A stretch of DNA of 61,958 nt, taken from positions 1 through 61,958 of the forward strand of contig NZ_AMZN01000047.1 of NCBI RefSeq assembly GCF_000331535.1, read 5' to 3'. Shown piece by piece: positions 1 to 61,958 of this stretch. A model generated the notes under the pieces. That model had not been told where the DNA came from. It worked only from the letters and a program-made list of their open reading frames with translations, and made no database searches. Every line of letters starts with the position of its first letter. The first letter of the stretch is position 1. The stretch comes from Fulvivirga imtechensis AK7 (GTDB taxonomy: Bacteria > Bacteroidota > Bacteroidia > Cytophagales > Cyclobacteriaceae). The position numbers were made by a program, and so were the translations under genes.

Positions 1-27
1 CAAGGAGTAGTTTAATTGGTAGTTTAA

Positions 28-51
28 TTGGTACGTGAGGACACGTACCAA
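28..51 (+). repeat. REP-like hairpin, left copy 1
   Basis: Perfect palindrome: arm TTGGTACGTG (28-37), loop AGGA (38-41), arm CACGTACCAA (42-51). It is preceded by GTAG (19-22) and TTTAA, as bacterial REP sequences often have a GTAG box 5' of the palindrome. Identical hairpins lie on the other side of the transposase gene. Confidence 0.85.
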
Positions 52-102
52 GGGGGGGGTAACAAGGGGGTTGAAGATAAAGCATTATATTCTTTCTTGT
101 GC

Positions 103-128
103 AATGGTTCGTGTCCTCACGAACCATT
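103..128 (-). repeat. REP-like hairpin, left copy 2, inverted variant
   Basis: Palindrome with arms AATGGTTCGTG (103-113) and CACGAACCATT (118-128) around TCCT. On the minus strand the loop reads AGGA, so this copy faces copy 1 in opposite orientation. It differs from the other copies at two arm positions, and both changes are matched on the opposite arm, so the stem is kept. Confidence 0.8.
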
Positions 129-136
129 AACCCACA

Positions 137-697
137 TCAAAATTCATCTAGCAAATGCTTCAAAAAAGGAAAAGTATTTTCTCCCTTTTCATAAAATGCG
201 GCTGATGAATATTTGTAATCGGATGGATCAGCAGCTAAATTCCAACGTTCTTGCAGCGGATTGTTATGAATGTAATCCAGTTTTTGCAAAGCCATTTTTT
301 TTGAATACAGCGGGACGGCAAGAGAATCTCTTTGCCAAAATTCGTAGTTCTTGTTTATGGCCTCTACTTTAAATGATGCCAATCCACCAAGGTTCTCCAT
401 TTTCTGCATCTTCTTGAATTCATGAGCTGTAAACTTCAAAAACGAGCCATGAGCACTTTCCTTCCCGTTCATCTCATTCATCCTCCATATCAGATGAATG
501 TGGTTGGGCATCACTACAAATGCAAAAACATCGATTTTTCCTTTACCACTCAGATGGGCCAATGAGCTGATAATTACATCCTTATACCTGTCATCATGCA
601 TTAAGCACTGCCATTTATTTATTGTGGCTGTCCAAAAGTAGATGACGTCAAGCTCTATATATGATTTTCGTTTGTATTCAGATACATCATTATTCAT
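137..697 (-). CDS. REP-associated tyrosine transposase (RAYT, IS200-like Y1 family)
   Basis: The 186-residue protein carries the HUH nuclease motif as MPNHIHLIW (H66, H68) and the RAYT signature DYIHNNP with candidate nucleophile Y142; a WQRD box lies at 121-124. RAYTs are single-strand endonucleases thought to mobilise or maintain REP palindromes, and they are usually single copy and domesticated. The gene is bracketed by REP-like hairpins at 28-51, 103-128, 806-829 and 849-872, and a stretch containing TTTAATTGGTAG plus the palindrome occurs on both sides (11-51 and 783-829). No frameshift or truncation is visible. Length is normal for the family. Confidence in the family is high; activity is unknown. 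Confidence 0.9.
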   Translation of the reverse strand: MNNDVSEYKRKSYIELDVIYFWTATINKWQCLMHDDRYKDVIISSLAHLSGKGKIDVFAFVVMPNHIHLIWRMNEMNGKESAHGSFLKFTAHEFKKMQKMENLGGLASFKVEAINKNYEFWQRDSLAVPLYSKKMALQKLDYIHNNPLQERWNLAADPSDYKYSSAAFYEKGENTFPFLKHLLDEF

Positions 698-805
698 ATG
701 TTTGAAAGTATAAAAATGAGATGGGTTTTGAAAAAATTTGTTGAATTATTGGCCAGGTATAGGCATTGGATACGTGAGGATGTTTAATTGGTAGTAGTAG
801 TTTAA

Positions 806-829
806 TTGGTACGTGAGGACACGTACCAA
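806..829 (+). repeat. REP-like hairpin, right copy 1
   Basis: Same 24-bp palindrome as at 28-51: arm 806-815, AGGA loop, arm 820-829, preceded by GTAGTAGTAG and TTTAA. A half copy (TACGTGAGGA, 771-780) stands just before it and looks like a truncated repeat. Confidence 0.85.
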
Positions 830-848
830 GGTAGTAGTAAAGGTTTAA

Positions 849-872
849 TTGGTACGTGAGGACACGTACCAA
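849..872 (+). repeat. REP-like hairpin, right copy 2
   Basis: Third identical palindrome, arms at 849-858 and 863-872 around AGGA, 19 bp after the preceding copy in direct orientation. Confidence 0.85.
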
Positions 873-888
873 GGGAGAGACACACAGA

Positions 889-920
889 AAAAGGGCTGCA
901 ACTTTCGTTGCAGCCCTTTT
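889..920 (-). terminator. Intrinsic terminator of secDF, symmetrical
   Basis: A perfect 14-bp stem (889-902 with 907-920), loop of 4, with A and T runs on the outer sides, so it can stop transcription from either strand. It lies 23 bp beyond the secDF stop codon. Confidence 0.85.
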
Positions 921-942
921 TAATATTTAAGATAAGAATAGT

Positions 943-3900
943 TTATGCCACGACAGCTTTCTTCTTTTCAGATTCTGAAATGGGCTTCTTCTTATCCAGG
1001 TCAATCACCACGGGAGAAGCGATGAAGATGGATGAATAAGTACCCACTAGTATACCTATCAACAGGGCGAAAGAGAAGCCTCTCAGCACCTCTCCACCGA
1101 AGATGAAAAGGATCAATACCACAATCATAGTGGTCAAAGAGGTCATCATTGTTCTGTTCAGGGTGGTGTTGATAGCTGAGTTGAAGATCTTGATCTTGTC
1201 GCTACTGGTCCCCAGGTTCAGGTATTCACGTATCCTGTCAAAAACCACCACGGTATCGTTGATAGAATAACCGATAATGGTCAGCAAGGCCGCCACAAAT
1301 ACCTGATCTATCTCAAAATTAATACCCAACAGCCCTGCAATAGCAAATGCAGAAAATACGAACAATGTATCGTGTACCACAGCAACAATGGCACCCGTAC
1401 TGAACTGCCATTTTCTAAACCTGATCAGGATGTAAAGGAAGATGACAACAACGGAGAAAATACCCGCTTCCATAGATGCTGTCTTAATATCATCCGCGAT
1501 AGTGGCTCCCACTTTTGATGAGCCTGAGATAGTGAAATGCTCGGCACCCATCTGTGATGCGGTTGATACATACTTCTGGCCGGTGAATGATTCAATCCCA
1601 CTGATCAAAGCATTTTTTACCTCATCATCGGCTGTATCTGACTCATCATCCACCATGTAAGACGTAGTTACTTTTATGTTGTTATTACCATCATAGTTTT
1701 TCACCTCGGTACCTGCGCCCTCAAACACTTTGCCCAAAGCCAGTTTCATATCGGTAGCCACTACAGGATTCTGAAAGTTGACAATATAAGATCTTCCACC
1801 TTTGAAATCCACACCCATATTAAGTCCCTGGATAGCTACAAGCGCCAAACCGATCACTATTACAATACCGGATATCATGTAAGCCATTCTTCTGCGGCCC
1901 ATGAAGTCGATATTCAGATTAGACAGCAGGTTAGAAGAGAATGGGGTACTGAATGATACCTTCGTCTCATCTCCTTTTCTCACCATCCATTCTACAATTA
2001 CCCTGGTAATATATACTGCTGTGAAGAACGAGCAGGCAATACCGATCATCAGGGTAATGGCGAAACCTTTTACAGGTCCCTGCCCTAAAACGTACAGTAT
2101 CACAGCGGTCAGGAATGTAGTAACGTTAGCATCAACAATTGAGCTGAATGCCTTTTTATAACCATCAGTAACAGCAGCACGAAGCTTCACTCCATTTCTT
2201 AACTCCTCCCTGATCCTTTCGAAGATCAGTACGTTGGCATCAATAGACATACCTATGGTAAGTACGATACCCGCAATACCAGGAAGGGTAAGGGAGGCAT
2301 TGAACTGTGCCAGGATACCCAAAATAAAGAAGATGTTGAATACCAGCGCAATATTGGCCACAATGCCCCCTTTGGCGTAGTAGGCTACCATGAAAAGCAC
2401 CACCACTACTAAGCCTGATACAATAGAAATGATACCCTGATTCTGTGCCACCTTACCCAAGGTAGGACCTACAATAGCTTCCTCAACTATCCTTGTAGGG
2501 GCCGGAAGAGAGCCGGCTTTCAGTATATTGGCCAAATCCTTTGCTTCTTCAATGGTGAAGTTACCGGATATTTGAGAGCTACCATTTGGTATTTCTCCAT
2601 TCACGTATGGAGCAGAATATATCAGGTTATCCAACACAATAGCAATTCTTCCCTTCGGTGTCTGATTAGCAGCATCGGCAGTCATTTTAGCCCATACTCT
2701 TGTGCCCAAAGCATTCATCTGCATGCTCACAGCAGGACGGCTGAACTGATCGAGGTCCTGACGGGCATCTGTGATCACCTCACCTGTAAGCTTAGCATTG
2801 CCACCACGGCCTGTTCTTACAAAATAAAGCTGTAAAAGCTCCTCTCCTGTTTGCTCGTTAACAGTAGGTTTTACGTCCCAAAGGGGCTTCACCGTCCGTG
2901 ACAAAAGAGACCGTACTTCACTTCTTCTCAGTATTTTCCCTATTACGGCAGTGTCTCGCACATCATATACCAGTCCTCCGCCTGCCTTGGTAAGTGCAAA
3001 TAAAGGGGAGACATTATCATTCATCAGCGAATCCAGTCGGTCACCATCTGCAGCATCGCTTCCCAGAGCTGCATCAAGATCTCCATCAGTAGTATCCACT
3101 TCAGAATCTTCTCCCGAAAGGGCATCAGCAAGATCTTCTTCCTGGTCCTGAGGCACTCCCTGCTCACTTTCTACTTCTGTTTTCAGATCTGATCCCTTCA
3201 GCTTCCTGGCTGCCTGCTGCTCCTTTACCAGCATATCATTGATAGCCATCAGGGAATTGTTGATCTCATTCAATTCTGCTACTTCCCAGAATTCCAGCTT
3301 AGCTACCCCCTGCAAAAGCTTTCTTACACGCTCAGGATTGTCGGCACCGGGAATTTCGATCTGAATTCTACCTGTACCGGGCAGTCGCTGAATATTAGGC
3401 TGAGATGTACCAAACTGGTCAATCCTGGTTCTCAAAATAATGAAAGAACGTTCGATAGCATCTTCAATTTCCTTATTGATAATGTCCATCACCGCCTGGT
3501 CACTGTCACTTCTGCTGATGCGGCCACGGTTAGCCGCGGTAGCAAAGATACCCGCTAAAGGCTTGTCCGTTACTTCCTGGTAAGACTGATGGAACAATTC
3601 GCCAAAGCGTGTCTGGCTGGTCTTTTGCTTTACTTTGGCCATTTCGAGCGCTTTCTGAAAGTCAGCGTCCTGACTGTTGCCACTCAGGCCTTTAATAATA
3701 TCAACAGGGGAAACCTCCAGCGTTACCTGCATACCTCCCTGCAAATCGAGACCAAGACTGAGCTCGGTGTCTTTCACTTCTTTATAGGTATACTCTGCTC
3801 CAAACAGATTATATACCGGCAGATTATAAATAGAATCAAGATAAGCCTGCTTTTTTTGCAAATCTATAACACCAGTCTCGCTGGTAGCAAACTTAATAGC

Positions 3901-4002
3901 ATCTTGCTGTATACCGCGTGCCACAAAGGTGAACGACAGATAGTAGATGCAAAGCAATGTAATGATGATTGTTAAAAAAACAACCGCACCTTTATTTCGC
4001 AT
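943..4002 (-). CDS. secDF: Protein translocase SecDF, fused
   Basis: Inner-membrane subunit that uses the proton gradient to help the Sec machinery release exported proteins. SecD and SecF are fused in one 1019-residue chain, as is common in Bacteroidota. Visible motifs: first membrane segment at about 6-28, the SecD box GLDLQGG at 84-90, the SecD membrane motif GMSIDANVLIFERIREE, the SecF box GVDFKGG, and the SecF motif GYSINDTVVVFDRIREY. A strongly acidic, probably disordered stretch (about residues 275-325, rich in E, D, S) interrupts the SecD periplasmic part; I cannot tell if it is usual for the lineage. It is the last gene of a minus-strand run and is followed by a strong terminator. 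Confidence 0.97.
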   Translation of the reverse strand: MRNKGAVVFLTIIITLLCIYYLSFTFVARGIQQDAIKFATSETGVIDLQKKQAYLDSIYNLPVYNLFGAEYTYKEVKDTELSLGLDLQGGMQVTLEVSPVDIIKGLSGNSQDADFQKALEMAKVKQKTSQTRFGELFHQSYQEVTDKPLAGIFATAANRGRISRSDSDQAVMDIINKEIEDAIERSFIILRTRIDQFGTSQPNIQRLPGTGRIQIEIPGADNPERVRKLLQGVAKLEFWEVAELNEINNSLMAINDMLVKEQQAARKLKGSDLKTEVESEQGVPQDQEEDLADALSGEDSEVDTTDGDLDAALGSDAADGDRLDSLMNDNVSPLFALTKAGGGLVYDVRDTAVIGKILRRSEVRSLLSRTVKPLWDVKPTVNEQTGEELLQLYFVRTGRGGNAKLTGEVITDARQDLDQFSRPAVSMQMNALGTRVWAKMTADAANQTPKGRIAIVLDNLIYSAPYVNGEIPNGSSQISGNFTIEEAKDLANILKAGSLPAPTRIVEEAIVGPTLGKVAQNQGIISIVSGLVVVVLFMVAYYAKGGIVANIALVFNIFFILGILAQFNASLTLPGIAGIVLTIGMSIDANVLIFERIREELRNGVKLRAAVTDGYKKAFSSIVDANVTTFLTAVILYVLGQGPVKGFAITLMIGIACSFFTAVYITRVIVEWMVRKGDETKVSFSTPFSSNLLSNLNIDFMGRRRMAYMISGIVIVIGLALVAIQGLNMGVDFKGGRSYIVNFQNPVVATDMKLALGKVFEGAGTEVKNYDGNNNIKVTTSYMVDDESDTADDEVKNALISGIESFTGQKYVSTASQMGAEHFTISGSSKVGATIADDIKTASMEAGIFSVVVIFLYILIRFRKWQFSTGAIVAVVHDTLFVFSAFAIAGLLGINFEIDQVFVAALLTIIGYSINDTVVVFDRIREYLNLGTSSDKIKIFNSAINTTLNRTMMTSLTTMIVVLILFIFGGEVLRGFSFALLIGILVGTYSSIFIASPVVIDLDKKKPISESEKKKAVVA

Positions 4003-4104
4003 TTTGAATAAAAATTTAAGTTAAAGTCTTTAGAATTAGTTTTGTATTGGCATACACCTATACACTGGGTGATAAAAGTAACTTCCCGGAGTAAAAAGGA
4101 AATA

Positions 4105-4467
4105 TTAGGGAGCGTTCGGTGCTATGATCAACCGAAAGAGTGTCTTAAAGTAGGCATTGAAATCGACTTCCTGGTCAATAGCAATCTCTACTTCGTCTGT
4201 GTTTTCTAAATAGATCTCAGCAATAAAGTGCAGGGCATGTGAAATCGTGTATTGCACTACAGAGGCCACCGCATCTTTGCTGATCGTGAGTACGTCATGC
4301 TTTGGCTCTCCTTTCTGATCGTTTACCTCGGTGTTCACCTTGGCTTCTTCATTAGCAAGAAAGTTGTAATAGCATGACTGGGATACCAAAATAACCACAG
4401 CGGCTAATATGCCAAAGCATATACCTATGGTCTGCTTATATCTTGATATTTTCCCTAGCTTTTTCAT
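4105..4467 (-). CDS. Small single-pass membrane protein, unknown function
   Basis: About 120 residues from the ATG at 4467 (MKKLGKISRY); an upstream GTG at 4497 would add ten residues and is less likely. A hydrophobic segment (about residues 13-31, ending near SQSCYY) anchors an acidic extracytoplasmic tail that includes EIYLENTDEVEIAIDQEVDF. I recognise no domain. It starts soon after udk ends, so it is probably co-transcribed with the nrnA-to-udk run, and it lies about 100 bp upstream of secDF. Confidence 0.7.
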   Translation of the reverse strand: MKKLGKISRYKQTIGICFGILAAVVILVSQSCYYNFLANEEAKVNTEVNDQKGEPKHDVLTISKDAVASVVQYTISHALHFIAEIYLENTDEVEIAIDQEVDFNAYFKTLFRLIIAPNAP

Positions 4468-4518
4468 TTCAGAGCCTACAAAAGTAGCGATAATCACCTA
4501 CAAAACAAGAAATGAACT

Positions 4519-5136
4519 TTATTTATTAATCTTAGATTTAAGGAAGCCGCAAAGTACATCCAAAGCGGTATGAAAGCTTCTGTTATTCGGGATCACCATG
4601 TCTGCCTCGTCCTTCAGTGGCTCAAGATAGCGCTCATAGGTAGGCATTACATGTTTTTCAAACCGGTATAGGGTGTCTTCAAGGTCATAGCCCCGCTCAA
4701 TCTGGTCTCTTACTATTCTCCTCTTAAGCTTAATATGGTTTTTGGCAGAAATAAATAATTTTAAATCTAGCAGATCGCTGATCTCAGGAAAGTGCATTAC
4801 AAACAGGCCTTCTATCACCACAATAGGCGCTGGATTGAAATGGAGCATTTTTGGCACCAGATCGGCATTTTCAAAAGTATATTCCAACCGTGAGAACGCC
4901 TGGCCGTTTTTGATCTTTTTCACGTCATCGGCAAAAGCTGCAGCATCTATGGATTGTGGTGTATCAAAATTCTTGATCCCATTTTCATCCAGTATCTGCT
5001 GCTCCAGCGGCAGGTAATAATTATCCTGCGAAATAAGGCAAATATCTTTAGGGTTGAAATGGTCGAGCAGGCTTTTTAAAAAAGTTGTTTTGCCGGAAGC
5101 GCTGCCTCCTGTAATTCCAATAACAAATGGATTCAC
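4519..5136 (-). CDS. udk: Uridine kinase
   Basis: Phosphorylates uridine and cytidine to UMP and CMP in pyrimidine salvage, in the cytoplasm. The 205-residue protein opens with a P-loop (GITGGSASGKTT, about residues 7-18), followed by SQDNYY and FDTPQSID, and the lid-like RRIVRDQIERG, in the order of the uridine kinase/phosphoribulokinase fold. Length fits the family. Its stop is 3 bp past the rdgB stop's side of the run (gene spacing of 3 bp), so it is part of a tight operon. The uracil phosphoribosyltransferase upp at 37.2 kb serves the same salvage pathway. Confidence 0.93.
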   Translation of the reverse strand: MNPFVIGITGGSASGKTTFLKSLLDHFNPKDICLISQDNYYLPLEQQILDENGIKNFDTPQSIDAAAFADDVKKIKNGQAFSRLEYTFENADLVPKMLHFNPAPIVVIEGLFVMHFPEISDLLDLKLFISAKNHIKLKRRIVRDQIERGYDLEDTLYRFEKHVMPTYERYLEPLKDEADMVIPNNRSFHTALDVLCGFLKSKINK

Positions 5137-5139
5137 GAT

Positions 5140-5724
5140 TTAACTCTTATAATGGGTTGATATATAGTCGACCAATTTCCTGACGGCAATACCGCGATGG
5201 CTGATCTCATTTTTTTCGGCCATGGTCATCTGGGCGAAGGTTTTGTCATAACCCTCGGGTTTAAATACCGGATCATAGCCGAAGCCATCACCTCCTGCTT
5301 TTTCCCGGATGACCTCTCCTTTCACTACGCCTTCAAACTGTTTTATGTTGCCCTCTGCTATAAGAGTGATCACTGTTCTGAACTGAGCGCCCCTGTTGTC
5401 AAAGGATTCCAGCTTTTTGAGCAGCAGTGAAATATTGTCTTCATTATTTCTTCCCTCTCCGGCATATCGTGCTGAATACACCCCCGGCTCTCCGTCAAGG
5501 GCAAATACCTCGAGGCCCGTATCATCAGCAAAGCAGGGAATATTATATTTTTGGAAGACGTATTCTGCCTTTTGGTGTGAATTGCCCTCTAATGTCAGTT
5601 GATCCTCCCGTAACTCTTCAGTACAGCCTATTTCCTGAAGGCTAACCAAGGTTAAGCCTTCAGGCAACAACTGTTGTATTTCATTAAGTTTATTGACATT
5701 GTTAGTGGCAAAACAGATCTTCAT
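5140..5724 (-). CDS. rdgB: RdgB/HAM1 family non-canonical purine NTP pyrophosphatase
   Basis: House-cleaning enzyme that hydrolyses dITP, ITP and XTP to monophosphates and keeps damaged bases out of nucleic acid. Family motifs are all present in 194 residues: the N-terminal FATNNVNKLNEI (substrate grip), ADDTGLEVFALDGEPGVYSARYAG in the centre, GFGYDPVF and the C-terminal EKNEISHRG. It starts 9 bp after the second FKBP gene on the complementary run and is separated from udk by 3 bp. Confidence 0.95.
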   Translation of the reverse strand: MKICFATNNVNKLNEIQQLLPEGLTLVSLQEIGCTEELREDQLTLEGNSHQKAEYVFQKYNIPCFADDTGLEVFALDGEPGVYSARYAGEGRNNEDNISLLLKKLESFDNRGAQFRTVITLIAEGNIKQFEGVVKGEVIREKAGGDGFGYDPVFKPEGYDKTFAQMTMAEKNEISHRGIAVRKLVDYISTHYKS

Positions 5725-5732
5725 TATTGCTA

Positions 5733-6593
5733 CTATTTTACCTCTATGAGGTCCACTTCAAACATAAGATTTGAATTAGGAGGTATGCTTTGCCCCGAGC
5801 CCGTTTTTCCATAGCCAAAAGGTGATGGTAAATACATGGTAACCGAACCACCCTCTTTGACTAAAGGTAAGATTACCTGCCAGCCGCCTATAAGGCCTCT
5901 CAGTGAGAAGGTTTTGTTGGTTCCTGAATCGAAATTCACCTTGCTTCCAAGCAGACGCCCATGATAGTTTACCGTCACATTATTTTCGTATTTCGGGCTA
6001 TCTCCTGAGCCCTGATCAAGAATATATCTGATACCACTAGGGTGTTTGGTGGCTGTTATTCCCCAGGCATCAAGTGAGTCATCAATGATAGCAATGTCCT
6101 TTTTCAACTGCCTGGAGTGGATCTCTACCAGTTCCACTTCAATGATAAGTGTAGCATTGGCAGGTACATTCCCTGTACCGCCCTGACCGTAGGCATAAAA
6201 AGAAGGCACGTAAGCTGTGGCTGTGCCACCTTCCTGAATTTTCAGAAGAGGGAGCTGGATACCCGCTATTAAAGAGCCCCATGATCTTTTTACACTGCTC
6301 TCACTACCTACCACGGTTCCATTCGCAAGTAATTTTTCGGTGTAGCTGATTGTGACCGAATCCAGAATATAGGGCATTAAGCCTTCTCCCTGATCTTCTA
6401 TTACATATCTTATACCTGTTTGCTCATCCGTATTTGCCTGAATGCCATTTTCCGAAAGGTAAGCATCAATATCCTTCAGTTCCTTAAAATATTGATCCTG
6501 CTCATTAAAAGCATTGTCATCGGAATTACATCCTAACAGAAAAAATACGGAGCCAAGCGCTATGACAAGTAATAATTGCTTAATTGTTTTCAT
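5733..6593 (-). CDS. FKBP-type peptidyl-prolyl isomerase lipoprotein, two domains
   Basis: A lipobox LLGC puts Cys22 at the mature N terminus, so the protein is a membrane-anchored prolyl isomerase of the cell envelope. Two FKBP-like units follow: about residues 55-157 (with ILDSVTISYTEKL and VPANATLIIEVELVEI) and about 175-285 (VTVNYHGRLLGSKVNFDSG, GGWQVILPLVKEGG, PPNSNLMFEVDLIEVK). The second is the better conserved. The gene overlaps the upstream FKBP gene by 14 bp, which points to translational coupling. In gliding Bacteroidota similar lipoproteins (GldI) support motility; no such role can be deduced here. Confidence 0.9.
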   Translation of the reverse strand: MKTIKQLLLVIALGSVFFLLGCNSDDNAFNEQDQYFKELKDIDAYLSENGIQANTDEQTGIRYVIEDQGEGLMPYILDSVTISYTEKLLANGTVVGSESSVKRSWGSLIAGIQLPLLKIQEGGTATAYVPSFYAYGQGGTGNVPANATLIIEVELVEIHSRQLKKDIAIIDDSLDAWGITATKHPSGIRYILDQGSGDSPKYENNVTVNYHGRLLGSKVNFDSGTNKTFSLRGLIGGWQVILPLVKEGGSVTMYLPSPFGYGKTGSGQSIPPNSNLMFEVDLIEVK

Positions 6594-7533
6594 CTTTTAC
6601 AACATCCACCAACTCCACATCAAATACAAGAATAGAATTAGGCACGATCTCAGCGCTTCTCTGACGAGGTCCATATGCCAAGGGTGAAGGAATATACAAA
6701 GTAGCTTTACCGCCTTCTTTTAAAAGGGGAATACCTTCATCCCAGCCTCTGATCATCTGCCCTTGACCTAGTTTGAATTCAAGTGGTTCATAAGGCTCTC
6801 TTCTTTCATCATAAATATCCTCCTTCTGAGCCACCTCTTTGTAGCTGGTGTCGAAGTATGGGCCGTTAAGTATTCTTCCTACGTAGTTTACTTTTACCAT
6901 ATCACCTGCAGCAGCCTGCTCGCCAGTGCCTTCTTTCTCCATGGTATAAAATATACCAGATTCTGTTTTCTGAGCTTCAATGCCATTTTCCTTCAGGTAC
7001 TCTTCAATGATAGCTACATCTTCAGTCAGTTGTTTGGTAGCATCAGCCTCTTGTTTTTGTTGTTGCTTCTTCATCATTTCCTGCTGCCACGCCATTATTT
7101 CATCCTGGTTGAGCACGTCAGCTACCCCCAGGTTAAAAGTAAGCGTGCTTTCCTTGTTTACATTTGGAGGCAGATCAGCTTTCACGGAATTGGCGAAAAA
7201 ATCTTCAACACTAATGCTAAAAGTGACACTGTCTCCTTTTTTTAGTTCATTGAAAATTTGCTCAATACTTCCCTCATTGGCTTTCCATACGGAATCGTTT
7301 TTGGGTACTATTACCGGAATACCATTATCGGCGGTATTCATCCATACAGAGTCGGTTTCATCTTTATATTGCATGTTCATTAATATGTACTGGCCATCTT
7401 CCACAGGTCCACCCTCACCTTCTTTTATCATGGTATAAGCAAGGCCTGATTCTGTTTTGCGCTCCTTGCTGCCGCACGATTGCAAAACTGCCACTATAGC
7501 TATTGCAACAAAAATTCTTAATGTGTTGATCAT
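6580..7533 (-). CDS. FKBP-type peptidyl-prolyl isomerase lipoprotein
   Basis: Lipobox LQSC gives a mature Cys20. The C-terminal half (about 190-315) is a canonical FKBP domain: VKVNYVGRILNGPYFDTS, GQGQMIRGWDEGIPLLKEGGKATLYIPSPLAYG, then VPNSILVFDVELVDV. The N-terminal half (about 28-150) keeps the FKBP beginning and end but is degenerate, and a Lys/Gln-rich helix (MMKKQQQKQEA) links the halves. The ATG directly follows the nrnA stop codon with no gap. It was probably duplicated to give the downstream 286-residue paralogue. Confidence 0.9.
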   Translation of the reverse strand: MINTLRIFVAIAIVAVLQSCGSKERKTESGLAYTMIKEGEGGPVEDGQYILMNMQYKDETDSVWMNTADNGIPVIVPKNDSVWKANEGSIEQIFNELKKGDSVTFSISVEDFFANSVKADLPPNVNKESTLTFNLGVADVLNQDEIMAWQQEMMKKQQQKQEADATKQLTEDVAIIEEYLKENGIEAQKTESGIFYTMEKEGTGEQAAAGDMVKVNYVGRILNGPYFDTSYKEVAQKEDIYDERREPYEPLEFKLGQGQMIRGWDEGIPLLKEGGKATLYIPSPLAYGPRQRSAEIVPNSILVFDVELVDVVKDENN

Positions 7534-8580
7534 TTATGCGTAGGTTTTAATTTTCGTACTTAATTCACTTTTATATTCTTTGAGAACACTCTCAAATTTA
7601 TTTACTGTTTCCTCCAGGGTCGTGTCTGATTTACCTCCGGCTGCATTTTTATGTCCCCCTCCCTCAAAATGTTTTTTGGCAAATTCATTCACTGAAAAAT
7701 CACCAATAGAGCGGAACGACATCTTCACGGATTCCGTGCGGTCTATGATCACCGCTGCAAATTTTATTCCCTCTATTGACAAAGCATAGTTCACTAACCC
7801 TTCAGTGTCACCGGTTTTAGAGTTAAACCTCTTGAGTTCTTCTGCAGATATAGCAAAATAAGCAGTATTATAATCCTCCAGTACTTTTAGCTTTTCATTC
7901 AGAGCAAAGCCTAGGAATTTCACCTTATCTAATGAGTTGGTGTCGTACACCAGCTTAGATACTTTTGCCGTATCAGCTCCGAGGGTTGTGAGTTCAGCAC
8001 ATACCATAAATACATTACGTGTGGTGTTGGGGTGCTTAAAGCTGCCTGTATCGGTCATTATTCCCGCATAAAGGCTCTCTGCAATATCTTTATCGATCAG
8101 ATTTTTGTCACCCAGATCCACGATCAGGTCATACACCAGTTCGGCTGTAGCCGCTGCGCCGGTACTCCAATAAATGAAATCAGCAAAGTCTTCCGGCTCA
8201 AGATGATGGTCTATCAGCACTTTAGTGCACTCGGTATTTCTCACCATCTCTCCCAGTTCATTGATCCGGTTCAGGCTTGAAAAATCAAGGCAGAAGATCA
8301 TATCTGCATTATTTACAAGTCCTTCGGATTTATCTTCATTCCCCTCGTTGAAAATGATCACTTCATCATTTCCCTTCATCCACGCAAGGAAATTGGGATA
8401 ATCAGTTGGGGTTATGACTGCCACATCGTGCCCTTTTTTCTTCAAATAACCCGCCAGCCCCAGCGAGGATCCCAAAGCATCGGCATCCGGCTTGTGGTGA
8501 GTTGTGATCACCACTTTTTTAGGACTACTGATGAGCGTTTTAAAAGCTTCCAGATTCTGCATTCCTTCATTAACTGCCAC
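7534..8580 (-). CDS. nrnA: DHH/DHHA1 nanoRNase/pAp phosphatase (NrnA-like)
   Basis: Degrades 2-5 nt RNA and dephosphorylates pAp in the cytoplasm, replacing Orn oligoribonuclease in many bacteria. In 348 residues: the metal-binding HHKPDAD (28-34), CLDFSS near 97-102, the DHH motif at 124-126, and the C-terminal DHHA1 signature GGGHKNAAGG. Length is typical. It is the first gene of the minus-strand run nrnA-FKBP-FKBP-rdgB-udk and diverges from ndk. Confidence 0.92.
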   Translation of the reverse strand: MAVNEGMQNLEAFKTLISSPKKVVITTHHKPDADALGSSLGLAGYLKKKGHDVAVITPTDYPNFLAWMKGNDEVIIFNEGNEDKSEGLVNNADMIFCLDFSSLNRINELGEMVRNTECTKVLIDHHLEPEDFADFIYWSTGAAATAELVYDLIVDLGDKNLIDKDIAESLYAGIMTDTGSFKHPNTTRNVFMVCAELTTLGADTAKVSKLVYDTNSLDKVKFLGFALNEKLKVLEDYNTAYFAISAEELKRFNSKTGDTEGLVNYALSIEGIKFAAVIIDRTESVKMSFRSIGDFSVNEFAKKHFEGGGHKNAAGGKSDTTLEETVNKFESVLKEYKSELSTKIKTYA

Positions 8581-8718
8581 CCTCTGTAAGGGAGGCTTCC
8601 GTTTTTAATAAACGGCAAAATTGATAATAAAATATATCAAATACAAAAGCGGGGTGTCAGATTATCTGTATGCATAACATTTACCACGGCCTGATCCATT
8701 AATTAAGAAATATTCTTC

Positions 8719-8726
8719 TATTTTTG
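8719..8726 (+). promoter_or_regulatory. Putative -7 promoter element for ndk
   Basis: TATTTTTG matches the Bacteroidota -7 consensus TAnnTTTG, 27 bp before the ndk ATG. I see no clear TTTG at the expected -33 position. Confidence 0.45.
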
Positions 8727-8753
8727 CGGAAAATTCAAAAAACGCAATAAATT

Positions 8754-9173
8754 ATGGCTGGAAACAGAACCTTCACAATGATAAAACCTGATGCCGTAGG
8801 TGCCGGAAATACGGGCGCTATCATAAAAATGATAGAAGAAGCAGGTTTTAAAATTGTAGCAATGAAAAAAACCTATATGTCTAAAGAAAGAGCAGGACAG
8901 TTTTATGCTGTTCATAAAGAACGCCCTTTCTATCAGGATCTTACTAACTATATGTCATCAGGACCGATTGTGCCTATGATCCTGGAAAAAGACAATGCTG
9001 TTGAAGATTTCAGGAAGCTGATCGGGGCCACTAACCCTCAGGATGCCGCAGAGGGCACTATCAGAAAACTTTTTGCAAAATCTATTGAGGCTAATGCCAT
9101 CCACGGCTCTGATTCTGATGAGAATGCAGAGATCGAAGGCAGATTTTTCTTCGCTGACGTAGAAAAATTCTAA
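8754..9173 (+). CDS. ndk: Nucleoside diphosphate kinase
   Basis: Transfers the gamma phosphate from ATP to other NDPs through a phospho-histidine. The 139-residue sequence has MIKPDAV with K11, and the active-site NAIHGSDS with H117; lengths and spacings match bacterial Ndk. It stands alone on the plus strand between the divergent nrnA run and a convergent lipoprotein gene, with palindromic repeats beyond its stop that could end transcription. Confidence 0.97.
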
Positions 9174-9183
9174 GAAGCTTCTA

Positions 9184-9244
9184 TTAAGGTATCATCTCGA
9201 CCTCAGGGAAACTTCCTTTGGCCGAAATGATATCTTTACCTTAA
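9184..9244. repeat. Palindromic intergenic repeat between convergent genes
   Basis: Outer arms TTAAGGTA (9184-9191) and TACCTTAA (9237-9244) enclose imperfect arms (ATCATCTCG and CGAAATGAT) and an AGGGAA/TTCCTTT centre. It resembles intergenic palindromes often seen in Bacteroidota genomes and may act as a two-way terminator for ndk and the convergent lipoprotein gene. Confidence 0.55.
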
Positions 9245-9246
9245 CT

Positions 9247-9303
9247 GCTAATTAGTGTCTCTAAGAAAACGCCACTTAGAGTTTTCTACAAACACTAATT
9301 AGC
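9247..9303. repeat. 57-bp palindromic element, short form
   Basis: Perfect 12-bp terminal inverted repeats GCTAATTAGTGT (9247-9258) and ACACTAATTAGC (9292-9303). The interior carries CTCTAAGAAAAC and CTTAGAGTTTTC arms. Its reverse complement matches both ends of a longer element at 29498-29685, which has an extra 132-bp insert. The right end supplies the last codons and stop of the lipoprotein gene at 9295. Confidence 0.75.
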
Positions 9304-10374
9304 ACGTAAGATCGTCACCCTCAATACATTCTCCTTCTCATCAAAAACCTGGTGCAGGTTTTCCGGCTTCAGCTCAAAGGGTTTAATACCTACGTAATCC
9401 GCAATTTTAGCATCCAGCCATACCGACTTATCGAGCCATACCTTGTTGGGTTGAGGCGTGGGATCTCCATAAGCAATATTCGGTTCCGGATCAGGGTCTC
9501 CATAAAAGATCATGTCCAAATCGAATCCATTACCGGAAAAAATGTATGTACCATACTTCTTGTTTGAGTAATTTGGCTCAATATACCTTCTTTCTATCTC
9601 GGTTTCTACCACAACCGAATTGACCTGCTCTTCCAATTGAAACTGAGCAAACATTTCGTTCAGCGAGCCTTTAAAATATTCAGGAATGATCTTAGCCACT
9701 GGATTTTCATACTTTAAAGGAAACTTCATGACTGAGGTAAAGGCATTGAAAGTGCCATTCTTTTCATTATACACAACAGGATATACACCCGCAGGAATAG
9801 CATTTCCATTGAGCTCATAATCTTTCACACTCTCCTCGTCCAGGAGCATAGTAGTGCGAAGATGCAGATTTCCCTTAGACACCATATGCGACCATTCTTT
9901 GTAAAACTGAACGCCCAGCACATCGGCATTTACCGGGAAATAAGCTGCCGTGCTTGAAGGATCGATCTGTATCTGGGCAGCATCGCGTAATGAACCAAAT
10001 AATTCAGGATTGATATGAAATTTTTCATATATGATCCACGGATCTCTCCACTCGATACCACAAGGCACGATAGCACATGGGTCTAGCCACGGGATACACT
10101 TTTCATAATAAGTATTACATGCCCCCCATTGGTTAACACATTCTATGTGTAAAGGGCCTCTGACAATACGCCCGGGGTCTACCACCGGAAAACATATCCC
10201 CCTTCCAAATCTGGTATCATCTGAGCCTTTGATTACCTGGTGCGTTTCCTGGCTCACCGGTTTATCTCCTGGCCGGTCGAACACCTCCTCCTGACATGCA
10301 TTCATAAAGAGAACAAGCACTGCCATAACAAAGCCTGGCAAATAATTCAGCGATCTTTTATTTCGTTTTTTCAT
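9295..10374 (-). CDS. Cys-rich lipoprotein of the CHAT operon, unknown function
   Basis: A 359-residue lipoprotein (lipobox MNAC, Cys27). The first third of the mature part is rich in Cys (GICFPVV, HIECVNQWGACNTYYEKCIPWLDPCAIVPCG), which suggests disulfides outside the cytoplasm. The rest has aromatic-rich strands, including two copies of the phrase YGDP-x-P-x-PN. I recognise no named domain. It is the last gene of the minus-strand CHAT/lipoprotein run, 86 bp after the CHAT stop, and its last codons lie inside the palindromic repeat at 9247-9303. Confidence 0.75.
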   Translation of the reverse strand: MKKRNKRSLNYLPGFVMAVLVLFMNACQEEVFDRPGDKPVSQETHQVIKGSDDTRFGRGICFPVVDPGRIVRGPLHIECVNQWGACNTYYEKCIPWLDPCAIVPCGIEWRDPWIIYEKFHINPELFGSLRDAAQIQIDPSSTAAYFPVNADVLGVQFYKEWSHMVSKGNLHLRTTMLLDEESVKDYELNGNAIPAGVYPVVYNEKNGTFNAFTSVMKFPLKYENPVAKIIPEYFKGSLNEMFAQFQLEEQVNSVVVETEIERRYIEPNYSNKKYGTYIFSGNGFDLDMIFYGDPDPEPNIAYGDPTPQPNKVWLDKSVWLDAKIADYVGIKPFELKPENLHQVFDEKENVLRVTILRAN

Positions 10375-10459
10375 AATAAATTGGTTTTAGCGTTTATGAT
10401 TAGTGTAACGGCAGTGCACTTCGTTACCGCATTCCAACTGTTTTTGAAAAAAGAAAATG

Positions 10460-11161
10460 CTATGCTCTGCGATATCTTCGAAAAGCCATTGTTGCTATAA
10501 GTACCAGGGCCAGAAGTGCTATTATAAGGAATGTGTAGGTAGGATAATGCTTTTCTACAACGGGTGTAGGGTCTCCCATCAGCGTAAAGCCAGACCAGTA
10601 GTATGGGTGTGCGAAGTATTTATTCTGCGGGTCTTTAATAAAAGAAAGTTTGGCCTGCCGGAGGGCTTCATCTTTGCGCATGCCTTCACTTAAATTAAAA
10701 AAGAAATTCTCCATAATACCCGCTGATGACCTGTCATTCACTGACCATAAGCTCATGGTTACACTCGGACATCCTGCAAATTGAAATGCTCTGCCGAGGC
10801 TCATGATCCCTTCTCCCCTGGCGTACCTGCCAATACCCGTCTCACACGCGCTTAACACCACCAGGTTAGCCTTCAGCGGCATGTTGTAGAGCTCATATAG
10901 ATGTAAAATATTATCGTTGCCGTAATTTTCCTCACCGGTACTGACCTCAGTGCCTGCAAAGTAGAAGGCCGAAGAATTTGGGTTCAAATCGTCAACACGG
11001 GCGTGCATTGACAGATGCAAAATGGCGGCCTCAGCCGCATTGTCGCGAAAGCTATTTTCAGTGGCTGACTGATTTAAAAAATATCTTGCCTCCAAAGTAC
11101 GCATAAGCCTGCTTAACCTCCTGGTCATTAAACTTAAGCTTTGAAAGAAAAGACCTGTCAT
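10460..11161 (-). CDS. C-terminal part of TPR-CHAT protein (frameshifted)
   Basis: This frame holds the catalytic half of a CHAT (caspase-like) peptidase domain: ILHLSMHA with the candidate His, VVLSACETG with the candidate Cys, and GEGIMSLGRAFQFAGCPSVTMSLWSVND, followed by a C-terminal membrane helix (FLIIALLALVLIATMAF) and a basic tail. The real continuation starts near 11081, where the upstream frame (11058-13451) runs into stop codons; the residues upstream of that here are out-of-frame. Joining the frames at the A6 run (11076-11081) gives a 996-residue protein with H816 and C869. The 233-residue ORF by itself is unlikely to be a natural start. Confidence 0.75.
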   Translation of the reverse strand: MTGLFFQSLSLMTRRLSRLMRTLEARYFLNQSATENSFRDNAAEAAILHLSMHARVDDLNPNSSAFYFAGTEVSTGEENYGNDNILHLYELYNMPLKANLVVLSACETGIGRYARGEGIMSLGRAFQFAGCPSVTMSLWSVNDRSSAGIMENFFFNLSEGMRKDEALRQAKLSFIKDPQNKYFAHPYYWSGFTLMGDPTPVVEKHYPTYTFLIIALLALVLIATMAFRRYRRA

Positions 11162-13451
11162 TCATGGCAAGTAGGCCCTCACTATATTCGGGAGCAAAAC
11201 CCATGTAGTCATTACTGCCTTTACTCCTGGTCATGTTTTCCTTCTCCTTCATCAAAGACACAGAATAGTCATAACCAACACTATATTTATTTAAAAGCAT
11301 AACAGGCTGGGTTCCTTCTTTATCCACATTTTCGGATTCCACGAGCGTCTCAAAAGGAAAATAGCCAAGTAAGCCGTCACTAATCAGGAGCAATCGCCCA
11401 CCTAAAGCTGGCAATACCTCCTTTAAGGGTTCAATCAGTGTTTGGTACAATCCATGACTAACTTTCAGGTAATGCTGATAAGCCGAATCAGCAGTAGGTG
11501 GATTTTTAAGTTCATTCAATGCGACTAAAAGTTGCTGATCCAGGGTCTTATTGGACATCTTCCTTAATATCGATTTATCCCTGGATATACCGAAAACGTA
11601 CAGGTCGTTATCCCCATAAAAATATTCGATTACCGTCTCATCAGGTTCCAATCCATTTTGTAGCTGATCCGTACTTAATGTTGAAGATTTGTATTTCAAC
11701 CGATGATATTCCGGATACATTGCTTCAAGTGTTTCAATAAGTGCATGGTATCTTTCACGGGCTTGTAGTAGTTGGTGTTGCCTTTCTTTTCTCACCGCAG
11801 ATTCATTGCTTAACTCCAACAGGCTTTGTTGCCAGTAATAAATTCGGCCCTTCAGTTGGTTTTCTTCATGAATAAGCGCATCAGGAACACCTGCAAAAAG
11901 TTTTGATGACATGTCTCTTACCGCCTCTATTAACTGGCTGGCCCGGCTTTTTTCGGAAAAATAAAATGCCTTTTCCAGATAAAGGGGATCAGAGGTGATT
12001 TCATAAGCCTCAAAAGTGGCTTGAAGTCCACGTTCGAAGGTGGATAGCGTTACCGAGGCAAGGAACTGCTTGGATTCCGCACTTTGAAAACCCATTCTGA
12101 TATGGTCAATGAGCCGGACTGCTTGTTCATACGACTCTATGGATGCAAGCAGATACTTTGGCTCACCCTCATTAACATACCAATCATAGAAACTGTCTGC
12201 CTTTAGAAGGATCACTTTCAGAAATTCACTCTCGAGCGTCTCCGTACCTATCTGTGGTGTTTCATAGATACCTACGCTTTCTGTGCTTCCTGCCAGATAC
12301 TGCAGAGCATCTTGATAAGCTGTCAGCGCTTTCTCCCACTTTTTTTGTAGCATAAACACATTACCTTTTTCATATGAAGCACGGGCTTTAAATCTATTGC
12401 CTCCGTCAACCCCCTTTCCGGCTAATAATTGTCCCTTTTCAATGTATTTCAGTGCTGCGTCTGTGTTATTCATTTTTAAATAGATGCTGGCTGTCTCAAA
12501 CAGAAGCTTCATCTGCTGCTCAGGGTCAGCCTGTTTACTCAATTTCAAACCTTTTTCCAGAGCAGACAATGCACGCTCGTAACTACCTAGACCCATGTAT
12601 GCATCTGCCAGTTGCGTATATATCTTCAGATATAGATTATGAGCCCCCGGGGTGTTTTCTTTGCCATTTAATTTTGTCAGTGAATTCTTAAGAATCGTTA
12701 TTACATCATGATATACCTCGGCTTCTTGTAGTATGGTATTTTGATGGTATAATATCTTAGCCTGTACGGACTCAATAAATGCCAATTGATAGCTATGATC
12801 CCGTACAGAATTATAACTGGGATTAAATCCGGGAAGTACATGACGTGCCATCACAACGTATTGTAAAGCATTTTGATAGTCGCCATCCATAATGGAGAGC
12901 TGACATATATTTACCAGGCTATTAAAGGTTTGTAGAGAATCAGAAATTACCAATACGCCATTATCAAAAACTGTCTGTTTGAAGTTACCAAGTGCATTTG
13001 AAAAATCACCCTGGTAGTAGTAGTACATACCTCTCATGTACGAGACCTCCCGCACCAATTCGTTACCCAGGATGGTGCTATCCCCTGCATTTTGATAATG
13101 ATACACGATACTATCCGCTTCGTCCAGGTAAGAATTCAACGAATCGATCATGAAATGATGCTCAGCTACATAGGCCTTATTAATTAATGCGAACAGATAC
13201 CCCCTCTCCCAATCATTTTCATAGGCCTCTTTTAAAAAAAAATTTAGATAGTAAAGTGCACTATCAGGATTTTCAAAATAATGCCGATCCATCATGGCAT
13301 TCACATCATCAATAAATGTGTTCTCATCTGAATAATCCTGAGCGTTGACGCCTAATGATGAGATAAATATTAAAAAGACAAAAAGTCCGTACTGCACGGA
13401 CTTTTTGTAGATATCATATCCACATTTAACTGATTTGACATTGAAAATCAT
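11058..13451 (-). CDS. Secreted TPR-CHAT domain protein, N-terminal part (frameshift near its end)
   Basis: Reads as a signal peptide (YGLFVFLIFISSLGVNAQ), a long run of tetratricopeptide repeats (about 60-450), a helical linker, then the start of a CHAT domain (DETVIEYFYGDNDLYVFGIS, LLLISDGLLGYFPFETL). Frame is lost at an A6 run (11076-11081; T6 in the coding strand): removing one T gives KIFLNQSATEN and restores the domain. CHAT proteins are caspase-related proteases, with TPRs usually sensing a partner. The signal peptide and C-terminal anchor place this one at the periplasmic face. Its ATG overlaps the stop of the upstream lipoprotein gene by 1 nt. A perfect terminator-like hairpin lies in its signal-peptide codons. 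Confidence 0.85.
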   Translation of the reverse strand: MIFNVKSVKCGYDIYKKSVQYGLFVFLIFISSLGVNAQDYSDENTFIDDVNAMMDRHYFENPDSALYYLNFFLKEAYENDWERGYLFALINKAYVAEHHFMIDSLNSYLDEADSIVYHYQNAGDSTILGNELVREVSYMRGMYYYYQGDFSNALGNFKQTVFDNGVLVISDSLQTFNSLVNICQLSIMDGDYQNALQYVVMARHVLPGFNPSYNSVRDHSYQLAFIESVQAKILYHQNTILQEAEVYHDVITILKNSLTKLNGKENTPGAHNLYLKIYTQLADAYMGLGSYERALSALEKGLKLSKQADPEQQMKLLFETASIYLKMNNTDAALKYIEKGQLLAGKGVDGGNRFKARASYEKGNVFMLQKKWEKALTAYQDALQYLAGSTESVGIYETPQIGTETLESEFLKVILLKADSFYDWYVNEGEPKYLLASIESYEQAVRLIDHIRMGFQSAESKQFLASVTLSTFERGLQATFEAYEITSDPLYLEKAFYFSEKSRASQLIEAVRDMSSKLFAGVPDALIHEENQLKGRIYYWQQSLLELSNESAVRKERQHQLLQARERYHALIETLEAMYPEYHRLKYKSSTLSTDQLQNGLEPDETVIEYFYGDNDLYVFGISRDKSILRKMSNKTLDQQLLVALNELKNPPTADSAYQHYLKVSHGLYQTLIEPLKEVLPALGGRLLLISDGLLGYFPFETLVESENVDKEGTQPVMLLNKYSVGYDYSVSLMKEKENMTRSKGSNDYMGFAPEYSEGLLAMNDRSFLSKLKFNDQEVKQAYAYFGGKIFFKSVSH
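13378..13408 (-). terminator. Terminator-like hairpin inside the 5' end of the CHAT gene
   Basis: On the minus strand a perfect 13-bp stem (13408-13396 with 13390-13378) with a 5-nt loop GCAGT is followed by CTTTTTAATATTT. It begins 43 nt into the CHAT reading frame, within the signal-peptide codons. It could terminate transcription after the upstream lipoprotein gene unless ribosomes cover it. Confidence 0.6.
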
Positions 13452-14044
13452 TATTTTTTTACAATAAAGTGGCCTTTTGGAAAAGGATCGGTCTGCATGT
13501 TCAGTGTTTTTATCTGCTCTTTTTCATCAGTAATAAAAGCCTTGAAATCAATTACCAACTCCTGTTCAGCAAGATGAGGATTAACCACCTCATATTTAAA
13601 GGTGGCTTCCTGCCTTTCTTTATCATATTTTTCCAGTACTCCTTTTGCAAATATATCATCGCCATTGCTTCGAGTTGCGGCTAAAGTTTGCATACTCCTT
13701 ATGGCACTCGTGGATTCTGCCGGATATGTAGTAAAATATATGATCCTCAATATCCGTACATCAACTGGAGGAATACATCCCTGAATGATCCCACAAATAC
13801 GTCCTCCTCTTCCTACACTTAGCAAGGCCGTGACCAGTTCATGATTGCCACAATACTTTTCACACTGCGAATCGCTTGAGCATTCACAATACCTATCACC
13901 ATTCAAATCGCACGCTTTAGCATCTTCTTGTGATCTACAGGTGTGCACAAAATAATTTGTAGTGGTGGGTTCTGCCGGTTCACAGCCACTAAGGGCAACG
14001 ATCGCAATAAATATTAAAACTAGTTGGTTTAGCTTGGTTTGCAT
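13451..14044 (-). CDS. Small Cys-rich lipoprotein, unknown function
   Basis: 197 residues with lipobox LSGC (Cys21). The mature N terminus has nine or so Cys within 70 residues (HTCRSQEDAKACDLNGDRYCECSSD onward), including a DLNGD stretch like a calcium-binding loop; this suggests a disulfide-stabilised head. The C-terminal half reads as a beta-sandwich-like domain (EATFKYEVVNPHLAEQELVIDFKAF). No named family recognised. The stop overlaps the CHAT start (TAATG), so the two are likely translationally coupled. Confidence 0.75.
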   Translation of the reverse strand: MQTKLNQLVLIFIAIVALSGCEPAEPTTTNYFVHTCRSQEDAKACDLNGDRYCECSSDSQCEKYCGNHELVTALLSVGRGGRICGIIQGCIPPVDVRILRIIYFTTYPAESTSAIRSMQTLAATRSNGDDIFAKGVLEKYDKERQEATFKYEVVNPHLAEQELVIDFKAFITDEKEQIKTLNMQTDPFPKGHFIVKK

Positions 14045-14123
14045 CGGTTGGTTTATTAATGGTTAATTTAATATTTAAAAATAGTAACTCTTTGGTTAAA
14101 GCAAATACTTCCACAGGAACTAT

Positions 14124-15107
14124 TTATTGCTTCTCATCCGGGTACAGGCTATAAAACGGCTTCATTTTCTCTTCATAACTCTTCGCGTGCCATATTTCCC
14201 AGGCCTCTTTTGATGAAGGCCGTGCTTTCCTGTCTGATGCAGCAGACCTTTCAACGTTAATATAGAGCACGGGCCTTAGCGATGCCTGTGACATTTCGCT
14301 GGAATAAATTATCACCTGAGCTTCTCCGGCAAATACTGCCAGGCGGAGGCCTTTATTCATTCCCTCTTCACAGAGCCACTTTTCAATGATTTCCCGTGGT
14401 ATAAAAACAGGCAAAGGTCGCATAGACCTTATATCGTTGCTTGTTTGAAGATTAACGGGATAGCCCATATTTACCAGGCCCTTTAACTCAAAGTAAGGAT
14501 CATTTACCGCCCATGTTTCCTCTCCGCCCGCACGACCCCATTCTTCACTGTTGTTAGCAGCTATCCAAGTAACTTCTGTTTCGTTAAATAATGGCGAATC
14601 ATCACCATAAATACCCACTTGAAGAAGCGCTTCACTTGCTCCAAGAGTAAGATATAATCCGTTAATAAAAAGTGTAGCGTCATTAATGTATAACTGACCT
14701 GAGCAGACGCCTGCCCCCAACTCTTCTTCAATTACTTCAGCCAACCCATCAAATCTCAATACAGCGGTAGCGCTGTCTACTTGCGTTGGGTCTGCTCCGT
14801 TTTCCTGTGTAACAGCATAAATAAACTCCCCTCCAGGTGTCGGAGGACTCGAAAAAATATCTATTGTGTTATACAAAGTAGCATCAGTAGTACCGTTATA
14901 CCCTTTATATCCATTCTGGAAGTAGAAAGACGCTGTGTTGGCGTCTTTTCCATCCGTTCCTGGTGTTCCAGGTTCTCCTTGCTCCCCTTGTTCCCCCTGC
15001 AATCCTTGCTCACCCTGAGTGCCCTGAGGCCCCGGATCGCCTTTGTCACCTTCGCATGCCATCATGGGCATTACCCCGATCAATAATATTATAAGTATAC
15101 TTTTCAT
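14124..15107 (-). CDS. Collagen-like lipoprotein with a DNRLRE-like domain
   Basis: Lipobox MMAC (Cys18) is followed at once by about 12 Gly-X-Y triplets (residues 20-55), the signature of bacterial collagen-like stalks. The remainder (about 57-295) resembles a DNRLRE-type stalk/adhesin domain: LRFDGLAE, LYINDATLFINGLYL, VTWIAANNSEEWG and a RPVLYINVE end strand; this assignment is tentative. A surface-exposed, elongated lipoprotein is the simplest reading. It sits between two Cys-rich lipoproteins of the same run. Confidence 0.8.
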   Translation of the reverse strand: MKSILIILLIGVMPMMACEGDKGDPGPQGTQGEQGLQGEQGEQGEPGTPGTDGKDANTASFYFQNGYKGYNGTTDATLYNTIDIFSSPPTPGGEFIYAVTQENGADPTQVDSATAVLRFDGLAEVIEEELGAGVCSGQLYINDATLFINGLYLTLGASEALLQVGIYGDDSPLFNETEVTWIAANNSEEWGRAGGEETWAVNDPYFELKGLVNMGYPVNLQTSNDIRSMRPLPVFIPREIIEKWLCEEGMNKGLRLAVFAGEAQVIIYSSEMSQASLRPVLYINVERSAASDRKARPSSKEAWEIWHAKSYEEKMKPFYSLYPDEKQ

Positions 15108-15137
15108 TTTTAAAAAATGTTTATTGTAATTTTTCTT

Positions 15138-15956
15138 TTACTCACAAGAATCCTCATACTCAACGGTAAGGATAAGGTCCCCACTGCCACCGATCAGTAC
15201 CGAGGTAATGTCTTCGGTGACTCCCAGAGACTGAATATGTTGATTGAACAACGTCTCTACTATCACTCTGTTATTCATAAAATAGGCGGCTACCTGCTGT
15301 TCTATTTGTTCTTTGGCCTGGTTTTCCCGGTTGGGAGCTAAGAGGTCGCAAGCAAAGGCGCAGGCATTGTCATGGCAGGGGCCCTCTTCTTCAAAAGTTG
15401 ATGACATCTTCACCACGGTTTCAGTGATGGTTAACCTCCCTGCCCTGGTGCCAAACGACAACAACACATCAAGCTTCATGTCGTTTAAGTGAACACGCGG
15501 GTCGCCACAAAAACAAAAGGCATTGTTAACACAGTTGCCGATCACCTCATGTCCTTCATCCTCGAGATCAATGGTAATCAGAGCCTTTCCTCCACGTGTA
15601 CCCGGGGTAAAGCTCACAGAATTAACATCGTTGATATAGAGGGAGTAAGGATCCTGCCGCTGAACTGGGATATCAAAAACAAGGTTCACTCCCAGCGCCT
15701 CAAGGCGAAAGAAACTGTCATCCGGTTTGTAGAATGCTCTTTCATCCGATGGATCAAATTCATGATCGTTAGGCGTGTAGTTATTCAGTCTTAGGTCAAT
15801 CTCAGCAAACAAACCGTTGAGCATACCGATCCACTCCGACTCCGGCAGTGTACGAACCTCCCGGCGCACGCCATCTGAACAGCAGGCCGACAAGTATAAA
15901 CTTCCCACAGTAATTAAAGCCACTATAGAACAATGGGTAAATCTAATTTTAAACAT
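15138..15956 (-). CDS. Cys-rich lipoprotein, first gene of the CHAT operon
   Basis: 272 residues with lipobox LSAC (Cys25) followed by a second Cys. Later Cys clusters (CVNNAFCFCGD and GPCHDNACAFACD) echo those of the neighbouring lipoproteins. Between them are strands such as YSLYINDVNSVSFTPG and GRLTITETVVKM. No domain recognised. As the promoter-proximal gene of the minus-strand run it diverges from the ECF sigma gene over a 283-bp gap, which makes it a natural target of that sigma factor. Confidence 0.75.
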   Translation of the reverse strand: MFKIRFTHCSIVALITVGSLYLSACCSDGVRREVRTLPESEWIGMLNGLFAEIDLRLNNYTPNDHEFDPSDERAFYKPDDSFFRLEALGVNLVFDIPVQRQDPYSLYINDVNSVSFTPGTRGGKALITIDLEDEGHEVIGNCVNNAFCFCGDPRVHLNDMKLDVLLSFGTRAGRLTITETVVKMSSTFEEEGPCHDNACAFACDLLAPNRENQAKEQIEQQVAAYFMNNRVIVETLFNQHIQSLGVTEDITSVLIGGSGDLILTVEYEDSCE

Positions 15957-16239
15957 TTCCTTCTTTTTGCCTTGGTGACCACTGTTATCAGGAGGTTACC
16001 GGCAAATCGGAAAAAAATTTTTATACAAATCCTGATATTATTAATGTGTAAGAAAAAGGATTTTTATTGTCAGATTGGGATGTCAGACATTATCTAAAGT
16101 CATAAAATCCAAAAATTCAGTATTTTAGCATCACAAAAATGGGAATGGGTAATTTACCCCTTTTCAGCCATCAAAAGATTGTCTATCTTGGCCGGTTAAT
16201 AGAAAACGGTAACCTTTTGGCGCCAGCCTACACTAACGA
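15957..16239. promoter_or_regulatory. Divergent control region between the lipoprotein/CHAT run and the ECF sigma gene
   Basis: 283 bp, AT-rich, no gene. Contains an A/T block near 16012-16023, TATTTTAG (one mismatch to TAnnTTTG) near 16121-16128, and a perfect palindrome at 16147-16159. Expected to hold promoters for both directions, but I cannot fix them. Confidence 0.4.
16147..16159. promoter_or_regulatory. Short palindrome upstream of the ECF sigma gene
   Basis: GGGTAA-T-TTACCC, perfect 6-bp arms, 81 bp before the sigma ATG. A possible operator or part of a promoter; no further evidence. Confidence 0.3.
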
Positions 16240-16818
16240 ATGGAAGACGTACAAAGACATGGTATTGCGGTAGACGATGCGCTTCAGCAGGTCAGACAGG
16301 GAGACGATCACTTCCTGCGACAGCTTTATGAAACCAACCGAACAAGGTTCATCAAGTGGTTTCAGCAGCATCATCGTATCACTGAAAATGAAGCCATTGA
16401 TTTGTATCAAAAGACATTCACCATTTTCTATTTTAATGTGAAAGATGGCAAAATCACAACGCTGAAAAGCAATATCAGCACCTATCTTTTCGGGATAGGC
16501 AAAAACCTTGTAAGGGAGCTATTCAGGCAACAAAAGCAACAAGTGCAGCTTGACGATGTGTCTGAAATAGAGACTGCCAGCTATGAATTTTTAACATTAG
16601 AGGAAGAAGCCCATCAACAGGGACTGGTCAAAAAGATACTGGATAAACTGGAAGAACCATGTAAGTCCATCCTGCTGATGTATTATTTTAAGAACTTCTC
16701 TATGGAAAGTATTGCTACCAACCTTGGTTATAAAAATGAAGGCGTGGCGAAAAAGAAAAAATGTCTTTGCCTGAAGAAGATCAGAGAAGAACTGCTGGAG
16801 TACCAAAACGATTTGTAA
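16240..16818 (+). CDS. ECF-type RNA polymerase sigma factor
   Basis: 192 residues with a sigma-2-like region (about 20-95, EAIDLYQKTFTIFYFN being the core contact helix) and a sigma-4 helix-turn-helix region (about 130-185: LEEPCKSILLMYYFKNFSMESIATNLGYKNEGVAKKKK). The arrangement is that of extracytoplasmic-function sigma factors. The stop is followed one base later by the ATG of a membrane protein with the expected layout of its anti-sigma partner. It diverges from the lipoprotein/CHAT run, which is therefore the most likely regulon member. Confidence 0.9.
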   Translation: MEDVQRHGIAVDDALQQVRQGDDHFLRQLYETNRTRFIKWFQQHHRITENEAIDLYQKTFTIFYFNVKDGKITTLKSNISTYLFGIGKNLVRELFRQQKQQVQLDDVSEIETASYEFLTLEEEAHQQGLVKKILDKLEEPCKSILLMYYFKNFSMESIATNLGYKNEGVAKKKKCLCLKKIREELLEYQNDL

Positions 16819-16819
16819 A

Positions 16820-17566
16820 ATGGAGCAGGAAGAAAAAGATATTGAACTGATAGAGGCTTACCATCAGGGAACGCTTAGCGAAGATGAGATTGCTGCGTTT
16901 GAAAAGAGAAGAGCTGAAGACGAAGACTTCGATCGTAAGGTGGAGGACTACGTACATATCATGAGCGAGATCCGCACATTTGGCGAACGTGATTTCATGA
17001 AAAAGCTGCACTCCTGGGAAAAAGATATTGCCGGTGAAAAAGAGGCAAAGGTGATCCCTCTAAAAACAATATTGTCAATAGCCGCTGCTATCATTATCAT
17101 CTTGATCCCCATAGGATATTTACTCATGTCTGATCAGACACAACAAGGGCCACAGGAACTCTATACAGCTTATTTCAAGCCCTATGAGGATGTTATATCA
17201 GAGAGATCCGAGAGTTCAGGATTATTAGAACAAGGGTTAAGTGCTTATAATCAGGAAAACTACAGGCAGGCCATTACTTATTTAGAAGGTTTTGTGAAAG
17301 AAAACCCGGAGAACAACGGGAGTAAAACCTACCTCGGCATTGCCTACCTGGCCTCAAATGAACCTGAAAAGGCAGAAAGCATATTAAAAGACGTTACGCA
17401 AAATGCATCGGGTTTATTTAAAGAAGTATCGGAATGGTATCTGGCGCTGGCATATCTGGATCTGAACCAAAAAAACCGGGCAAAAGACCAGTTTAACAAC
17501 ATCACCTCGCAGCCTGACCACATGTACTACAGCAAAGCAAAAGAACTATTGCAGAAAATCGATTAG
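16820..17566 (+). CDS. Membrane TPR protein, probable anti-sigma factor
   Basis: 248 residues: an acidic, helical cytoplasmic N terminus (about 1-75, including LIEAYHQGTLSEDEIAAFEKR, a pattern seen in Bacteroidota anti-sigma factors), one membrane helix at about 82-103, and an extracytoplasmic C terminus with tetratricopeptide-like repeats (about 128-245: GLSAYNQENYRQAITYLEGF, YLGIAYLASNEPEKAESIL). The design (sigma-binding inside, sensing outside) and its position directly after the sigma gene support an anti-sigma role; there is no direct proof. The TPR part could bind the CHAT protein or an envelope ligand. Confidence 0.75.
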   Translation: MEQEEKDIELIEAYHQGTLSEDEIAAFEKRRAEDEDFDRKVEDYVHIMSEIRTFGERDFMKKLHSWEKDIAGEKEAKVIPLKTILSIAAAIIIILIPIGYLLMSDQTQQGPQELYTAYFKPYEDVISERSESSGLLEQGLSAYNQENYRQAITYLEGFVKENPENNGSKTYLGIAYLASNEPEKAESILKDVTQNASGLFKEVSEWYLALAYLDLNQKNRAKDQFNNITSQPDHMYYSKAKELLQKID

Positions 17567-17622
17567 GCTCTTTGAAAATAGATTGGATTTAGGCACAAGT
17601 AAGTGCAAGTTAAAATCTCTCC

Positions 17623-17646
17623 GTGCCTTCGTGCCTTTGTGGCATT
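17623..17646. repeat. Short tandem octamers
   Basis: Three adjacent octamers GTGCCTTC, GTGCCTTT, GTGGCATT just past the convergent gene ends. Similar GTGCCTT runs are common intergenic sequence in Bacteroidota; no function inferred. Confidence 0.35.
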
Positions 17647-19088
17647 TATAGCTTAATGCAAATATTTTTGGTTTCAGTAAAAAATCTCAAAGCTTCCCAA
17701 CCACCTTCTCGCCCAACCCCTGATTGCTTCATCCCACCAAAAGGAGTCCTCAGATCCCTCACTAGCCAGCAATTGACCCAAATAATGCCACTTTTCAACT
17801 GGTGAGCCACCCTGTGAGCCCGCTTAAGATTTTCAGTCCAGATGGTGGCTGAAAGGCCATAGGCAGTGCTGTTTGCATAATCGATCACCTCCTTCTCCTC
17901 TTTAAAAGGCATGATTGTGACGACAGGTCCAAAAATTTCTTCCTGATTGGTCCGGCAGTTGTGCTTAAGGCCTGTAATTACTGTTGGTTCAATAAAATAG
18001 CCATCAGTACATCTTCCAGCTACTTTGGCTCTATGGCCTCCGGTGAGTACTTCTCCACCTTCTTCCTGAGCTAGCCTGATATACGAAATCACCTTATTCA
18101 TATGAGGCTCGGAAACTACCGCACCTACTTTTGTTCCGTCCTCCAAAGGATCGCCCACGGTAAGTTCTTTTACTTTTTCTACAAATGCATTTACAAACTT
18201 ATCGTAGATCGACTCCTGCACAAACATCCTGGACCCACACAGGCAGATCTGCCCCTGGTTGGCAAAAGAAGAATGGACAGAGGTGTGTAATGCCTGTTCA
18301 AAATCACAATCTTCAAAAATGATGTTGGGATTCTTTCCTCCCAGCTCAAGGGAAAGCTTTTTAAACATAGGAGCAGCAGTAGCAGCGATACTTTTTCCTG
18401 TGGCAGTACCCCCGGTAAAGGATATCAGTGGTACATCAGGATGCTCAATAATAGCTTGACCGGCTTTGGCTCCCAATCCGTGTACGATATTCAAAACTCC
18501 GGCAGGCAAGCCTGCTTCGATACACATCTCCGAAAACAGGTAAGCCGTCATCGGGGTCACCTCTGATGGTTTGGCCACCACTGTATTGCCTGCGGCCAAA
18601 GCGGGAGCTATCTTCCATGTAAACAGGTATAAGGGCAGGTTCCATGGCGAAATGCAGCCTGCAACACCCACAGGAGTACGAGTGGTATAATTCACGGCTT
18701 CACCATCCAGCATGTGCGATTCGGAAGAAAAGTGCAGAATGGCTGTAGCATAAAACCTCATGTTGCTGGATGCCCTGGGGATATCGACACGTTGTGCAAG
18801 CTTTAGCGGCTTTCCATTATCAACGGACTCTGCCTCAGCCAACCTATCGTGATTTTTATCAATGAGGTCGGCAATTTTATTCATGATATCCGAACGCTTC
18901 TGTACTGGCATAGAAGACCAACCTTCGAAAGCATTTTTCGCAGCCTCCACAGCCTCCTCCACATCAGCTTTGTCCGAATCCGGGATCAGGCTATACACTT
19001 TACCCTCTGCCGGATTGTAATTGTCGAGATATTGACCTGATTGAGGAGCTACTAATGCTCCGTTGATATAGTTTTGTATTTTCTTCAT
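17646..19088 (-). CDS. Aldehyde dehydrogenase, probable 2-aminomuconate 6-semialdehyde dehydrogenase
   Basis: NAD-dependent aldehyde dehydrogenase of 480 residues. Catalytic Cys282 in NQGQICLC, general base Glu248 in LELGGK, cofactor motif FTGGTATG and the C-terminal RTPFGGMKQSGVGREGG are all intact. The context gives the specificity: the divergent arm encodes kynureninase, kynurenine monooxygenase and 3-hydroxyanthranilate dioxygenase, and the pathway after that ring-opening dioxygenase needs this dehydrogenase (after decarboxylation). The close relatives 2-hydroxymuconic semialdehyde or betaine aldehyde dehydrogenase cannot be excluded by sequence alone. Confidence 0.85.
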   Translation of the reverse strand: MKKIQNYINGALVAPQSGQYLDNYNPAEGKVYSLIPDSDKADVEEAVEAAKNAFEGWSSMPVQKRSDIMNKIADLIDKNHDRLAEAESVDNGKPLKLAQRVDIPRASSNMRFYATAILHFSSESHMLDGEAVNYTTRTPVGVAGCISPWNLPLYLFTWKIAPALAAGNTVVAKPSEVTPMTAYLFSEMCIEAGLPAGVLNIVHGLGAKAGQAIIEHPDVPLISFTGGTATGKSIAATAAPMFKKLSLELGGKNPNIIFEDCDFEQALHTSVHSSFANQGQICLCGSRMFVQESIYDKFVNAFVEKVKELTVGDPLEDGTKVGAVVSEPHMNKVISYIRLAQEEGGEVLTGGHRAKVAGRCTDGYFIEPTVITGLKHNCRTNQEEIFGPVVTIMPFKEEKEVIDYANSTAYGLSATIWTENLKRAHRVAHQLKSGIIWVNCWLVRDLRTPFGGMKQSGVGREGGWEALRFFTETKNICIKL

Positions 19089-19156
19089 TGATTCTGTTCT
19101 AAATATATCCCCTGTGTTCAGTGATCTGATGACTTCGAGTCATCTGATCACAAGGT

Positions 19157-19945
19157 TTACAAGCAGTCCAGGCGACCACCGTCAACAGGCAGGTTGATGC
19201 CGTTGATATATGCTGCTGCCGGGGTGGCAAGGAAAGCTGCCGCCGCGGCTACCTCTTCGGGGGTGGCAAAGCGACCGGCCGGGATCTCCTTCTTCATCGC
19301 TTTCATCACATCCTCTTCTGTAATGTCCGTTTTTTCTGCTTTGCTGCGTATTATGCTTTCCAGACGCGCGGTGCTCGTTGCTCCGGGAAGTACATTGTTG
19401 ACAGTTATACCATAAGGCGCCAGTTCCGTGGCCAACGTCTTAGCCCAACTGGCCACCGCACCACGGATGGTATTGGAAACACCCAAACCCGGTAGCGGCG
19501 CCTTCACTGAAGTAGAAATAATATTGATGATCCTGCCATAGCCCACCTGCTTCATCAAAGGCGTAACCGCTTGTATCAATATCTGATTGCAAATCAAATG
19601 CCGGTTAAAAGCCGCATGGAACTCATCAAGCTTGGCATCTATGATCTTACCCCCCGCAGGACCGCCAGTATTGTTGATGAGAATATGGACATTCTGTTCC
19701 TGTGCAAGATAACTATCTATGGCTTTCTTTAACTTTTTGGGCTCATCAAAATCGGCCACCACATAGTCATGCTGCTGGCCCTTATCCGCAGGCAATTGTT
19801 CGGCTACTTTTTTCAGCTTTTCTTCATTTCTGGCTACTAAAGTGACACTGGCGCCAAGTAGCGCCAATTCCAGGGCTATCGCTCTGCCTATCCCCTGGGT
19901 ACTACCACACACTATTGCTCTTTTTTCCTTTATCTTAAGATCCAT
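19157..19945 (-). CDS. SDR family protein with altered active site
   Basis: A 262-residue short-chain dehydrogenase/reductase: cofactor loop GSTQGIGRA (14-22), NNTGG (91-95), Ser144 in IISTS, and the C-terminal INLPVDGGR. The classical YxxxK pair is replaced by Ser157 and Arg161 (SNTIR), so normal proton relay chemistry is doubtful. It follows the aldehyde dehydrogenase gene on the minus strand and is probably co-transcribed with it. Its role in tryptophan breakdown is inferred only from location. Confidence 0.85.
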   Translation of the reverse strand: MDLKIKEKRAIVCGSTQGIGRAIALELALLGASVTLVARNEEKLKKVAEQLPADKGQQHDYVVADFDEPKKLKKAIDSYLAQEQNVHILINNTGGPAGGKIIDAKLDEFHAAFNRHLICNQILIQAVTPLMKQVGYGRIINIISTSVKAPLPGLGVSNTIRGAVASWAKTLATELAPYGITVNNVLPGATSTARLESIIRSKAEKTDITEEDVMKAMKKEIPAGRFATPEEVAAAAAFLATPAAAYINGINLPVDGGRLDCL

Positions 19946-20114
19946 TTGGATTTGTTAAAATGGTGTTGTTGTATCGTTTTTAATTTTCGCTAAATTTAAA
20001 GAGAAATGTCTACAATGCCAGTCTTGTGCAAATCATTAGCACAGTATTTTACAAAGACGGCATGGTAAGCCCGAATCTTTAAGAAAATGCGTTTAAAAAA
20101 TAAAAATCATTCCC

Positions 20115-20642
20115 ATGGCTATTAAGAGACCTTTTAACCTGCAAAAATGGATCGAGGAAAATCGCGATATATTAAAACCCCCAATAGGAAATAAAAATCT
20201 TTATGTTGAAGCCGGCGACTTTATAGTGATGATAGTGGGTGGCCCTAATGCCCGGAAGGATTACCACTATAATGAAACCGAAGAACTGTTCTATCAACTA
20301 GAGGGTGACATCATTGTAAAAATACAGGAAGATGGCAACGCAGTAGAGGTGCCCATCAAAGCAGGAGACATATACCTTCACCCCGCAAAGGTACCACACT
20401 CCCCCATCAGGCCCGCTAATTCGGTAGGTCTTGTAATAGAGAGGGTGCGTACGGCAGATCATACCGATGGGTTGATGTGGTTCTGCGATAACTGTAATCA
20501 TAAGCTGCATGAAACCTACTTTCCACTAAAAAATATTGAAAAAGACTTTCTGTCGCGCTTTAGAGAATTTTATGGATCAAGGGAATTACGTACATGCGAC
20601 AACTGCAGCCATGTAATGGAAGTAGATGAAAGGTTCGTATAA
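20115..20642 (+). CDS. nbaC: 3-hydroxyanthranilate 3,4-dioxygenase
   Basis: Opens the ring of 3-hydroxyanthranilate to 2-amino-3-carboxymuconate semialdehyde using Fe(II) and O2. In 175 residues the cupin has iron ligands H51, E57 and H95 (DYHYNETEELF, PAKVPHSP), and the C-terminal rubredoxin-like site has C124, C127, C161 and C164 (CDNC twice), as in bacterial and not mammalian forms. First gene of the plus-strand kynurenine arm; its stop directly abuts the ogt start. Confidence 0.95.
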   Translation: MAIKRPFNLQKWIEENRDILKPPIGNKNLYVEAGDFIVMIVGGPNARKDYHYNETEELFYQLEGDIIVKIQEDGNAVEVPIKAGDIYLHPAKVPHSPIRPANSVGLVIERVRTADHTDGLMWFCDNCNHKLHETYFPLKNIEKDFLSRFREFYGSRELRTCDNCSHVMEVDERFV

Positions 20643-21125
20643 ATGGAAACTTTTATTTACCCGTCACCTATAGGTGAGTTGCAAATAATCGCAGAAGAAG
20701 ATGCCATTATTGAATGCACCTTTTCAGGTAGAGAAGCTTCTTCCGGCACCCCGAAGTCTCCGGTTATCCGGCAATGTATCGGGGAGTTGGAACAATATTT
20801 TTCAGGTAGATTAAAGCGCTTTACAGTTAATATTAAGCTGACAGGTACAGCGTTTCAGAACCGGGTCTGGACCGAGCTGACAAAGATCCCCTTTGGAAAA
20901 ACTATCACCTACAGCGACCTGGCATCAAAACTTGGAGACCCAAAGTGTATAAGAGCTGCTGGAACGGCCAACGGCAGGAACAAAATCCCTATCATTATTC
21001 CATGCCATCGAGTGATAGGCAAAGACGGAAGCCTCGTAGGCTTTGGCGGAGGACTTGACAAAAAGGAGTGGCTGCTCAGGCACGAAGGTGTGATCCGCAG
21101 TGAACAGATGAAAATTTTTGCCTAA
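20643..21125 (+). CDS. ogt: Methylated-DNA--protein-cysteine methyltransferase
   Basis: Suicidal DNA repair protein that takes the alkyl group from O6-alkylguanine onto a Cys. The 160-residue chain has the helix-turn-helix and arginine finger region (KTITYSDLASKLG, AAGTANGRN) and the active-site PCHRV with C121. It lies with no gap between the 3-hydroxyanthranilate dioxygenase gene and kynU, an unexpected partner for a catabolic operon; it could simply exploit the promoter. Confidence 0.95.
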   Translation: METFIYPSPIGELQIIAEEDAIIECTFSGREASSGTPKSPVIRQCIGELEQYFSGRLKRFTVNIKLTGTAFQNRVWTELTKIPFGKTITYSDLASKLGDPKCIRAAGTANGRNKIPIIIPCHRVIGKDGSLVGFGGGLDKKEWLLRHEGVIRSEQMKIFA

Positions 21126-21130
21126 TATTG

Positions 21131-22420
21131 ATGGCAAAAGATATTCTGCACATGACCTACGAAAATTCTCTGACATTTGCTCAAGATCTGGATAGAGATG
21201 ATCCGCTTCGCCATTTTAGAAATAAGTTTCACATCCCACAGCTTAATGATAAGGATGTTATCTATTTTACCGGTAATTCACTGGGATTACAGCCTAAAAA
21301 CACCAGGGTTTATATTGAAGAAGAACTGGAAGGTTGGGCCACATTAGGTGTTGACGGACATTTTCACTCTCAAAAGAGGCCATGGTTTTATTATCACAAA
21401 TTCAGTAAAGAGGCGCTTGCCAAAATTGTAGGGGCTAAACCATCTGAGGTAGTTTCAATGAACAACCTCACTGTCAACCTCCATTTGATGATGGTTTCAT
21501 TTTATCGCCCAACTTCCTCGCGCTTCAAAATAATGATCGAAGCTGGAGCATTTCCCTCAGATCAGTATGCCGTAGAAAGCCAGATCAAATTTCATGGGTA
21601 TAACTATGAAGATGCTCTTATTGAAATATCTCCACGCGAGGGAGAATATCACCTGCGCACAGAGGATATCTTATCGAAAATTGAGGAAAACAAAGACTCA
21701 TTGGCGCTAGTCCTTTTCGGTGGTGTTCAATATTACACTGGCCAGTTGTTTGATATTGGCAGCATAACAGCCGCAGGACACTGGGCAGGAGCCATAGTAG
21801 GTTTTGACCTGGCACATGCGGCCGGAAACGTACCTCTAAACCTCCATAACGATCAGGTCGATTTTGCTGCCTGGTGCAGCTATAAGTACCTTAATTCCGG
21901 TCCTGGCGGGGTAAGTGGAATATTTGTGCACGAAAAACATGGTGATGCTGAACTTCCTCGGTTTGCAGGCTGGTGGGGCCACAACGAAAGCGAAAGGTTC
22001 AAGATGAAAAAAGGATTTATACCTATGTCCGGGGCTGACGGCTGGCAATTAAGTAATGTCAATATCCTGAGCAGCGCTGCACACCTGGCAGCCCTTGAAA
22101 TATATGATGAGGCAGGAATGGAGGCTTTGCGACAAAAGAGCATCAGGCTTACGGGATTTATGGAGTATCTGCTAAATGGATTTAACCTGGGTGATGATGT
22201 GCTTAAAATTATTACCCCAACCGACCCCGCAGCCAGGGGTTGCCAGCTTTCTTTGCTGGTGAGCAAAAACGGCAAAGCCATATTCGAACATTTGACGAGG
22301 TCAGGCGTAGTTGCAGACTGGCGTGAGCCAGATGTAATAAGAGTAGCTCCGGTGCCCCTGTACAATACCTTTGAAGACGTGTATAACTTTTGCGAAATTC
22401 TTAAAAAAGTAATCTTCTGA
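21131..22420 (+). CDS. kynU: Kynureninase
   Basis: PLP enzyme that splits (3-hydroxy)kynurenine into (3-hydroxy)anthranilate and alanine. From the ATG at 21131 it has 429 residues; a TTG just before is the less likely start. PLP Lys252 is in CSYKYLNSGPGG and the pyridine-binding Asp226 in GFDLAHA, and the GNSLG near the N terminus fits the family. The stop overlaps the kmo start by one base (TGATG), indicating coupled translation. Confidence 0.95.
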   Translation: MAKDILHMTYENSLTFAQDLDRDDPLRHFRNKFHIPQLNDKDVIYFTGNSLGLQPKNTRVYIEEELEGWATLGVDGHFHSQKRPWFYYHKFSKEALAKIVGAKPSEVVSMNNLTVNLHLMMVSFYRPTSSRFKIMIEAGAFPSDQYAVESQIKFHGYNYEDALIEISPREGEYHLRTEDILSKIEENKDSLALVLFGGVQYYTGQLFDIGSITAAGHWAGAIVGFDLAHAAGNVPLNLHNDQVDFAAWCSYKYLNSGPGGVSGIFVHEKHGDAELPRFAGWWGHNESERFKMKKGFIPMSGADGWQLSNVNILSSAAHLAALEIYDEAGMEALRQKSIRLTGFMEYLLNGFNLGDDVLKIITPTDPAARGCQLSLLVSKNGKAIFEHLTRSGVVADWREPDVIRVAPVPLYNTFEDVYNFCEILKKVIF

Positions 22421-23760
22421 TGAAGCAAAAAAAAGAAAAGATAGCTGTTGTAGGAGCGGGACTAGTAGGTTCTTTAGTGGCTATTTATTTAGCAAAAAGA
22501 GGTTATGGTGTAGACCTGTATGAAAGACGCCATGATATGCGAAGGTCCGGTGCAGAAGGTGGCAGGTCCATTAACCTGGCGCTTAGCAATAGAGGACTAC
22601 TGCCCCTGAGTGAGGTCGGCCTTGGCGAAGCGGCTAAAAAGATGGTGATACCTATGCGTGGCCGGATGATGCACAGTGAAAAGGGTGCACTTACCTTCCA
22701 GGCCTATGGCAGAGAAGACCAGGCCATTAATTCCATTTCCAGAGGCGGCCTGAATGAGCTCCTGATGAACGAAGCAGAAAAAAATGGTGTAAATATTCAT
22801 TTCAATCACCGATGTACAGATATAGATTTTGATAACAGTAAGTTATTTTTTGATATAGATGGCGCTCAAAAGACAGAAACCGCTGACATTATAATTGGAG
22901 CTGACGGTGCATTTTCCGTGGTTCGTGGGATCATGCAAAAAACTGATCGCTTTAACTTCTCTCAGCATTATATTGAGCATGGTTATAAAGAGCTGAGCAT
23001 ACCACCAGACGCAGACGGTAATTTCAAGCTGGAGAAAAACGCACTGCACATCTGGCCCAGGGGAAATTATATGCTCATAGCGCTTCCAAACCTTGATGGT
23101 AGCTTTACATGTACTTTGTTTTTTCCTTTTGAGGGCGATCCCTCTTTTGAAAAACTTCGTACGCTCCAGGATGTTGATCAATTTTTTAAAGCTACATTCC
23201 CGGACGCACGAGAACTGATGACAACGCTGCTGGAAGATTATCAGCAAAACCCCACCTCCTCTTTAGTCACGGTTAAGAGTTATCCGTGGGTAAAAAATAA
23301 AACACTCATTATTGGAGATGCCTCACATGCCATTGTGCCATTCTATGGTCAGGGCATGAACAGCGGGTTTGAAGACTGCAGAATTCTCAATCAAATTCTG
23401 GACCAATATAGTGACGACTGGAAAACCACTTTACAAGTATTCAGCAATACACGTAAAATAGATGCGGACGCTATTTCGGACCTGGCTTTACAAAATTTTG
23501 TGGAGATGCGCGATCTGGTAGCAGACAAGGATTTTCTGCTCAGAAAAAAGATTGAAGCGAAACTCCACGAATTGTTTCCCGACCGGTGGATCCCGCTTTA
23601 TTCCATGGTTACCTTCAATGAAGGCATCAGGTATTCCGAAGCTATGAAAATTGGCAAAAAGCAGCAGGCAATTATGGATCAGGTAATGAAAACACCTGAC
23701 ATACACCAGAAATGGGAACTGCTAGACTTCAGGAGTATCGTGGATATGCTAGAGGTCTAA
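22420..23760 (+). CDS. kmo: Kynurenine 3-monooxygenase
   Basis: FAD- and NADPH-dependent hydroxylase converting kynurenine to 3-hydroxykynurenine. The 446-residue protein has the N-terminal dinucleotide motif VVGAGLVG (10-17), GGRSINLALSNRG, the central IIGADGAFSVVRG, and the second FAD motif GDASHAIVPFYGQGMNSGFEDC. Last gene of the arm; its last 12 bp overlap a convergent gene. Together with kynU and the dioxygenase it covers the middle of the tryptophan degradation route; tryptophan dioxygenase and the decarboxylase are not in this window. Confidence 0.95.
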   Translation: MKQKKEKIAVVGAGLVGSLVAIYLAKRGYGVDLYERRHDMRRSGAEGGRSINLALSNRGLLPLSEVGLGEAAKKMVIPMRGRMMHSEKGALTFQAYGREDQAINSISRGGLNELLMNEAEKNGVNIHFNHRCTDIDFDNSKLFFDIDGAQKTETADIIIGADGAFSVVRGIMQKTDRFNFSQHYIEHGYKELSIPPDADGNFKLEKNALHIWPRGNYMLIALPNLDGSFTCTLFFPFEGDPSFEKLRTLQDVDQFFKATFPDARELMTTLLEDYQQNPTSSLVTVKSYPWVKNKTLIIGDASHAIVPFYGQGMNSGFEDCRILNQILDQYSDDWKTTLQVFSNTRKIDADAISDLALQNFVEMRDLVADKDFLLRKKIEAKLHELFPDRWIPLYSMVTFNEGIRYSEAMKIGKKQQAIMDQVMKTPDIHQKWELLDFRSIVDMLEV

Positions 23761-24198
23761 CGCTGTCTTTAGCCTTTGATAAGTTTGTAGTTCTATATTG
23801 TCAGTATCCTGCTCCTTAGAAGCAAAAAGGTCCATCGTTTCTCTGACGAAATCCTTCGATGCTTCACTGGCGGCCAGAAAATCCCGCAATGCGGCTACGA
23901 ACTTCGCTTCCCATTTGTCACGATTTTTGAGCAGGTACCTGATCTCCGCTTTATAGATGAGCATCAGATTCTCTTCCTTCTCATCGGTACCCAAATCTTC
24001 TGTGGCAAATTCGCTACCTAAGATTTTTGATAATCTTTTTAGTGTTACCCACTCCTCACGATCCAACAAGCCATCGCTCATTACTATAAGACAGGAAGGC
24101 AGCAGGTGCGCAACGTAAATAAACTGTTCTTTGTTAATATCAAGAAAACGGACCTGAGTATATTCCGTATACAGGTCATCCATCTTCGTCTTCGCCAT
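23749..24198 (-). CDS. Conserved hypothetical protein, possibly TerB-like helical
   Basis: 149 residues, all helical in appearance, no signal or membrane segment. The segment SCLIVMSDGLLDREEWVTLKRLSKIL resembles the acidic helices of TerB-like proteins, but this is weak. It overlaps the 3' end of kmo by 12 bp in convergent orientation. Function unknown. Confidence 0.7.
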   Translation of the reverse strand: MAKTKMDDLYTEYTQVRFLDINKEQFIYVAHLLPSCLIVMSDGLLDREEWVTLKRLSKILGSEFATEDLGTDEKEENLMLIYKAEIRYLLKNRDKWEAKFVAALRDFLAASEASKDFVRETMDLFASKEQDTDNIELQTYQRLKTALDL

Positions 24199-24249
24199 TC
24201 TTTTTCTAAGTAAGTTGTCTCACCTAAATATAGAAAAATAATAGTTACA

Positions 24250-25728
24250 TCAACTATTAATTAGTTGTTTATACTGATCATATCGAATTAATATCTCCTT
24301 CACGTAATTAACAGGTTCCTCGCCTCTGCAATAGCCTGATTTTACCACCGGATCTCTGAAAAATGCGGGTTTTGATTTCATAAACAGGTAATATTCCACA
24401 TTACCATCCCATACCTTAGGATCTTTGCCATACTTTTTTGCCAACTCTCTTGCATCTACAACGTGCCCCAACCCAACGTTATAACTTGCCAGCACAAACT
24501 TGATCCTTTCATTTTCATCGTCAATAGTTTTAGCCCAAAGCTTATCCAGAAACTTCAGGTGATTTATCCCGGCAAATATGCTCTGCCTGGGATTCGTCAG
24601 ATCCCTGGCTCCAAACCGCTGTCCGGTCTCAGGCACCAGTTGCATGAGCCCTACAGCCCCCGCCCACGATTTTGCATTGGGGTCAAAATGCGACTCCTGG
24701 TATATCTGAGAGGCCAAAAGCCGCCAGTCCCACCCGATAGAATCAGCCGCTACTTTTATGAGGTCATCATAAACACTAATTTTTTCGCCTCCTAAGGAAG
24801 AAAAATCACTTTTCGCCCTTCTAAGTGATGCCCTGGGGCTTTGAAAATACTTCTTATAGATTACATTGAATGTCGGCTGTCGTTTTATGTCAGCCATCCA
24901 ATTGTTCATTTCACTGAGTAGATCCGGTGCGTTTTTGCGTACTGCCCAGGCTATCTGTTGAGGAAAGCTAATAGGTGTTTTTACATCAATATCCGGATAA
25001 TAGGCAGCATTGATAAATGCCACTGATTCATCGGCAACAGTATACTCAATATGCCCGAAAGCCACTCTGCGTATCATCTCTTCAGTTTCTGCGCTATCCC
25101 GGTCCTCAATGATAACAATATCTCCCCCGATCTCCTGAGATAAATGCTGAAGACGTTCTACATAGGAAGAGCTTTTCCTGACATGTACCTCTTTTCCAAT
25201 AAGATCGACCTGATTGCGAATCAAAGCCTTATCAAGTTCCTCGCGTGTCATATTCCTCCATCCCTCCGGCCTTCGCTGTACCAATACCTGTCTTGTGGTA
25301 TAGTGATTATCCGTAAACGACACGATTTTTTTCCGGGCTTTTGTTACTGTCAGGGAGTATGCTATTACATCTCCCTCGCCCTTATTCAGCATATCAAAAG
25401 CCTTATCAATACTTGCTGTAGATTTTACTTCCAGATTTACCTTAAGATGTTTTGCAAAAAGAGCCAGAAGATCATATTCATAGCCCATCGGCTGGCCCTT
25501 ATATAAGAAATAGCCGGTAGAGCTGTTGTCAACTATTGCAATTAACGAGCCCCGTTCCCTGATCCTATCCAGATCAAGAGCCACCGGGTTCACAGCGGCC
25601 TCTTCCACCACTTCGGGGCCAGTGCTTTCATTACCTGAGCGACAGGCCACAACGGAAAGCAAGCTCATAAAAAGAAAAATTGCCTGTAGAAAACCTGTTA
25701 CCCCGTTTTTATCCAATTTAAACATCAT
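24250..25728 (-). CDS. mltF: Membrane-bound lytic murein transglycosylase F-like lipoprotein
   Basis: 492 residues with a lipobox VVAC (Cys29). Residues about 50-275 form a solute-binding (SBP_bac_3) domain (GYEYDLLALFAKHLKVNLEVK, YSLTVTKARKKIVSFTDNHY), and residues about 310-470 an SLT transglycosylase domain with the catalytic Glu in YQESHFDPNAKSWAGAVGLMQLVP. This order is that of MltF, which cuts peptidoglycan glycan strands from the inner face of the outer membrane. Divergent from the DUF4286 gene. Confidence 0.9.
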   Translation of the reverse strand: MMFKLDKNGVTGFLQAIFLFMSLLSVVACRSGNESTGPEVVEEAAVNPVALDLDRIRERGSLIAIVDNSSTGYFLYKGQPMGYEYDLLALFAKHLKVNLEVKSTASIDKAFDMLNKGEGDVIAYSLTVTKARKKIVSFTDNHYTTRQVLVQRRPEGWRNMTREELDKALIRNQVDLIGKEVHVRKSSSYVERLQHLSQEIGGDIVIIEDRDSAETEEMIRRVAFGHIEYTVADESVAFINAAYYPDIDVKTPISFPQQIAWAVRKNAPDLLSEMNNWMADIKRQPTFNVIYKKYFQSPRASLRRAKSDFSSLGGEKISVYDDLIKVAADSIGWDWRLLASQIYQESHFDPNAKSWAGAVGLMQLVPETGQRFGARDLTNPRQSIFAGINHLKFLDKLWAKTIDDENERIKFVLASYNVGLGHVVDARELAKKYGKDPKVWDGNVEYYLFMKSKPAFFRDPVVKSGYCRGEEPVNYVKEILIRYDQYKQLINS

Positions 25729-25747
25729 GATTTAATGAAAATAATGA

Positions 25748-25755
25748 TAATTTTG
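25748..25755 (+). promoter_or_regulatory. Possible -7 element upstream of the DUF4286 gene
   Basis: TAATTTTG matches TAnnTTTG, 80 bp before the ATG. No convincing -33 element. Confidence 0.3.
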
Positions 25756-25834
25756 GTCTGATAAAAGAGAAATCAGAATTTGGCTTATTCTGAGCAACAA
25801 ACTTTCGCTCATAAACAACTTAAAAATTACATCA

Positions 25835-26140
25835 ATGGTATTGTATAATGTAACCGTAGGTATAGATATAGATGTTGAAGAAGAATGGTTGAACTGGATG
25901 CGGGAACATCATATTCCGGCTGTAATGAACACCGGCATGTTCATAGAGCACAAAATATTCAAAGTACTTAGCCAGGAAGAAGAGCAGAGTGTATCCTATT
26001 CTATCCAATATTTTGCTGAAAATATTGATAAGGTCGTGGAATACCTGAATAGCTACGCGCCACCTCTTGTTGAAGCACACCGTGCCCGGTATAAAGACAG
26101 GCATGTTGCCTTTCGCACCCTGCTTGAGGAAGTACAATAA
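25835..26140 (+). CDS. DUF4286 family protein
   Basis: A 101-residue cytoplasmic protein matching the DUF4286 pattern: a start like MVLYNVTVGID, DVEEEWLNWMREHHIPAVMNTGMF and a YAPPLVEAHRARY end. The family resembles ferredoxin-like dimeric alpha-beta barrels; function is unknown. An open frame of nearly equal length exists on the opposite strand and is a by-product. Confidence 0.85.
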   Translation: MVLYNVTVGIDIDVEEEWLNWMREHHIPAVMNTGMFIEHKIFKVLSQEEEQSVSYSIQYFAENIDKVVEYLNSYAPPLVEAHRARYKDRHVAFRTLLEEVQ

Positions 26141-26273
26141 CCTTACGTTTATGTATCTGGCTGACAGCCGGTTTCTGTCAACTGAAGGGGCTAATTTGTC
26201 ATAATAACTGCAAATATGCCATTTAACCTTACTTCATAGCTATTTATTCGTGCAAGAGTGCTATTTTTAAGTT

Positions 26274-26651
26274 ATGAAAGCTCTATTTTTTGAACCTACG
26301 GAAGACAGTCCAAAAATCTTTTTGGATCCTGATTCAGGTCGATTGCTCGTTGAAGGGAGGTCATTTATGGAGGATACAACTCCTTTTCATCAGGCAATTA
26401 TTAGTTGGCTACGAAATTATTTTCAAGAACCTCAAAAATCTACCGTTCTCGAACTGGAGATAGACTACCTTAATACCTCCTCCACTAAAATGCTTATTGA
26501 TATATTATTTGAACTCAATAAGTTTTACATTTTTGGAAACGAGGTAACCGTGGTCTGGAGATACTACCAACAGGACGAGGATATGGAAGATCTGGGACAT
26601 GAACTCGAAGAAATGGTTGATGTCCCCTTCCAGTTTGGTGTTTTGGTCTGA
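26274..26651 (+). CDS. SiaC-like (DUF1987) regulatory phosphoprotein
   Basis: 125 residues. The core DYLNTSSTKMLIDILFELN contains T68, which is at the position phosphorylated in Pseudomonas SiaC; the N-terminal part has LVEGRSF in the usual place. SiaC-type proteins are partner-switch regulators that a kinase and PP2C phosphatase (SiaB, SiaA) modify, often acting on a diguanylate cyclase. No such partners lie nearby. The next gene is convergent. Confidence 0.82.
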   Translation: MKALFFEPTEDSPKIFLDPDSGRLLVEGRSFMEDTTPFHQAIISWLRNYFQEPQKSTVLELEIDYLNTSSTKMLIDILFELNKFYIFGNEVTVVWRYYQQDEDMEDLGHELEEMVDVPFQFGVLV

Positions 26652-26667
26652 AAATTTTTTAAACATA

Positions 26668-27117
26668 CTACAGCTCTATACTACAATTGATCCATTCCGG
26701 GTCGAGTGTAGCATTGTAATACTTTTTATAAAAATTAATAGCAGGCTCATTCCAATCCAATACCTGCCAAACCATTCCTGAGCATCCGTCTTCCTTACCT
26801 TTTTGTATCGTTCGATCGAATAAAAGTTTGCCGATCCCTCCTCCTCTTTCACTTTCCGTAACCACAATATCTTCAAGGTATAAGCGCCTTCCTTTCCAGG
26901 TAGAATAACGGTAATAATAAATAGATATTCCCACAATCCCCTTCGCATCATCCTCAGCTACAAACAAACCAAAAACCGGGTTTTCTCCGAATCCATCCTT
27001 CTCCATCATTTCAACGGTGTTGGTTACCGCTTCAGGAGCCTTTTCGTAAGCAGCCAGTTCCTTGATCAACTCCAGCACACGTGGGAGGTCTTCTTTTTTT
27101 CCTTCTCTTATGGTCAT
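26668..27117 (-). CDS. GNAT family N-acetyltransferase
   Basis: 149 residues. The acetyl-CoA pyrophosphate loop is ERGGGIGKLLF (about 93-103), with RRLYLEDIVV before it and NEPAINFYKKY after it, as in diamine (spermidine/spermine-type) acetyltransferases. Substrate is not defined by sequence. Short intergenic distances separate it from both neighbours. Confidence 0.9.
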   Translation of the reverse strand: MTIREGKKEDLPRVLELIKELAAYEKAPEAVTNTVEMMEKDGFGENPVFGLFVAEDDAKGIVGISIYYYRYSTWKGRRLYLEDIVVTESERGGGIGKLLFDRTIQKGKEDGCSGMVWQVLDWNEPAINFYKKYYNATLDPEWINCSIEL

Positions 27118-27196
27118 CTCTTCCTTTTATTTTTAAGCAAGTCCATCATATCAAAGATAGAAATGGTATGTAAGTCATTGTCCTGAATTTGCAAAA

Positions 27197-29338
27197 TTAC
27201 TGTTCATCTTTGGCCAAAGGAGGTATTACTCCCATATTATACCAGGCAAACGCATACATATCAGCCTGCTGCTCAATAGTTTTGGATATGGGAGTGCCTG
27301 CCCCATGTCCTGCATCTGTTTCAATCCGTATAAGCACCGGGTTGTTTCCTTCATGGTTCTCCTGCAGGGTGGCTGCAAACTTAAACGAATGCGCAGGCAC
27401 CACTCTATCATCATGGTCAGCAGTTGTCACCATGGTAGCAGGATATGCCACTCCCTCCTGCAGATTGTGAACGGGGCTATAGGCATGCAGATATTCAAAC
27501 ATCTCTTTTGAATCTTCGGCAGTGCCATAATCCGAAGCCCATCCCGCACCGGCGGTAAACTTATGATATCGTAGCATATCCATAACTCCTACTGCCGGAA
27601 ATGCCACCTTGGCCAGGTCTGGTCGTTGGGTCATAGTGGCTCCTACCAAAAGACCTCCGTTAGAACCACCGGCTATCGCCAGATAATCACTTGACGTATA
27701 ATTGTTTTTGATCAGGTATTCACCGGCAGCTATAAAGTCATCGAATACATTTTGCTTTTGCATTTTTGTTCCTGCTTTATGCCACTTTTCACCATACTCG
27801 CCACCACCGCGAAGGTTTGGTTGTGCATATATTCCACCATTTTCCAGCCACACGATCCTGGAAGTGCTGAATGTTGGATTCAGACTGACGTTGAATCCGC
27901 CATATGCGTATAGATATGTAGGATTTTTGCCATTGAGTTCTATTCCTTTTTTGTGGACGATGAACATAGGCACTTTTGTTCCGTCTTTACTTTCATAAAA
28001 TACCTGCTTTGTTTCGTATTCATCAGGGTTAAAATCTATCTTCGGTTGTTCGTAAAGTTCTGAGGCTCCTGATGCTATATCATATTTAAAAATAGTAGGT
28101 GGATATGTAAAGGAGGTGAAGTTATAATACAACTCCTTATCCTCCTTTTTACCTCCAAAGCCCCAGGCAGTACCAATACCCGGCAGCTCGACCTCTCTTT
28201 CCAGCTTGCCTTTCATGTCGTATTGCTTGACAGCCGTTTTAACATCAATGGTATAGTTTGCAAATATTTTTCCTCCCACAGTATTGGCACTTAACACATT
28301 CTCCGTTTCGGGGATTACATTTTTCCAGTTTTCCGGAGTAGGGTTTGAAGCATCCACTTCTACAATTCTGTTGTTAGGAGCATTAAGGTTGGTGTGTATC
28401 AAAAGGCGCGAACCCTCATTGTCCAGTACGTAGTGATCATTTTCATCATTCCCTATAATGGTTATGATCTTGCTGGCAGGACGGCTAAGATCTTTTATGT
28501 AAAGCTCATTGCCACTGGTGCTCTGCGCTGCCGTTATCACCAAATATTGTCCATCTTCAGTAACATATCCTCCCGCATATCGCCTGGGCTGCGATTCTCC
28601 TCCGAATATCAATTGATCTTCACTCTGCGGCGTACCAAGCTTGTGATAATAAACTTTGTGTATTTGCGTTTTTCCTGACAGCACCGACCCTTCCTTGGGT
28701 TTGTCATAGCTGCTGTAGAAAAAGCCTTCATTACCCTTCCAGGATAGCCCGCTGAACTTTATGTCTCTCAACGTATCGCCTACCTGCTCCATGGTTTCGG
28801 TGTTGATCACAATTGCCTTTCGCCAGTCTGAGCCGCCTTCAGATATCAGATAGCCGAATAAGGAGCCGTCTTTCGTGAAGCTGGTCCCGGCAAGTGAGAT
28901 GGTGCCATCTTCTTTAAATTTATTTGGATCGATAAATACTTCAGGCACACCTTCAAGTTCCTTTTTCCTGTAAAGCACACTTTGATTTTGGAGGCCGTCA
29001 TTTTTATAGAAATAGTAATAATCTCCGTGTTTGTTGGGTGCAGAAAGACGTTCATAGTTGAAAACATCCTGCAAGCGTTGTTTAATATTATCTCTAAAAG
29101 GAATATTATTGAGATATGAAAAAGTGACCTCATTCTGCGCCTTTACCCACTGGGCTGTTTGCTCGGACCTATCGTCCTCCAGCCACCGGTACGGATCCGG
29201 CACTTCCGTATCGAAATAAATATCTACGGTATCTACCTTCGCGGTTTTCGGGTATGTGAAAGATTGGGTTTCTTTCTCCTTTTTCTCACAAGCAATAAAA
29301 ATAATTGCCAAAAATATAAATGCGGTTAACTGTTTCAT
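27197..29338 (-). CDS. Prolyl oligopeptidase (S9A), lipoprotein
   Basis: Serine peptidase cutting after proline in short peptides. The 713-residue chain has a lipobox FIAC (Cys17), an N-terminal PDPYRWLEDD box, a seven-bladed propeller domain (about 70-420), and an alpha/beta-hydrolase C terminus with the nucleophile in AGGSNGGLL, Asp in DHDDRVVPAHSFKF and His in DAGHGAGTP. Anchoring in the envelope points to use of external peptides. Confidence 0.95.
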   Translation of the reverse strand: MKQLTAFIFLAIIFIACEKKEKETQSFTYPKTAKVDTVDIYFDTEVPDPYRWLEDDRSEQTAQWVKAQNEVTFSYLNNIPFRDNIKQRLQDVFNYERLSAPNKHGDYYYFYKNDGLQNQSVLYRKKELEGVPEVFIDPNKFKEDGTISLAGTSFTKDGSLFGYLISEGGSDWRKAIVINTETMEQVGDTLRDIKFSGLSWKGNEGFFYSSYDKPKEGSVLSGKTQIHKVYYHKLGTPQSEDQLIFGGESQPRRYAGGYVTEDGQYLVITAAQSTSGNELYIKDLSRPASKIITIIGNDENDHYVLDNEGSRLLIHTNLNAPNNRIVEVDASNPTPENWKNVIPETENVLSANTVGGKIFANYTIDVKTAVKQYDMKGKLEREVELPGIGTAWGFGGKKEDKELYYNFTSFTYPPTIFKYDIASGASELYEQPKIDFNPDEYETKQVFYESKDGTKVPMFIVHKKGIELNGKNPTYLYAYGGFNVSLNPTFSTSRIVWLENGGIYAQPNLRGGGEYGEKWHKAGTKMQKQNVFDDFIAAGEYLIKNNYTSSDYLAIAGGSNGGLLVGATMTQRPDLAKVAFPAVGVMDMLRYHKFTAGAGWASDYGTAEDSKEMFEYLHAYSPVHNLQEGVAYPATMVTTADHDDRVVPAHSFKFAATLQENHEGNNPVLIRIETDAGHGAGTPISKTIEQQADMYAFAWYNMGVIPPLAKDEQ

Positions 29339-29497
29339 CGAAGTAATGTTATTCTGGTAATTTAAAGCTAAAGGAATAGTTATTTACTTCCTCTGAAATA
29401 ATGATGGGTGGTAAATGACTTTTATAAAACTTGCATTAGAAACTTTTATCTGCAAACTTTCTAATAAACTAGCGGGTATAAGTGGAAGCTTCAAAAC

Positions 29498-29685
29498 ATA
29501 GTTAGTGTTTGTAAGCAAACTCTAAGTGGCTTTAAGAAAAGGTCAAGGGTCAAGCTCGCCTTTGCGTAGCGCTTCGGCAGAGCAAGGGCTTGCGAAGTTC
29601 CAAAAAGCGGAACATACTGAGTACGAGAGCATTTTTGGAACGAGCGTAACGCAGACATTGGCGTTTTCTTAGAGGCACTATTTAG
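29498..29685. repeat. 188-bp palindromic element, long form
   Basis: Outer ends TTAGTGTTTGTA plus AAACTCTAAGTGGC (29501-29529) and GGCGTTTTCTTAGAG (29659-29673) plus CACTA match the reverse complement of the short element at 9247-9303. The two halves are separated here by a 132-bp insert (29530-29661) with GGC at both junctions. The insert has its own 10-bp inverted repeat GTTCCAAAAA/TTTTTGGAAC (29596-29605, 29631-29640). The rest of 29339-29709 shows no gene. Confidence 0.7.
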
Positions 29686-29709
29686 TATCAATGAGGAAAA
29701 CCATAAAAT

Positions 29710-30444
29710 ATGAAGTGGCTCAACATCATAGCACTGGCGGCTGCAATAGCCGTTAACGCTTTGGCCAATATCTTACCCATAAATGCAATGACCACAGGGG
29801 AAGTGGCGGCTTTATACCCAAATTTATTTGTGCCTGCCGGCATTACCTTCTCCATATGGAGCCTTATTTATATGCTTCTGGCCGGGTACTGCATATATCC
29901 GTTCATATCAGAAAACGCAAAGCATGCCATCTCAGTATCCGGATTGTTTGTAGTTACATGTCTGCTAAACTGTAGTTGGATATTGGCGTGGCACTATCTT
30001 TTCATAGAAGGCTCGGTTGTGGTTATGATGCTACTGCTGTTCGCTTTATGTGTGATCTATGTCAAGCTACATAAGAGTCCCCCAGATTCCAGGCGAGAAA
30101 AATGGCTGGTATACAAACCCTTCAGTGTATACCTGGGATGGATCACTGTAGCTACGGTTGCGAACATTACAGCGCTGTTGGTTCACTATGACTTTTCACC
30201 ACCATCACCTCAGAATTGGATGATAGCTATGGCCATCGCATTATTATTGATAGTATACCTTATCAACAAAAAATTCGGGGATGTGGCCTACTCACTCGTT
30301 ATAGTGTGGGCTCTGTTGGGTATAATATTAAAAAGAACAGCTACAGAGTTGCAATTCGGCCCCATCGTGACTACCTGCACGGTTGCAATTGTCATTACAC
30401 TTTGGATCACCATCCACTACCGGTACCGAAAATCCCTCACCTGA
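29710..30444 (+). CDS. TspO/MBR-like integral membrane protein
   Basis: 244 residues with about seven hydrophobic segments. The pattern VPAGITFSIWSLIYMLLAGY, NCSWILAWHY and FSVYLGWITVATVANI recalls tryptophan-rich sensory protein (TspO-like) sequences; the chain is longer than the usual 160 residues. Ligand and function unknown. Its end overlaps the convergent serS by 8 bp. Confidence 0.75.
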   Translation: MKWLNIIALAAAIAVNALANILPINAMTTGEVAALYPNLFVPAGITFSIWSLIYMLLAGYCIYPFISENAKHAISVSGLFVVTCLLNCSWILAWHYLFIEGSVVVMMLLLFALCVIYVKLHKSPPDSRREKWLVYKPFSVYLGWITVATVANITALLVHYDFSPPSPQNWMIAMAIALLLIVYLINKKFGDVAYSLVIVWALLGIILKRTATELQFGPIVTTCTVAIVITLWITIHYRYRKSLT

Positions 30445-31711
30445 TCGTGTCAAAGCCAGTATAAGGCACGAGTACGTCAGGAATTTTTATTCCTTCATCA
30501 GACTGGTTGTTTTCCAGAATGGCAGCTAGTATTCGGGGCAATGCCAGGGCGCTCCCATTCAGGGTATGCAAAAGATGCATCTTATTATCTTCTCCTCTAT
30601 ACCGCAGCTTAAGCCTGTTGGCCTGAAAGGTTTCAAAATTACTGACCGAGCTTACCTCCAGCCACTTTTGCTGTGCAGCGGAAAACACCTCCATATCAAA
30701 CGTCTGCGCTGAAGTGAATCCCATGTCGCCACCACATAGATTAAGCACCCTGTACTGAAGCTGGAGCTTTTCCAGCAAGCCCTGTACATGCTTGCACATC
30801 CTTTCAAGCGCAGCATAAGAATTGTCAGGGTGGTGGATCTCTACGATCTCAACTTTATCAAACTGATGCAGGCGGTTCAACCCCCTCACGTGAGCGCCCC
30901 ATGAGCCGGCCTCTCTGCGAAAACATGGTGTAAAACCCACATGCTTTACCGGCAATGCCCCCGTATCCAGAATAACATCGCGGTACAGGTTGGTGATCGG
31001 TACCTCAGCAGTGGGGATCAGGAAAAAATTCTCTTCGGAAATATGGTACATCTGACCGTCTTTGTCGGGGAGCTGCCCGGTACCATAGCCGCTGTCTTCA
31101 TTAATCACGATCGGAGGTTGTATTTCTACATATCCTGCTTTCAATGCTTCATCCAGAAAGAAATTGACCATGGCACGCTGAAGCCTGGCGCCTTGTCCTT
31201 TATACACAGGGAATCCTGCACCCGTTATTTTGTTGCCAAGCTCAAAGTCTATTATGTCATATTTTTTTATGAGCTCCCAATGCGGCAATGCATTTTCGGA
31301 AAGCTTAGGTGTAGTACCATGCTCATATACTACCTGGTTATCGTCCGCACCTGCGCCTTCGGGAACATTATCATTGGGTATATTCGGTATAGTGTAAAGC
31401 AACTGCTTCAGCTCTTCTTCACACCTGCTTAACTCTTCACCGAGCTGTTTGCTTTCCATTTTAAGGTCTGCCGTCTTCTTCTTTATCTCCTCAGCTTCCT
31501 CTTTCTTCCCTTCTCGCATCAGCCCTCCTATTTGCTTAGACAGGGAGTTCGATTCGGCCAGTACCTGATCATGTTTTGACTGGGTATTTTTTCTGAGGTC
31601 ATCCAGCTCCATTACCTTGTCTATAGTTTCGGCAGCATTGCCAAACCTGCGTTTATTAAGCCCACTGACCACTTTTTCTCTGTTCTCCCGGATGTAAGCA
31701 ACTTGTAGCAT
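30437..31711 (-). CDS. serS: Seryl-tRNA synthetase
   Basis: Class II synthetase charging tRNA-Ser. The 424-residue protein has the N-terminal long coiled-coil arm (about 30-105), motif 2 (FRREAGSWGAHVRGLNRLHQF) and motif 3 (ALALPRILAAILENNQ). Length typical. The upstream 324 bp separates it divergently from rho. Confidence 0.97.
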   Translation of the reverse strand: MLQVAYIRENREKVVSGLNKRRFGNAAETIDKVMELDDLRKNTQSKHDQVLAESNSLSKQIGGLMREGKKEEAEEIKKKTADLKMESKQLGEELSRCEEELKQLLYTIPNIPNDNVPEGAGADDNQVVYEHGTTPKLSENALPHWELIKKYDIIDFELGNKITGAGFPVYKGQGARLQRAMVNFFLDEALKAGYVEIQPPIVINEDSGYGTGQLPDKDGQMYHISEENFFLIPTAEVPITNLYRDVILDTGALPVKHVGFTPCFRREAGSWGAHVRGLNRLHQFDKVEIVEIHHPDNSYAALERMCKHVQGLLEKLQLQYRVLNLCGGDMGFTSAQTFDMEVFSAAQQKWLEVSSVSNFETFQANRLKLRYRGEDNKMHLLHTLNGSALALPRILAAILENNQSDEGIKIPDVLVPYTGFDTIR

Positions 31712-32035
31712 ATTGTTCTTATTAAAATCGCTGCAAAATAATGCATTTTTAAAGTAAAACTGAACTTTTTAAAAGGCAGATTGATTATTTATAAACAAAA
31801 ATTTGACTATTGGCCGAGGTTAGCATATTATTGCATTATCAAAACGTTGTTAAAAAGCTTTAGAACTCATTCCGACTTCATTTAAGCTTTTATTTTCATA
31901 ATCAGATACCATCTTGAATAAACCTAGCGAGCCGCTCATGGCTGCGAGATATTTTATATCTCTTTGATATACGCACATGTTAATCACTACTTATAATCCA
32001 TTAATTAAAAAAAAGAATTCACAATTGAATAATTT
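31712..32035. promoter_or_regulatory. Divergent serS/rho leader region
   Basis: 324 bp, about three quarters A/T, no gene. Two hairpin-capable spots: a weak 8-bp repeat (31853-31860 with 31884-31891, long loop) and a perfect 7-bp stem GAGATAT/ATATCTC (31946-31962). rho leaders often carry autoregulatory sites, but none can be proved here. Confidence 0.3.
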
Positions 32036-33688
32036 ATGTACACGATTGAAGAATTGAATGTCAGGCTTCTTTCTGAATTGAAGGAGATAGCAGAAGAATT
32101 GGGCCTAAAGAACTACAAAAAGCTTTCAAAGCAGGAGTTAATATATAAAATACTCGATCAGCAAGCCGTCACACCCGAAAATCAACTACCTAAGAAGAAA
32201 GCCCCGGAAGCACAACCCGATCAAAAATCAGATCAAAAAAACAAGGCTGAGCAAACAAAATCTAAGCCGCGAAAAAGAGAAAACGTAAAAATGAAACAAG
32301 ATAAAAAAGAAGAGAATCTTTCTTCTGAGGAACTATTGGAGTCATTTAATATTGAGGTAGAAGAAAGTGTCTCTTCATTTAACGCTGACAAACCAAAAAA
32401 AGAAGAAAATTCTGAAGATAAGGACAGAGAGCCCAGAAGGGACCGTGAAAGGAGAGACCCTAAAGATAAAGACGAGAACCGTGGAAGAAGGGAGCAGAAA
32501 GATCGTGGTGAAGATAAAGATGACAGAAGAAAAGACGACCGCACTAAGAAGAAGGAAAGCAATGTAAAGGATTTTGACGGTGTCATCGAAAACGAAGGCG
32601 TACTTGAGATCATGCAAGACGGCTATGGCTTTCTGAGATCTTCAGATTACAACTACCTTGCCAGCCCCGATGACATCTACGTGTCGCCCTCTCAAATAAA
32701 GCTATTTGGCCTGAAAACAGGTGACACTGTAAAAGGACAGATCAGACCTCCTAAAGAAGGTGAAAAGTATTTCGCTCTGTTAAGGGTAGAAAACGTAAAC
32801 GGAAAAACTACCGAAGAGATCAGAGACAGGGTGTCTTTCGAATATCTGACTCCGCTTTTCCCTGAAGAAAAAATTAAGCTCAGCACCAGACCGGACAACT
32901 ATTCTACACGTATCCTGGATCTTTTCTCTCCTATTGGAAAGGGCCAGCGAGGTATGATCGTAGCACAGCCAAAGACCGGTAAAACGGTATTGCTAAAGAG
33001 CATCGCAAATGCTATTGCTGAAAACCACCCTGAATGCTACCTGATCATCCTCCTGATCGATGAGCGCCCGGAAGAGGTAACAGACATGGCAAGAAGTGTA
33101 AAAGCCGAAGTGGTAGCATCCACCTTTGATGAGCAGGCTGAAAGACATGTAAAGGTATCTAGTATGGTATTGGAAAAAGCAAAGAGAATGGTAGAGTGCG
33201 GTCATGATGTGGTTATCCTGCTGGATTCTATCACCCGACTGGCTCGTGCCTATAACACTACAGTACCTTCATCAGGAAAAATATTGTCAGGTGGTGTGGA
33301 TGCCAACGCCCTGCATAAGCCCAAGAGGTTTTTTGGTGCTGCCAGAAATGTAGAAAACGGAGGATCGCTTACCATCATCGCTACAGCGTTGATCGAAACA
33401 GGATCCAAAATGGATGAAGTGATCTTTGAAGAATTTAAAGGCACGGGCAACATGGAGCTTCAGTTGGATAGAAAACTTTCCAACAAGCGTGTATACCCTG
33501 CTATTGATGTTCCTGCATCGGGTACTCGTAGAGAAGACCTGTTGATGTCTGAAGAGGAGCTTCAAAGAGTATGGATACTGCGCAAGTTCATGTCAGATAT
33601 GAATTCGAATGAAGCCATGGAGTTCCTGCTTTCCAAAATGAAGGGCACCAGGAACAATGAAGAATTCCTGATCTCTATGAACGGATAA
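32036..33688 (+). CDS. rho: Transcription termination factor Rho
   Basis: RNA helicase ending unprotected transcripts. The 550 residues include an N-terminal helix domain (1-45), a long charged insertion rich in K, E, D and R (about 48-180), the cold-shock RNA-binding domain (about 190-260), Walker A ([10 protein letters not shown]), Walker B ([16 protein letters not shown]) and the R-loop [12 protein letters not shown]. The insertion lengthens Rho by about 130 residues over E. coli; in Bacteroides thetaiotaomicron a comparable disordered region drives condensates. Followed by a palindromic repeat. Confidence 0.97.
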
Positions 33689-33741
33689 ATTTCTTGAAAT
33701 TCCTAATGAAAAATGAGGACGTCTCAAAAGTCTCCTTCTGA

Positions 33742-33823
33742 CGTCATCCTGAACTTGATTCAGGATCTCCTGATTAGTTTCTACGCATTCTTTAGGGGAA
33801 TCCAAATCAAGTTTGGAATGACG
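33742..33823. repeat. Nested palindromic intergenic repeat
   Basis: Outer CGTCAT (33742-33747) and ATGACG (33818-33823) enclose two small hairpins: CCTGAA/TTCAGG (33748-33764) and TCCAAA/TTTGGA (33801-33817). The two halves are near mirror copies around AACTTGATT. Of a type commonly seen between Bacteroidota genes; could terminate rho. Confidence 0.6.
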
Positions 33824-33887
33824 AATTGACTTTTTAGATGTACTCATTTTTTTTATTTAAAAGGATAATCGAGAATTCAGTATTACC

Positions 33888-34697
33888 ATGACGACCTATC
33901 TACTCTTATCTCTTGCCGGACTGGTTGGAGGTTTTATCGCAGGTCTTACCGGCATAGGCACCGGGTTTCTTATGGTCGTTGTAATTCCCATTGCCCTCAA
34001 CTACTTAGGTATACCTGGTGAAGAAATAGTACGGTTTACTATTGCCAACACCGTTTTTGCAACGATGTGCTCCGCATTTGTAAATAACATTTCAATGTGG
34101 AGGACCAGACAATTGCATATCAAAGAAACTGCCCTGGTATCACTTGTCGCAGTGATTTTCGCAGGAGTGATTTTGCAATTTTTTGTCCTCAAAGAAAGTT
34201 ACCCCACCAATATTTATAATACTGTTTTAATCATCTTCCTATCATATATCATTTACAGGACCATAAACAAACTTCGACATGCCATCCATTATGAAGAGGA
34301 CAGAAGCCGTATTAAGCTGACCCTTACAGGCATGTCGGCAGGTATGGTGTCTGCCCTTACCGGATTGGGTGGTGGATCAATCATCATACCTATGCTGAAC
34401 TTATGGCTTAAAATGGATATCAAAAAGGCTAAATCTATATCATTTGGAGCTATTTTTAGCATCTCTCTGATGCTAACGATTATTAACCTGCTGAACACCC
34501 CTGTGGCAAACATTCACTATGCCCACTGGGGATATATCCTTATCCCAGTTGCTCTCCCACTTTCCATAGGAGTGATCATCGCTTCCCCGTTAGGTACAGG
34601 CCTGAGTGATAAATTATCATCAAAAACCATCACCATCATTTTTCTCATAGTCATTTCCGCGGTCTTGCTTAGAAAGATCTTCGAGCTTTGGGGCTAA
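33888..34697 (+). CDS. TauE/SafE family permease
   Basis: 269 residues, eight hydrophobic segments. The two repeated Gly-rich stretches LAGLVGGFIAGLTGIGTGFL (N-terminal) and GMVSALTGLGGGSIIIPML (middle) mark the TauE/SafE family, transporters of sulfite, organosulfonates or other anions. Substrate not predictable. Alone in its orientation unit, between rho and the serine dehydratase gene. Confidence 0.88.
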   Translation: MTTYLLLSLAGLVGGFIAGLTGIGTGFLMVVVIPIALNYLGIPGEEIVRFTIANTVFATMCSAFVNNISMWRTRQLHIKETALVSLVAVIFAGVILQFFVLKESYPTNIYNTVLIIFLSYIIYRTINKLRHAIHYEEDRSRIKLTLTGMSAGMVSALTGLGGGSIIIPMLNLWLKMDIKKAKSISFGAIFSISLMLTIINLLNTPVANIHYAHWGYILIPVALPLSIGVIIASPLGTGLSDKLSSKTITIIFLIVISAVLLRKIFELWG

Positions 34698-34740
34698 AAT
34701 GTGAAGACGAATAGACGGAAGTCTCAATGCTCTTATCTCA

Positions 34741-34778
34741 CTACAAAAACCTTTTAAACGAATGTGCTGTTTTTGTAG
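34741..34778. repeat. 10-bp inverted repeat between TauE and sdaA
   Basis: CTACAAAAAC (34741-34750) and GTTTTTGTAG (34769-34778), loop of 18. It may end the TauE transcript or be a regulator site; no U-run follows. Confidence 0.35.
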
Positions 34779-34788
34779 CGCGGACTAT

Positions 34789-34796
34789 TAACTTTG
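34789..34796 (+). promoter_or_regulatory. Putative -7 element for sdaA
   Basis: TAACTTTG fits TAnnTTTG, 19 bp before the ATG of the serine dehydratase gene; a -33 element is not evident. Confidence 0.4.
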
Positions 34797-34815
34797 AATA
34801 AAATACCTTATCAAT

Positions 34816-35730
34816 ATGAGCTTTTTATTTTCAGATTTCAAAGGTTGGAAAGCCTACTGCGAAGCGCACAATATGACTTTATATGAAACTGTGCTGGAAT
34901 ACGAGCAGGAACAGAAAGGGCGTAGTGCAGACCAGATTTGGGAAGGTTTAGCGAAGGCATATGAAGTAATGAAAAATGCCGTAAAAACCGGACTTGAAGA
35001 AGATATGACCTCCCGATCCGGGATGATCAACAATGGTGCAAAAAAGGTGTACCAGCATGACCTGCCCGTGCTCTCAAAAGAATTTCAAAACCTGATCTCA
35101 AGGGCTCTGGCCGCGAAAGAGGTAAATTCATGCATGGGCCGGATTGTGGCTGCCCCAACGGCTGGCGCTTCCGGTATCCTGCCGGGCACACTATACACCC
35201 TGCAGGAGATACACCAGTTGACGGATAGAAAAATTCTGGAGGGTCTTTTAATAGGTGCTGGGATAGCTTTGGTGATAGAACAAAAAGCATCGCTGGCAGG
35301 CGCTGTCGGAGGCTGTCAGGCTGAAACAGGCAGTGCTGCAGCCATGGCCTCGGGCGCTATTGTATATTGCCTGGGAGGAAATATTGACCAGGTATTTAAT
35401 GCTGTGGCCATCACCATACAGTGCACACTGGGCCTGGTATGCGATCCCGTGGCCGGACTTGTGGAAGTGCCGTGCGTTGTGCGCAATGCCAGCGCTGCCG
35501 CTATAGCTAATTCCTCTGCCCAGATAGCCCTTGCCAATGTAAGTGGCGTAATACCTGTTGATGAATGTGTAGAGGCTATGGGTGAAGTAGGTCAAAGTAT
35601 GGAGAGCAGATACAAAGAGACTGCCCTCGGAGGATTGGCAGCAACTACTACCGGCCAAAAAATCTCAAAAAGCGTATTGATCCAGGATATCGAGGTTCTT
35701 CCCGATCAGGATGAGCCAACTAACTCATAA
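34816..35730 (+). CDS. sdaA: L-serine dehydratase, iron-sulfur dependent, alpha chain type
   Basis: Deaminates serine to pyruvate and ammonia with a [4Fe-4S] cluster. The 304-residue protein corresponds to the catalytic (alpha) part: SCMGRIVAAPTAGASGILPG, VGGCQAETGSA and CDPVAGLVEVPCVVRN hold the likely cluster Cys residues. The beta-domain normally fused or adjacent is not encoded next to it. Confidence 0.92.
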   Translation: MSFLFSDFKGWKAYCEAHNMTLYETVLEYEQEQKGRSADQIWEGLAKAYEVMKNAVKTGLEEDMTSRSGMINNGAKKVYQHDLPVLSKEFQNLISRALAAKEVNSCMGRIVAAPTAGASGILPGTLYTLQEIHQLTDRKILEGLLIGAGIALVIEQKASLAGAVGGCQAETGSAAAMASGAIVYCLGGNIDQVFNAVAITIQCTLGLVCDPVAGLVEVPCVVRNASAAAIANSSAQIALANVSGVIPVDECVEAMGEVGQSMESRYKETALGGLAATTTGQKISKSVLIQDIEVLPDQDEPTNS

Positions 35731-36175
35731 AATCGGGCAACACCTTCGGGCCAAGTGTATAAATTATCGTTGAGATCACGGTAGACCAAAAAACAGCGCT
35801 GAGCAACATAGATATAACGATTTCCCGTTTTGAACTCCCAAAACTGGTCAAAACAATAGTACCGCCAATGGGAGTGAGTATCACCGGTGTAAGGAATGCC
35901 ACTCCCAACAATCCGTACCTTCTCCAAATGGCCACAAACCTTCGATTGCGTTTGGTGAAGCGCTTTCTGTTCCGGAAAAATCTTACCAGGACTCTTTCCC
36001 GTAAGAGTTTGCCCAAAAAAGTAAAGAGTAAAACACTGCTCATCATTCCGGTGGTAGTGATTGCTATAGTTCCGGGAAGGCTAAATCCGCCAGCATACCC
36101 GAGGGTGGGGCCGGCAATGAATTTTAGCATAGTTAAAAGAATGATGGTAATCACCTTTATTATCTCCTCGCTCAT
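35720..36175 (-). CDS. Small multi-pass membrane protein
   Basis: About 151 residues from the ATG at 36175 (MSEEIIKV); a TTG at 36190 would add five. Three or four hydrophobic stretches and a central basic patch (RFFRNRKRFTKRNRRF) resemble the 'small multidrug export' type of protein (GLLGVAFLTPVILTPIGG), but the resemblance is weak. The 3' end overlaps that of sdaA by 11 bp. Confidence 0.65.
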   Translation of the reverse strand: MSEEIIKVITIILLTMLKFIAGPTLGYAGGFSLPGTIAITTTGMMSSVLLFTFLGKLLRERVLVRFFRNRKRFTKRNRRFVAIWRRYGLLGVAFLTPVILTPIGGTIVLTSFGSSKREIVISMLLSAVFWSTVISTIIYTLGPKVLPDFMS

Positions 36176-36209
36176 CGCGTTATGTAGCAAACTTTTAGTA
36201 AATAATAAC

Positions 36210-37163
36210 CTACACGATCACTGTATAGGTATAAACAATGTAAACCAGCAATAGTATCGCCCCGGCTACCCGGCCAATCATACGTCTGTAAAGCATCATT
36301 GGCAATATGAGTAAGGTAACGCCAATCATGGTGAGCATATCGTAGCGTATGATCTGCTCGCTTACGTGAATGTCTTTGATTATGCTGGTTATTCCAAGTA
36401 TGGAGAGGATATTAAAAATATTGGAGCCCATAAGATTACCCAAGGCCAGATCAGTTTCTTTTTTGACGGACGCCACTACTGAAGTCACAAGTTCAGGAAG
36501 GCTTGTTCCCAAAGCCAACACAGTAATGCCAATAACACGTTCGCTTACACCAAGAAAGAGCGCCAGGTCTTTAGCGCCACCCACAAACCAGTCTGCACCA
36601 AAGTACAATCCGGCTCCTCCCAGAATAATGTAAACAATATCCTTAACTATATTTTTTGATGTATCCTCAAGCTCCAACTCCTCTTCCAATGCCCGCCTTG
36701 CCTTCGTTTCTTTACGCGATTTTCTTATTATAAATACAGTATAAACTATAAGCAATGCAAGAAAAGTGATCCCTTCATAGGTTTTGATCATGGCAGTCTC
36801 TTCTTTCACCATAAAGTATAATAAAAGGGAGCTCCCCATGGTTACGGGCCAGTCTATTTTGATGCTATCTGCCTGAACTCGAATAGAGCCAAGCAACGCA
36901 GTTACACCCAGGATAAGCGTAAGATTGCAGATGTTCGAACCTACGACATTGCCCATGGTCATATCAGGGCTGCCATCCAAAGCCGCCTTAATACTGATCA
37001 GCAGCTCAGGAGCCGAAGTACCAAAAGCTACTATGGTAAGTCCGACTACCAGTGGCGAAATGTGTGCCCTCAATGCTATGCTGGAAGCCCCCTTCACAAG
37101 GAAATCGCCCCCTATAATAAGGACGAAGAGGCCAACAACTAACATCAGAATATTGAGCAGCAT
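36210..37163 (-). CDS. Calcium/sodium antiporter (CaCA family, YrbG-like)
   Basis: 317 residues with 10-11 membrane segments. The two alpha repeats are clear: VGLTIVAFGTSAPELLISI with GNVVGSNICN, and GITVLALGTSLPELVTSV with GNLMGSNIFN. Such proteins exchange Na+ for Ca2+. Located 7 bp from upp on the same strand. Confidence 0.93.
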   Translation of the reverse strand: MLLNILMLVVGLFVLIIGGDFLVKGASSIALRAHISPLVVGLTIVAFGTSAPELLISIKAALDGSPDMTMGNVVGSNICNLTLILGVTALLGSIRVQADSIKIDWPVTMGSSLLLYFMVKEETAMIKTYEGITFLALLIVYTVFIIRKSRKETKARRALEEELELEDTSKNIVKDIVYIILGGAGLYFGADWFVGGAKDLALFLGVSERVIGITVLALGTSLPELVTSVVASVKKETDLALGNLMGSNIFNILSILGITSIIKDIHVSEQIIRYDMLTMIGVTLLILPMMLYRRMIGRVAGAILLLVYIVYTYTVIV

Positions 37164-37170
37164 GTATTAC

Positions 37171-37815
37171 TTATAATTTCGGTCCAAAACAAAGGTCCCC
37201 CGCATCTCCCAATCCGGGAATAATATAGGCGTTGCTATTTAATTTTTCATCTAAAGCACCCGTCCAAATGGTAAATTGAGTTTTCAAAGATTTCGAAATA
37301 TAATCAATTCCTTCTGGTGCAGCAACAGCAGCAACGATATGGATGTGATCTGGCGACCCATGACTCATAAGATGATCCAGTGATTTAATAACAGACTTAC
37401 CGGTCGCCAACATGGGATCTACAACAATCACATTCCTTCCTTCAAGCGGTGGGCTTGCCAGATATTCCAGGTTTACATCTACTTCATCCACTCCTTCCCT
37501 TCTGTAGGCCCCTATAAATCCGGCATCCGCCTGATCAAATACTTCCATAAAACCCTCCATAAAGGGCATGGAAGCTCTTAATATACTAATGATCACCGGC
37601 TGATCGGTCAGCAATTCCACATCCAGGTCTGCCAATGGGGTAGAAACATTGCTCTTCTTATAATCCAATACTTTAGAAACCTCATAAGCCATTATTATCC
37701 CCAACCTTTTGAGGTTATTTCTGAACTTACCCCGATCCTTTTGAATATCTTTATGCCTCATTTCGTACAGAAAATGATTGGCAATCGAGTGTGTTTGATT
37801 TAGTATGTTTACCAT
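37171..37815 (-). CDS. upp: Uracil phosphoribosyltransferase
   Basis: Converts uracil and PRPP to UMP. The 214-residue protein has SILRASMPFMEGF, the PRPP loop VIVVDPMLATGKSV and the terminal uracil-binding LNSNAYIIPGLGDAGDLCFG. Complementary to udk at 4.5 kb and to hpt just downstream on the opposite strand: a purine/pyrimidine salvage group. Confidence 0.97.
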   Translation of the reverse strand: MVNILNQTHSIANHFLYEMRHKDIQKDRGKFRNNLKRLGIIMAYEVSKVLDYKKSNVSTPLADLDVELLTDQPVIISILRASMPFMEGFMEVFDQADAGFIGAYRREGVDEVDVNLEYLASPPLEGRNVIVVDPMLATGKSVIKSLDHLMSHGSPDHIHIVAAVAAPEGIDYISKSLKTQFTIWTGALDEKLNSNAYIIPGLGDAGDLCFGPKL

Positions 37816-37954
37816 TAAAAGCCGAAGAAGCAGATTAAAAAATAAAAGCTAATAACAATATTAGTTTTTTTATCTAATTAAAAATAAAAAATTACATCAT
37901 TTAAAGGCTACAGGGTTAACATAAATTATTAGTGCAAGTTTATACAGCAGTAAC

Positions 37955-38866
37955 ATGGATCTATTAAAAAAGTTGTGTGAAATACATGCCCCTTCGGGAA
38001 ATGAGATTAAAATGAAGGAATTTATCCTCCATCATGTAGGCGAGAATATGGCGCGGTGGTCCTCCCAGCCGGAGATTATCCATGGTCCGGAATTTCAGGA
38101 CTGCCTGATACTTGCCTTTGGAAAGCCCCGTACAGCAGTGTTTGCCCATATGGATAGCATAGGCTTTACCGTACGGTATCAAAATCAGCTTGTACCCATC
38201 GGCGGGCCTGATGCGCACAGTGGGTATAAGCTGGTGGGCGCTGATAGCCTTGGTCCTATTGAGTGCGAACTGGAAGTGAATAAGGATCATCAGTTGTTCT
38301 ATAATTTCGGCAGAGCTATAGATACCGGCACCGACCTGGTATTTAAATGTGATTTTAAAGCGACCAAAACTTACGTAACCTCCTGCTATCTGGATAACAG
38401 GTTGGGGGTTTACAATGCCCTCAGGCTTGCCGAAACGCTTGATAATGGGGTGCTGGTTTTTAGCTGTTGGGAAGAACATGGCGGTGGCGCAGTACCTTAC
38501 CTGATCAGGTACATCTATGAACGCTGGCAGATAAAAAATGCGCTAATATCTGATATTACCTGGGTTACGGATGGCGTGCAGCCGGGAAAAGGAGTTGTAA
38601 TTTCTATGAGAGACAGGAATATTCCGCGCAAATCATACATCAACAAAATCATTGATATTGCTCAAAAACACCAAATAGACTATCAACTGGAAGTGGAGGG
38701 CAGTGGCTCCAGTGACGGCCGGGAGCTACAAACATCGCCATACCCTATGGACTGGTGCTTTATTGGCGCTCCTGAAGAAAATGTGCATTCACCGCAAGAA
38801 AAGGTGCATAAATACGACATAGAATGTATGCTTGAGCTTTACCGGGTACTTATGAAAACTCTTTAG
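37955..38866 (+). CDS. M42 family metallo-aminopeptidase-like
   Basis: 303 residues. M42 hallmarks: AHMDSIGF (metal His and Asp), a small inserted barrel (about 65-130), CYLDNRLGVYNAL (bridging Asp), CWEEHGGGAV (catalytic Glu-Glu) and VHSPQEKV at the end. Probable cytoplasmic peptidase; substrate unknown. Divergent from upp. Confidence 0.88.
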   Translation: MDLLKKLCEIHAPSGNEIKMKEFILHHVGENMARWSSQPEIIHGPEFQDCLILAFGKPRTAVFAHMDSIGFTVRYQNQLVPIGGPDAHSGYKLVGADSLGPIECELEVNKDHQLFYNFGRAIDTGTDLVFKCDFKATKTYVTSCYLDNRLGVYNALRLAETLDNGVLVFSCWEEHGGGAVPYLIRYIYERWQIKNALISDITWVTDGVQPGKGVVISMRDRNIPRKSYINKIIDIAQKHQIDYQLEVEGSGSSDGRELQTSPYPMDWCFIGAPEENVHSPQEKVHKYDIECMLELYRVLMKTL

Positions 38867-38902
38867 ATGGGTAATTTTGAAAATCGATTCGAATATAATT
38901 TC

Positions 38903-38910
38903 TATATTTG
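38903..38910 (+). promoter_or_regulatory. Putative promoter of hpt-adk-obgE
   Basis: TATATTTG (38903-38910) is an exact TAnnTTTG; TTTG at 38876-38879 sits 23 bp upstream, somewhat longer than the usual 19-21. It is 44 bp before the hpt ATG. Confidence 0.55.
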
Positions 38911-38953
38911 CAGGCCTTTTGATAATCCAGAAGGCATTTTTTATTGTTAAGCT

Positions 38954-39481
38954 ATGGTAGTTAAGGACAAGGAGTTTCAGAAATATATAAGCAGTGAAGA
39001 AATACATCAGAAGATAAAAATTCTGGCGGAACAGATCAATAATGACTATAAAGACAAAAAGCCATTATTCATCGCTATTTTAAATGGCTCATTTATGTTT
39101 GCTGCGGACCTGTTTAAGGAAGTAAAAATTCCTTGCGAAATTTCTTTCGTAAAGGTGGCTTCATATGAAGAGATGGAAAGCACTGGCAACGTAAAGCAGC
39201 TTATAGGTCTGAATGAAAATATCTTCAACAAGGATGTGATCATTATAGAAGACATAATAGACACGGGAAGAACAATAGCAAAAATACTGGAAGAATTCCG
39301 ATCATTGGGTGCCAGTTCGGTAGAAGTAGTAACCCTATTGCAAAAACCAGAAGCAAACCGATCAGGTGAAAAGTTAAAATACATAGGATTCGATATCCCT
39401 GAAAAGTTTGTCGTTGGTTATGGGCTTGACTATGATGGATTAGGGAGAAATCTCAAAGACATTTATCAGCTCAAAGAGTAA
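38954..39481 (+). CDS. hpt: Hypoxanthine phosphoribosyltransferase
   Basis: Salvages hypoxanthine and guanine to IMP/GMP. The 175 residues include FIAILNGSFMFAADL near 33-47 and the PRPP-binding VIIIEDIIDTGRT (near 96-108). Start chosen for normal N-terminal spacing. Followed after 46 bp by adk. Confidence 0.95.
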   Translation: MVVKDKEFQKYISSEEIHQKIKILAEQINNDYKDKKPLFIAILNGSFMFAADLFKEVKIPCEISFVKVASYEEMESTGNVKQLIGLNENIFNKDVIIIEDIIDTGRTIAKILEEFRSLGASSVEVVTLLQKPEANRSGEKLKYIGFDIPEKFVVGYGLDYDGLGRNLKDIYQLKE

Positions 39482-39527
39482 TCCGTCCCATTTTTCCATT
39501 ATATTTAGACCCTTAAAAATTTATGTG

Positions 39528-40115
39528 ATGTTAAATATTGTATTATTTGGACCTCCGGGTGCTGGCAAGGGCACGCAAAGCGAAAAGCTTATCAAAAAAT
39601 ATAACCTCAAGCACATCTCTACAGGAGATCTGTTTAGGAAGCACCTTAGCGAAGGAACCGAACTGGGGAAGGCCGCTCAAAAGTACATGGATGAAGGCAA
39701 CCTTGTACCCGATGCAGTTGTGATAGGAATGGTGGATGACACCATCAAAAACAACCCCGATGCCAACGGTTTTATTTTTGACGGGTTTCCCAGAACCATT
39801 AACCAGGCCGAAGCTCTCGACACCCTTATGAACGGTAAAGGCACCCCTATTTCCGGCATGATCTCCATGGAGGTACCTGTAGAGGAGCTTAAGAAACGAC
39901 TCCTGGAAAGAGGAAAGAGCTCGGGGCGGGTTGATGACCAAAATGAAGATAAAATTAATACGAGAATAGCTGTTTACCAAAATGAAACATTACCCGTATC
40001 TCAATACTACGAGCGTCAGGGTAAGTTCAATGCTATTCATGGAGTGGGATCGATAGAAGATATCTTTAATAATATTTGTAGTGTGATCGACTCGGTGAAA
40101 GTGGAGAAAAACTAA
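39528..40115 (+). CDS. adk: Adenylate kinase
   Basis: Interconverts AMP + ATP and 2 ADP. 195 residues from ATG 39528 (a GTG one codon earlier is also possible). P-loop GPPGAGKGTQ at about 8-17, AMP site STGDLFR and DGFPRT, lid with RVDDQNEDK. The lid is short, as in gram-positive-unlike short forms. Stop is directly followed by the GTG start of obgE. Confidence 0.96.
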   Translation: MLNIVLFGPPGAGKGTQSEKLIKKYNLKHISTGDLFRKHLSEGTELGKAAQKYMDEGNLVPDAVVIGMVDDTIKNNPDANGFIFDGFPRTINQAEALDTLMNGKGTPISGMISMEVPVEELKKRLLERGKSSGRVDDQNEDKINTRIAVYQNETLPVSQYYERQGKFNAIHGVGSIEDIFNNICSVIDSVKVEKN

Positions 40116-41123
40116 GTGGCCTCATCAAACTTTATTGATTATGTAAAATTTTGCTCCAGGTCAGGTGCCGGCGGGGCAGGGTCTGCTCATTTCCGAAGGG
40201 AAAAGCATGTGCCAAAAGGAGGGCCTGACGGTGGCAATGGAGGAAGAGGAGGTCATATTATTTTAAGAGGTAATGCACAGCTCTGGACTCTGCTGCATCT
40301 CAAATATCAAAAACATGTAATAGCCGGTGACGGAAAGCCCGGAGAAGGAGGAAAGAGAACCGGAGCCCAGGGTGAGGATATTATTCTGGAGGTACCATTA
40401 GGTACAGTGGCCAAAGATTTTGAAAGCGGTAAAAAGCTCTTTGAGATCACAGAGCATGATGAAGAAAGAATATTGACAGAAGGCGGCCGTGGCGGACTGG
40501 GTAATGAAAATTTTAAAACAGCCACAAATCAGGCGCCTCGTTTTGCTCAGCCCGGTGAAGCCGGAAAGGAAGAGTGGATCGTCCTGGAATTGAAGCTGTT
40601 GGCCGATGTGGGGCTCGTAGGATTTCCCAATGCCGGCAAGTCCACCCTGCTTTCGGTGCTATCTGCGGCCAAGCCGGAAATAGCCGATTATCCGTTCACC
40701 ACCCTTACACCCAATCTGGGGGTAGTCAGGTACAGAGACTATAAGTCTTTTGTAATGGCTGATATCCCCGGGATCATAGAGGGAGCAGCAGAAGGTAAAG
40801 GACTGGGTATAAGATTTTTACGACATATTGAGCGTAATTCCATCTTGCTTTTTCTTATTCCTGCAGATGCTAAAGACATTCGCAAAGAATATCACATACT
40901 ATTGGGCGAATTAAAGAAATACAACCCGGAACTATTGGATAAGCAAAGAGTTTTGGCTATTTCAAAGTCTGACCTACTCGATGAAGAGCTAATACAAGAA
41001 ATGAAGAAGGAATTGCCCACCGATCTGTCGACTGTATTTATTTCTTCTGTTACGCAGACCGGCCTGACAGAACTAAAGGACTTACTCTGGAAAATTTTGA
41101 ATAACCCAAGCGATCTGGTATAA
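40116..41123 (+). CDS. obgE: GTPase Obg
   Basis: Ribosome assembly and stress GTPase of 335 residues. The glycine-rich Obg fold (1-158, with [27 protein letters not shown] beginning near residue 13) precedes a G domain with G1 [10 protein letters not shown]3 DIPGIIEGA and G4 SKSD. It begins with GTG; no ATG in-frame fits the conserved N terminus. The stop of adk and this start abut. Confidence 0.96.
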
Positions 41124-41209
41124 AGGTGTCATTTTGGCATAACATCTCTTTTGGCAGAGTAATTGCCAACCAAAAGAATAATGCAAATAGGTAAAAGTAT
41201 AGTTTAGCT

Positions 41210-41836
41210 ATGAATAAGGAGAATATAGACGAAAAAGAACTAAAAGATACCCAACAATCAACTGAATCTGATGATAATGCAGCCGAAATGGGAGACACAC
41301 CTGATAATTTGGACGAGATAAAAGAGGGAGTGGAAAGTAAGTCTGAACAAAACGACCAGGCAGAAGCGTCAGAAACGGAGAAGAAATTACTGCGCCTTGA
41401 AGACGAATTGGCAGAAAGTAAGGATAAGTACCTGAGGCTCTATTCAGAATTTGAGAACTTTCGAAGGAGGACCGCCAAAGAAAAACTGGAGATGGTTCAG
41501 ACGGCCAACGAAGACCTTATGCAGGCATTGATTCCAATAATCGATGACTTTGAAAGGGCTGAGAAATCTTTTGAAGACGAAAAAACAGATTTAGAAGCGG
41601 CTAAAGAGGGTGTTCAACTCATTTACAATAAGTTTAAAAAAGTTTTAGAGCAAAAAGGCCTAAAGGCTATGGAGGGAAAAGAAGGCATGGACTTCGACCC
41701 TGAATTCCATGAAGCTATCACACAAATTCCGGCTCCTAAGAAAAATCTGAAGGGTAAAGTCGTGGATGTTGTGGAGAAGGGATATATGCTCAAGGAAAAA
41801 GTGATCAGGTATGCCAAAGTGGTTATTGGCAACTAG
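41210..41836 (+). CDS. grpE: Nucleotide exchange factor GrpE
   Basis: Exchange factor for DnaK. The 208-residue protein has an acidic disordered start (1-60), a long helix (LRLYSEFENFRRRTAKEKLEM) and a beta-wing domain (EGMDFDPEFHEAITQIPAP). grpE and dnaJ are separated by a 179-bp gap filled by a MITE-like element; dnaK is 10 kb away. Confidence 0.96.
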   Translation: MNKENIDEKELKDTQQSTESDDNAAEMGDTPDNLDEIKEGVESKSEQNDQAEASETEKKLLRLEDELAESKDKYLRLYSEFENFRRRTAKEKLEMVQTANEDLMQALIPIIDDFERAEKSFEDEKTDLEAAKEGVQLIYNKFKKVLEQKGLKAMEGKEGMDFDPEFHEAITQIPAPKKNLKGKVVDVVEKGYMLKEKVIRYAKVVIGN

Positions 41837-41993
41837 TTTGGTGATCATTTAAATTGGTTTACTAAATTTTTGCTGCTGTTTTATCAAGGCAAAATTTGAA
41901 AGCATAGCAGCGCTATGGTTTCAAATTTCAACACAGTATAAGGGAAAAAGCGGAGTAAAAATAGTGAATGAAATTTAGTGATCACCACACTAG
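41833..41993. repeat. 161-bp MITE-like palindromic element between grpE and dnaJ
   Basis: Terminal inverted repeats of 15 bp (41833-41847 and 41979-41993) match at 14 of 15 positions; they start with CTAG. The centre is a near-perfect hairpin: AAATTTGAAA, one mismatch, CATAGC, loop AGC, GCTATG, mismatch, TTTCAAATTT (41892-41928). The remaining arms are also partly complementary. No coding capacity. The left end overlaps the grpE stop codon. Confidence 0.75.
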
Positions 41994-42015
41994 ACACTAA
42001 GAAAATTTCAAATTT

Positions 42016-43125
42016 ATGGCGAAGAGAGATTATTACGAGATACTTGGGGTAAGCAAATCAGCCTCTCAGGAAGAAATAAAAAAAGCCTACAGAAAAGTAG
42101 CTATTAAATTTCACCCGGACAAAAATCCGGATGATGCTGAGGCTGAAGAGAAATTCAAAGAGGCTGCTGAAGCCTATGAGGTACTTAGCAACCCTGAGAA
42201 AAGGCAAAGATATGACCAGTTCGGACATGCCGGCATGAACGGAGGTGGCTTCGGTGGTGGCATGAACATGGAAGACATTTTCTCTCAATTCGGAGATATC
42301 TTTGGTGGTGGCGGAAGTCCTTTTGAAAGCTTTTTTGGCGGTGGTGGCCGCAGAAGGCAAAGAAGAGGATCCAACCTGCGTATTAAGTTGAAGCTCACTT
42401 TGGAAGAGGTTGCAGAGGGCGTTGAAAAGAAGATAAAAGTAAACAGGCTTGTAAAAGCTGAAGGCGTGACCTTTAAATCATGCCCAACATGCCATGGCAC
42501 TGGTCAGGTGAGAAAAGCAGTGAATACCATGCTTGGGCAAATGGTTTCTACAAGCACTTGCCCAACCTGCGGTGGTTCGGGCCAGATGATCGATCATCGT
42601 CCTCCCGGAGTGGATAGTTCCGGTCTGGTTCCTAAAGAAGAGGTAATCAGCGTGAAGATACCCGGGGGTGTAAGTGATGGTATACAATTGTCTATGTCGG
42701 GTAAAGGTAACGAGGCGCCCGGAGGAGGGCCTGCAGGTGACCTGCTCATCGTTATTGAGGAGAAAGAAGATGAGCAACTGATCCGCGAAGGCAACAATGT
42801 GGTATATGATCTGTACATCAGCTTTATTGATGCGGCTTTGGGCACCTCGGTAGAGGTACCTACGATTTCGGGCAAAGCACGTATTAAAATAGATCAGGGT
42901 ACTCAAAGCGGAAAAATACTCCGTCTGAGAGGTAAAGGTATAAAAGACCTGAATGGGTACGGAAAAGGTGATCAGCTTATACATGTAAATGTATGGACGC
43001 CACAACACCTGTCTGCAGATGAAAAAACTATGCTTGAAAGCATGCGCGAATCGGCCAACTTCCAACCTAAGCCAGGGAAAAGTGAAAAGAGTATTTTCGG
43101 CAAAATGCGTGAGTTTTTTGAATAA
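42016..43125 (+). CDS. dnaJ: Chaperone DnaJ
   Basis: Hsp40 co-chaperone of DnaK. J domain with HPD at 33-35, Gly/Phe-rich region (about 70-118), then a reduced zinc region: only two CxxCxGxG motifs (CPTCHGTG at 156-163, CPTCGGSG at 182-189) where type I DnaJ usually has four. The pair kept corresponds to motifs 2 and 3, so zinc centre II remains and centre I is lost. C-terminal domains intact; 369 residues. A strong terminator follows. Confidence 0.95.
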
Positions 43126-43144
43126 TCAGAGAGCAAATATTAAT

Positions 43145-43177
43145 AAAGCGGCAAATTGCTAATTTGCCGCTTTTTTT
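43145..43177 (+). terminator. Terminator of dnaJ
   Basis: Perfect 13-bp stem (43145-43157 with 43161-43173), loop GCT, then a T run to 43177. Confidence 0.9.
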
Positions 43178-43216
43178 ATTGAGAATTTTCCTTAGTGTTG
43201 CAACTCAACAGTACAA

Positions 43217-44128
43217 ATGCCGTATTTAAAAACCATGCGGAGAAGATTTTTTTTATTGGGAGTAGGAATAGTTAGCAGCACCCTGTCATTTTCACAAGTA
43301 AAGAAACAGTTTTCTGTTGAAAACTATGACAGCGTAGAAAAGGTAGATCTTAATTTTAAGGTCAACAATGGCACTTGCCTGATAAAACCCGGTGAAAATG
43401 ATGAATTGCTGAACGTATACAGCAACCAAGACCACGACAGCTATTCCCATTCCTTCGACAAATCTATAAAAAAGGGAATCTGTCAGATAAAACTTGCGCT
43501 CGAGGATGACCGGTCGGAAGGCATTAGCCGCTCTATTTCATACCGCATGTTTGGCACTTCGAGCAATACCACTAAAAAGATCTGGAAGGTATATCTCACC
43601 AAAAACAAACGCTACGACCTTAACCTGACCTATGGAATTGGCCATGCAGATATCGACTTATCAGGATTATCCATAGAAAAGTTAAAGATCTATACCGGAA
43701 GCGCTGATGTAAATATTGGATATTTGGCAGGCGAACATAATCCGGTTGTTATGGACACCTTTCACGTAAAAGTGGATTTGGGTTCTGTTAATGTAAAAAA
43801 ACTCAACCTCTCGAAGGCAAAACATGTGGTGGCCGATATTGGTTTTGGGAACCTGCTACTTGATTTCAGTGACCAGCCACAGGTGCGCAGTGATATTAAA
43901 GGTAGCGTAGGTGCAGGCAACCTGATGATAATGTTACCATCAGAAGAAACCCCGGTAATCGTAAAAGTTAATGACTCCTGGTTATGCAGGGTAAAACTTA
44001 CCAAATCATTTAAGCAGCTAACAGATAATACCTTTGTTAACAAGGCATATAAAGAAGGAGCCGATAATTTGCTCACCTTTGATCTGGATGTAAGCATGGG
44101 CAGTATCGTATTCAAAGAGAAAAAGTAA
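43217..44128 (+). CDS. Secreted hypothetical protein, adhesin-like beta-helix type
   Basis: 303 residues. A signal peptide (MRRRFFLLGVGIVSSTLSFSQ; the ATG at 43235 is an alternative start) precedes beta-strand repeats such as LNLTYGIGHADIDLSGLSIEKLKIYTGSADVNIGYL, with alternation suggestive of the DUF4097/LiaF-like beta-helix fold. No catalytic motif seen. Function unknown; it is followed by an ABC exporter. Confidence 0.72.
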   Translation: MPYLKTMRRRFFLLGVGIVSSTLSFSQVKKQFSVENYDSVEKVDLNFKVNNGTCLIKPGENDELLNVYSNQDHDSYSHSFDKSIKKGICQIKLALEDDRSEGISRSISYRMFGTSSNTTKKIWKVYLTKNKRYDLNLTYGIGHADIDLSGLSIEKLKIYTGSADVNIGYLAGEHNPVVMDTFHVKVDLGSVNVKKLNLSKAKHVVADIGFGNLLLDFSDQPQVRSDIKGSVGAGNLMIMLPSEETPVIVKVNDSWLCRVKLTKSFKQLTDNTFVNKAYKEGADNLLTFDLDVSMGSIVFKEKK

Positions 44129-44309
44129 ACCATTTCCCGCTCAGCGCTTAGCCCATCGCCCCATATGCTCCTTTAGACACCTAAATTACCGTTCTTACTT
44201 TCTTCTTACATTCTTTTCTGCTTATATGCTATTTTCGAATTTGAAATTATCGGTAATCCGGTAACATTCACGTTATTTTGCAGAACAATCAAAACTAAAC
44301 CTTACAAAA

Positions 44310-45221
44310 TTGGAAGCACTTATAGCAAAAAACATTACCAAGAGGTATGCCAACCATACTGCGCTTGATGATGTAAGTCTTAGTATTCCTTCACAAAGTA
44401 TCTTTGGTTTACTTGGCCCAAATGGTGCCGGAAAAACAACGATGATCCGTATTATCAACCAAATCATAGATGCCGATGAAGGGGAAGTATTAGTCAACGG
44501 TACACGGCTGAACGCTGAACACATTTCCATTATAGGCTACCTGCCTGAGGAGCGCGGACTATACAAAAAAATGAAAGTAGGCGAGCAACTGGTATACCTG
44601 GGGCAGCTCAGGAATATGTCAAGAAAAGATGCTGTAGAGAAAAGCAAGGCATGGACGAAAAAATTAGACATTTACGAATGGTGGGATAAAAAGGTAGAAG
44701 ATCTCTCCAAAGGTATGGCCCAGAAAATCCAGTTTATTGCAACTGTACTCAATGAACCTCAACTGATCATACTAGATGAGCCTTTTTCGGGTTTCGACCC
44801 CGTAAATGCCAACCTGATCAAAGACGAGATCCTGGAACTGCGTGAGAAAGGCAGCACCATTATCTTTTCAACTCACCGAATGGAGTCCGTTGAAGAGCTG
44901 TGCGATCATATTGCACTGATCAACAAATCGAAACTGATATTGGACGGTTCTAAAAAACAGATCAAGCAGTCATACCGCTCCAACACCTATCTGGTTGAGC
45001 ATGCAGGACAGCTAAACGGCTCCCTTCCTGATAAATTCACTACGCTGGAAAACCAGACCCTGGATGAGAATTTTTATCAGACAACGATAAAAACTGCCGA
45101 AGGCATTAGCCCCAACGAATTGTTGACCAACCTGATCGGGATCACTGAAGTACATTCCTTTGTAGAGAAGATCCCAAGTATAAGTGAAATATTCATCTCA
45201 AAAGTAGGAGGCACAAAATGA
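44310..45221 (+). CDS. ABC transporter ATP-binding protein (NatA-like)
   Basis: 303 residues. Walker A GPNGAGKTT (about 37-45), signature SKGMAQK, Walker B LIILDEPFSG, H-loop STHRM; the C-terminal part has the domain typical of NatA-type exporters. Starts with TTG at 44310: no ATG fits and residues from EALIAKNIT are conserved. Its stop overlaps the permease start by 4 nt (ATGA). Confidence 0.9.
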   Translation: MEALIAKNITKRYANHTALDDVSLSIPSQSIFGLLGPNGAGKTTMIRIINQIIDADEGEVLVNGTRLNAEHISIIGYLPEERGLYKKMKVGEQLVYLGQLRNMSRKDAVEKSKAWTKKLDIYEWWDKKVEDLSKGMAQKIQFIATVLNEPQLIILDEPFSGFDPVNANLIKDEILELREKGSTIIFSTHRMESVEELCDHIALINKSKLILDGSKKQIKQSYRSNTYLVEHAGQLNGSLPDKFTTLENQTLDENFYQTTIKTAEGISPNELLTNLIGITEVHSFVEKIPSISEIFISKVGGTK

Positions 45222-46495
45222 GCAAGACACTATTAATCATTCAACGGGAATTTCTAAGCAGGGTAAAAAAGAAATCTTTCCTTATAGCAACTATAGTGGT
45301 ACCTCTGATATTCCCGGCCCTCATCGGCGGGATCACCTACATGATGGTAAAAGAAGAGAAGGATGCCAAAGCGAAAGTGGTACATGTGCTGGATGAGGAG
45401 GGCTCTTTCAATGTGGAAAATTCAGACAAATACGAATTTATAAAGGTCAGTGGAGACCTGGAATCCGCTAAAACAGCATTCAGAGAATCTGATGATTATG
45501 GATTACTGTATGTTCCAAAGTTTGATATTGAAAACCCGGAAGGCTTTACCTTGTATGCCAAAAGCAACCCTAACTTCTCCGTTATTGGGTCACTGGAAAA
45601 AGAGGTAGAGCAGGTAATAAAAGATAAAAAACTGCGGGAATATAACATTGATCAACAAGTACTTGATAAGCTAAAAACCAATATCAGTCTTAGATCGGTA
45701 AACATTAGCGAAAAGCAGGAAAAAGAGAGTGATGCGGGAATATCATTTGGCATCGGCTATGTGACAGGTTTTCTGATCTATATTTTCATGTTTGCCTATG
45801 GTGGCCAGGTAATGCAGGGAGTAATGGAAGAAAAGAGCAATAAAATAGTGGAGGTGATAGTATCTACCGTTAAACCTTTTCAACTTATGCTTGGAAAGAT
45901 CCTTGGAGTAGCATCGGTGGGCTTCTTCCAGGTAATTATCTGGGTAGTTCTTATTGGTGTCCTTTCAAGTATGGTCCTCGGCTTTTTTGGCCTGGAAGTC
46001 CCTCAGGGTTCTGTAGAGCAAGCTGGTGATCCTGAAAAGGCAGATGAAATGTTACGACTGCTGGCGAATATTCCGTTTACAAAAATCGTACTGACTTTCA
46101 TTTTCTACTTTATCGGAGGCTATTTGCTGTATGGAGCTCTTTTCGCGGCTGTCGGCTCAGCAGTGGATTCTCCTTCAGAGGCACAGCAATTCATGTTCCC
46201 AATAATGATCCCACTCATAGCCGGGATCATCGGTATGGGTAGTATTATCAACAACCCTGACGGTAACCTGAGCTTCTGGCTCTCTATCATTCCGTTTACA
46301 TCACCCATAGCTATGATGGGAAGGATCGGATTTGGTGTGCCGGTCTGGCAATTGGCATTGTCCATGGCGCTACTGGTGCTCGGCTTTATTTTTACCACCT
46401 GGATAGCAGGAAGGATCTATAGAGTGGGTATTTTGATGCATGGAGTGAAGGTGAACTATAAAACGCTTGCCAAGTGGTTTATGATGAAGAACTGA
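45218..46495 (+). CDS. ABC transporter permease (NatB-like)
   Basis: 425 residues. First membrane segment about 20-41 followed by a large extracytoplasmic loop (to about 180), then five more segments with YGGQVMQGVMEEKSNKIVEVIVSTVKP, a fingerprint of the ABC-2/NatB permeases. With the ATPase it would form an exporter (Na+ extrusion in the namesake; unproven here). A strong terminator follows. Confidence 0.9.
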   Translation: MSKTLLIIQREFLSRVKKKSFLIATIVVPLIFPALIGGITYMMVKEEKDAKAKVVHVLDEEGSFNVENSDKYEFIKVSGDLESAKTAFRESDDYGLLYVPKFDIENPEGFTLYAKSNPNFSVIGSLEKEVEQVIKDKKLREYNIDQQVLDKLKTNISLRSVNISEKQEKESDAGISFGIGYVTGFLIYIFMFAYGGQVMQGVMEEKSNKIVEVIVSTVKPFQLMLGKILGVASVGFFQVIIWVVLIGVLSSMVLGFFGLEVPQGSVEQAGDPEKADEMLRLLANIPFTKIVLTFIFYFIGGYLLYGALFAAVGSAVDSPSEAQQFMFPIMIPLIAGIIGMGSIINNPDGNLSFWLSIIPFTSPIAMMGRIGFGVPVWQLALSMALLVLGFIFTTWIAGRIYRVGILMHGVKVNYKTLAKWFMMKN

Positions 46496-46537
46496 TCGTT
46501 AAGAACTTTTTATAACATACTGATCGTTGGATCGTTA

Positions 46538-46567
46538 CCGGATAGTGTTTTTCTATCCGGTTTTTTT
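46538..46567 (+). terminator. Terminator of the ABC exporter operon
   Basis: CCGGATAG (46538-46545), 7-nt loop, CTATCCGG (46553-46560), then seven T. Confidence 0.88.
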
Positions 46568-46597
46568 GTTTTAATTTGATCCGTTCGTAGTTTATTC

Positions 46598-47812
46598 ATG
46601 GCGCAATCCAACAAAACTGTAGGTATAGACATCTATTACAACAAATCCAAGATCAAATGGGTGGTATTGGTAGTGTCTGTGCTGATCAGTGCGGGGTCCA
46701 TTTTCTATACCGATGTGCTTGTCGACCAGTTGAAGGAGCGGGAACGCCAGCAAATTGAACTCTTTGCCAAAGCCCTTCAGTATACCATCCAGGAAGACCT
46801 GGATAGAAATATTCTATTTGTTAGTGATATTCTTGTTCAAAACCACTCTATTCCTACCATACTTGTTTCGGAAGAAGGCCAGATCATCAACTGGCGAAAT
46901 GTCGAGGTTGATTCAAGTCTGAGTACATACGAACAAAATAAGGTACTACAGAAGGAACTTAATCGCATGGCTGAAACCTATGAACCCATAGAAGTCATAG
47001 ATAGGGATAAAATTACAGGTGAAGTATACTACATCAACTACGTCTACTACCGAAATAGCTTTTTATTAACACAGCTCATCTATTACCCATATGTGCAGCT
47101 ATCCCTGATTGCGATTTTCGCCTTTATCGTTTACCTGATCTTCAATTATTCCAAAGCCGCTGAGCAAAACAGGGTCTGGGTAGGTCTTGCCAAAGAAACT
47201 GCCCACCAGTTGGGTACCCCAATTTCTTCCCTTATGGCCTGGGTGGAATATTTTAGGGATCAGGCTGACATCAAGGACAAACAACTATTCGATGAATTAG
47301 ATAAGGATATTAAAAAGCTTCAGGTAATTACGGAGCGCTTTTCTAATATTGGCTCCGTGCCCGTTTTGTCCGAGGAAAAAATTGACGAGCTGATCAAAAA
47401 CATTATTGATTACCTCAAGCCACGCATTTCTCCAAAGGTACATATGAGTGTCGATTCGCTGACACCCGGAATCACAGCAAAAGTGAACCCCCCACTCTTC
47501 GAATGGGTGATTGAAAACCTCTGTAAAAATGCTGTAGACGCCATGGGAGGGTCAGGGTCTATCGATATATTTATTCTTAAGGGCAGTGAACATCGGGTAT
47601 TCATTGACATTAGCGATACCGGAAAAGGCATACCAAAATCAAAGATCAGGCAGGTTTTTAATCCCGGCTTTACTACCAAAAAAAGAGGGTGGGGATTGGG
47701 CCTTACACTGGCTAAAAGGATCATTGACGTCTACCATCAGGGTAAAATTTTTGTGAAATCGTCAGAAGAGGGCCAGGGCACTACCTTCAGGATAATACTT
47801 CCCACGGAATAA
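46598..47812 (+). CDS. Membrane sensor histidine kinase
   Basis: 404 residues. Two membrane helices (about 20-38 and 163-183) bracket an external sensing loop; then the H-box with His203 (ETAHQLGTPIS), N-box NLCKNAVDAMGG, G1 DTGKGIP and GLGLTLAKRI. No response regulator lies beside it, so its partner is elsewhere. Independent of the terminated ABC operon. Confidence 0.9.
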   Translation: MAQSNKTVGIDIYYNKSKIKWVVLVVSVLISAGSIFYTDVLVDQLKERERQQIELFAKALQYTIQEDLDRNILFVSDILVQNHSIPTILVSEEGQIINWRNVEVDSSLSTYEQNKVLQKELNRMAETYEPIEVIDRDKITGEVYYINYVYYRNSFLLTQLIYYPYVQLSLIAIFAFIVYLIFNYSKAAEQNRVWVGLAKETAHQLGTPISSLMAWVEYFRDQADIKDKQLFDELDKDIKKLQVITERFSNIGSVPVLSEEKIDELIKNIIDYLKPRISPKVHMSVDSLTPGITAKVNPPLFEWVIENLCKNAVDAMGGSGSIDIFILKGSEHRVFIDISDTGKGIPKSKIRQVFNPGFTTKKRGWGLGLTLAKRIIDVYHQGKIFVKSSEEGQGTTFRIILPTE

Positions 47813-47845
47813 CCAAGTTTTACGCAACAAAAAACGCGCCTTACT

Positions 47846-47875
47846 TTTGCTTTAAGGAAATTAGATGTAGTTTTG
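47846..47875 (+). promoter_or_regulatory. Putative promoter of atpD-atpC
   Basis: TTTG (47846-47849), an 18-bp spacer, then TAGTTTTG (47868-47875), a good fit to the Bacteroidota -33/-7 pattern, 49 bp ahead of the atpD ATG. Confidence 0.6.
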
Positions 47876-47920
47876 CGGTCTGAAATTATCGAGGCAATAA
47901 ACATTTCTATAAAACAATAA

Positions 47921-49432
<1,512 letters not shown>

Positions 49433-49445
49433 ATATACACTTATG

Positions 49446-49475
49446 GTGATCAGCCTGTCCTGAATGGCTGATCAC
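49446..49475 (+). promoter_or_regulatory. Intercistronic hairpin between atpD and atpC
   Basis: Perfect 10-bp stem GTGATCAGCC/GGCTGATCAC (49446-49455 with 49466-49475), 10-nt loop, before TTAAATTTTT. May tune atpC expression or be an RNA processing site. Confidence 0.45.
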
Positions 49476-49490
49476 TTAAATTTTTGTCAT

Positions 49491-49745
49491 ATGTTTTTAG
49501 AAATAGTTACGCCTGTTAAAAAAGTATATGGAGGAGAGGTAAGCATAGTTACTTTTCCAGGTGTTGATGGCTCGTTTCAGGTAATGAACGATCACGCTGC
49601 CATGGTAAGCACATTGAAAGAAGGTACTGTGATTTATAAAAACAGGGATGGGCAACACGAGGTGGAAATTACCGGAGGCGTAGTAGAGGTACTGAATAAT
49701 AAAATTGTTTTATTAGCTGACGGACTGGTGAGCCAGGAAGTATAG
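49491..49745 (+). CDS. atpC: F1 ATP synthase epsilon subunit, short form
   Basis: 84 residues from the ATG at 49491 (MFLEIVTPVKKVYGGEVSIV); an upstream in-frame ATG at 49464 lacks conservation. It has the N-terminal beta-barrel (FPGVDGSFQVMNDHAAMVSTL) but no C-terminal helical hairpin, which is the inhibitory part in E. coli. Short epsilons are frequent in Bacteroidota. Confidence 0.9.
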   Translation: MFLEIVTPVKKVYGGEVSIVTFPGVDGSFQVMNDHAAMVSTLKEGTVIYKNRDGQHEVEITGGVVEVLNNKIVLLADGLVSQEV

Positions 49746-49765
49746 GCTATAAAAATATACAACTC

Positions 49766-49797
49766 AAAAGGCCGCATTAAAAATGTGGCCTTTTTTT
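49766..49797 (+). terminator. Terminator of atpDC
   Basis: Stem 49766-49778 with 49782-49794 (one G-U pair), loop AAA, then T run. Confidence 0.88.
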
Positions 49798-49823
49798 ATA
49801 TATAATATGGTTTGGATAGAATA

Positions 49824-50129
49824 CTATTCTTTCGGTTTAAACATCCTGCGAAAGGTCCGCTTTTCAAACTCCCAAAAGAAACGAAACTGCCCGAAAAGGA
49901 AGCCATAGATCAGGAGTATAACATTGTAAATGGGCAGTATAAAGATGTAGTATAGCAATGTGAAAATCCAGCTTCTAGCCTCCTCAGGGCCAAAGAGTGA
50001 TAGCACAGGCTCTTTCAAAAGAAGCACTGTAGTACCAGTACAGGCAAACACCACCAGAATAATGATAGCCTGCCCCGTAGTTACATTCCAACGCTTTTCA
50101 AGTTTGTCCAACCAATTTGGCTTTTTCAT
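49824..50129 (-). CDS. DUF6787-like small membrane protein
   Basis: 101 residues with two hydrophobic helices (about 18-38 and 55-82) and a motif WLDKLEKRWNV...QAIIILVVFACTG followed by WEFEKRTFRRMF. I associate it with DUF6787, with moderate assurance. The ATG overlaps the stop of the rluA-like gene (ATGA), so translation is coupled. Confidence 0.75.
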   Translation of the reverse strand: MKKPNWLDKLEKRWNVTTGQAIIILVVFACTGTTVLLLKEPVLSLFGPEEARSWIFTLLYYIFILPIYNVILLIYGFLFGQFRFFWEFEKRTFRRMFKPKE

Positions 50130-50809
50130 CAGCTTTTAAATAATCTCCATATCTGATCATTAGGCACAGGAGCTGTGAAACTCATTTTTTGCTTTTTTAC
50201 TGGGTGTTCAAAGCTCACCGACCGTGAATGTAAATAAATATCTCCACTTTTGTTGGGCTGATTATATCCATATTTTACATCGCCAAGTATCGGACAGCCC
50301 ATCTTTGCTAACTGCGCCCGGATCTGATGTGGTCTACCCGTCATTAATTTTATCTCCAGCAAATAATGTTCGCCTATCCGGCCTATCAGCTTATAGCTCA
50401 GCACCGCTTTTTGCGAACCCGACACTTCTTTGTTGAAGGCTGTGGTTTTATTGATCTTAGTATTTTTTTTCAGCCAATGCACCAACTCTCCCGCTGTGTT
50501 AGGCGGTCGATGTGTGGTAATAGCCCAGTAGATTTTATCTATCCTACGCTCCTTGAACAGTTTGTTCATGCGCTCCAGAGCTTTTGATGTACGTGCTAAA
50601 ATGACAGCCCCGCTAACCGGCCTGTCTAACCGATGGACCACCCCGAGAAATACGTCTCCGGGTTTGTCATACTTTTCTTTTACGTAAAGCTTGGCTTGCT
50701 CTGCCAGGGTAATATCTCCGGATTTGTCTCCCTGCACTAACAAACCGGCAGGCTTATTAACAATGAGCAAGTGGTTATCTTCGTAGACAATATTTTCCCT
50801 CTTTAACAT
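50129..50809 (-). CDS. RluA family pseudouridine synthase
   Basis: About 226 residues from the ATG at 50809, 8 bp past the prfC stop; a TTG at 50845 would overlap prfC and is not preferred. Motifs: LLIVNKPAGLLV, the catalytic Asp in VVHRLDRPVSGAVILA, and TGRPHQIRAQLA. Isomerises uridine in rRNA or tRNA; the target site is unknown. Confidence 0.9.
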   Translation of the reverse strand: MLKRENIVYEDNHLLIVNKPAGLLVQGDKSGDITLAEQAKLYVKEKYDKPGDVFLGVVHRLDRPVSGAVILARTSKALERMNKLFKERRIDKIYWAITTHRPPNTAGELVHWLKKNTKINKTTAFNKEVSGSQKAVLSYKLIGRIGEHYLLEIKLMTGRPHQIRAQLAKMGCPILGDVKYGYNQPNKSGDIYLHSRSVSFEHPVKKQKMSFTAPVPNDQIWRLFKS

Positions 50810-50816
50810 TGATCCC

Positions 50817-52397
50817 TTAAAACTCTGACGTAAAATGAAATTCAATCTCCGGGAAATTGTCCTGAACCATGCTTAGCCAGGCCCGCGATTCTGCCATAAA
50901 TACCAGCTTGCCATCCTTATCTTTTGCAATATGACGGTATTTTGAATCTACGAACTCATTGAGCTTCTTTTTATCCTTACTACTGATCCAGCAGGCCTTA
51001 TAAAGGTTCATTGACATAAAATCACAGGAGGCGCCATATTCATGCTTCAGCCTGTGTTGTATTACTTCAAACTGCAAAGCTCCAACAGTTCCTACCACTT
51101 TTCTGGTTCCGAGTTCGTAGGTAAATAATTGTGCCACACCTTCCTCCATCAACTGGTGTAATCCTTTATCCAACTGCTTCGTTTTCATAGCATCCTTGTT
51201 GATCACCTCTTTGAATATTTCCGGTGAAAAGCTCGGGATGCCTTTATACATGCCTTTCTCACCTTCCGATATGGTATCTCCTATTTTCAGGTTGCCAGTA
51301 TCGTATAATCCGACAATATCTCCCGGCCAGGCCTCATCAACAAGCTCCTTTTCCTGGGCCATGAAAGCAGTGACGTTGGAAAACCTGATCTTTTTATCCG
51401 CCCGTACATGGTAATAGTTGCTTCCGCGTTCAAATTTTCCCGAACACACACGAATAAATGCAATCCTGTTTCTATGATTGGGATCCATATTGGCATGTAT
51501 CTTAAAGATAAAGCCTGAAAATTTATTTTCTTCGGGTGTGATCAGACGCTCCTCGGTTTCTCTGGGCTTGGGAGGTGGCGCAAGCTCTATGAAGCAATCG
51601 AGCAGTTCCTTTACACCAAAATTATTAACAGCGCTGCCAAAGAAGACAGGCGCTACATTCCCCGCCAGATATTCATTGACATCAAATTCAGGATATACTC
51701 CTTCGATCAATTCCACGTCCTCTCTCAACTGCTTCGCATAGCTCTCCCCTACTTCCCGGTCAATTTGAGGATCGTTGATGTCTTCTATTTTCAACCCATC
51801 ATTTTCTATCTTTGCCCTGCTCGGCTGAAAGAGATGAAGGCTTTTATTGTACAGGCTGTATACCCCTTTGAAAGTCTTGCCCATACTTATCGGCCAGCTT
51901 AACGGCCTCACTTTAATACTAAGCTTTTCCTCGATTTCATCAAGCAGGTCGTACGGATCACGTCCTTCACGATCCATTTTATTGATAAAGCAGATCACCG
52001 GTGTGTTTCGCATTCTACACACTTCCATCAGCTTTTCTGTTTGTATCTCCACCCCCTTCACACAATCTATCACCATGATCACACTGTCCACGGCAGTCAG
52101 CGTGCGGTAGGTATCTTCGGCAAAATCCTGGTGACCGGGGGTATCTAGCAGATTGATCTTTTTCCCATTATAGTTGAAACCCATCACTGACGTGGCCACC
52201 GAAATACCCCTTTGCTTTTCGATCTCCATCCAATCGGATCGGGCATGCATTTTTATTTTGTTAGACTTCACCGCACCTGCCGTCTGTATCGCCCCACCGA
52301 AAAGCAGGAGCTTCTCCGTGAGTGTGGTCTTTCCCGCATCCGGGTGGCTAATAATCCCAAATGTTCTTCTCTTCTCTATTTCCTGTTTCAATGACAT
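50817..52397 (-). CDS. prfC: Peptide chain release factor 3
   Basis: Translational GTPase that recycles RF1/RF2. 526 residues. G1 [12 protein letters not shown], the RF3-specific stretch [31 protein letters not shown]3 DTPGHQDF and G4 NKMDRE are clear. Starts a minus-strand unit with rluA and the small membrane gene. Confidence 0.96.
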
Positions 52398-52439
52398 GGT
52401 ATTTCAAAATAAGGTGCAAATTTAGGGAATAGTTTTCTC

Positions 52440-52518
52440 AGTTCTTAGTTCTCGGTTCACAGTTCTCCGTTCACCATCAAACTATAAACTGTGAACTGGA
52501 AACTATAAACTCAAAACT
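52440..52518. repeat. Heptad-phased inverted repeat upstream of dnaK
   Basis: Left arm: AGTT-type tetramers (one GGTT, one CGTT) at 52440, 52447, 52454, 52461 and 52468, exactly 7 bp apart. Right arm: AACT at 52480, 52487, 52494, 52501, 52508 and 52515, also exactly 7 bp apart. The arms can pair with the same period. It lies between the divergent prfC and dnaK. Confidence 0.75.
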
Positions 52519-52630
52519 GAAATACGTCTGCCAATATGTCACACAATTCCATTTGGCATAACCATTGATAAACTTCTGATAATGACAGAAAAAATATTTG
52601 AATAGAATAGTTAATAAATAAGAATTTATC

Positions 52631-54553
52631 ATGGGAAAAATTATCGGAATTGATTTAGGAACTACCAACTCATGTGTAGCGGTGATGGAGGGTAATGAGC
52701 CTGTGGTGATCCCTAACAGCGAAGGAAGAAGAACAACTCCTTCGATAGTCGCTTTCCTGGATGAAGGAAAGGGCGAAAGAAAGGTGGGGGATCCTGCAAA
52801 AAGACAGGCCATAACCAACCCACAAAATACCATTAGTTCGGTAAAGAGATTTATGGGAAAGAAATTCAGCGAAGTAACTGAAGAAAGAAAAACTGTTTCC
52901 TATGCTCTCGAAAAAGGAAATAATGACACTGTAAGAGTTAAAATCGGTGACAGAAACTATACTCCTCAGGAAATATCAGCCATGATCCTTCAGAAAATGA
53001 AGTCTACTGCTGAAGATTACCTGGGAACTGAAGTGAAAGAGGCTGTAATTACCGTACCTGCTTACTTCAACGATGCGGAGCGTCATGCTACGAAAGAAGC
53101 CGGACAGATCGCTGGCCTTGAAGTGAAAAGGATCATCAACGAGCCTACTGCCGCTGCCCTTGCCTACGGTCTTGACAAGAAGGACAGAGATATGAAAATA
53201 GCGGTGTATGACCTTGGTGGTGGTACATTTGATATTTCTATCCTCGAATTAGGAGACGGTGTATTTGAAGTAAAATCTACAAACGGTGATGTTCACCTTG
53301 GTGGTGATGATTTTGACCAGGTAATTATCAACTGGCTGGCGGAAGAGTTTCAAAAAGATGAGAACGTAGATCTTAGAAAAGACCCTATGGCACTTCAAAG
53401 ATTAAAAGAAGCTGCTGAAAAGGCTAAAATTGAACTTTCCAGTTCAACAGAAACAGAGATCAACCTGCCATATATTATGCCTGTTGACGGTGTGCCTAAG
53501 CACCTTGTTAAGAAGCTTTCAAGAGCTAAATTCGAGCAGCTCTCTGACGACCTGGTTAAAAGAACTATGGGGCCTTGCAAAATTGCTTTGAAAGATGCAG
53601 GATTGAATGCTTCTGAAATTGACGAAGTTATTTTAGTAGGTGGTTCAACAAGGATCCCTAAAATACAGGAAGAAGTTGAGAAATTCTTTGGCAAGAAGCC
53701 TTCAAAAGGTGTAAACCCTGACGAAGTGGTGGCGATCGGTGCTGCGATCCAGGGTGGTGTACTTACAGGTGAAGTGAAAGACGTACTTCTACTGGACGTT
53801 ACTCCGCTTTCATTAGGAATCGAAACTATGGGAGGTGTATTCACCAAGCTTATCGAATCTAACACCACTATCCCTACCAAGAAGTCTGAGGTGTTCTCAA
53901 CTGCTGCTGACAACCAGCCTTCTGTGGAGATCCACGTATTGCAAGGCGAGCGATCAATGGCAAAAGACAACAGGACTATCGGTAGATTCCACCTGGACGG
54001 AATTCCACCAGCACCAAGAGGCGTGCCTCAGATCGAAGTAACTTTCGATATCGATGCTAATGGTATAATGAACGTATCTGCCAAAGATAAAGGTACCGGC
54101 AAAGAGCAGAAGATCAGAATCGAAGCTTCTTCCGGTTTGACAGATGCTGAAATCGAGAAGATGAAGCAGGAAGCTCAGGCTAATGCTGAGGCTGACAAGG
54201 AGGCGAAAGAAAAGATCGATAAGATCAATTCTGCTGACTCATTGATCTTCCAGACTGAAAAGCAACTGAAAGAATACGGTGACAAGCTTTCTGAGGACAA
54301 TAAGTCGAAGATCACTGGTGCACTTGAAGAACTGAAGAAAGCGCATCAATCGCAAGATGTGGCTGCCATAGACACCGCCATGGAAGGACTGAACAAAGCA
54401 TGGGAAGGTGCCGCTCAGGAAATGTACGCTGCTTCTGGCGGACAGGGAGCTGAGGGCGGTGCAGATCAGCCAGGTAGTCAGGCCGAAGGCGGAGCAGATA
54501 ATGACGTATCTGACGTTGAATTCGAAGAAGTGGATGACAACAACAAAAAATAA
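52631..54553 (+). CDS. dnaK: Chaperone DnaK
   Basis: Hsp70 of 640 residues. N-terminal [18 protein letters not shown], phosphate motif [27 protein letters not shown], and the linker [11 protein letters not shown] lead to the substrate-binding domain; a Gly/Glu-rich tail ends it. No CIRCE site seen. A terminator follows at 54577. Confidence 0.98.
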
Positions 54554-54576
54554 TTCACTTAAAACATAAAAAAAGA

Positions 54577-54606
54577 AAAGGCTGTCTGAAAAGGCAGTCT
54601 TTTTTT
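54577..54606 (+). terminator. Terminator of dnaK
   Basis: Stem 54577-54586 with 54593-54602 (two G-U pairs), then a T run. The rest of the 54554-54979 gap shows no convincing gene; one 66-codon frame at 54632-54832 lacks support. Confidence 0.7.
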
Positions 54607-54979
54607 GTATTTGTACATCATCATGTAAATAGTGGCATCCCTTCCGTGTTGTCATAGAAGACTCACCACACTTTTCATCATTAATCTCATCCTTTCTTCC
54701 CTGGCAACCCTATCCGGGCTGGGCATAATACCTTTTACTATTTCCCTACCCTACCTTACCGCTCTTTCGTGGCACTTACCTTCACATGACTGCACCAATA
54801 TCTTAGAAGAAGATAGCTTAGAGGTGACATGACATAAGTTCCTGAAATTATTTCATTCACCGGCAAATAACACCTTTCATCTGGAGAAAGAACATCTTCA
54901 CAGGATCATACATATCTAACTGATAATGAGGAGCGTTTGTAGAGAAGTTATTTAATTTTTTTCAACTAAACGATGAACT

Positions 54980-55900
54980 ATGAAAATGTTAAAAATGTGG
55001 AGTGCGGTATTGTTATCACTAATGATATTTACCGCCTGTAACGATGATGATGAAAAAATTAATGCAGACAGACCTGATTATGAAGGCCAGGGTCAGGCCA
55101 ATATTTATATAACTGATGCACCTGTAGATGATGTAAATATTTCAACAGTAGTTATCTCTATTGCTGGTGTAGAAGCCAACGGCCCTGACGGATGGAAAAT
55201 GATCAAAGAATTTGAAGAACCAGTAAAAATTGATCTGTTAAGTTACCAAAATGGCGAAGCGTATCTACTGACAGAAGAGGTAATTGAGGCAGGCGTTTAT
55301 ACGGAGGTACGTCTTAAGCTGAATATCCAGGAAGAGATAGATGGTGAGCTTCAGAATCCCGGATGCTATATAGAATTTAAAGATGGAAGTAAAAAACCCC
55401 TGTTCGTTCCCAGTGGTGGACAATCCGGCTACAAAGCTAAAGGAGAGTTTGCACTCCCTACTGATGGTGTAGTTGCTGTAACGCTTGATTTCGATGTGCG
55501 AAAAGCTGTTGTAAAGACAGGTAGTGATAAGTATATACTGAAACCGACAATCAGATTGGTGGCTAATGAAGAAGCGGGGCTTATCGAAGGTAAGTTTGCC
55601 GAGGCTGATACTTATGAAAAAGTAATTGTATATGCCTATGCAAATGGTGAATTCAAAGAAAGTGAAATGGATGAGCCCGCTGAGGGCGAGGTAAGATTCT
55701 CTAATGCAGTATCCAGCAGTGTAGTGGGTGAAGGTGGAGAATTTACGCTGGCTTTCATGAATGCCGGCACTTATGATCTCTACCTGGTATACCATGACGA
55801 AAATGGAGAATTCCTCAACCTGATCGGATCCTATGAAGATGTATCCGTTGAAGCTGGCGCAAAAGTGAGCCTTCAATTGGAGCTGAATTTATTGAATTAA
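54980..55900 (+). CDS. DUF4382 domain lipoprotein
   Basis: 306 residues with lipobox FTAC (Cys20) and an acidic NDDDE after it. The DUF4382 pattern is plain: IYITDAPVDDVNISTVVISIAGVEANG, then AYLLTEEVIEAGVYTEVRLKL and YILKPTIRLVANEEAG. A second beta-rich domain follows from about 205. Envelope protein; function unknown. Ends with a strong terminator. Confidence 0.88.
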   Translation: MKMLKMWSAVLLSLMIFTACNDDDEKINADRPDYEGQGQANIYITDAPVDDVNISTVVISIAGVEANGPDGWKMIKEFEEPVKIDLLSYQNGEAYLLTEEVIEAGVYTEVRLKLNIQEEIDGELQNPGCYIEFKDGSKKPLFVPSGGQSGYKAKGEFALPTDGVVAVTLDFDVRKAVVKTGSDKYILKPTIRLVANEEAGLIEGKFAEADTYEKVIVYAYANGEFKESEMDEPAEGEVRFSNAVSSSVVGEGGEFTLAFMNAGTYDLYLVYHDENGEFLNLIGSYEDVSVEAGAKVSLQLELNLLN

Positions 55901-55921
55901 TAAAAAAATACCCTTTCTATT

Positions 55922-55948
55922 AAAAAAGCCCTTATTCAGGGCTTTTTT
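55922..55948 (+). terminator. Terminator after the DUF4382 gene
   Basis: Perfect 11-bp stem (55922-55932 with 55938-55948) around TATTC; ends in six T and starts with six A, so it can work both ways. Confidence 0.88.
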
Positions 55949-55962
55949 AATTATACAGACTA

Positions 55963-55970
55963 TAAATTTG
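55963..55970 (+). promoter_or_regulatory. Putative -7 element for the aspartate kinase gene
   Basis: TAAATTTG, an exact match to TAnnTTTG, 29 bp upstream of the ATG. The -33 motif is not evident next to the preceding terminator. Confidence 0.45.
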
Positions 55971-55998
55971 TGCTTTGAATTTACATTAAGATAAAAAA

Positions 55999-57330
55999 AT
56001 GATTGTTTACAAATTTGGTGGGACTTCCGTGGGCATGCCGGAGCGCATGCACAAAGTTTCGGAACTTATTACTGCAGATGACAAAACAAAAATAGTTGTT
56101 TTATCTGCCATTTCAGGTACAACCAATACCCTTGTTGAGATTGGTGAGCTATTACTCGATCGAAAACAGGAAGAAGCTAAATTTAAGGTAAAGAATCTTA
56201 AGAAACATTATGATGAGTTCACTGCCGGATTGTACAGCACAGCAGAAGGAAAGAGAAGGGGTTCAGAAGTAGTAGATATTTATTTTAAGGAGATTAACAC
56301 GCTTACCGATATTCCCGATTTCAACCAGGGAAACAACAAAACCCTGCTGGCTTACGGTGAAATACTGTCCACGAATCTATTTCATCATTATCTGACAGAG
56401 GCTGGTCTAAAGAACATGCTCTTACCAGCGCTGAACTACATGTCTATTGATGAAAATGGGGAGCCGGAAATAGAAAAAATATCGACAAAACTCAAAAATA
56501 TCATTGAGACATCGGAAAAAGTGCCTTTGTACATCACACAGGGGTATATATGTCGCAACCATGAAGGGAAAACCGATAACCTCCAGAGGGGAGGTAGTGA
56601 CTATACTGCCTCTATAGTTGGGGCAGCCATTAACGCAGACGAGGTGCAGATCTGGACAGACATTGACGGGATGCACAACAATGATCCCCGGATAGTAAAG
56701 AACACTTTCCCAATCTCGGAGCTTACCTTTGATGAGGCTGCTGAGCTGGCTTATTTCGGAGCAAAGATACTGCACCCCTCTTCTATATTGCCAGCCCAGA
56801 AATATGGTATTCCTGTTAGGCTAAAAAGCACCATGGATCATGCCGCTCCTGGTACCGTCATCAGCAATGTGAGTGGCGATATAGACATCAAGGCTATTGC
56901 AGCTAAGGATGGTATTACCGCCATCAAAATAAAGTCCACACGGATGCTTCTCGCCCATGGTTTCCTGAGACGGCTGTTCGAGGTTTTTGAAAAATATAAA
57001 ACCTCAATCGATATGATCACTACTTCGGAAGTAGCTGTATCTGTCACTATTGATCAACCCAGGTATCTGGATCAGATCGTTGAGGAGTTAGAGCACTTTG
57101 GCATTGTGGAAGTAGATAAAAACCAGACCATCATCTGCCTTGTAGGCAGCATGGTGGCTGCTAAAAAAGGTGTACTGGTAAGGATCTTTGATGCTATGGC
57201 GGATATCCCTGTTAGGATGGTATCTTACGGTGGCAGCAAAAATAATATTTCGCTGCTTGTAGACACACAGTATAAGGAAAAGGCGTTGATCAGTCTTAAT
57301 GACAGTGTTTTTGAAAAACAAGTAGTGTAA
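55999..57330 (+). CDS. lysC: Aspartate kinase
   Basis: First enzyme of the Lys/Thr/Met pathway. 443 residues. N-terminal YKFGGTSVG, RGGSDYTASIVGAAI with TDIDGMHNNDP (kinase core), then two ACT-like domains (about 300-440, with GITAIKIKSTRMLLAHGFL and VRIFDAMADIPVRMVSYGGSKNNI). It appears to be monofunctional. Confidence 0.95.
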   Translation: MIVYKFGGTSVGMPERMHKVSELITADDKTKIVVLSAISGTTNTLVEIGELLLDRKQEEAKFKVKNLKKHYDEFTAGLYSTAEGKRRGSEVVDIYFKEINTLTDIPDFNQGNNKTLLAYGEILSTNLFHHYLTEAGLKNMLLPALNYMSIDENGEPEIEKISTKLKNIIETSEKVPLYITQGYICRNHEGKTDNLQRGGSDYTASIVGAAINADEVQIWTDIDGMHNNDPRIVKNTFPISELTFDEAAELAYFGAKILHPSSILPAQKYGIPVRLKSTMDHAAPGTVISNVSGDIDIKAIAAKDGITAIKIKSTRMLLAHGFLRRLFEVFEKYKTSIDMITTSEVAVSVTIDQPRYLDQIVEELEHFGIVEVDKNQTIICLVGSMVAAKKGVLVRIFDAMADIPVRMVSYGGSKNNISLLVDTQYKEKALISLNDSVFEKQVV

Positions 57331-57360
57331 AACTAAAGGTGATTTAAAAAAGGACTAAAA

Positions 57361-57390
57361 AACAGGCTCGGAGCATTGAGCCTGTTTTTT
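57361..57390 (+). terminator. Terminator of aspartate kinase gene
   Basis: AACAGGCTC (57361-57369), 8-nt loop, GAGCCTGTT (57378-57386), four T. The following stretch to 57666 shows no gene or clear promoter; it should include the promoter of the peptide cluster. Confidence 0.88.
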
Positions 57391-57666
57391 ATAGTCGGTT
57401 ACCGCCTATTAATTTTATGAACTCCCAATCTCCCCATTAACCATTTCTTTTCAACACCAAATAAGCCTGTCATGCCAATTTTTTAGTTTCCTTCTTAAGT
57501 CCACACTCCCCTGCCCCTTTCTGATAATCAAAAATGAAAGCTGAGCTGCCGTTTTGAGAATGGCCGTTTTCAGTGAAATTTGAATATAGCTCTGAATGGG
57601 GATTTACTTACAAAGCTTTAACAACCAATTTTGTTTCTGACGCATAACAACCAAAACGTAAGAAAA

Positions 57667-57870
57667 ATGAAAAAAGACAAATTGAACTTAGAGCAACTAA
57701 AAGTTAAAAGCTTTGTCACTGGATCACATAGTGAAGACATTGACACATTGAAAGGTGGATACACATATCTCTGTGGTCCCGGTACGATTCCAGCCAGCCC
57801 ACTTTGTGCCTACACTCAGGTTTCATGTTATGAAATCCATTGTGATCGGTATACTGTGATGATGCCGTAA
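57667..57870 (+). CDS. GG-leader peptide precursor (lanthipeptide-like leader)
   Basis: 67 residues from the ATG at 57667. The leader (about 31 residues) has a KLNLEQLKVKSFVT box like that of Bacteroidota class I lanthipeptide (pinensin-type) leaders and ends in TLKGG, a double-glycine site. The core is Thr/Ser/Tyr-rich with four Cys (YLCGPG, PLCAY, SCYEI, HCDRY). No LanB/LanC gene is seen in the window. The C39 exporter gene starts 1.6 kb downstream and can cut at GG. Confidence 0.75.
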   Translation: MKKDKLNLEQLKVKSFVTGSHSEDIDTLKGGYTYLCGPGTIPASPLCAYTQVSCYEIHCDRYTVMMP

Positions 57871-57927
57871 TTTATTTTATTTAGCCGCCAGGCATCAATC
57901 CTGGTGCCTGGCTCTCTTCCCATTCTT

Positions 57928-58584
57928 ATGAAACCGTTTAAAACATATTTTGAAGATTCCAGCGGCTGGCTGGTTTTTACACTTGTCAGTTGTATTTACC
58001 TATTCTCCACATACATAGTCAACGAATTTGTGCTAACTGAGTCATTGTATTATAACTCACTGGCAGAGCAATTAACCTATGAGCGAATTAATGAGATGCT
58101 GGAATCCACATCCCAATGGCGGTTGGTTCAGTATGCTATTATACCCATAACAATACTGGTCAAAGTGTTTGTAGTGACACTGTGTTTAAATGCAGGTCTG
58201 TTGTTAACCACTTATCAGGTAAGTTTTAAAGACATATTTAGCATTGTATTAAAGGCAGAACTCATTTTTGCCTTTGCATCAATACTTAATGTAGTAATCT
58301 TTTTGCTGTTTTTCAAGGCCAATACCTTTGAAGATCTGTATCACCTCAACTCCCTGTCTATCCTATCACTTTTGACTATATCCGACATTGAGCCCTGGCT
58401 GGTGTATCCGTTAAGTATAATTAACATCTATGAACTGTTGTATATAGCATTTCTGGCAATAGGTCTTATGATATATATTAATTCGGATTTTAAGAACTCC
58501 TGTAAAGTGGTAGCCACAAGCTACGGTTCTGCGCTCGTGTTTTGGTTATTGTTCGTAGTATTCATACAGATTAATGCCTATTAA
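57928..58584 (+). CDS. Multi-pass membrane protein of the peptide cluster
   Basis: 219 residues from the ATG at 57928 (MKPFKTYFED); a GTG at 57904 would add eight. About five hydrophobic stretches (LVFTLVSCIYLFSTYIV, IIPITILVKVFVVTLCL, and three later). Possibly of the YIP1-like type, but unproven. The stop precedes the next ATG by one base. May be an immunity or assembly protein. Confidence 0.75.
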   Translation: MKPFKTYFEDSSGWLVFTLVSCIYLFSTYIVNEFVLTESLYYNSLAEQLTYERINEMLESTSQWRLVQYAIIPITILVKVFVVTLCLNAGLLLTTYQVSFKDIFSIVLKAELIFAFASILNVVIFLLFFKANTFEDLYHLNSLSILSLLTISDIEPWLVYPLSIINIYELLYIAFLAIGLMIYINSDFKNSCKVVATSYGSALVFWLLFVVFIQINAY

Positions 58585-58585
58585 A

Positions 58586-59116
58586 ATGAAAAATAAGTAT
58601 TTCAAAATATTCCTTATAGGGTTGCTGGGAGTCGCCATGATCTCAATGGCATTACAGATAAGCCGGAGCATTGCATCTAAAAAACGTATCGAAGCCTCAA
58701 GGAAAGCGATACCTGCATTTGCCTTCACAACTATGGATGGTAGCACCTACACCAGTAGTGAAATTAAAAATGAAAATCTCATTATTAACTATTTCAATCC
58801 CGAATGTGGACATTGCCAATACCAGGTAGAGGAGTTAAAGAAACTTTCTAAAGCAGAAAATACACAAATCTTAATGATCGGCACTGAAAAGCCAGAAAAC
58901 CTTGCTGGCTTCATAGAGAATTATGAATTACATAGTTACCCGGAAATAGCTGTTCTCAGCGATATCAATGCCGAATTTCCACGGTTTTTTGGCGAAGCGA
59001 ATGTGCCGACAATATTAATATACAAAGATGGCATACTAAAGAAAATTTTCAGAGGAGAAACTAAGTACCAGGCCATTGCCGAGGTTTTAAGTACTAATGA
59101 TTTAAGTCTCCAGTAG
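58586..59116 (+). CDS. Membrane-anchored thioredoxin-like protein
   Basis: 176 residues. N-terminal membrane helix (about 6-27), then a thioredoxin fold with INYFNPECGHCQYQVEEL (CGHC active site) and the cis-Pro in EANVPTILIYKDG. It is likely to face the periplasm and make or shuffle disulfides. In this cluster it could handle the Cys-containing peptides at 57667 and 59207; this is inferred. Confidence 0.88.
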   Translation: MKNKYFKIFLIGLLGVAMISMALQISRSIASKKRIEASRKAIPAFAFTTMDGSTYTSSEIKNENLIINYFNPECGHCQYQVEELKKLSKAENTQILMIGTEKPENLAGFIENYELHSYPEIAVLSDINAEFPRFFGEANVPTILIYKDGILKKIFRGETKYQAIAEVLSTNDLSLQ

Positions 59117-59206
59117 AAAAGATAAGATCTTAAACCGGTTAAGAACAGGTGGATGCCGAAAAGCCTGAGACAACAGAGTAGGCAAAACTGCAAAAACTAA
59201 ATAAAT

Positions 59207-59431
59207 ATGAAAAAGTTAGAAATGAATCAAATGGAAGCAATCAATGGTGGAATTTGCGGAGCTGGAGTAGGCGGAGGAATTATTGCAGGAGGTTACTCCG
59301 CAGCAGGACTCCTGGTGGCTGGAGGATTTGCCTTAACTGGTCCTATCGGCTGGGCCGCAGCAGCAGTGGTAATAGGAGGAGCAGTTGGAGGAGGCTTGAC
59401 AGGAGCAGCCACTTTTTGCCAAGAGAAATAA
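59207..59431 (+). CDS. GG-leader bacteriocin-like precursor, glycine-rich
   Basis: 74 residues: leader MKKLEMNQMEAINGG (15), cut site after GG, then a 59-residue hydrophobic core rich in Gly and Ala (GVGGGIIAGG, GAVGGGLTGAA with GxxxG-type helix motifs) and one Cys near each end (ICGAG and TFCQEK). The pattern matches small membrane-active class II bacteriocins. A hairpin follows the gene and the C39 exporter comes next. Confidence 0.82.
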   Translation: MKKLEMNQMEAINGGICGAGVGGGIIAGGYSAAGLLVAGGFALTGPIGWAAAAVVIGGAVGGGLTGAATFCQEK

Positions 59432-59454
59432 TTCCTTTTAAAATGGAGCTAACC

Positions 59455-59482
59455 AAATACGATCTGTTACCAGATCGTATTT
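59455..59482 (+). terminator. Perfect hairpin between bacteriocin-like gene and exporter
   Basis: AAATACGATCTG (59455-59466), loop TTAC, CAGATCGTATTT (59471-59482). No U-run follows, so it may attenuate or protect the peptide mRNA instead of fully terminating. Confidence 0.55.
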
Positions 59483-59503
59483 GTAATATACTATAGCTGG
59501 TAA

Positions 59504-61699
59504 ATGAGGCTTGAGAAATTATATATTAAACAACGGGACCGTACAGACTGTGGAGTCGCATGCCTGGCCACTGTGACGAGGTATTTCGGTGCAGATATTT
59601 TAGTTGAAAAACTTAGAAATATTAGTGGCACCCGCCAGGATGGCACTACACTGTTGGGCCTTTATCAGGCCGCAAACAAAATTGGTTTGGAAGCTGAAGC
59701 TTTTCAGGCAGACATTGAAAATTTGAAAGAAGCCGGTGCGCCATGCATTCTGCATATTGTGCAGAACAGCACCTTGCAACACTTCATTGTATGCCTGTCA
59801 TATGGTCAGAAATCAAACAAATTCCAATGTATAGACCCTGCAACAGGACCAGTGAAATATTCTCCTGAAAAATTGGAATCCGTCTGGAAGAGTAAGGCGC
59901 TCCTATTGGTTAAAGAGGGCACAATAAGACAACAATATAAAGAAGCACAAAAAAATAAACGTCAATGGATACTTTCATTAGTTAAAAAAGACAGTAACCT
60001 GCTCCTGGCTGCGTTGTTCATTGGTGTTATTGTTGCGGTTTTGGGATTATCAACTGCAGTTTTTAGCCAAAAACTCATAGATGTGATAATCCCTAACAAG
60101 GAGTACACTAAGCTTATAACCGGACTGATTCTACTCGGATTTTTACTAATCGGAAGATCCGCACTTTCATATCTACGCCAATATTTTTTGATCCGGCAGG
60201 GCAGAGACTTTAATGTAAGACTTGTCGATGGTTTTTTTGGTAAGCTGCTTCAATTACCTGTGCCTTTTTTTCACTCCCGCAAAACAGGCGATCTCATAGC
60301 GCGAATGAATGATTCGCAACGTATTCAGCAGGTCATTATATACCTTACAAGTTCACTAATGATTGACATCCTCATGTTGCTGATTAGTGTAGGTGGAGTA
60401 TTTTTTTACTCCCAGTTGATCGGGTTTTTTATTCTGGCAGTAGTTCCTATGTATGGTTTCATCATTTATAAGTACCATCATAAGATTGTAAAGGCTCAGA
60501 AAGAAGTAATGCAGGCATATAGTATCAATGAAAGTCATTATGTGGACACAATACAAGGCATAGAGGAAATCAAATTACACAATAAAGAAGCTACATTTTC
60601 GAAAGCAACAAAAAACATTTACGGACATTTTCAACAAAAAATATATGACTTAGGTAAAGTTAAAATTGGTTTTAGTACATTATCAGAGTTAGTGGCTTCA
60701 ATTTTTATTGTATCTGTTTTAGGTTGGAGTGCCTGGTTGGTATTAGAGCAAAGTATTACCACCGGAGCATTGATAGCAATCCTTCAAATGACAGGGATTA
60801 TTTTACCTTCTGCCGGTAATCTTGCCCTAACCAACCTTCACTTACAGGAAGCGCGCATAGCTATTGACAGGTTGTTCGAGTACTCATCCGTTGAACCGGA
60901 ATCAGGAGAAACATCCACTCGTCAAGAAACAAATTCATTTGAGGCACTTGAAGTCAAGGATATTGCTTTTCGGTTTCCAGGCAGATCACTACTGTTTTCC
61001 GGTGTATCTTTCCAGGTTAGAAAAGGTGAAAATATTGCCATTCTGGGTGAAAGTGGAAGCGGGAAAACCACAATATTACACCTAATAAAAAAGTTTTATG
61101 AGCATGAGTCGGGTCAAATTCTGGCTAATGGTATTCCTCTAACTTCTATTTCAAATGAAGCCTGGAGAAAAAAGTTAGGTGTCGTTTCACAGGAAATTAA
61201 AATTTTCAATGGTACTGTCTTAGATAATGTTATGATGGGGACTCCGGTTGATAAGGCAGAACAGTACATTGAATATCTAAATAAGACAGGCCTGACACCC
61301 TTGATCGCAAAATTCCCGCAAGGATATGCCACTATAATTGGCGAAGACGGAATCAGGCTGTCTGGCGGTCAACGTCAGATACTGGCCCTTGCGCGGGCTC
61401 TTTGTAAAAGACCGGATATTTTACTTCTTGACGAGGCTACATCGGCCATGGACCGGGACACTGAAATCAAAGTGCGCGATATACTGAATAGCATAAAGAA
61501 GCATTTTGCTATTATCACCTTAACTCACCGTGTGAACTTAGCCCGTTATGCTGACCGTATTTATTTGCTGGAAAACAAAACAATTTCATCCTCTGGAAAC
61601 CATGAGGATTTAATGATCACAGACAACTTGTATTCGCGTGGATGGAAAGATCTTATCCCGGAACTTGAGGTATTGGTATTGTCAAGCTTTGATAATTGA
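59504..61699 (+). CDS. C39 peptidase-containing ABC exporter
   Basis: 731 residues. C39 peptidase domain (1-130) with C16 (RTDCGVACL), H93 (LQHFIV) and D111; transmembrane domain about 155-440; ABC domain with Walker A GESGSGKTT (about 515-523), signature LSGGQRQ (619-625), Walker B ILLLDEATS, and H-loop THRV. It cuts GG-type leaders while exporting peptides. The two GG precursors upstream are its expected cargo. No HlyD-like partner is present in the window. Confidence 0.95.
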   Translation: MRLEKLYIKQRDRTDCGVACLATVTRYFGADILVEKLRNISGTRQDGTTLLGLYQAANKIGLEAEAFQADIENLKEAGAPCILHIVQNSTLQHFIVCLSYGQKSNKFQCIDPATGPVKYSPEKLESVWKSKALLLVKEGTIRQQYKEAQKNKRQWILSLVKKDSNLLLAALFIGVIVAVLGLSTAVFSQKLIDVIIPNKEYTKLITGLILLGFLLIGRSALSYLRQYFLIRQGRDFNVRLVDGFFGKLLQLPVPFFHSRKTGDLIARMNDSQRIQQVIIYLTSSLMIDILMLLISVGGVFFYSQLIGFFILAVVPMYGFIIYKYHHKIVKAQKEVMQAYSINESHYVDTIQGIEEIKLHNKEATFSKATKNIYGHFQQKIYDLGKVKIGFSTLSELVASIFIVSVLGWSAWLVLEQSITTGALIAILQMTGIILPSAGNLALTNLHLQEARIAIDRLFEYSSVEPESGETSTRQETNSFEALEVKDIAFRFPGRSLLFSGVSFQVRKGENIAILGESGSGKTTILHLIKKFYEHESGQILANGIPLTSISNEAWRKKLGVVSQEIKIFNGTVLDNVMMGTPVDKAEQYIEYLNKTGLTPLIAKFPQGYATIIGEDGIRLSGGQRQILALARALCKRPDILLLDEATSAMDRDTEIKVRDILNSIKKHFAIITLTHRVNLARYADRIYLLENKTISSSGNHEDLMITDNLYSRGWKDLIPELEVLVLSSFDN

Positions 61700-61842
61700 T
61701 CGAAAAAGATCTTGCATCTGGTTGCAATGAAGCTTCATATCGGGAAGTACAAAGTCAGTTTATAGCCCCATGTGTTATTCCTGATGATGTAAAGTAAATA
61801 ACGTGAGTTCGATATAAAAACGTTGATATATTTTAATGAAAA

Positions 61843-61903
61843 TAGGCAGAAAATTAGTATATTAAGTTATTGACAATCAACTAAATAACTAAAGTTCTGC
61901 CTA
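61843..61903 (+). repeat. Inverted repeat spanning the transposase start
   Basis: TAGGCAGAA (61843-61851) and TTCTGCCTA (61895-61903); the second arm runs into the first base of the ATG. The TTCTGCCT word recurs at 61951-61958. An RNA hairpin here could mask the start. The preceding stretch 61700-61842 holds no gene. Confidence 0.55.
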
Positions 61904-61958
61904 TGTTATCTGCTTCTAAAATTACCGAAATTTTTTGTTCTATTGATGATTTCTGCCT
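61903..61958 (+). CDS. Transposase, N-terminal fragment (IS982-like), cut by window end
   Basis: The first 18 codons (MLSASKITEIFCSIDDFC) resemble the start of IS982-family transposases. Only 56 bp are in the window, so the family is tentative and the rest is unseen. Confidence 0.5.
   Translation, partial: MLSASKITEIFCSIDDFC

Follow-up and report, generated by a model that had tools for sequence, protein, structure and literature searches.

The window analysed here, 61,958 nt of Fulvivirga imtechensis AK7 (contig NZ_AMZN01000047.1), holds a gene block that we believe, with moderate confidence, to encode a two-protein envelope switch. A membrane-anchored CHAT protease would cut a TPR-containing anti-sigma factor after an arginine, RseP would cut next, and the freed ECF sigma factor would amplify its own cassette.

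Organisation and conservation of the gene block

On the plus strand, the gene for an ECF sigma factor of 192 aa (16240..16818; TIGR02937, 51.8 bits at a cut-off of 42.9) is followed directly by that of an anti-sigma-like protein of 248 aa (16820..17566), with a helical N-terminus, one membrane helix (aa ~84-102), a loop and, behind these, TPRs. Divergent from this pair, the minus strand carries a Cys-rich lipoprotein of 272 aa (15138..15956) and a lipoprotein of 327 aa with a short collagen-like stretch (14124..15107; Pfam Collagen, 25.2 bits, below the cut-off of 27.2), neither of which found a relative among the 452 ORFs searched. They are followed by a Cys-rich lipoprotein of 197 aa (13451..14044), with relatives at the equivalent place in genomes G014 and G008, by the TPR-CHAT gene, and by a last lipoprotein of 359 aa (9295..10374), again Cys-rich and present in all five orthologous loci (the copy in G001 was recognised by eye). 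The gene content proposed in the sequence-only reading, three Cys-rich lipoproteins and a collagen-like one on the minus strand, divergent from an ECF sigma gene and a membrane protein with outside TPRs, was recovered, the minus-strand proteins being lipoprotein-like with lipoboxes judged by eye. Among 10 proteins, PADLOC defence models returned a single weak match, to REase_II (E=5.5e-4) within the TPRs, and a defence system of a known type was rejected.

The block occurs in five out of 15 Fulvivirga genomes, beside an aldehyde dehydrogenase (ALDH) gene. In the ten genomes without it, ndk adjoins the ALDH gene, directly in eight and with one gene between in two. The cluster forms a self-contained cassette that is acquired or lost whole. 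Its sigma factor is 78-81% identical in G014, G001 and G008, and 56% in G004. Co-conservation of the sigma, lipoprotein and CHAT genes had been suggested as a check; sigma, anti-sigma and CHAT are indeed kept as a block, but the lipoproteins are not fixed. The slot adjoining the sigma gene, occupied in the window by the 272-aa and 327-aa lipoproteins, contains different genes among the orthologous loci: G008 has a papain-like lipoprotein there (PF00112, E=5.5e-11), as do G004 and G001 judging by sequence, and G014 has no lipoprotein. We therefore rejected the idea that all lipoproteins are parts of the system, since only the last one is found in all five loci. In the window and in all four loci orthologous to it, anti-sigma factor and CHAT protein are encoded by two genes, and in several other loci the CHAT gene lies directly beside the sigma/anti-sigma pair. 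Gene pairs related to those of the window are also found in other Bacteroidota.

The TPR-CHAT protein and its active site

An exported TPR-CHAT protein with a C-terminal anchor had been postulated. All of its elements are encoded, but in two frames and not in one. The first part (11058..13451, minus strand, 797 aa) comprises a signal-peptide-like start, the TPRs and the beginning of the CHAT domain; the second (10460..11161, minus strand, 233 aa) comprises the CHAT domain with the active-site His (codon 11003-11005) and Cys (codon 10844..10846), followed by the membrane anchor. The domain matches PF12770 with E=2.9e-44 and the His-Cys dyad is invariant in alignment A1. In this assembly, the gene is split by a +1 frameshift near a run of six T (11076..11081, minus strand). 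It is the only one split among the 10 CHAT genes of the AK7 genome; two other genomes, one of them that of Fulvivirga marina, have an ortholog in one uninterrupted frame of ~980 aa. Since these two closest orthologs read through, a programmed frameshift appears unlikely. The T run itself proves nothing, because one of the two intact orthologs has it at the equivalent site. Beyond the shift, divergence at codon positions 1/2/3 amounts to 0.35/0.22/0.61; the first two positions thus are still less divergent than the third, which points to a break that is either a recent mutation or a sequencing error.

The residue by which arginine is read is D2151 in separase, with K670 at this place in Craspase (PMC9729208). 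In a sequence alignment to Craspase, most anchored CHATs have Ala, Pro or Ser in the D2151 column, hence a separase-type arginine pocket was not confirmed. An acid four residues before this column is kept whether a CHAT is anchored or not and therefore gives no specific support for cutting after arginine.

Anchored CHAT proteins are associated with sigma factor genes

In seven genomes, an ECF-type sigma gene is located within 7 kb of 12 out of 16 anchored CHAT genes versus one out of 29 unanchored ones (p=7e-7). The first membrane-helix cut-off had given 11/15 versus 2/30 (p=8e-6); it was changed later because the protein of locus L092 shows an obvious anchor just under it. Shared ancestry inflates such counts. 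After collapsing relatives at 45% identity, a sigma gene is near seven of nine anchored and none of ten unanchored groups (p=7e-4), and the same contrast persists at 40% (p=0.011) and 35% identity (p=0.018). The numbers of anchored CHATs and TPR anti-sigmas per genome run in parallel, 4/3, 5/4, 5/4, 1/1, 1/1, 0/0 and 0/0, the anti-sigmas having been counted by hand after removal of nine matches with E-values no better than 1e-4. G003 has just one sigma/anti-sigma pair and one anchored CHAT, at separate places, and four of the 16 anchored CHATs are without a sigma gene within 7 kb. Among 80 named loci, 45 have no sigma gene; 26 of these offer less than 5 kb on one side, the remaining 19 do not.

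A conserved arginine in the anti-sigma loop

The AF2 model of the anti-sigma-like protein (mean pLDDT 85) shows three helices in the N-terminal part, which may bind the sigma factor, followed by the membrane helix; such a helix is found in 51 of the 53 proteins encoded downstream of sigma genes in our first set. In the predicted periplasmic loop lies Arg129 (codon 17204..17206, plus strand), the proposed cut site. Alignment A4 comprises 38 anti-sigmas, a hand-chosen set from the 53 downstream proteins that leaves out L040, L082, L089, L092, L116, L121, L124, L126 (twice) and L132-L137. The arginine is found in 37 of them, and its column is one of six conserved to 90% or more. Outside A4, L121 does not have the loop arginine. 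Loci of other Bacteroidota also show it near-invariantly.

Within loop residues 11-42, an arginine with S/G/D/T/N as the next residue occurs in 34 of 39 proteins of the first set with a CHAT gene near (8.6 expected), in 7 of 11 of the same set without one (2.4 expected) and in 30 of 33 of the named-genome set (5.0 expected), the latter including one duplicate locus (L198) and two anti-sigmas of other families (L211, L274). Rows of other families or with unanchored CHATs (L126, L116, L040, L133-L137, L211, L274) are part of these counts wherever the helix was usable. The partner CHAT of L084, the sole anti-sigma of A4 without the arginine, is unique among the 123 anchored CHATs at three conserved positions of the active-site region, a single case noticed post hoc. 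The TPR anti-sigmas of L119, L120 and L130 have kept the arginine, with no CHAT gene in the fetched flanks.

Common promoter elements

A bipartite element, GGTAACC-N16-CAC(T/C)AA, starts 32 nt 5' of the sigma ATG in all five orthologous loci (in the window GGTAACC-N16-CACTAA, 16208..16236, plus strand, 0 mismatches). The sequence-only reading had singled out the promoter at 15956, in front of the lipoprotein/CHAT operon, as possibly sigma-dependent. The operon has the same element as the sigma gene (GGTAACC-N16-CACCAA, 15972..16000, minus strand), conserved exactly in four of the five loci and with two mismatches in the fifth. A copy with one mismatch, GGTAACG-N16-CACTAA (10400..10428, minus strand), precedes the last lipoprotein gene, and GTAACC-N16-CACYAA is at the equivalent place in G014, G008, G004 and G001.

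Furthermore, GGTAACC-N16-CAC(T/C)AA is found 5' of one pinensin-type lanthipeptide gene in four genomes. Control of the pinensin-type genes as a whole was rejected: from 91 matches 30 loci were fetched, a frame was obtained for 17 (that of L181 not clearly a leader) and none for 13, and GTAACC-N16-CACTAA stands 5' of only five of these 17 frames, with two more at 11/13 positions. Four of the five sigma-bearing genomes have 14-31 pinensin copies, the fifth, G004, has none, and 33 other genomes have 0-1; since the pinensin-rich genomes are closely related, this co-occurrence says little. In a survey of 70 rows, without L126, L116, L040, L133-L137, L211 and L274 (other families or unanchored), no GTAAC promoter common to the sigma/CHAT loci as a whole was found; GTAAC is exactly 31 nt before the start of three other sigma genes among 88 upstream stretches.

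Relation to known systems

Type III-E CRISPR systems had been named as precedent. A link between a TPR-CHAT protein and an ECF-like sigma factor does exist there, Craspase (Csx29/Csx30/CASP-sigma) acting on the inhibitor of the sigma factor (PMC10028731), and Craspase gives the best Foldseek matches for our CHAT model (rmsd 12-15). However, Craspase is guided by RNA and attached to Cas7-11, whereas the CHAT protein here is predicted to be exported and membrane-anchored. The Csx29 family model reached 18 bits with the second CHAT part at a cut-off of 300, and no other Cas match appeared in a scan of the eight cluster ORFs. Moreover, the sites that Craspases cut are described as non-conserved (PMC11106740), in contrast to the conserved candidate site here.

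Closer is DdvA/DdvS of Myxococcus xanthus (PDB 8rot, 8rw5), likewise an ECF sigma factor with a transmembrane anti-sigma factor and CHAT. Among solved structures, DdvA scores best in the sequence-profile comparison (E=1.4e-6), and in the Foldseek list for the CHAT model it appears at ranks 5-6, with a poor whole-chain superposition (rmsd 29). Anti-sigma factor and TPR-CHAT form one polypeptide in DdvA but two proteins here. The TPR-CHAT part of DdvA is said to be periplasmic with an incomplete active site, and autoproteolysis followed by RseP has reportedly been proposed. Its cytoplasmic part reportedly has zinc-binding Cys, whereas there is no Cys anywhere in the 248 residues of the window's anti-sigma factor. 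DdvS governs a defence island (PMC12288465), whereas the candidate targets here are lipoproteins and a lanthipeptide gene.

The arrangement also resembles regulated intramembrane proteolysis of the RseA/RsiW type, with a one-helix anti-sigma gene directly after the sigma gene and RseP in the genome. In contrast to that type, the anti-sigma factor here carries TPRs outside the membrane, and the site-1 protease would be the CHAT protein instead of DegS or PrsW. RseP is represented by one TIGR00054 match above cut-off in each of four genomes, which adds little since the family is widespread. For the group ECF54, CHAT proteins in the genetic context have been described and regulation without an anti-sigma factor proposed (PMC8999054), whereas an anti-sigma-like partner is present here. 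No description of the layout itself turned up in the literature searched.

Proposed mechanism and alternatives

We propose that the TPR anti-sigma factor keeps the ECF sigma factor at the inner membrane and that the TPR-CHAT protein is exported and held by its C-terminal helix in the same membrane, which would bring its active site close to the periplasmic loop. A signal, perhaps sensed via the TPRs of either protein or via the lipoproteins, would switch on the protease. CHAT would then cut after the conserved loop arginine, which speaks for this step, and an RseP-type protease would cut within the membrane. The freed sigma factor would raise expression of the sigma/anti-sigma pair, of the operon with the lipoproteins and CHAT, of the last lipoprotein and of the pinensin-type lanthipeptide gene. 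Within this scheme, the gene block, the association of anchored CHATs with sigma genes, the conserved arginine and the common promoter elements are computational results and the topology is a prediction; sigma binding, the cuts with their site and order, the signal and the action of sigma on these promoters are inferred.

The CHAT protein could instead be an output, induced by the sigma factor and processing lipoproteins or other envelope proteins, e.g. the papain-like one, while DegS-like or another protease cuts the anti-sigma factor. The position of CHAT and lipoproteins behind the common element and the papain-like lipoproteins in three of the variable slots would fit. Yet sigma, anti-sigma and CHAT stay where the slot lipoproteins vary or are missing, CHAT immediately adjoins the pair in several other loci and the conserved arginine sits in the anti-sigma loop; we regard this alternative as unlikely. 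Similarly unlikely, perhaps slightly more so, is signalling by TPR-TPR contact without cutting, with the arginine as a docking or structural residue. Both proteins have TPRs, a conserved residue is not necessarily a cut site, and the acid of a separase-like pocket is absent from its expected place. The catalytic Cys, however, is kept in 123 out of 123 anchored CHATs, and the loop around the arginine is variable and, at aa 119-134 of the model, non-helical. Chance or mere synteny, by which shared ancestry would hold sigma and CHAT genes adjacent, is very improbable: the ortholog sets are related, so that counts are not independent, and sigma genes are abundant (36-71 matches per genome), but the association extends over different gene orders, on opposite and same strands, and distant families, and anchored and unanchored CHATs contrast within the same genomes.

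Significance

Only ~6% of ECF sigma factors of Bacteroidetes are near a class I anti-sigma factor, compared to 32% on average (PMC7406223). The chances appear evenly balanced that the switch represents a large ECF class, seemingly undescribed so far, throughout the Bacteroidota. In such a class, a periplasmic, separase-like CHAT protein anchored in the inner membrane would be the dedicated site-1 protease of a TPR anti-sigma factor, cutting after one conserved arginine, with several parallel copies possible per genome, some acting in trans, and one copy in Fulvivirga coupling an envelope signal to expression of lipoproteins and a pinensin-type lanthipeptide. The switch can be checked with one purified protease and one arginine mutant. 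If true, it would provide a concrete substrate and cut site for a group of CHAT proteases and would bring CRISPR-associated Craspase, the DdvA switch of Myxococcus and ordinary envelope signalling under a common theme.

Gene content of the cassette

The reading-frame layout proposed by the sequence-only reading, with genes for an ECF sigma factor (16240-16818, plus strand) and a TPR anti-sigma (16820-17566, plus strand) divergent from minus-strand genes for lipoproteins and a TPR-CHAT protease (9295-15956), agrees in its positions with the ORF listing of the window. ECF sigma, TPRs and CHAT were all recognised in Pfam/NCBIfam profile searches, and the collagen-like stretch is short and scores below the cut-off. 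The exported TPR-CHAT gene, which had been taken for a single one, stands as far as its domains are concerned but is not one intact frame: a +1 frameshift splits it near a run of six T (11076-11081). Two other genomes carry the ortholog, 49 and 48% identical in the first part, as an uninterrupted frame of about 980 aa; none of the nine further CHAT genes in the window's genome is split; and the part behind the shift retains the codon-position pattern typical of a protein under selection. The frameshift arose either by a recent mutation or as an error of the assembly.

Distribution and co-conservation

Sigma orthologs with at least 56% identity were found in 5 out of 15 Fulvivirga genomes. The cluster is located between ndk and an aldehyde dehydrogenase gene in the window, in G014 and in F. 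marina (G008); in G001 both flanks are present, spread over two contigs, and in G004 the contig reaches the aldehyde dehydrogenase flank only. In the ten cassette-free Fulvivirga genomes, ndk is followed directly by the aldehyde dehydrogenase gene (eight genomes) or after one intervening gene (two). Thus, sigma, anti-sigma, CHAT and the last lipoprotein have been gained or lost as one block, and the co-conservation of sigma with CHAT that had earlier been set as a test is seen in these 5 of 15 genomes. The slot adjoining the sigma gene holds a Cys-rich and a collagen-like lipoprotein in the window, a papain-like lipoprotein in G008 (PF00112, E=5.5e-11) and, judged from sequence, in G004 and G001, and nothing but a 60-aa frame in G014. 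These variable lipoproteins are candidate sensors or cargo.

A scan of named genomes yielded at least 80 CHAT loci; those listed belong to Bacteroidota, apart from one whose record is titled only 'bacterium'. As the scan pattern was derived from anchored CHATs, i.e. those with a C-terminal membrane helix, this number is no measure of the frequency of the module. Among the matches listed are Flavobacteriaceae, Saprospiraceae, Chitinophagales and Bacteroidales. A sigma gene lies inside the fetched DNA at 35 of the 80 loci listed, and at 26 of the 45 listed loci free of sigma one fetched flank of CHAT is shorter than 5 kb.

A shared promoter element

The element GGTAACC-N16-CACTAA starts exactly 32 nt upstream of the sigma ATG, in the divergent region, and ends 4 nt before it in all five orthologous loci (element and ATG together span 16208-16242 in the window). 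The 4-nt gap from its -10-like part suggests a leaderless message or a wrongly assigned (later) start. In the window, G008, G004 and G001 an opposite-facing GGTAACC-N16-CACCAA stands upstream of the lipoprotein operon, so that the operon promoter at 15956, earlier singled out for a test of sigma dependence, shares the bipartite element of the sigma gene; in G014 the best operon-facing match, with two mismatches, is separated by about 205 nt from the lipoprotein gene that follows. A separate copy precedes the last lipoprotein gene in G014, G008, G004 and G001, as does one with a single mismatch in the window. These three sites are the only matches in the window with up to two mismatches; compared with 1.96 expected the count is unremarkable, the locations are remarkable. 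As a genome-wide control, exact GTAACC-N16-CAC(T/C)AA was compared with the reversed pattern, giving 8 versus 4 sites in the window's genome (G000), 5 versus 1 in G014, 5 versus 2 in G008, 5 versus 1 in G004 and 6 versus 1 in G001, whereas three genomes without the cassette sigma had 2, 1 and 1 exact versus 4, 3 and 1 reversed sites. By these counts the cassette sites stand out, and lone distant sites may be due to chance.

One candidate target far from the cassette is conserved in G000, G001, G014 and G008: the gene of a pinensin-family precursor, with the element 68-81 nt before the leader. All four precursors exceed the NF038180 cut-off, and the neighbour gene resembles ferritin. NF038180 has 31 matches in the window's genome, 14-22 in three relatives and 0-1 in the other 34 of 38 genomes searched; one such leader is inside the window (57679-57759, plus strand). 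Another anchored-CHAT/sigma locus of this genome (L012, G000:C9, 1-15657) is followed by genes for a class I lanthipeptide-like precursor (below cut-off), LanC and a lantibiotic dehydratase. The element also occurs 44 nt upstream of a lipoprotein-like gene with a weak, sub-cut-off fn3 match in G014 (L283, 9277-10494) and G001 (L140, G001:C172), and 56 nt upstream of an OmpA-domain protein gene in the window's genome (L285, 9677-11056, G000:C6). GTAAC is located exactly 31 nt upstream of the start in 8 of 88 sigma upstream stretches, five from Fulvivirga and three distant ones, L250, L236 (Aquimarina) and L257 (Saprospiraceae).

The membrane anchor and proximity to sigma

The survey covered every CHAT gene of seven genomes, 45 in total, with flanks of up to about 10 kb per side where contigs allowed. 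An ECF-type sigma gene lies within 7 kb of 12 of 16 anchored but only 1 of 29 unanchored CHATs (p=7e-7; 11 of 15 versus 2 of 30 under an earlier, stricter membrane-helix cut-off). Kinship among CHATs inflates this contrast; relatives were therefore collapsed by identity, which left sigma near 7 of 9 anchored versus 0 of 10 unanchored groups at 45% (p=7e-4). At 40% sigma was near 3 of 4 anchored and none of 10 unanchored groups (p=0.011), and at 35% near 2 of 2 and none of 9 (p=0.018). Since sigma genes are abundant (36 to 71 model hits in each genome), chance alone would put some of them near a CHAT, to the same extent in both classes. Four anchored CHATs have no sigma within 7 kb: L104 and one ortholog set from three Fulvivirga genomes (L013, L052, L102). 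L104 is the sole anchored CHAT of G003, whose sole TPR anti-sigma match, L120, is located elsewhere with no CHAT alongside; this fits a pair acting in trans.

A conserved arginine in the anti-sigma

In the genomes searched first, 53 of 54 sigma genes are followed by a same-strand protein, with a membrane-helix-like stretch in 51 of the 53 and a length of 200-300 aa in 48. A MAFFT alignment took 38 of the 53. At least 90% conservation is reached in six of its columns: Y14, R129, A185, Y207 and two Ala within the membrane helix (window numbering). R129, just outside the membrane helix, is present in 37 of 38; in an AlphaFold model (mean pLDDT 85) residues 119-134 form a non-helical loop, preceded by helix 111-118 and followed by the TPR helices, which begin at 135.

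Arg with S, G, D, T or N as the next residue was counted at residues 11-42 past the helix, with the expectation from composition. It occurs in 34 of 39 first-set proteins with CHAT near (8.6 expected), 7 of 11 without (2.4 expected) and, among the matches listed, 30 of 33 from the named genomes (5.0 expected), a set gathered through CHAT only. For any loop Arg the values are 38 of 39 (24.0), 7 of 11 (5.4) and, again among the matches listed, 32 of 33 (15.5). A homologous anti-sigma, L121 (G027), has no loop Arg, and the two CHATs found in G027 are unanchored. The TPR anti-sigmas L119, L120 and L130 keep it despite having no CHAT within the 5-10 kb fetched per side. The sole aligned anti-sigma without the Arg, L084, has a partner CHAT unique among 123 at positions 851, 858 and 890, a single case noticed post hoc.

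Two points from related proteases count against a cut by CHAT after this Arg. According to PMC9729208, separase reads Arg via D2151, with Lys in Craspase. The equivalent place in the aligned anchored CHATs is mostly Ala, Pro or Ser; an acid four residues before it is common to anchored and unanchored CHATs. Craspase is described in PMC11106740 as cutting at non-conserved sites, and a conserved Arg is therefore not predicted by that family.

Relation to known systems and proposed mechanism

The closest folds to the CHAT model are Csx29/Craspase, then DdvA, then separase, with poor whole-chain superpositions throughout (rmsd 12-29). Among solved structures, DdvA of Myxococcus xanthus gives the best sequence-profile match (E=1.4e-6), ahead of Craspase (about 0.02). 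DdvA is a transmembrane anti-sigma by its PDB title and was deposited as a CHAT-domain protein. Its TPR-CHAT part reportedly lies in the periplasm and lacks a complete active site; autoproteolysis preceding RseP is said to have been proposed. In contrast, anti-sigma and CHAT of the cassette are two proteins, and its CHAT has a complete His-Cys pair. DdvS, the sigma of DdvA, controls a defence island, as stated in PMC12288465; ECF54 is described in PMC8999054 with CHAT neighbours and no anti-sigma.

By eye and hydropathy, the CHAT protein starts with a signal peptide and carries Lys/Arg behind its C-terminal helix, which should place its protease domain in the periplasm, and the anti-sigma has Lys/Arg ahead of its helix and the TPRs behind it. 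With these predicted topologies, protease and Arg loop would meet near the same membrane. Most probably, activated CHAT would then cut the anti-sigma after the loop Arg, RseP (one match above cut-off in each of four genomes; the family is widespread) would complete the proteolysis, and the freed sigma would feed back onto its own cassette. The system is real and co-conserved, a split form of TPR-CHAT control of an ECF sigma with the CHAT protein anchored in the membrane, where it would act by cutting.
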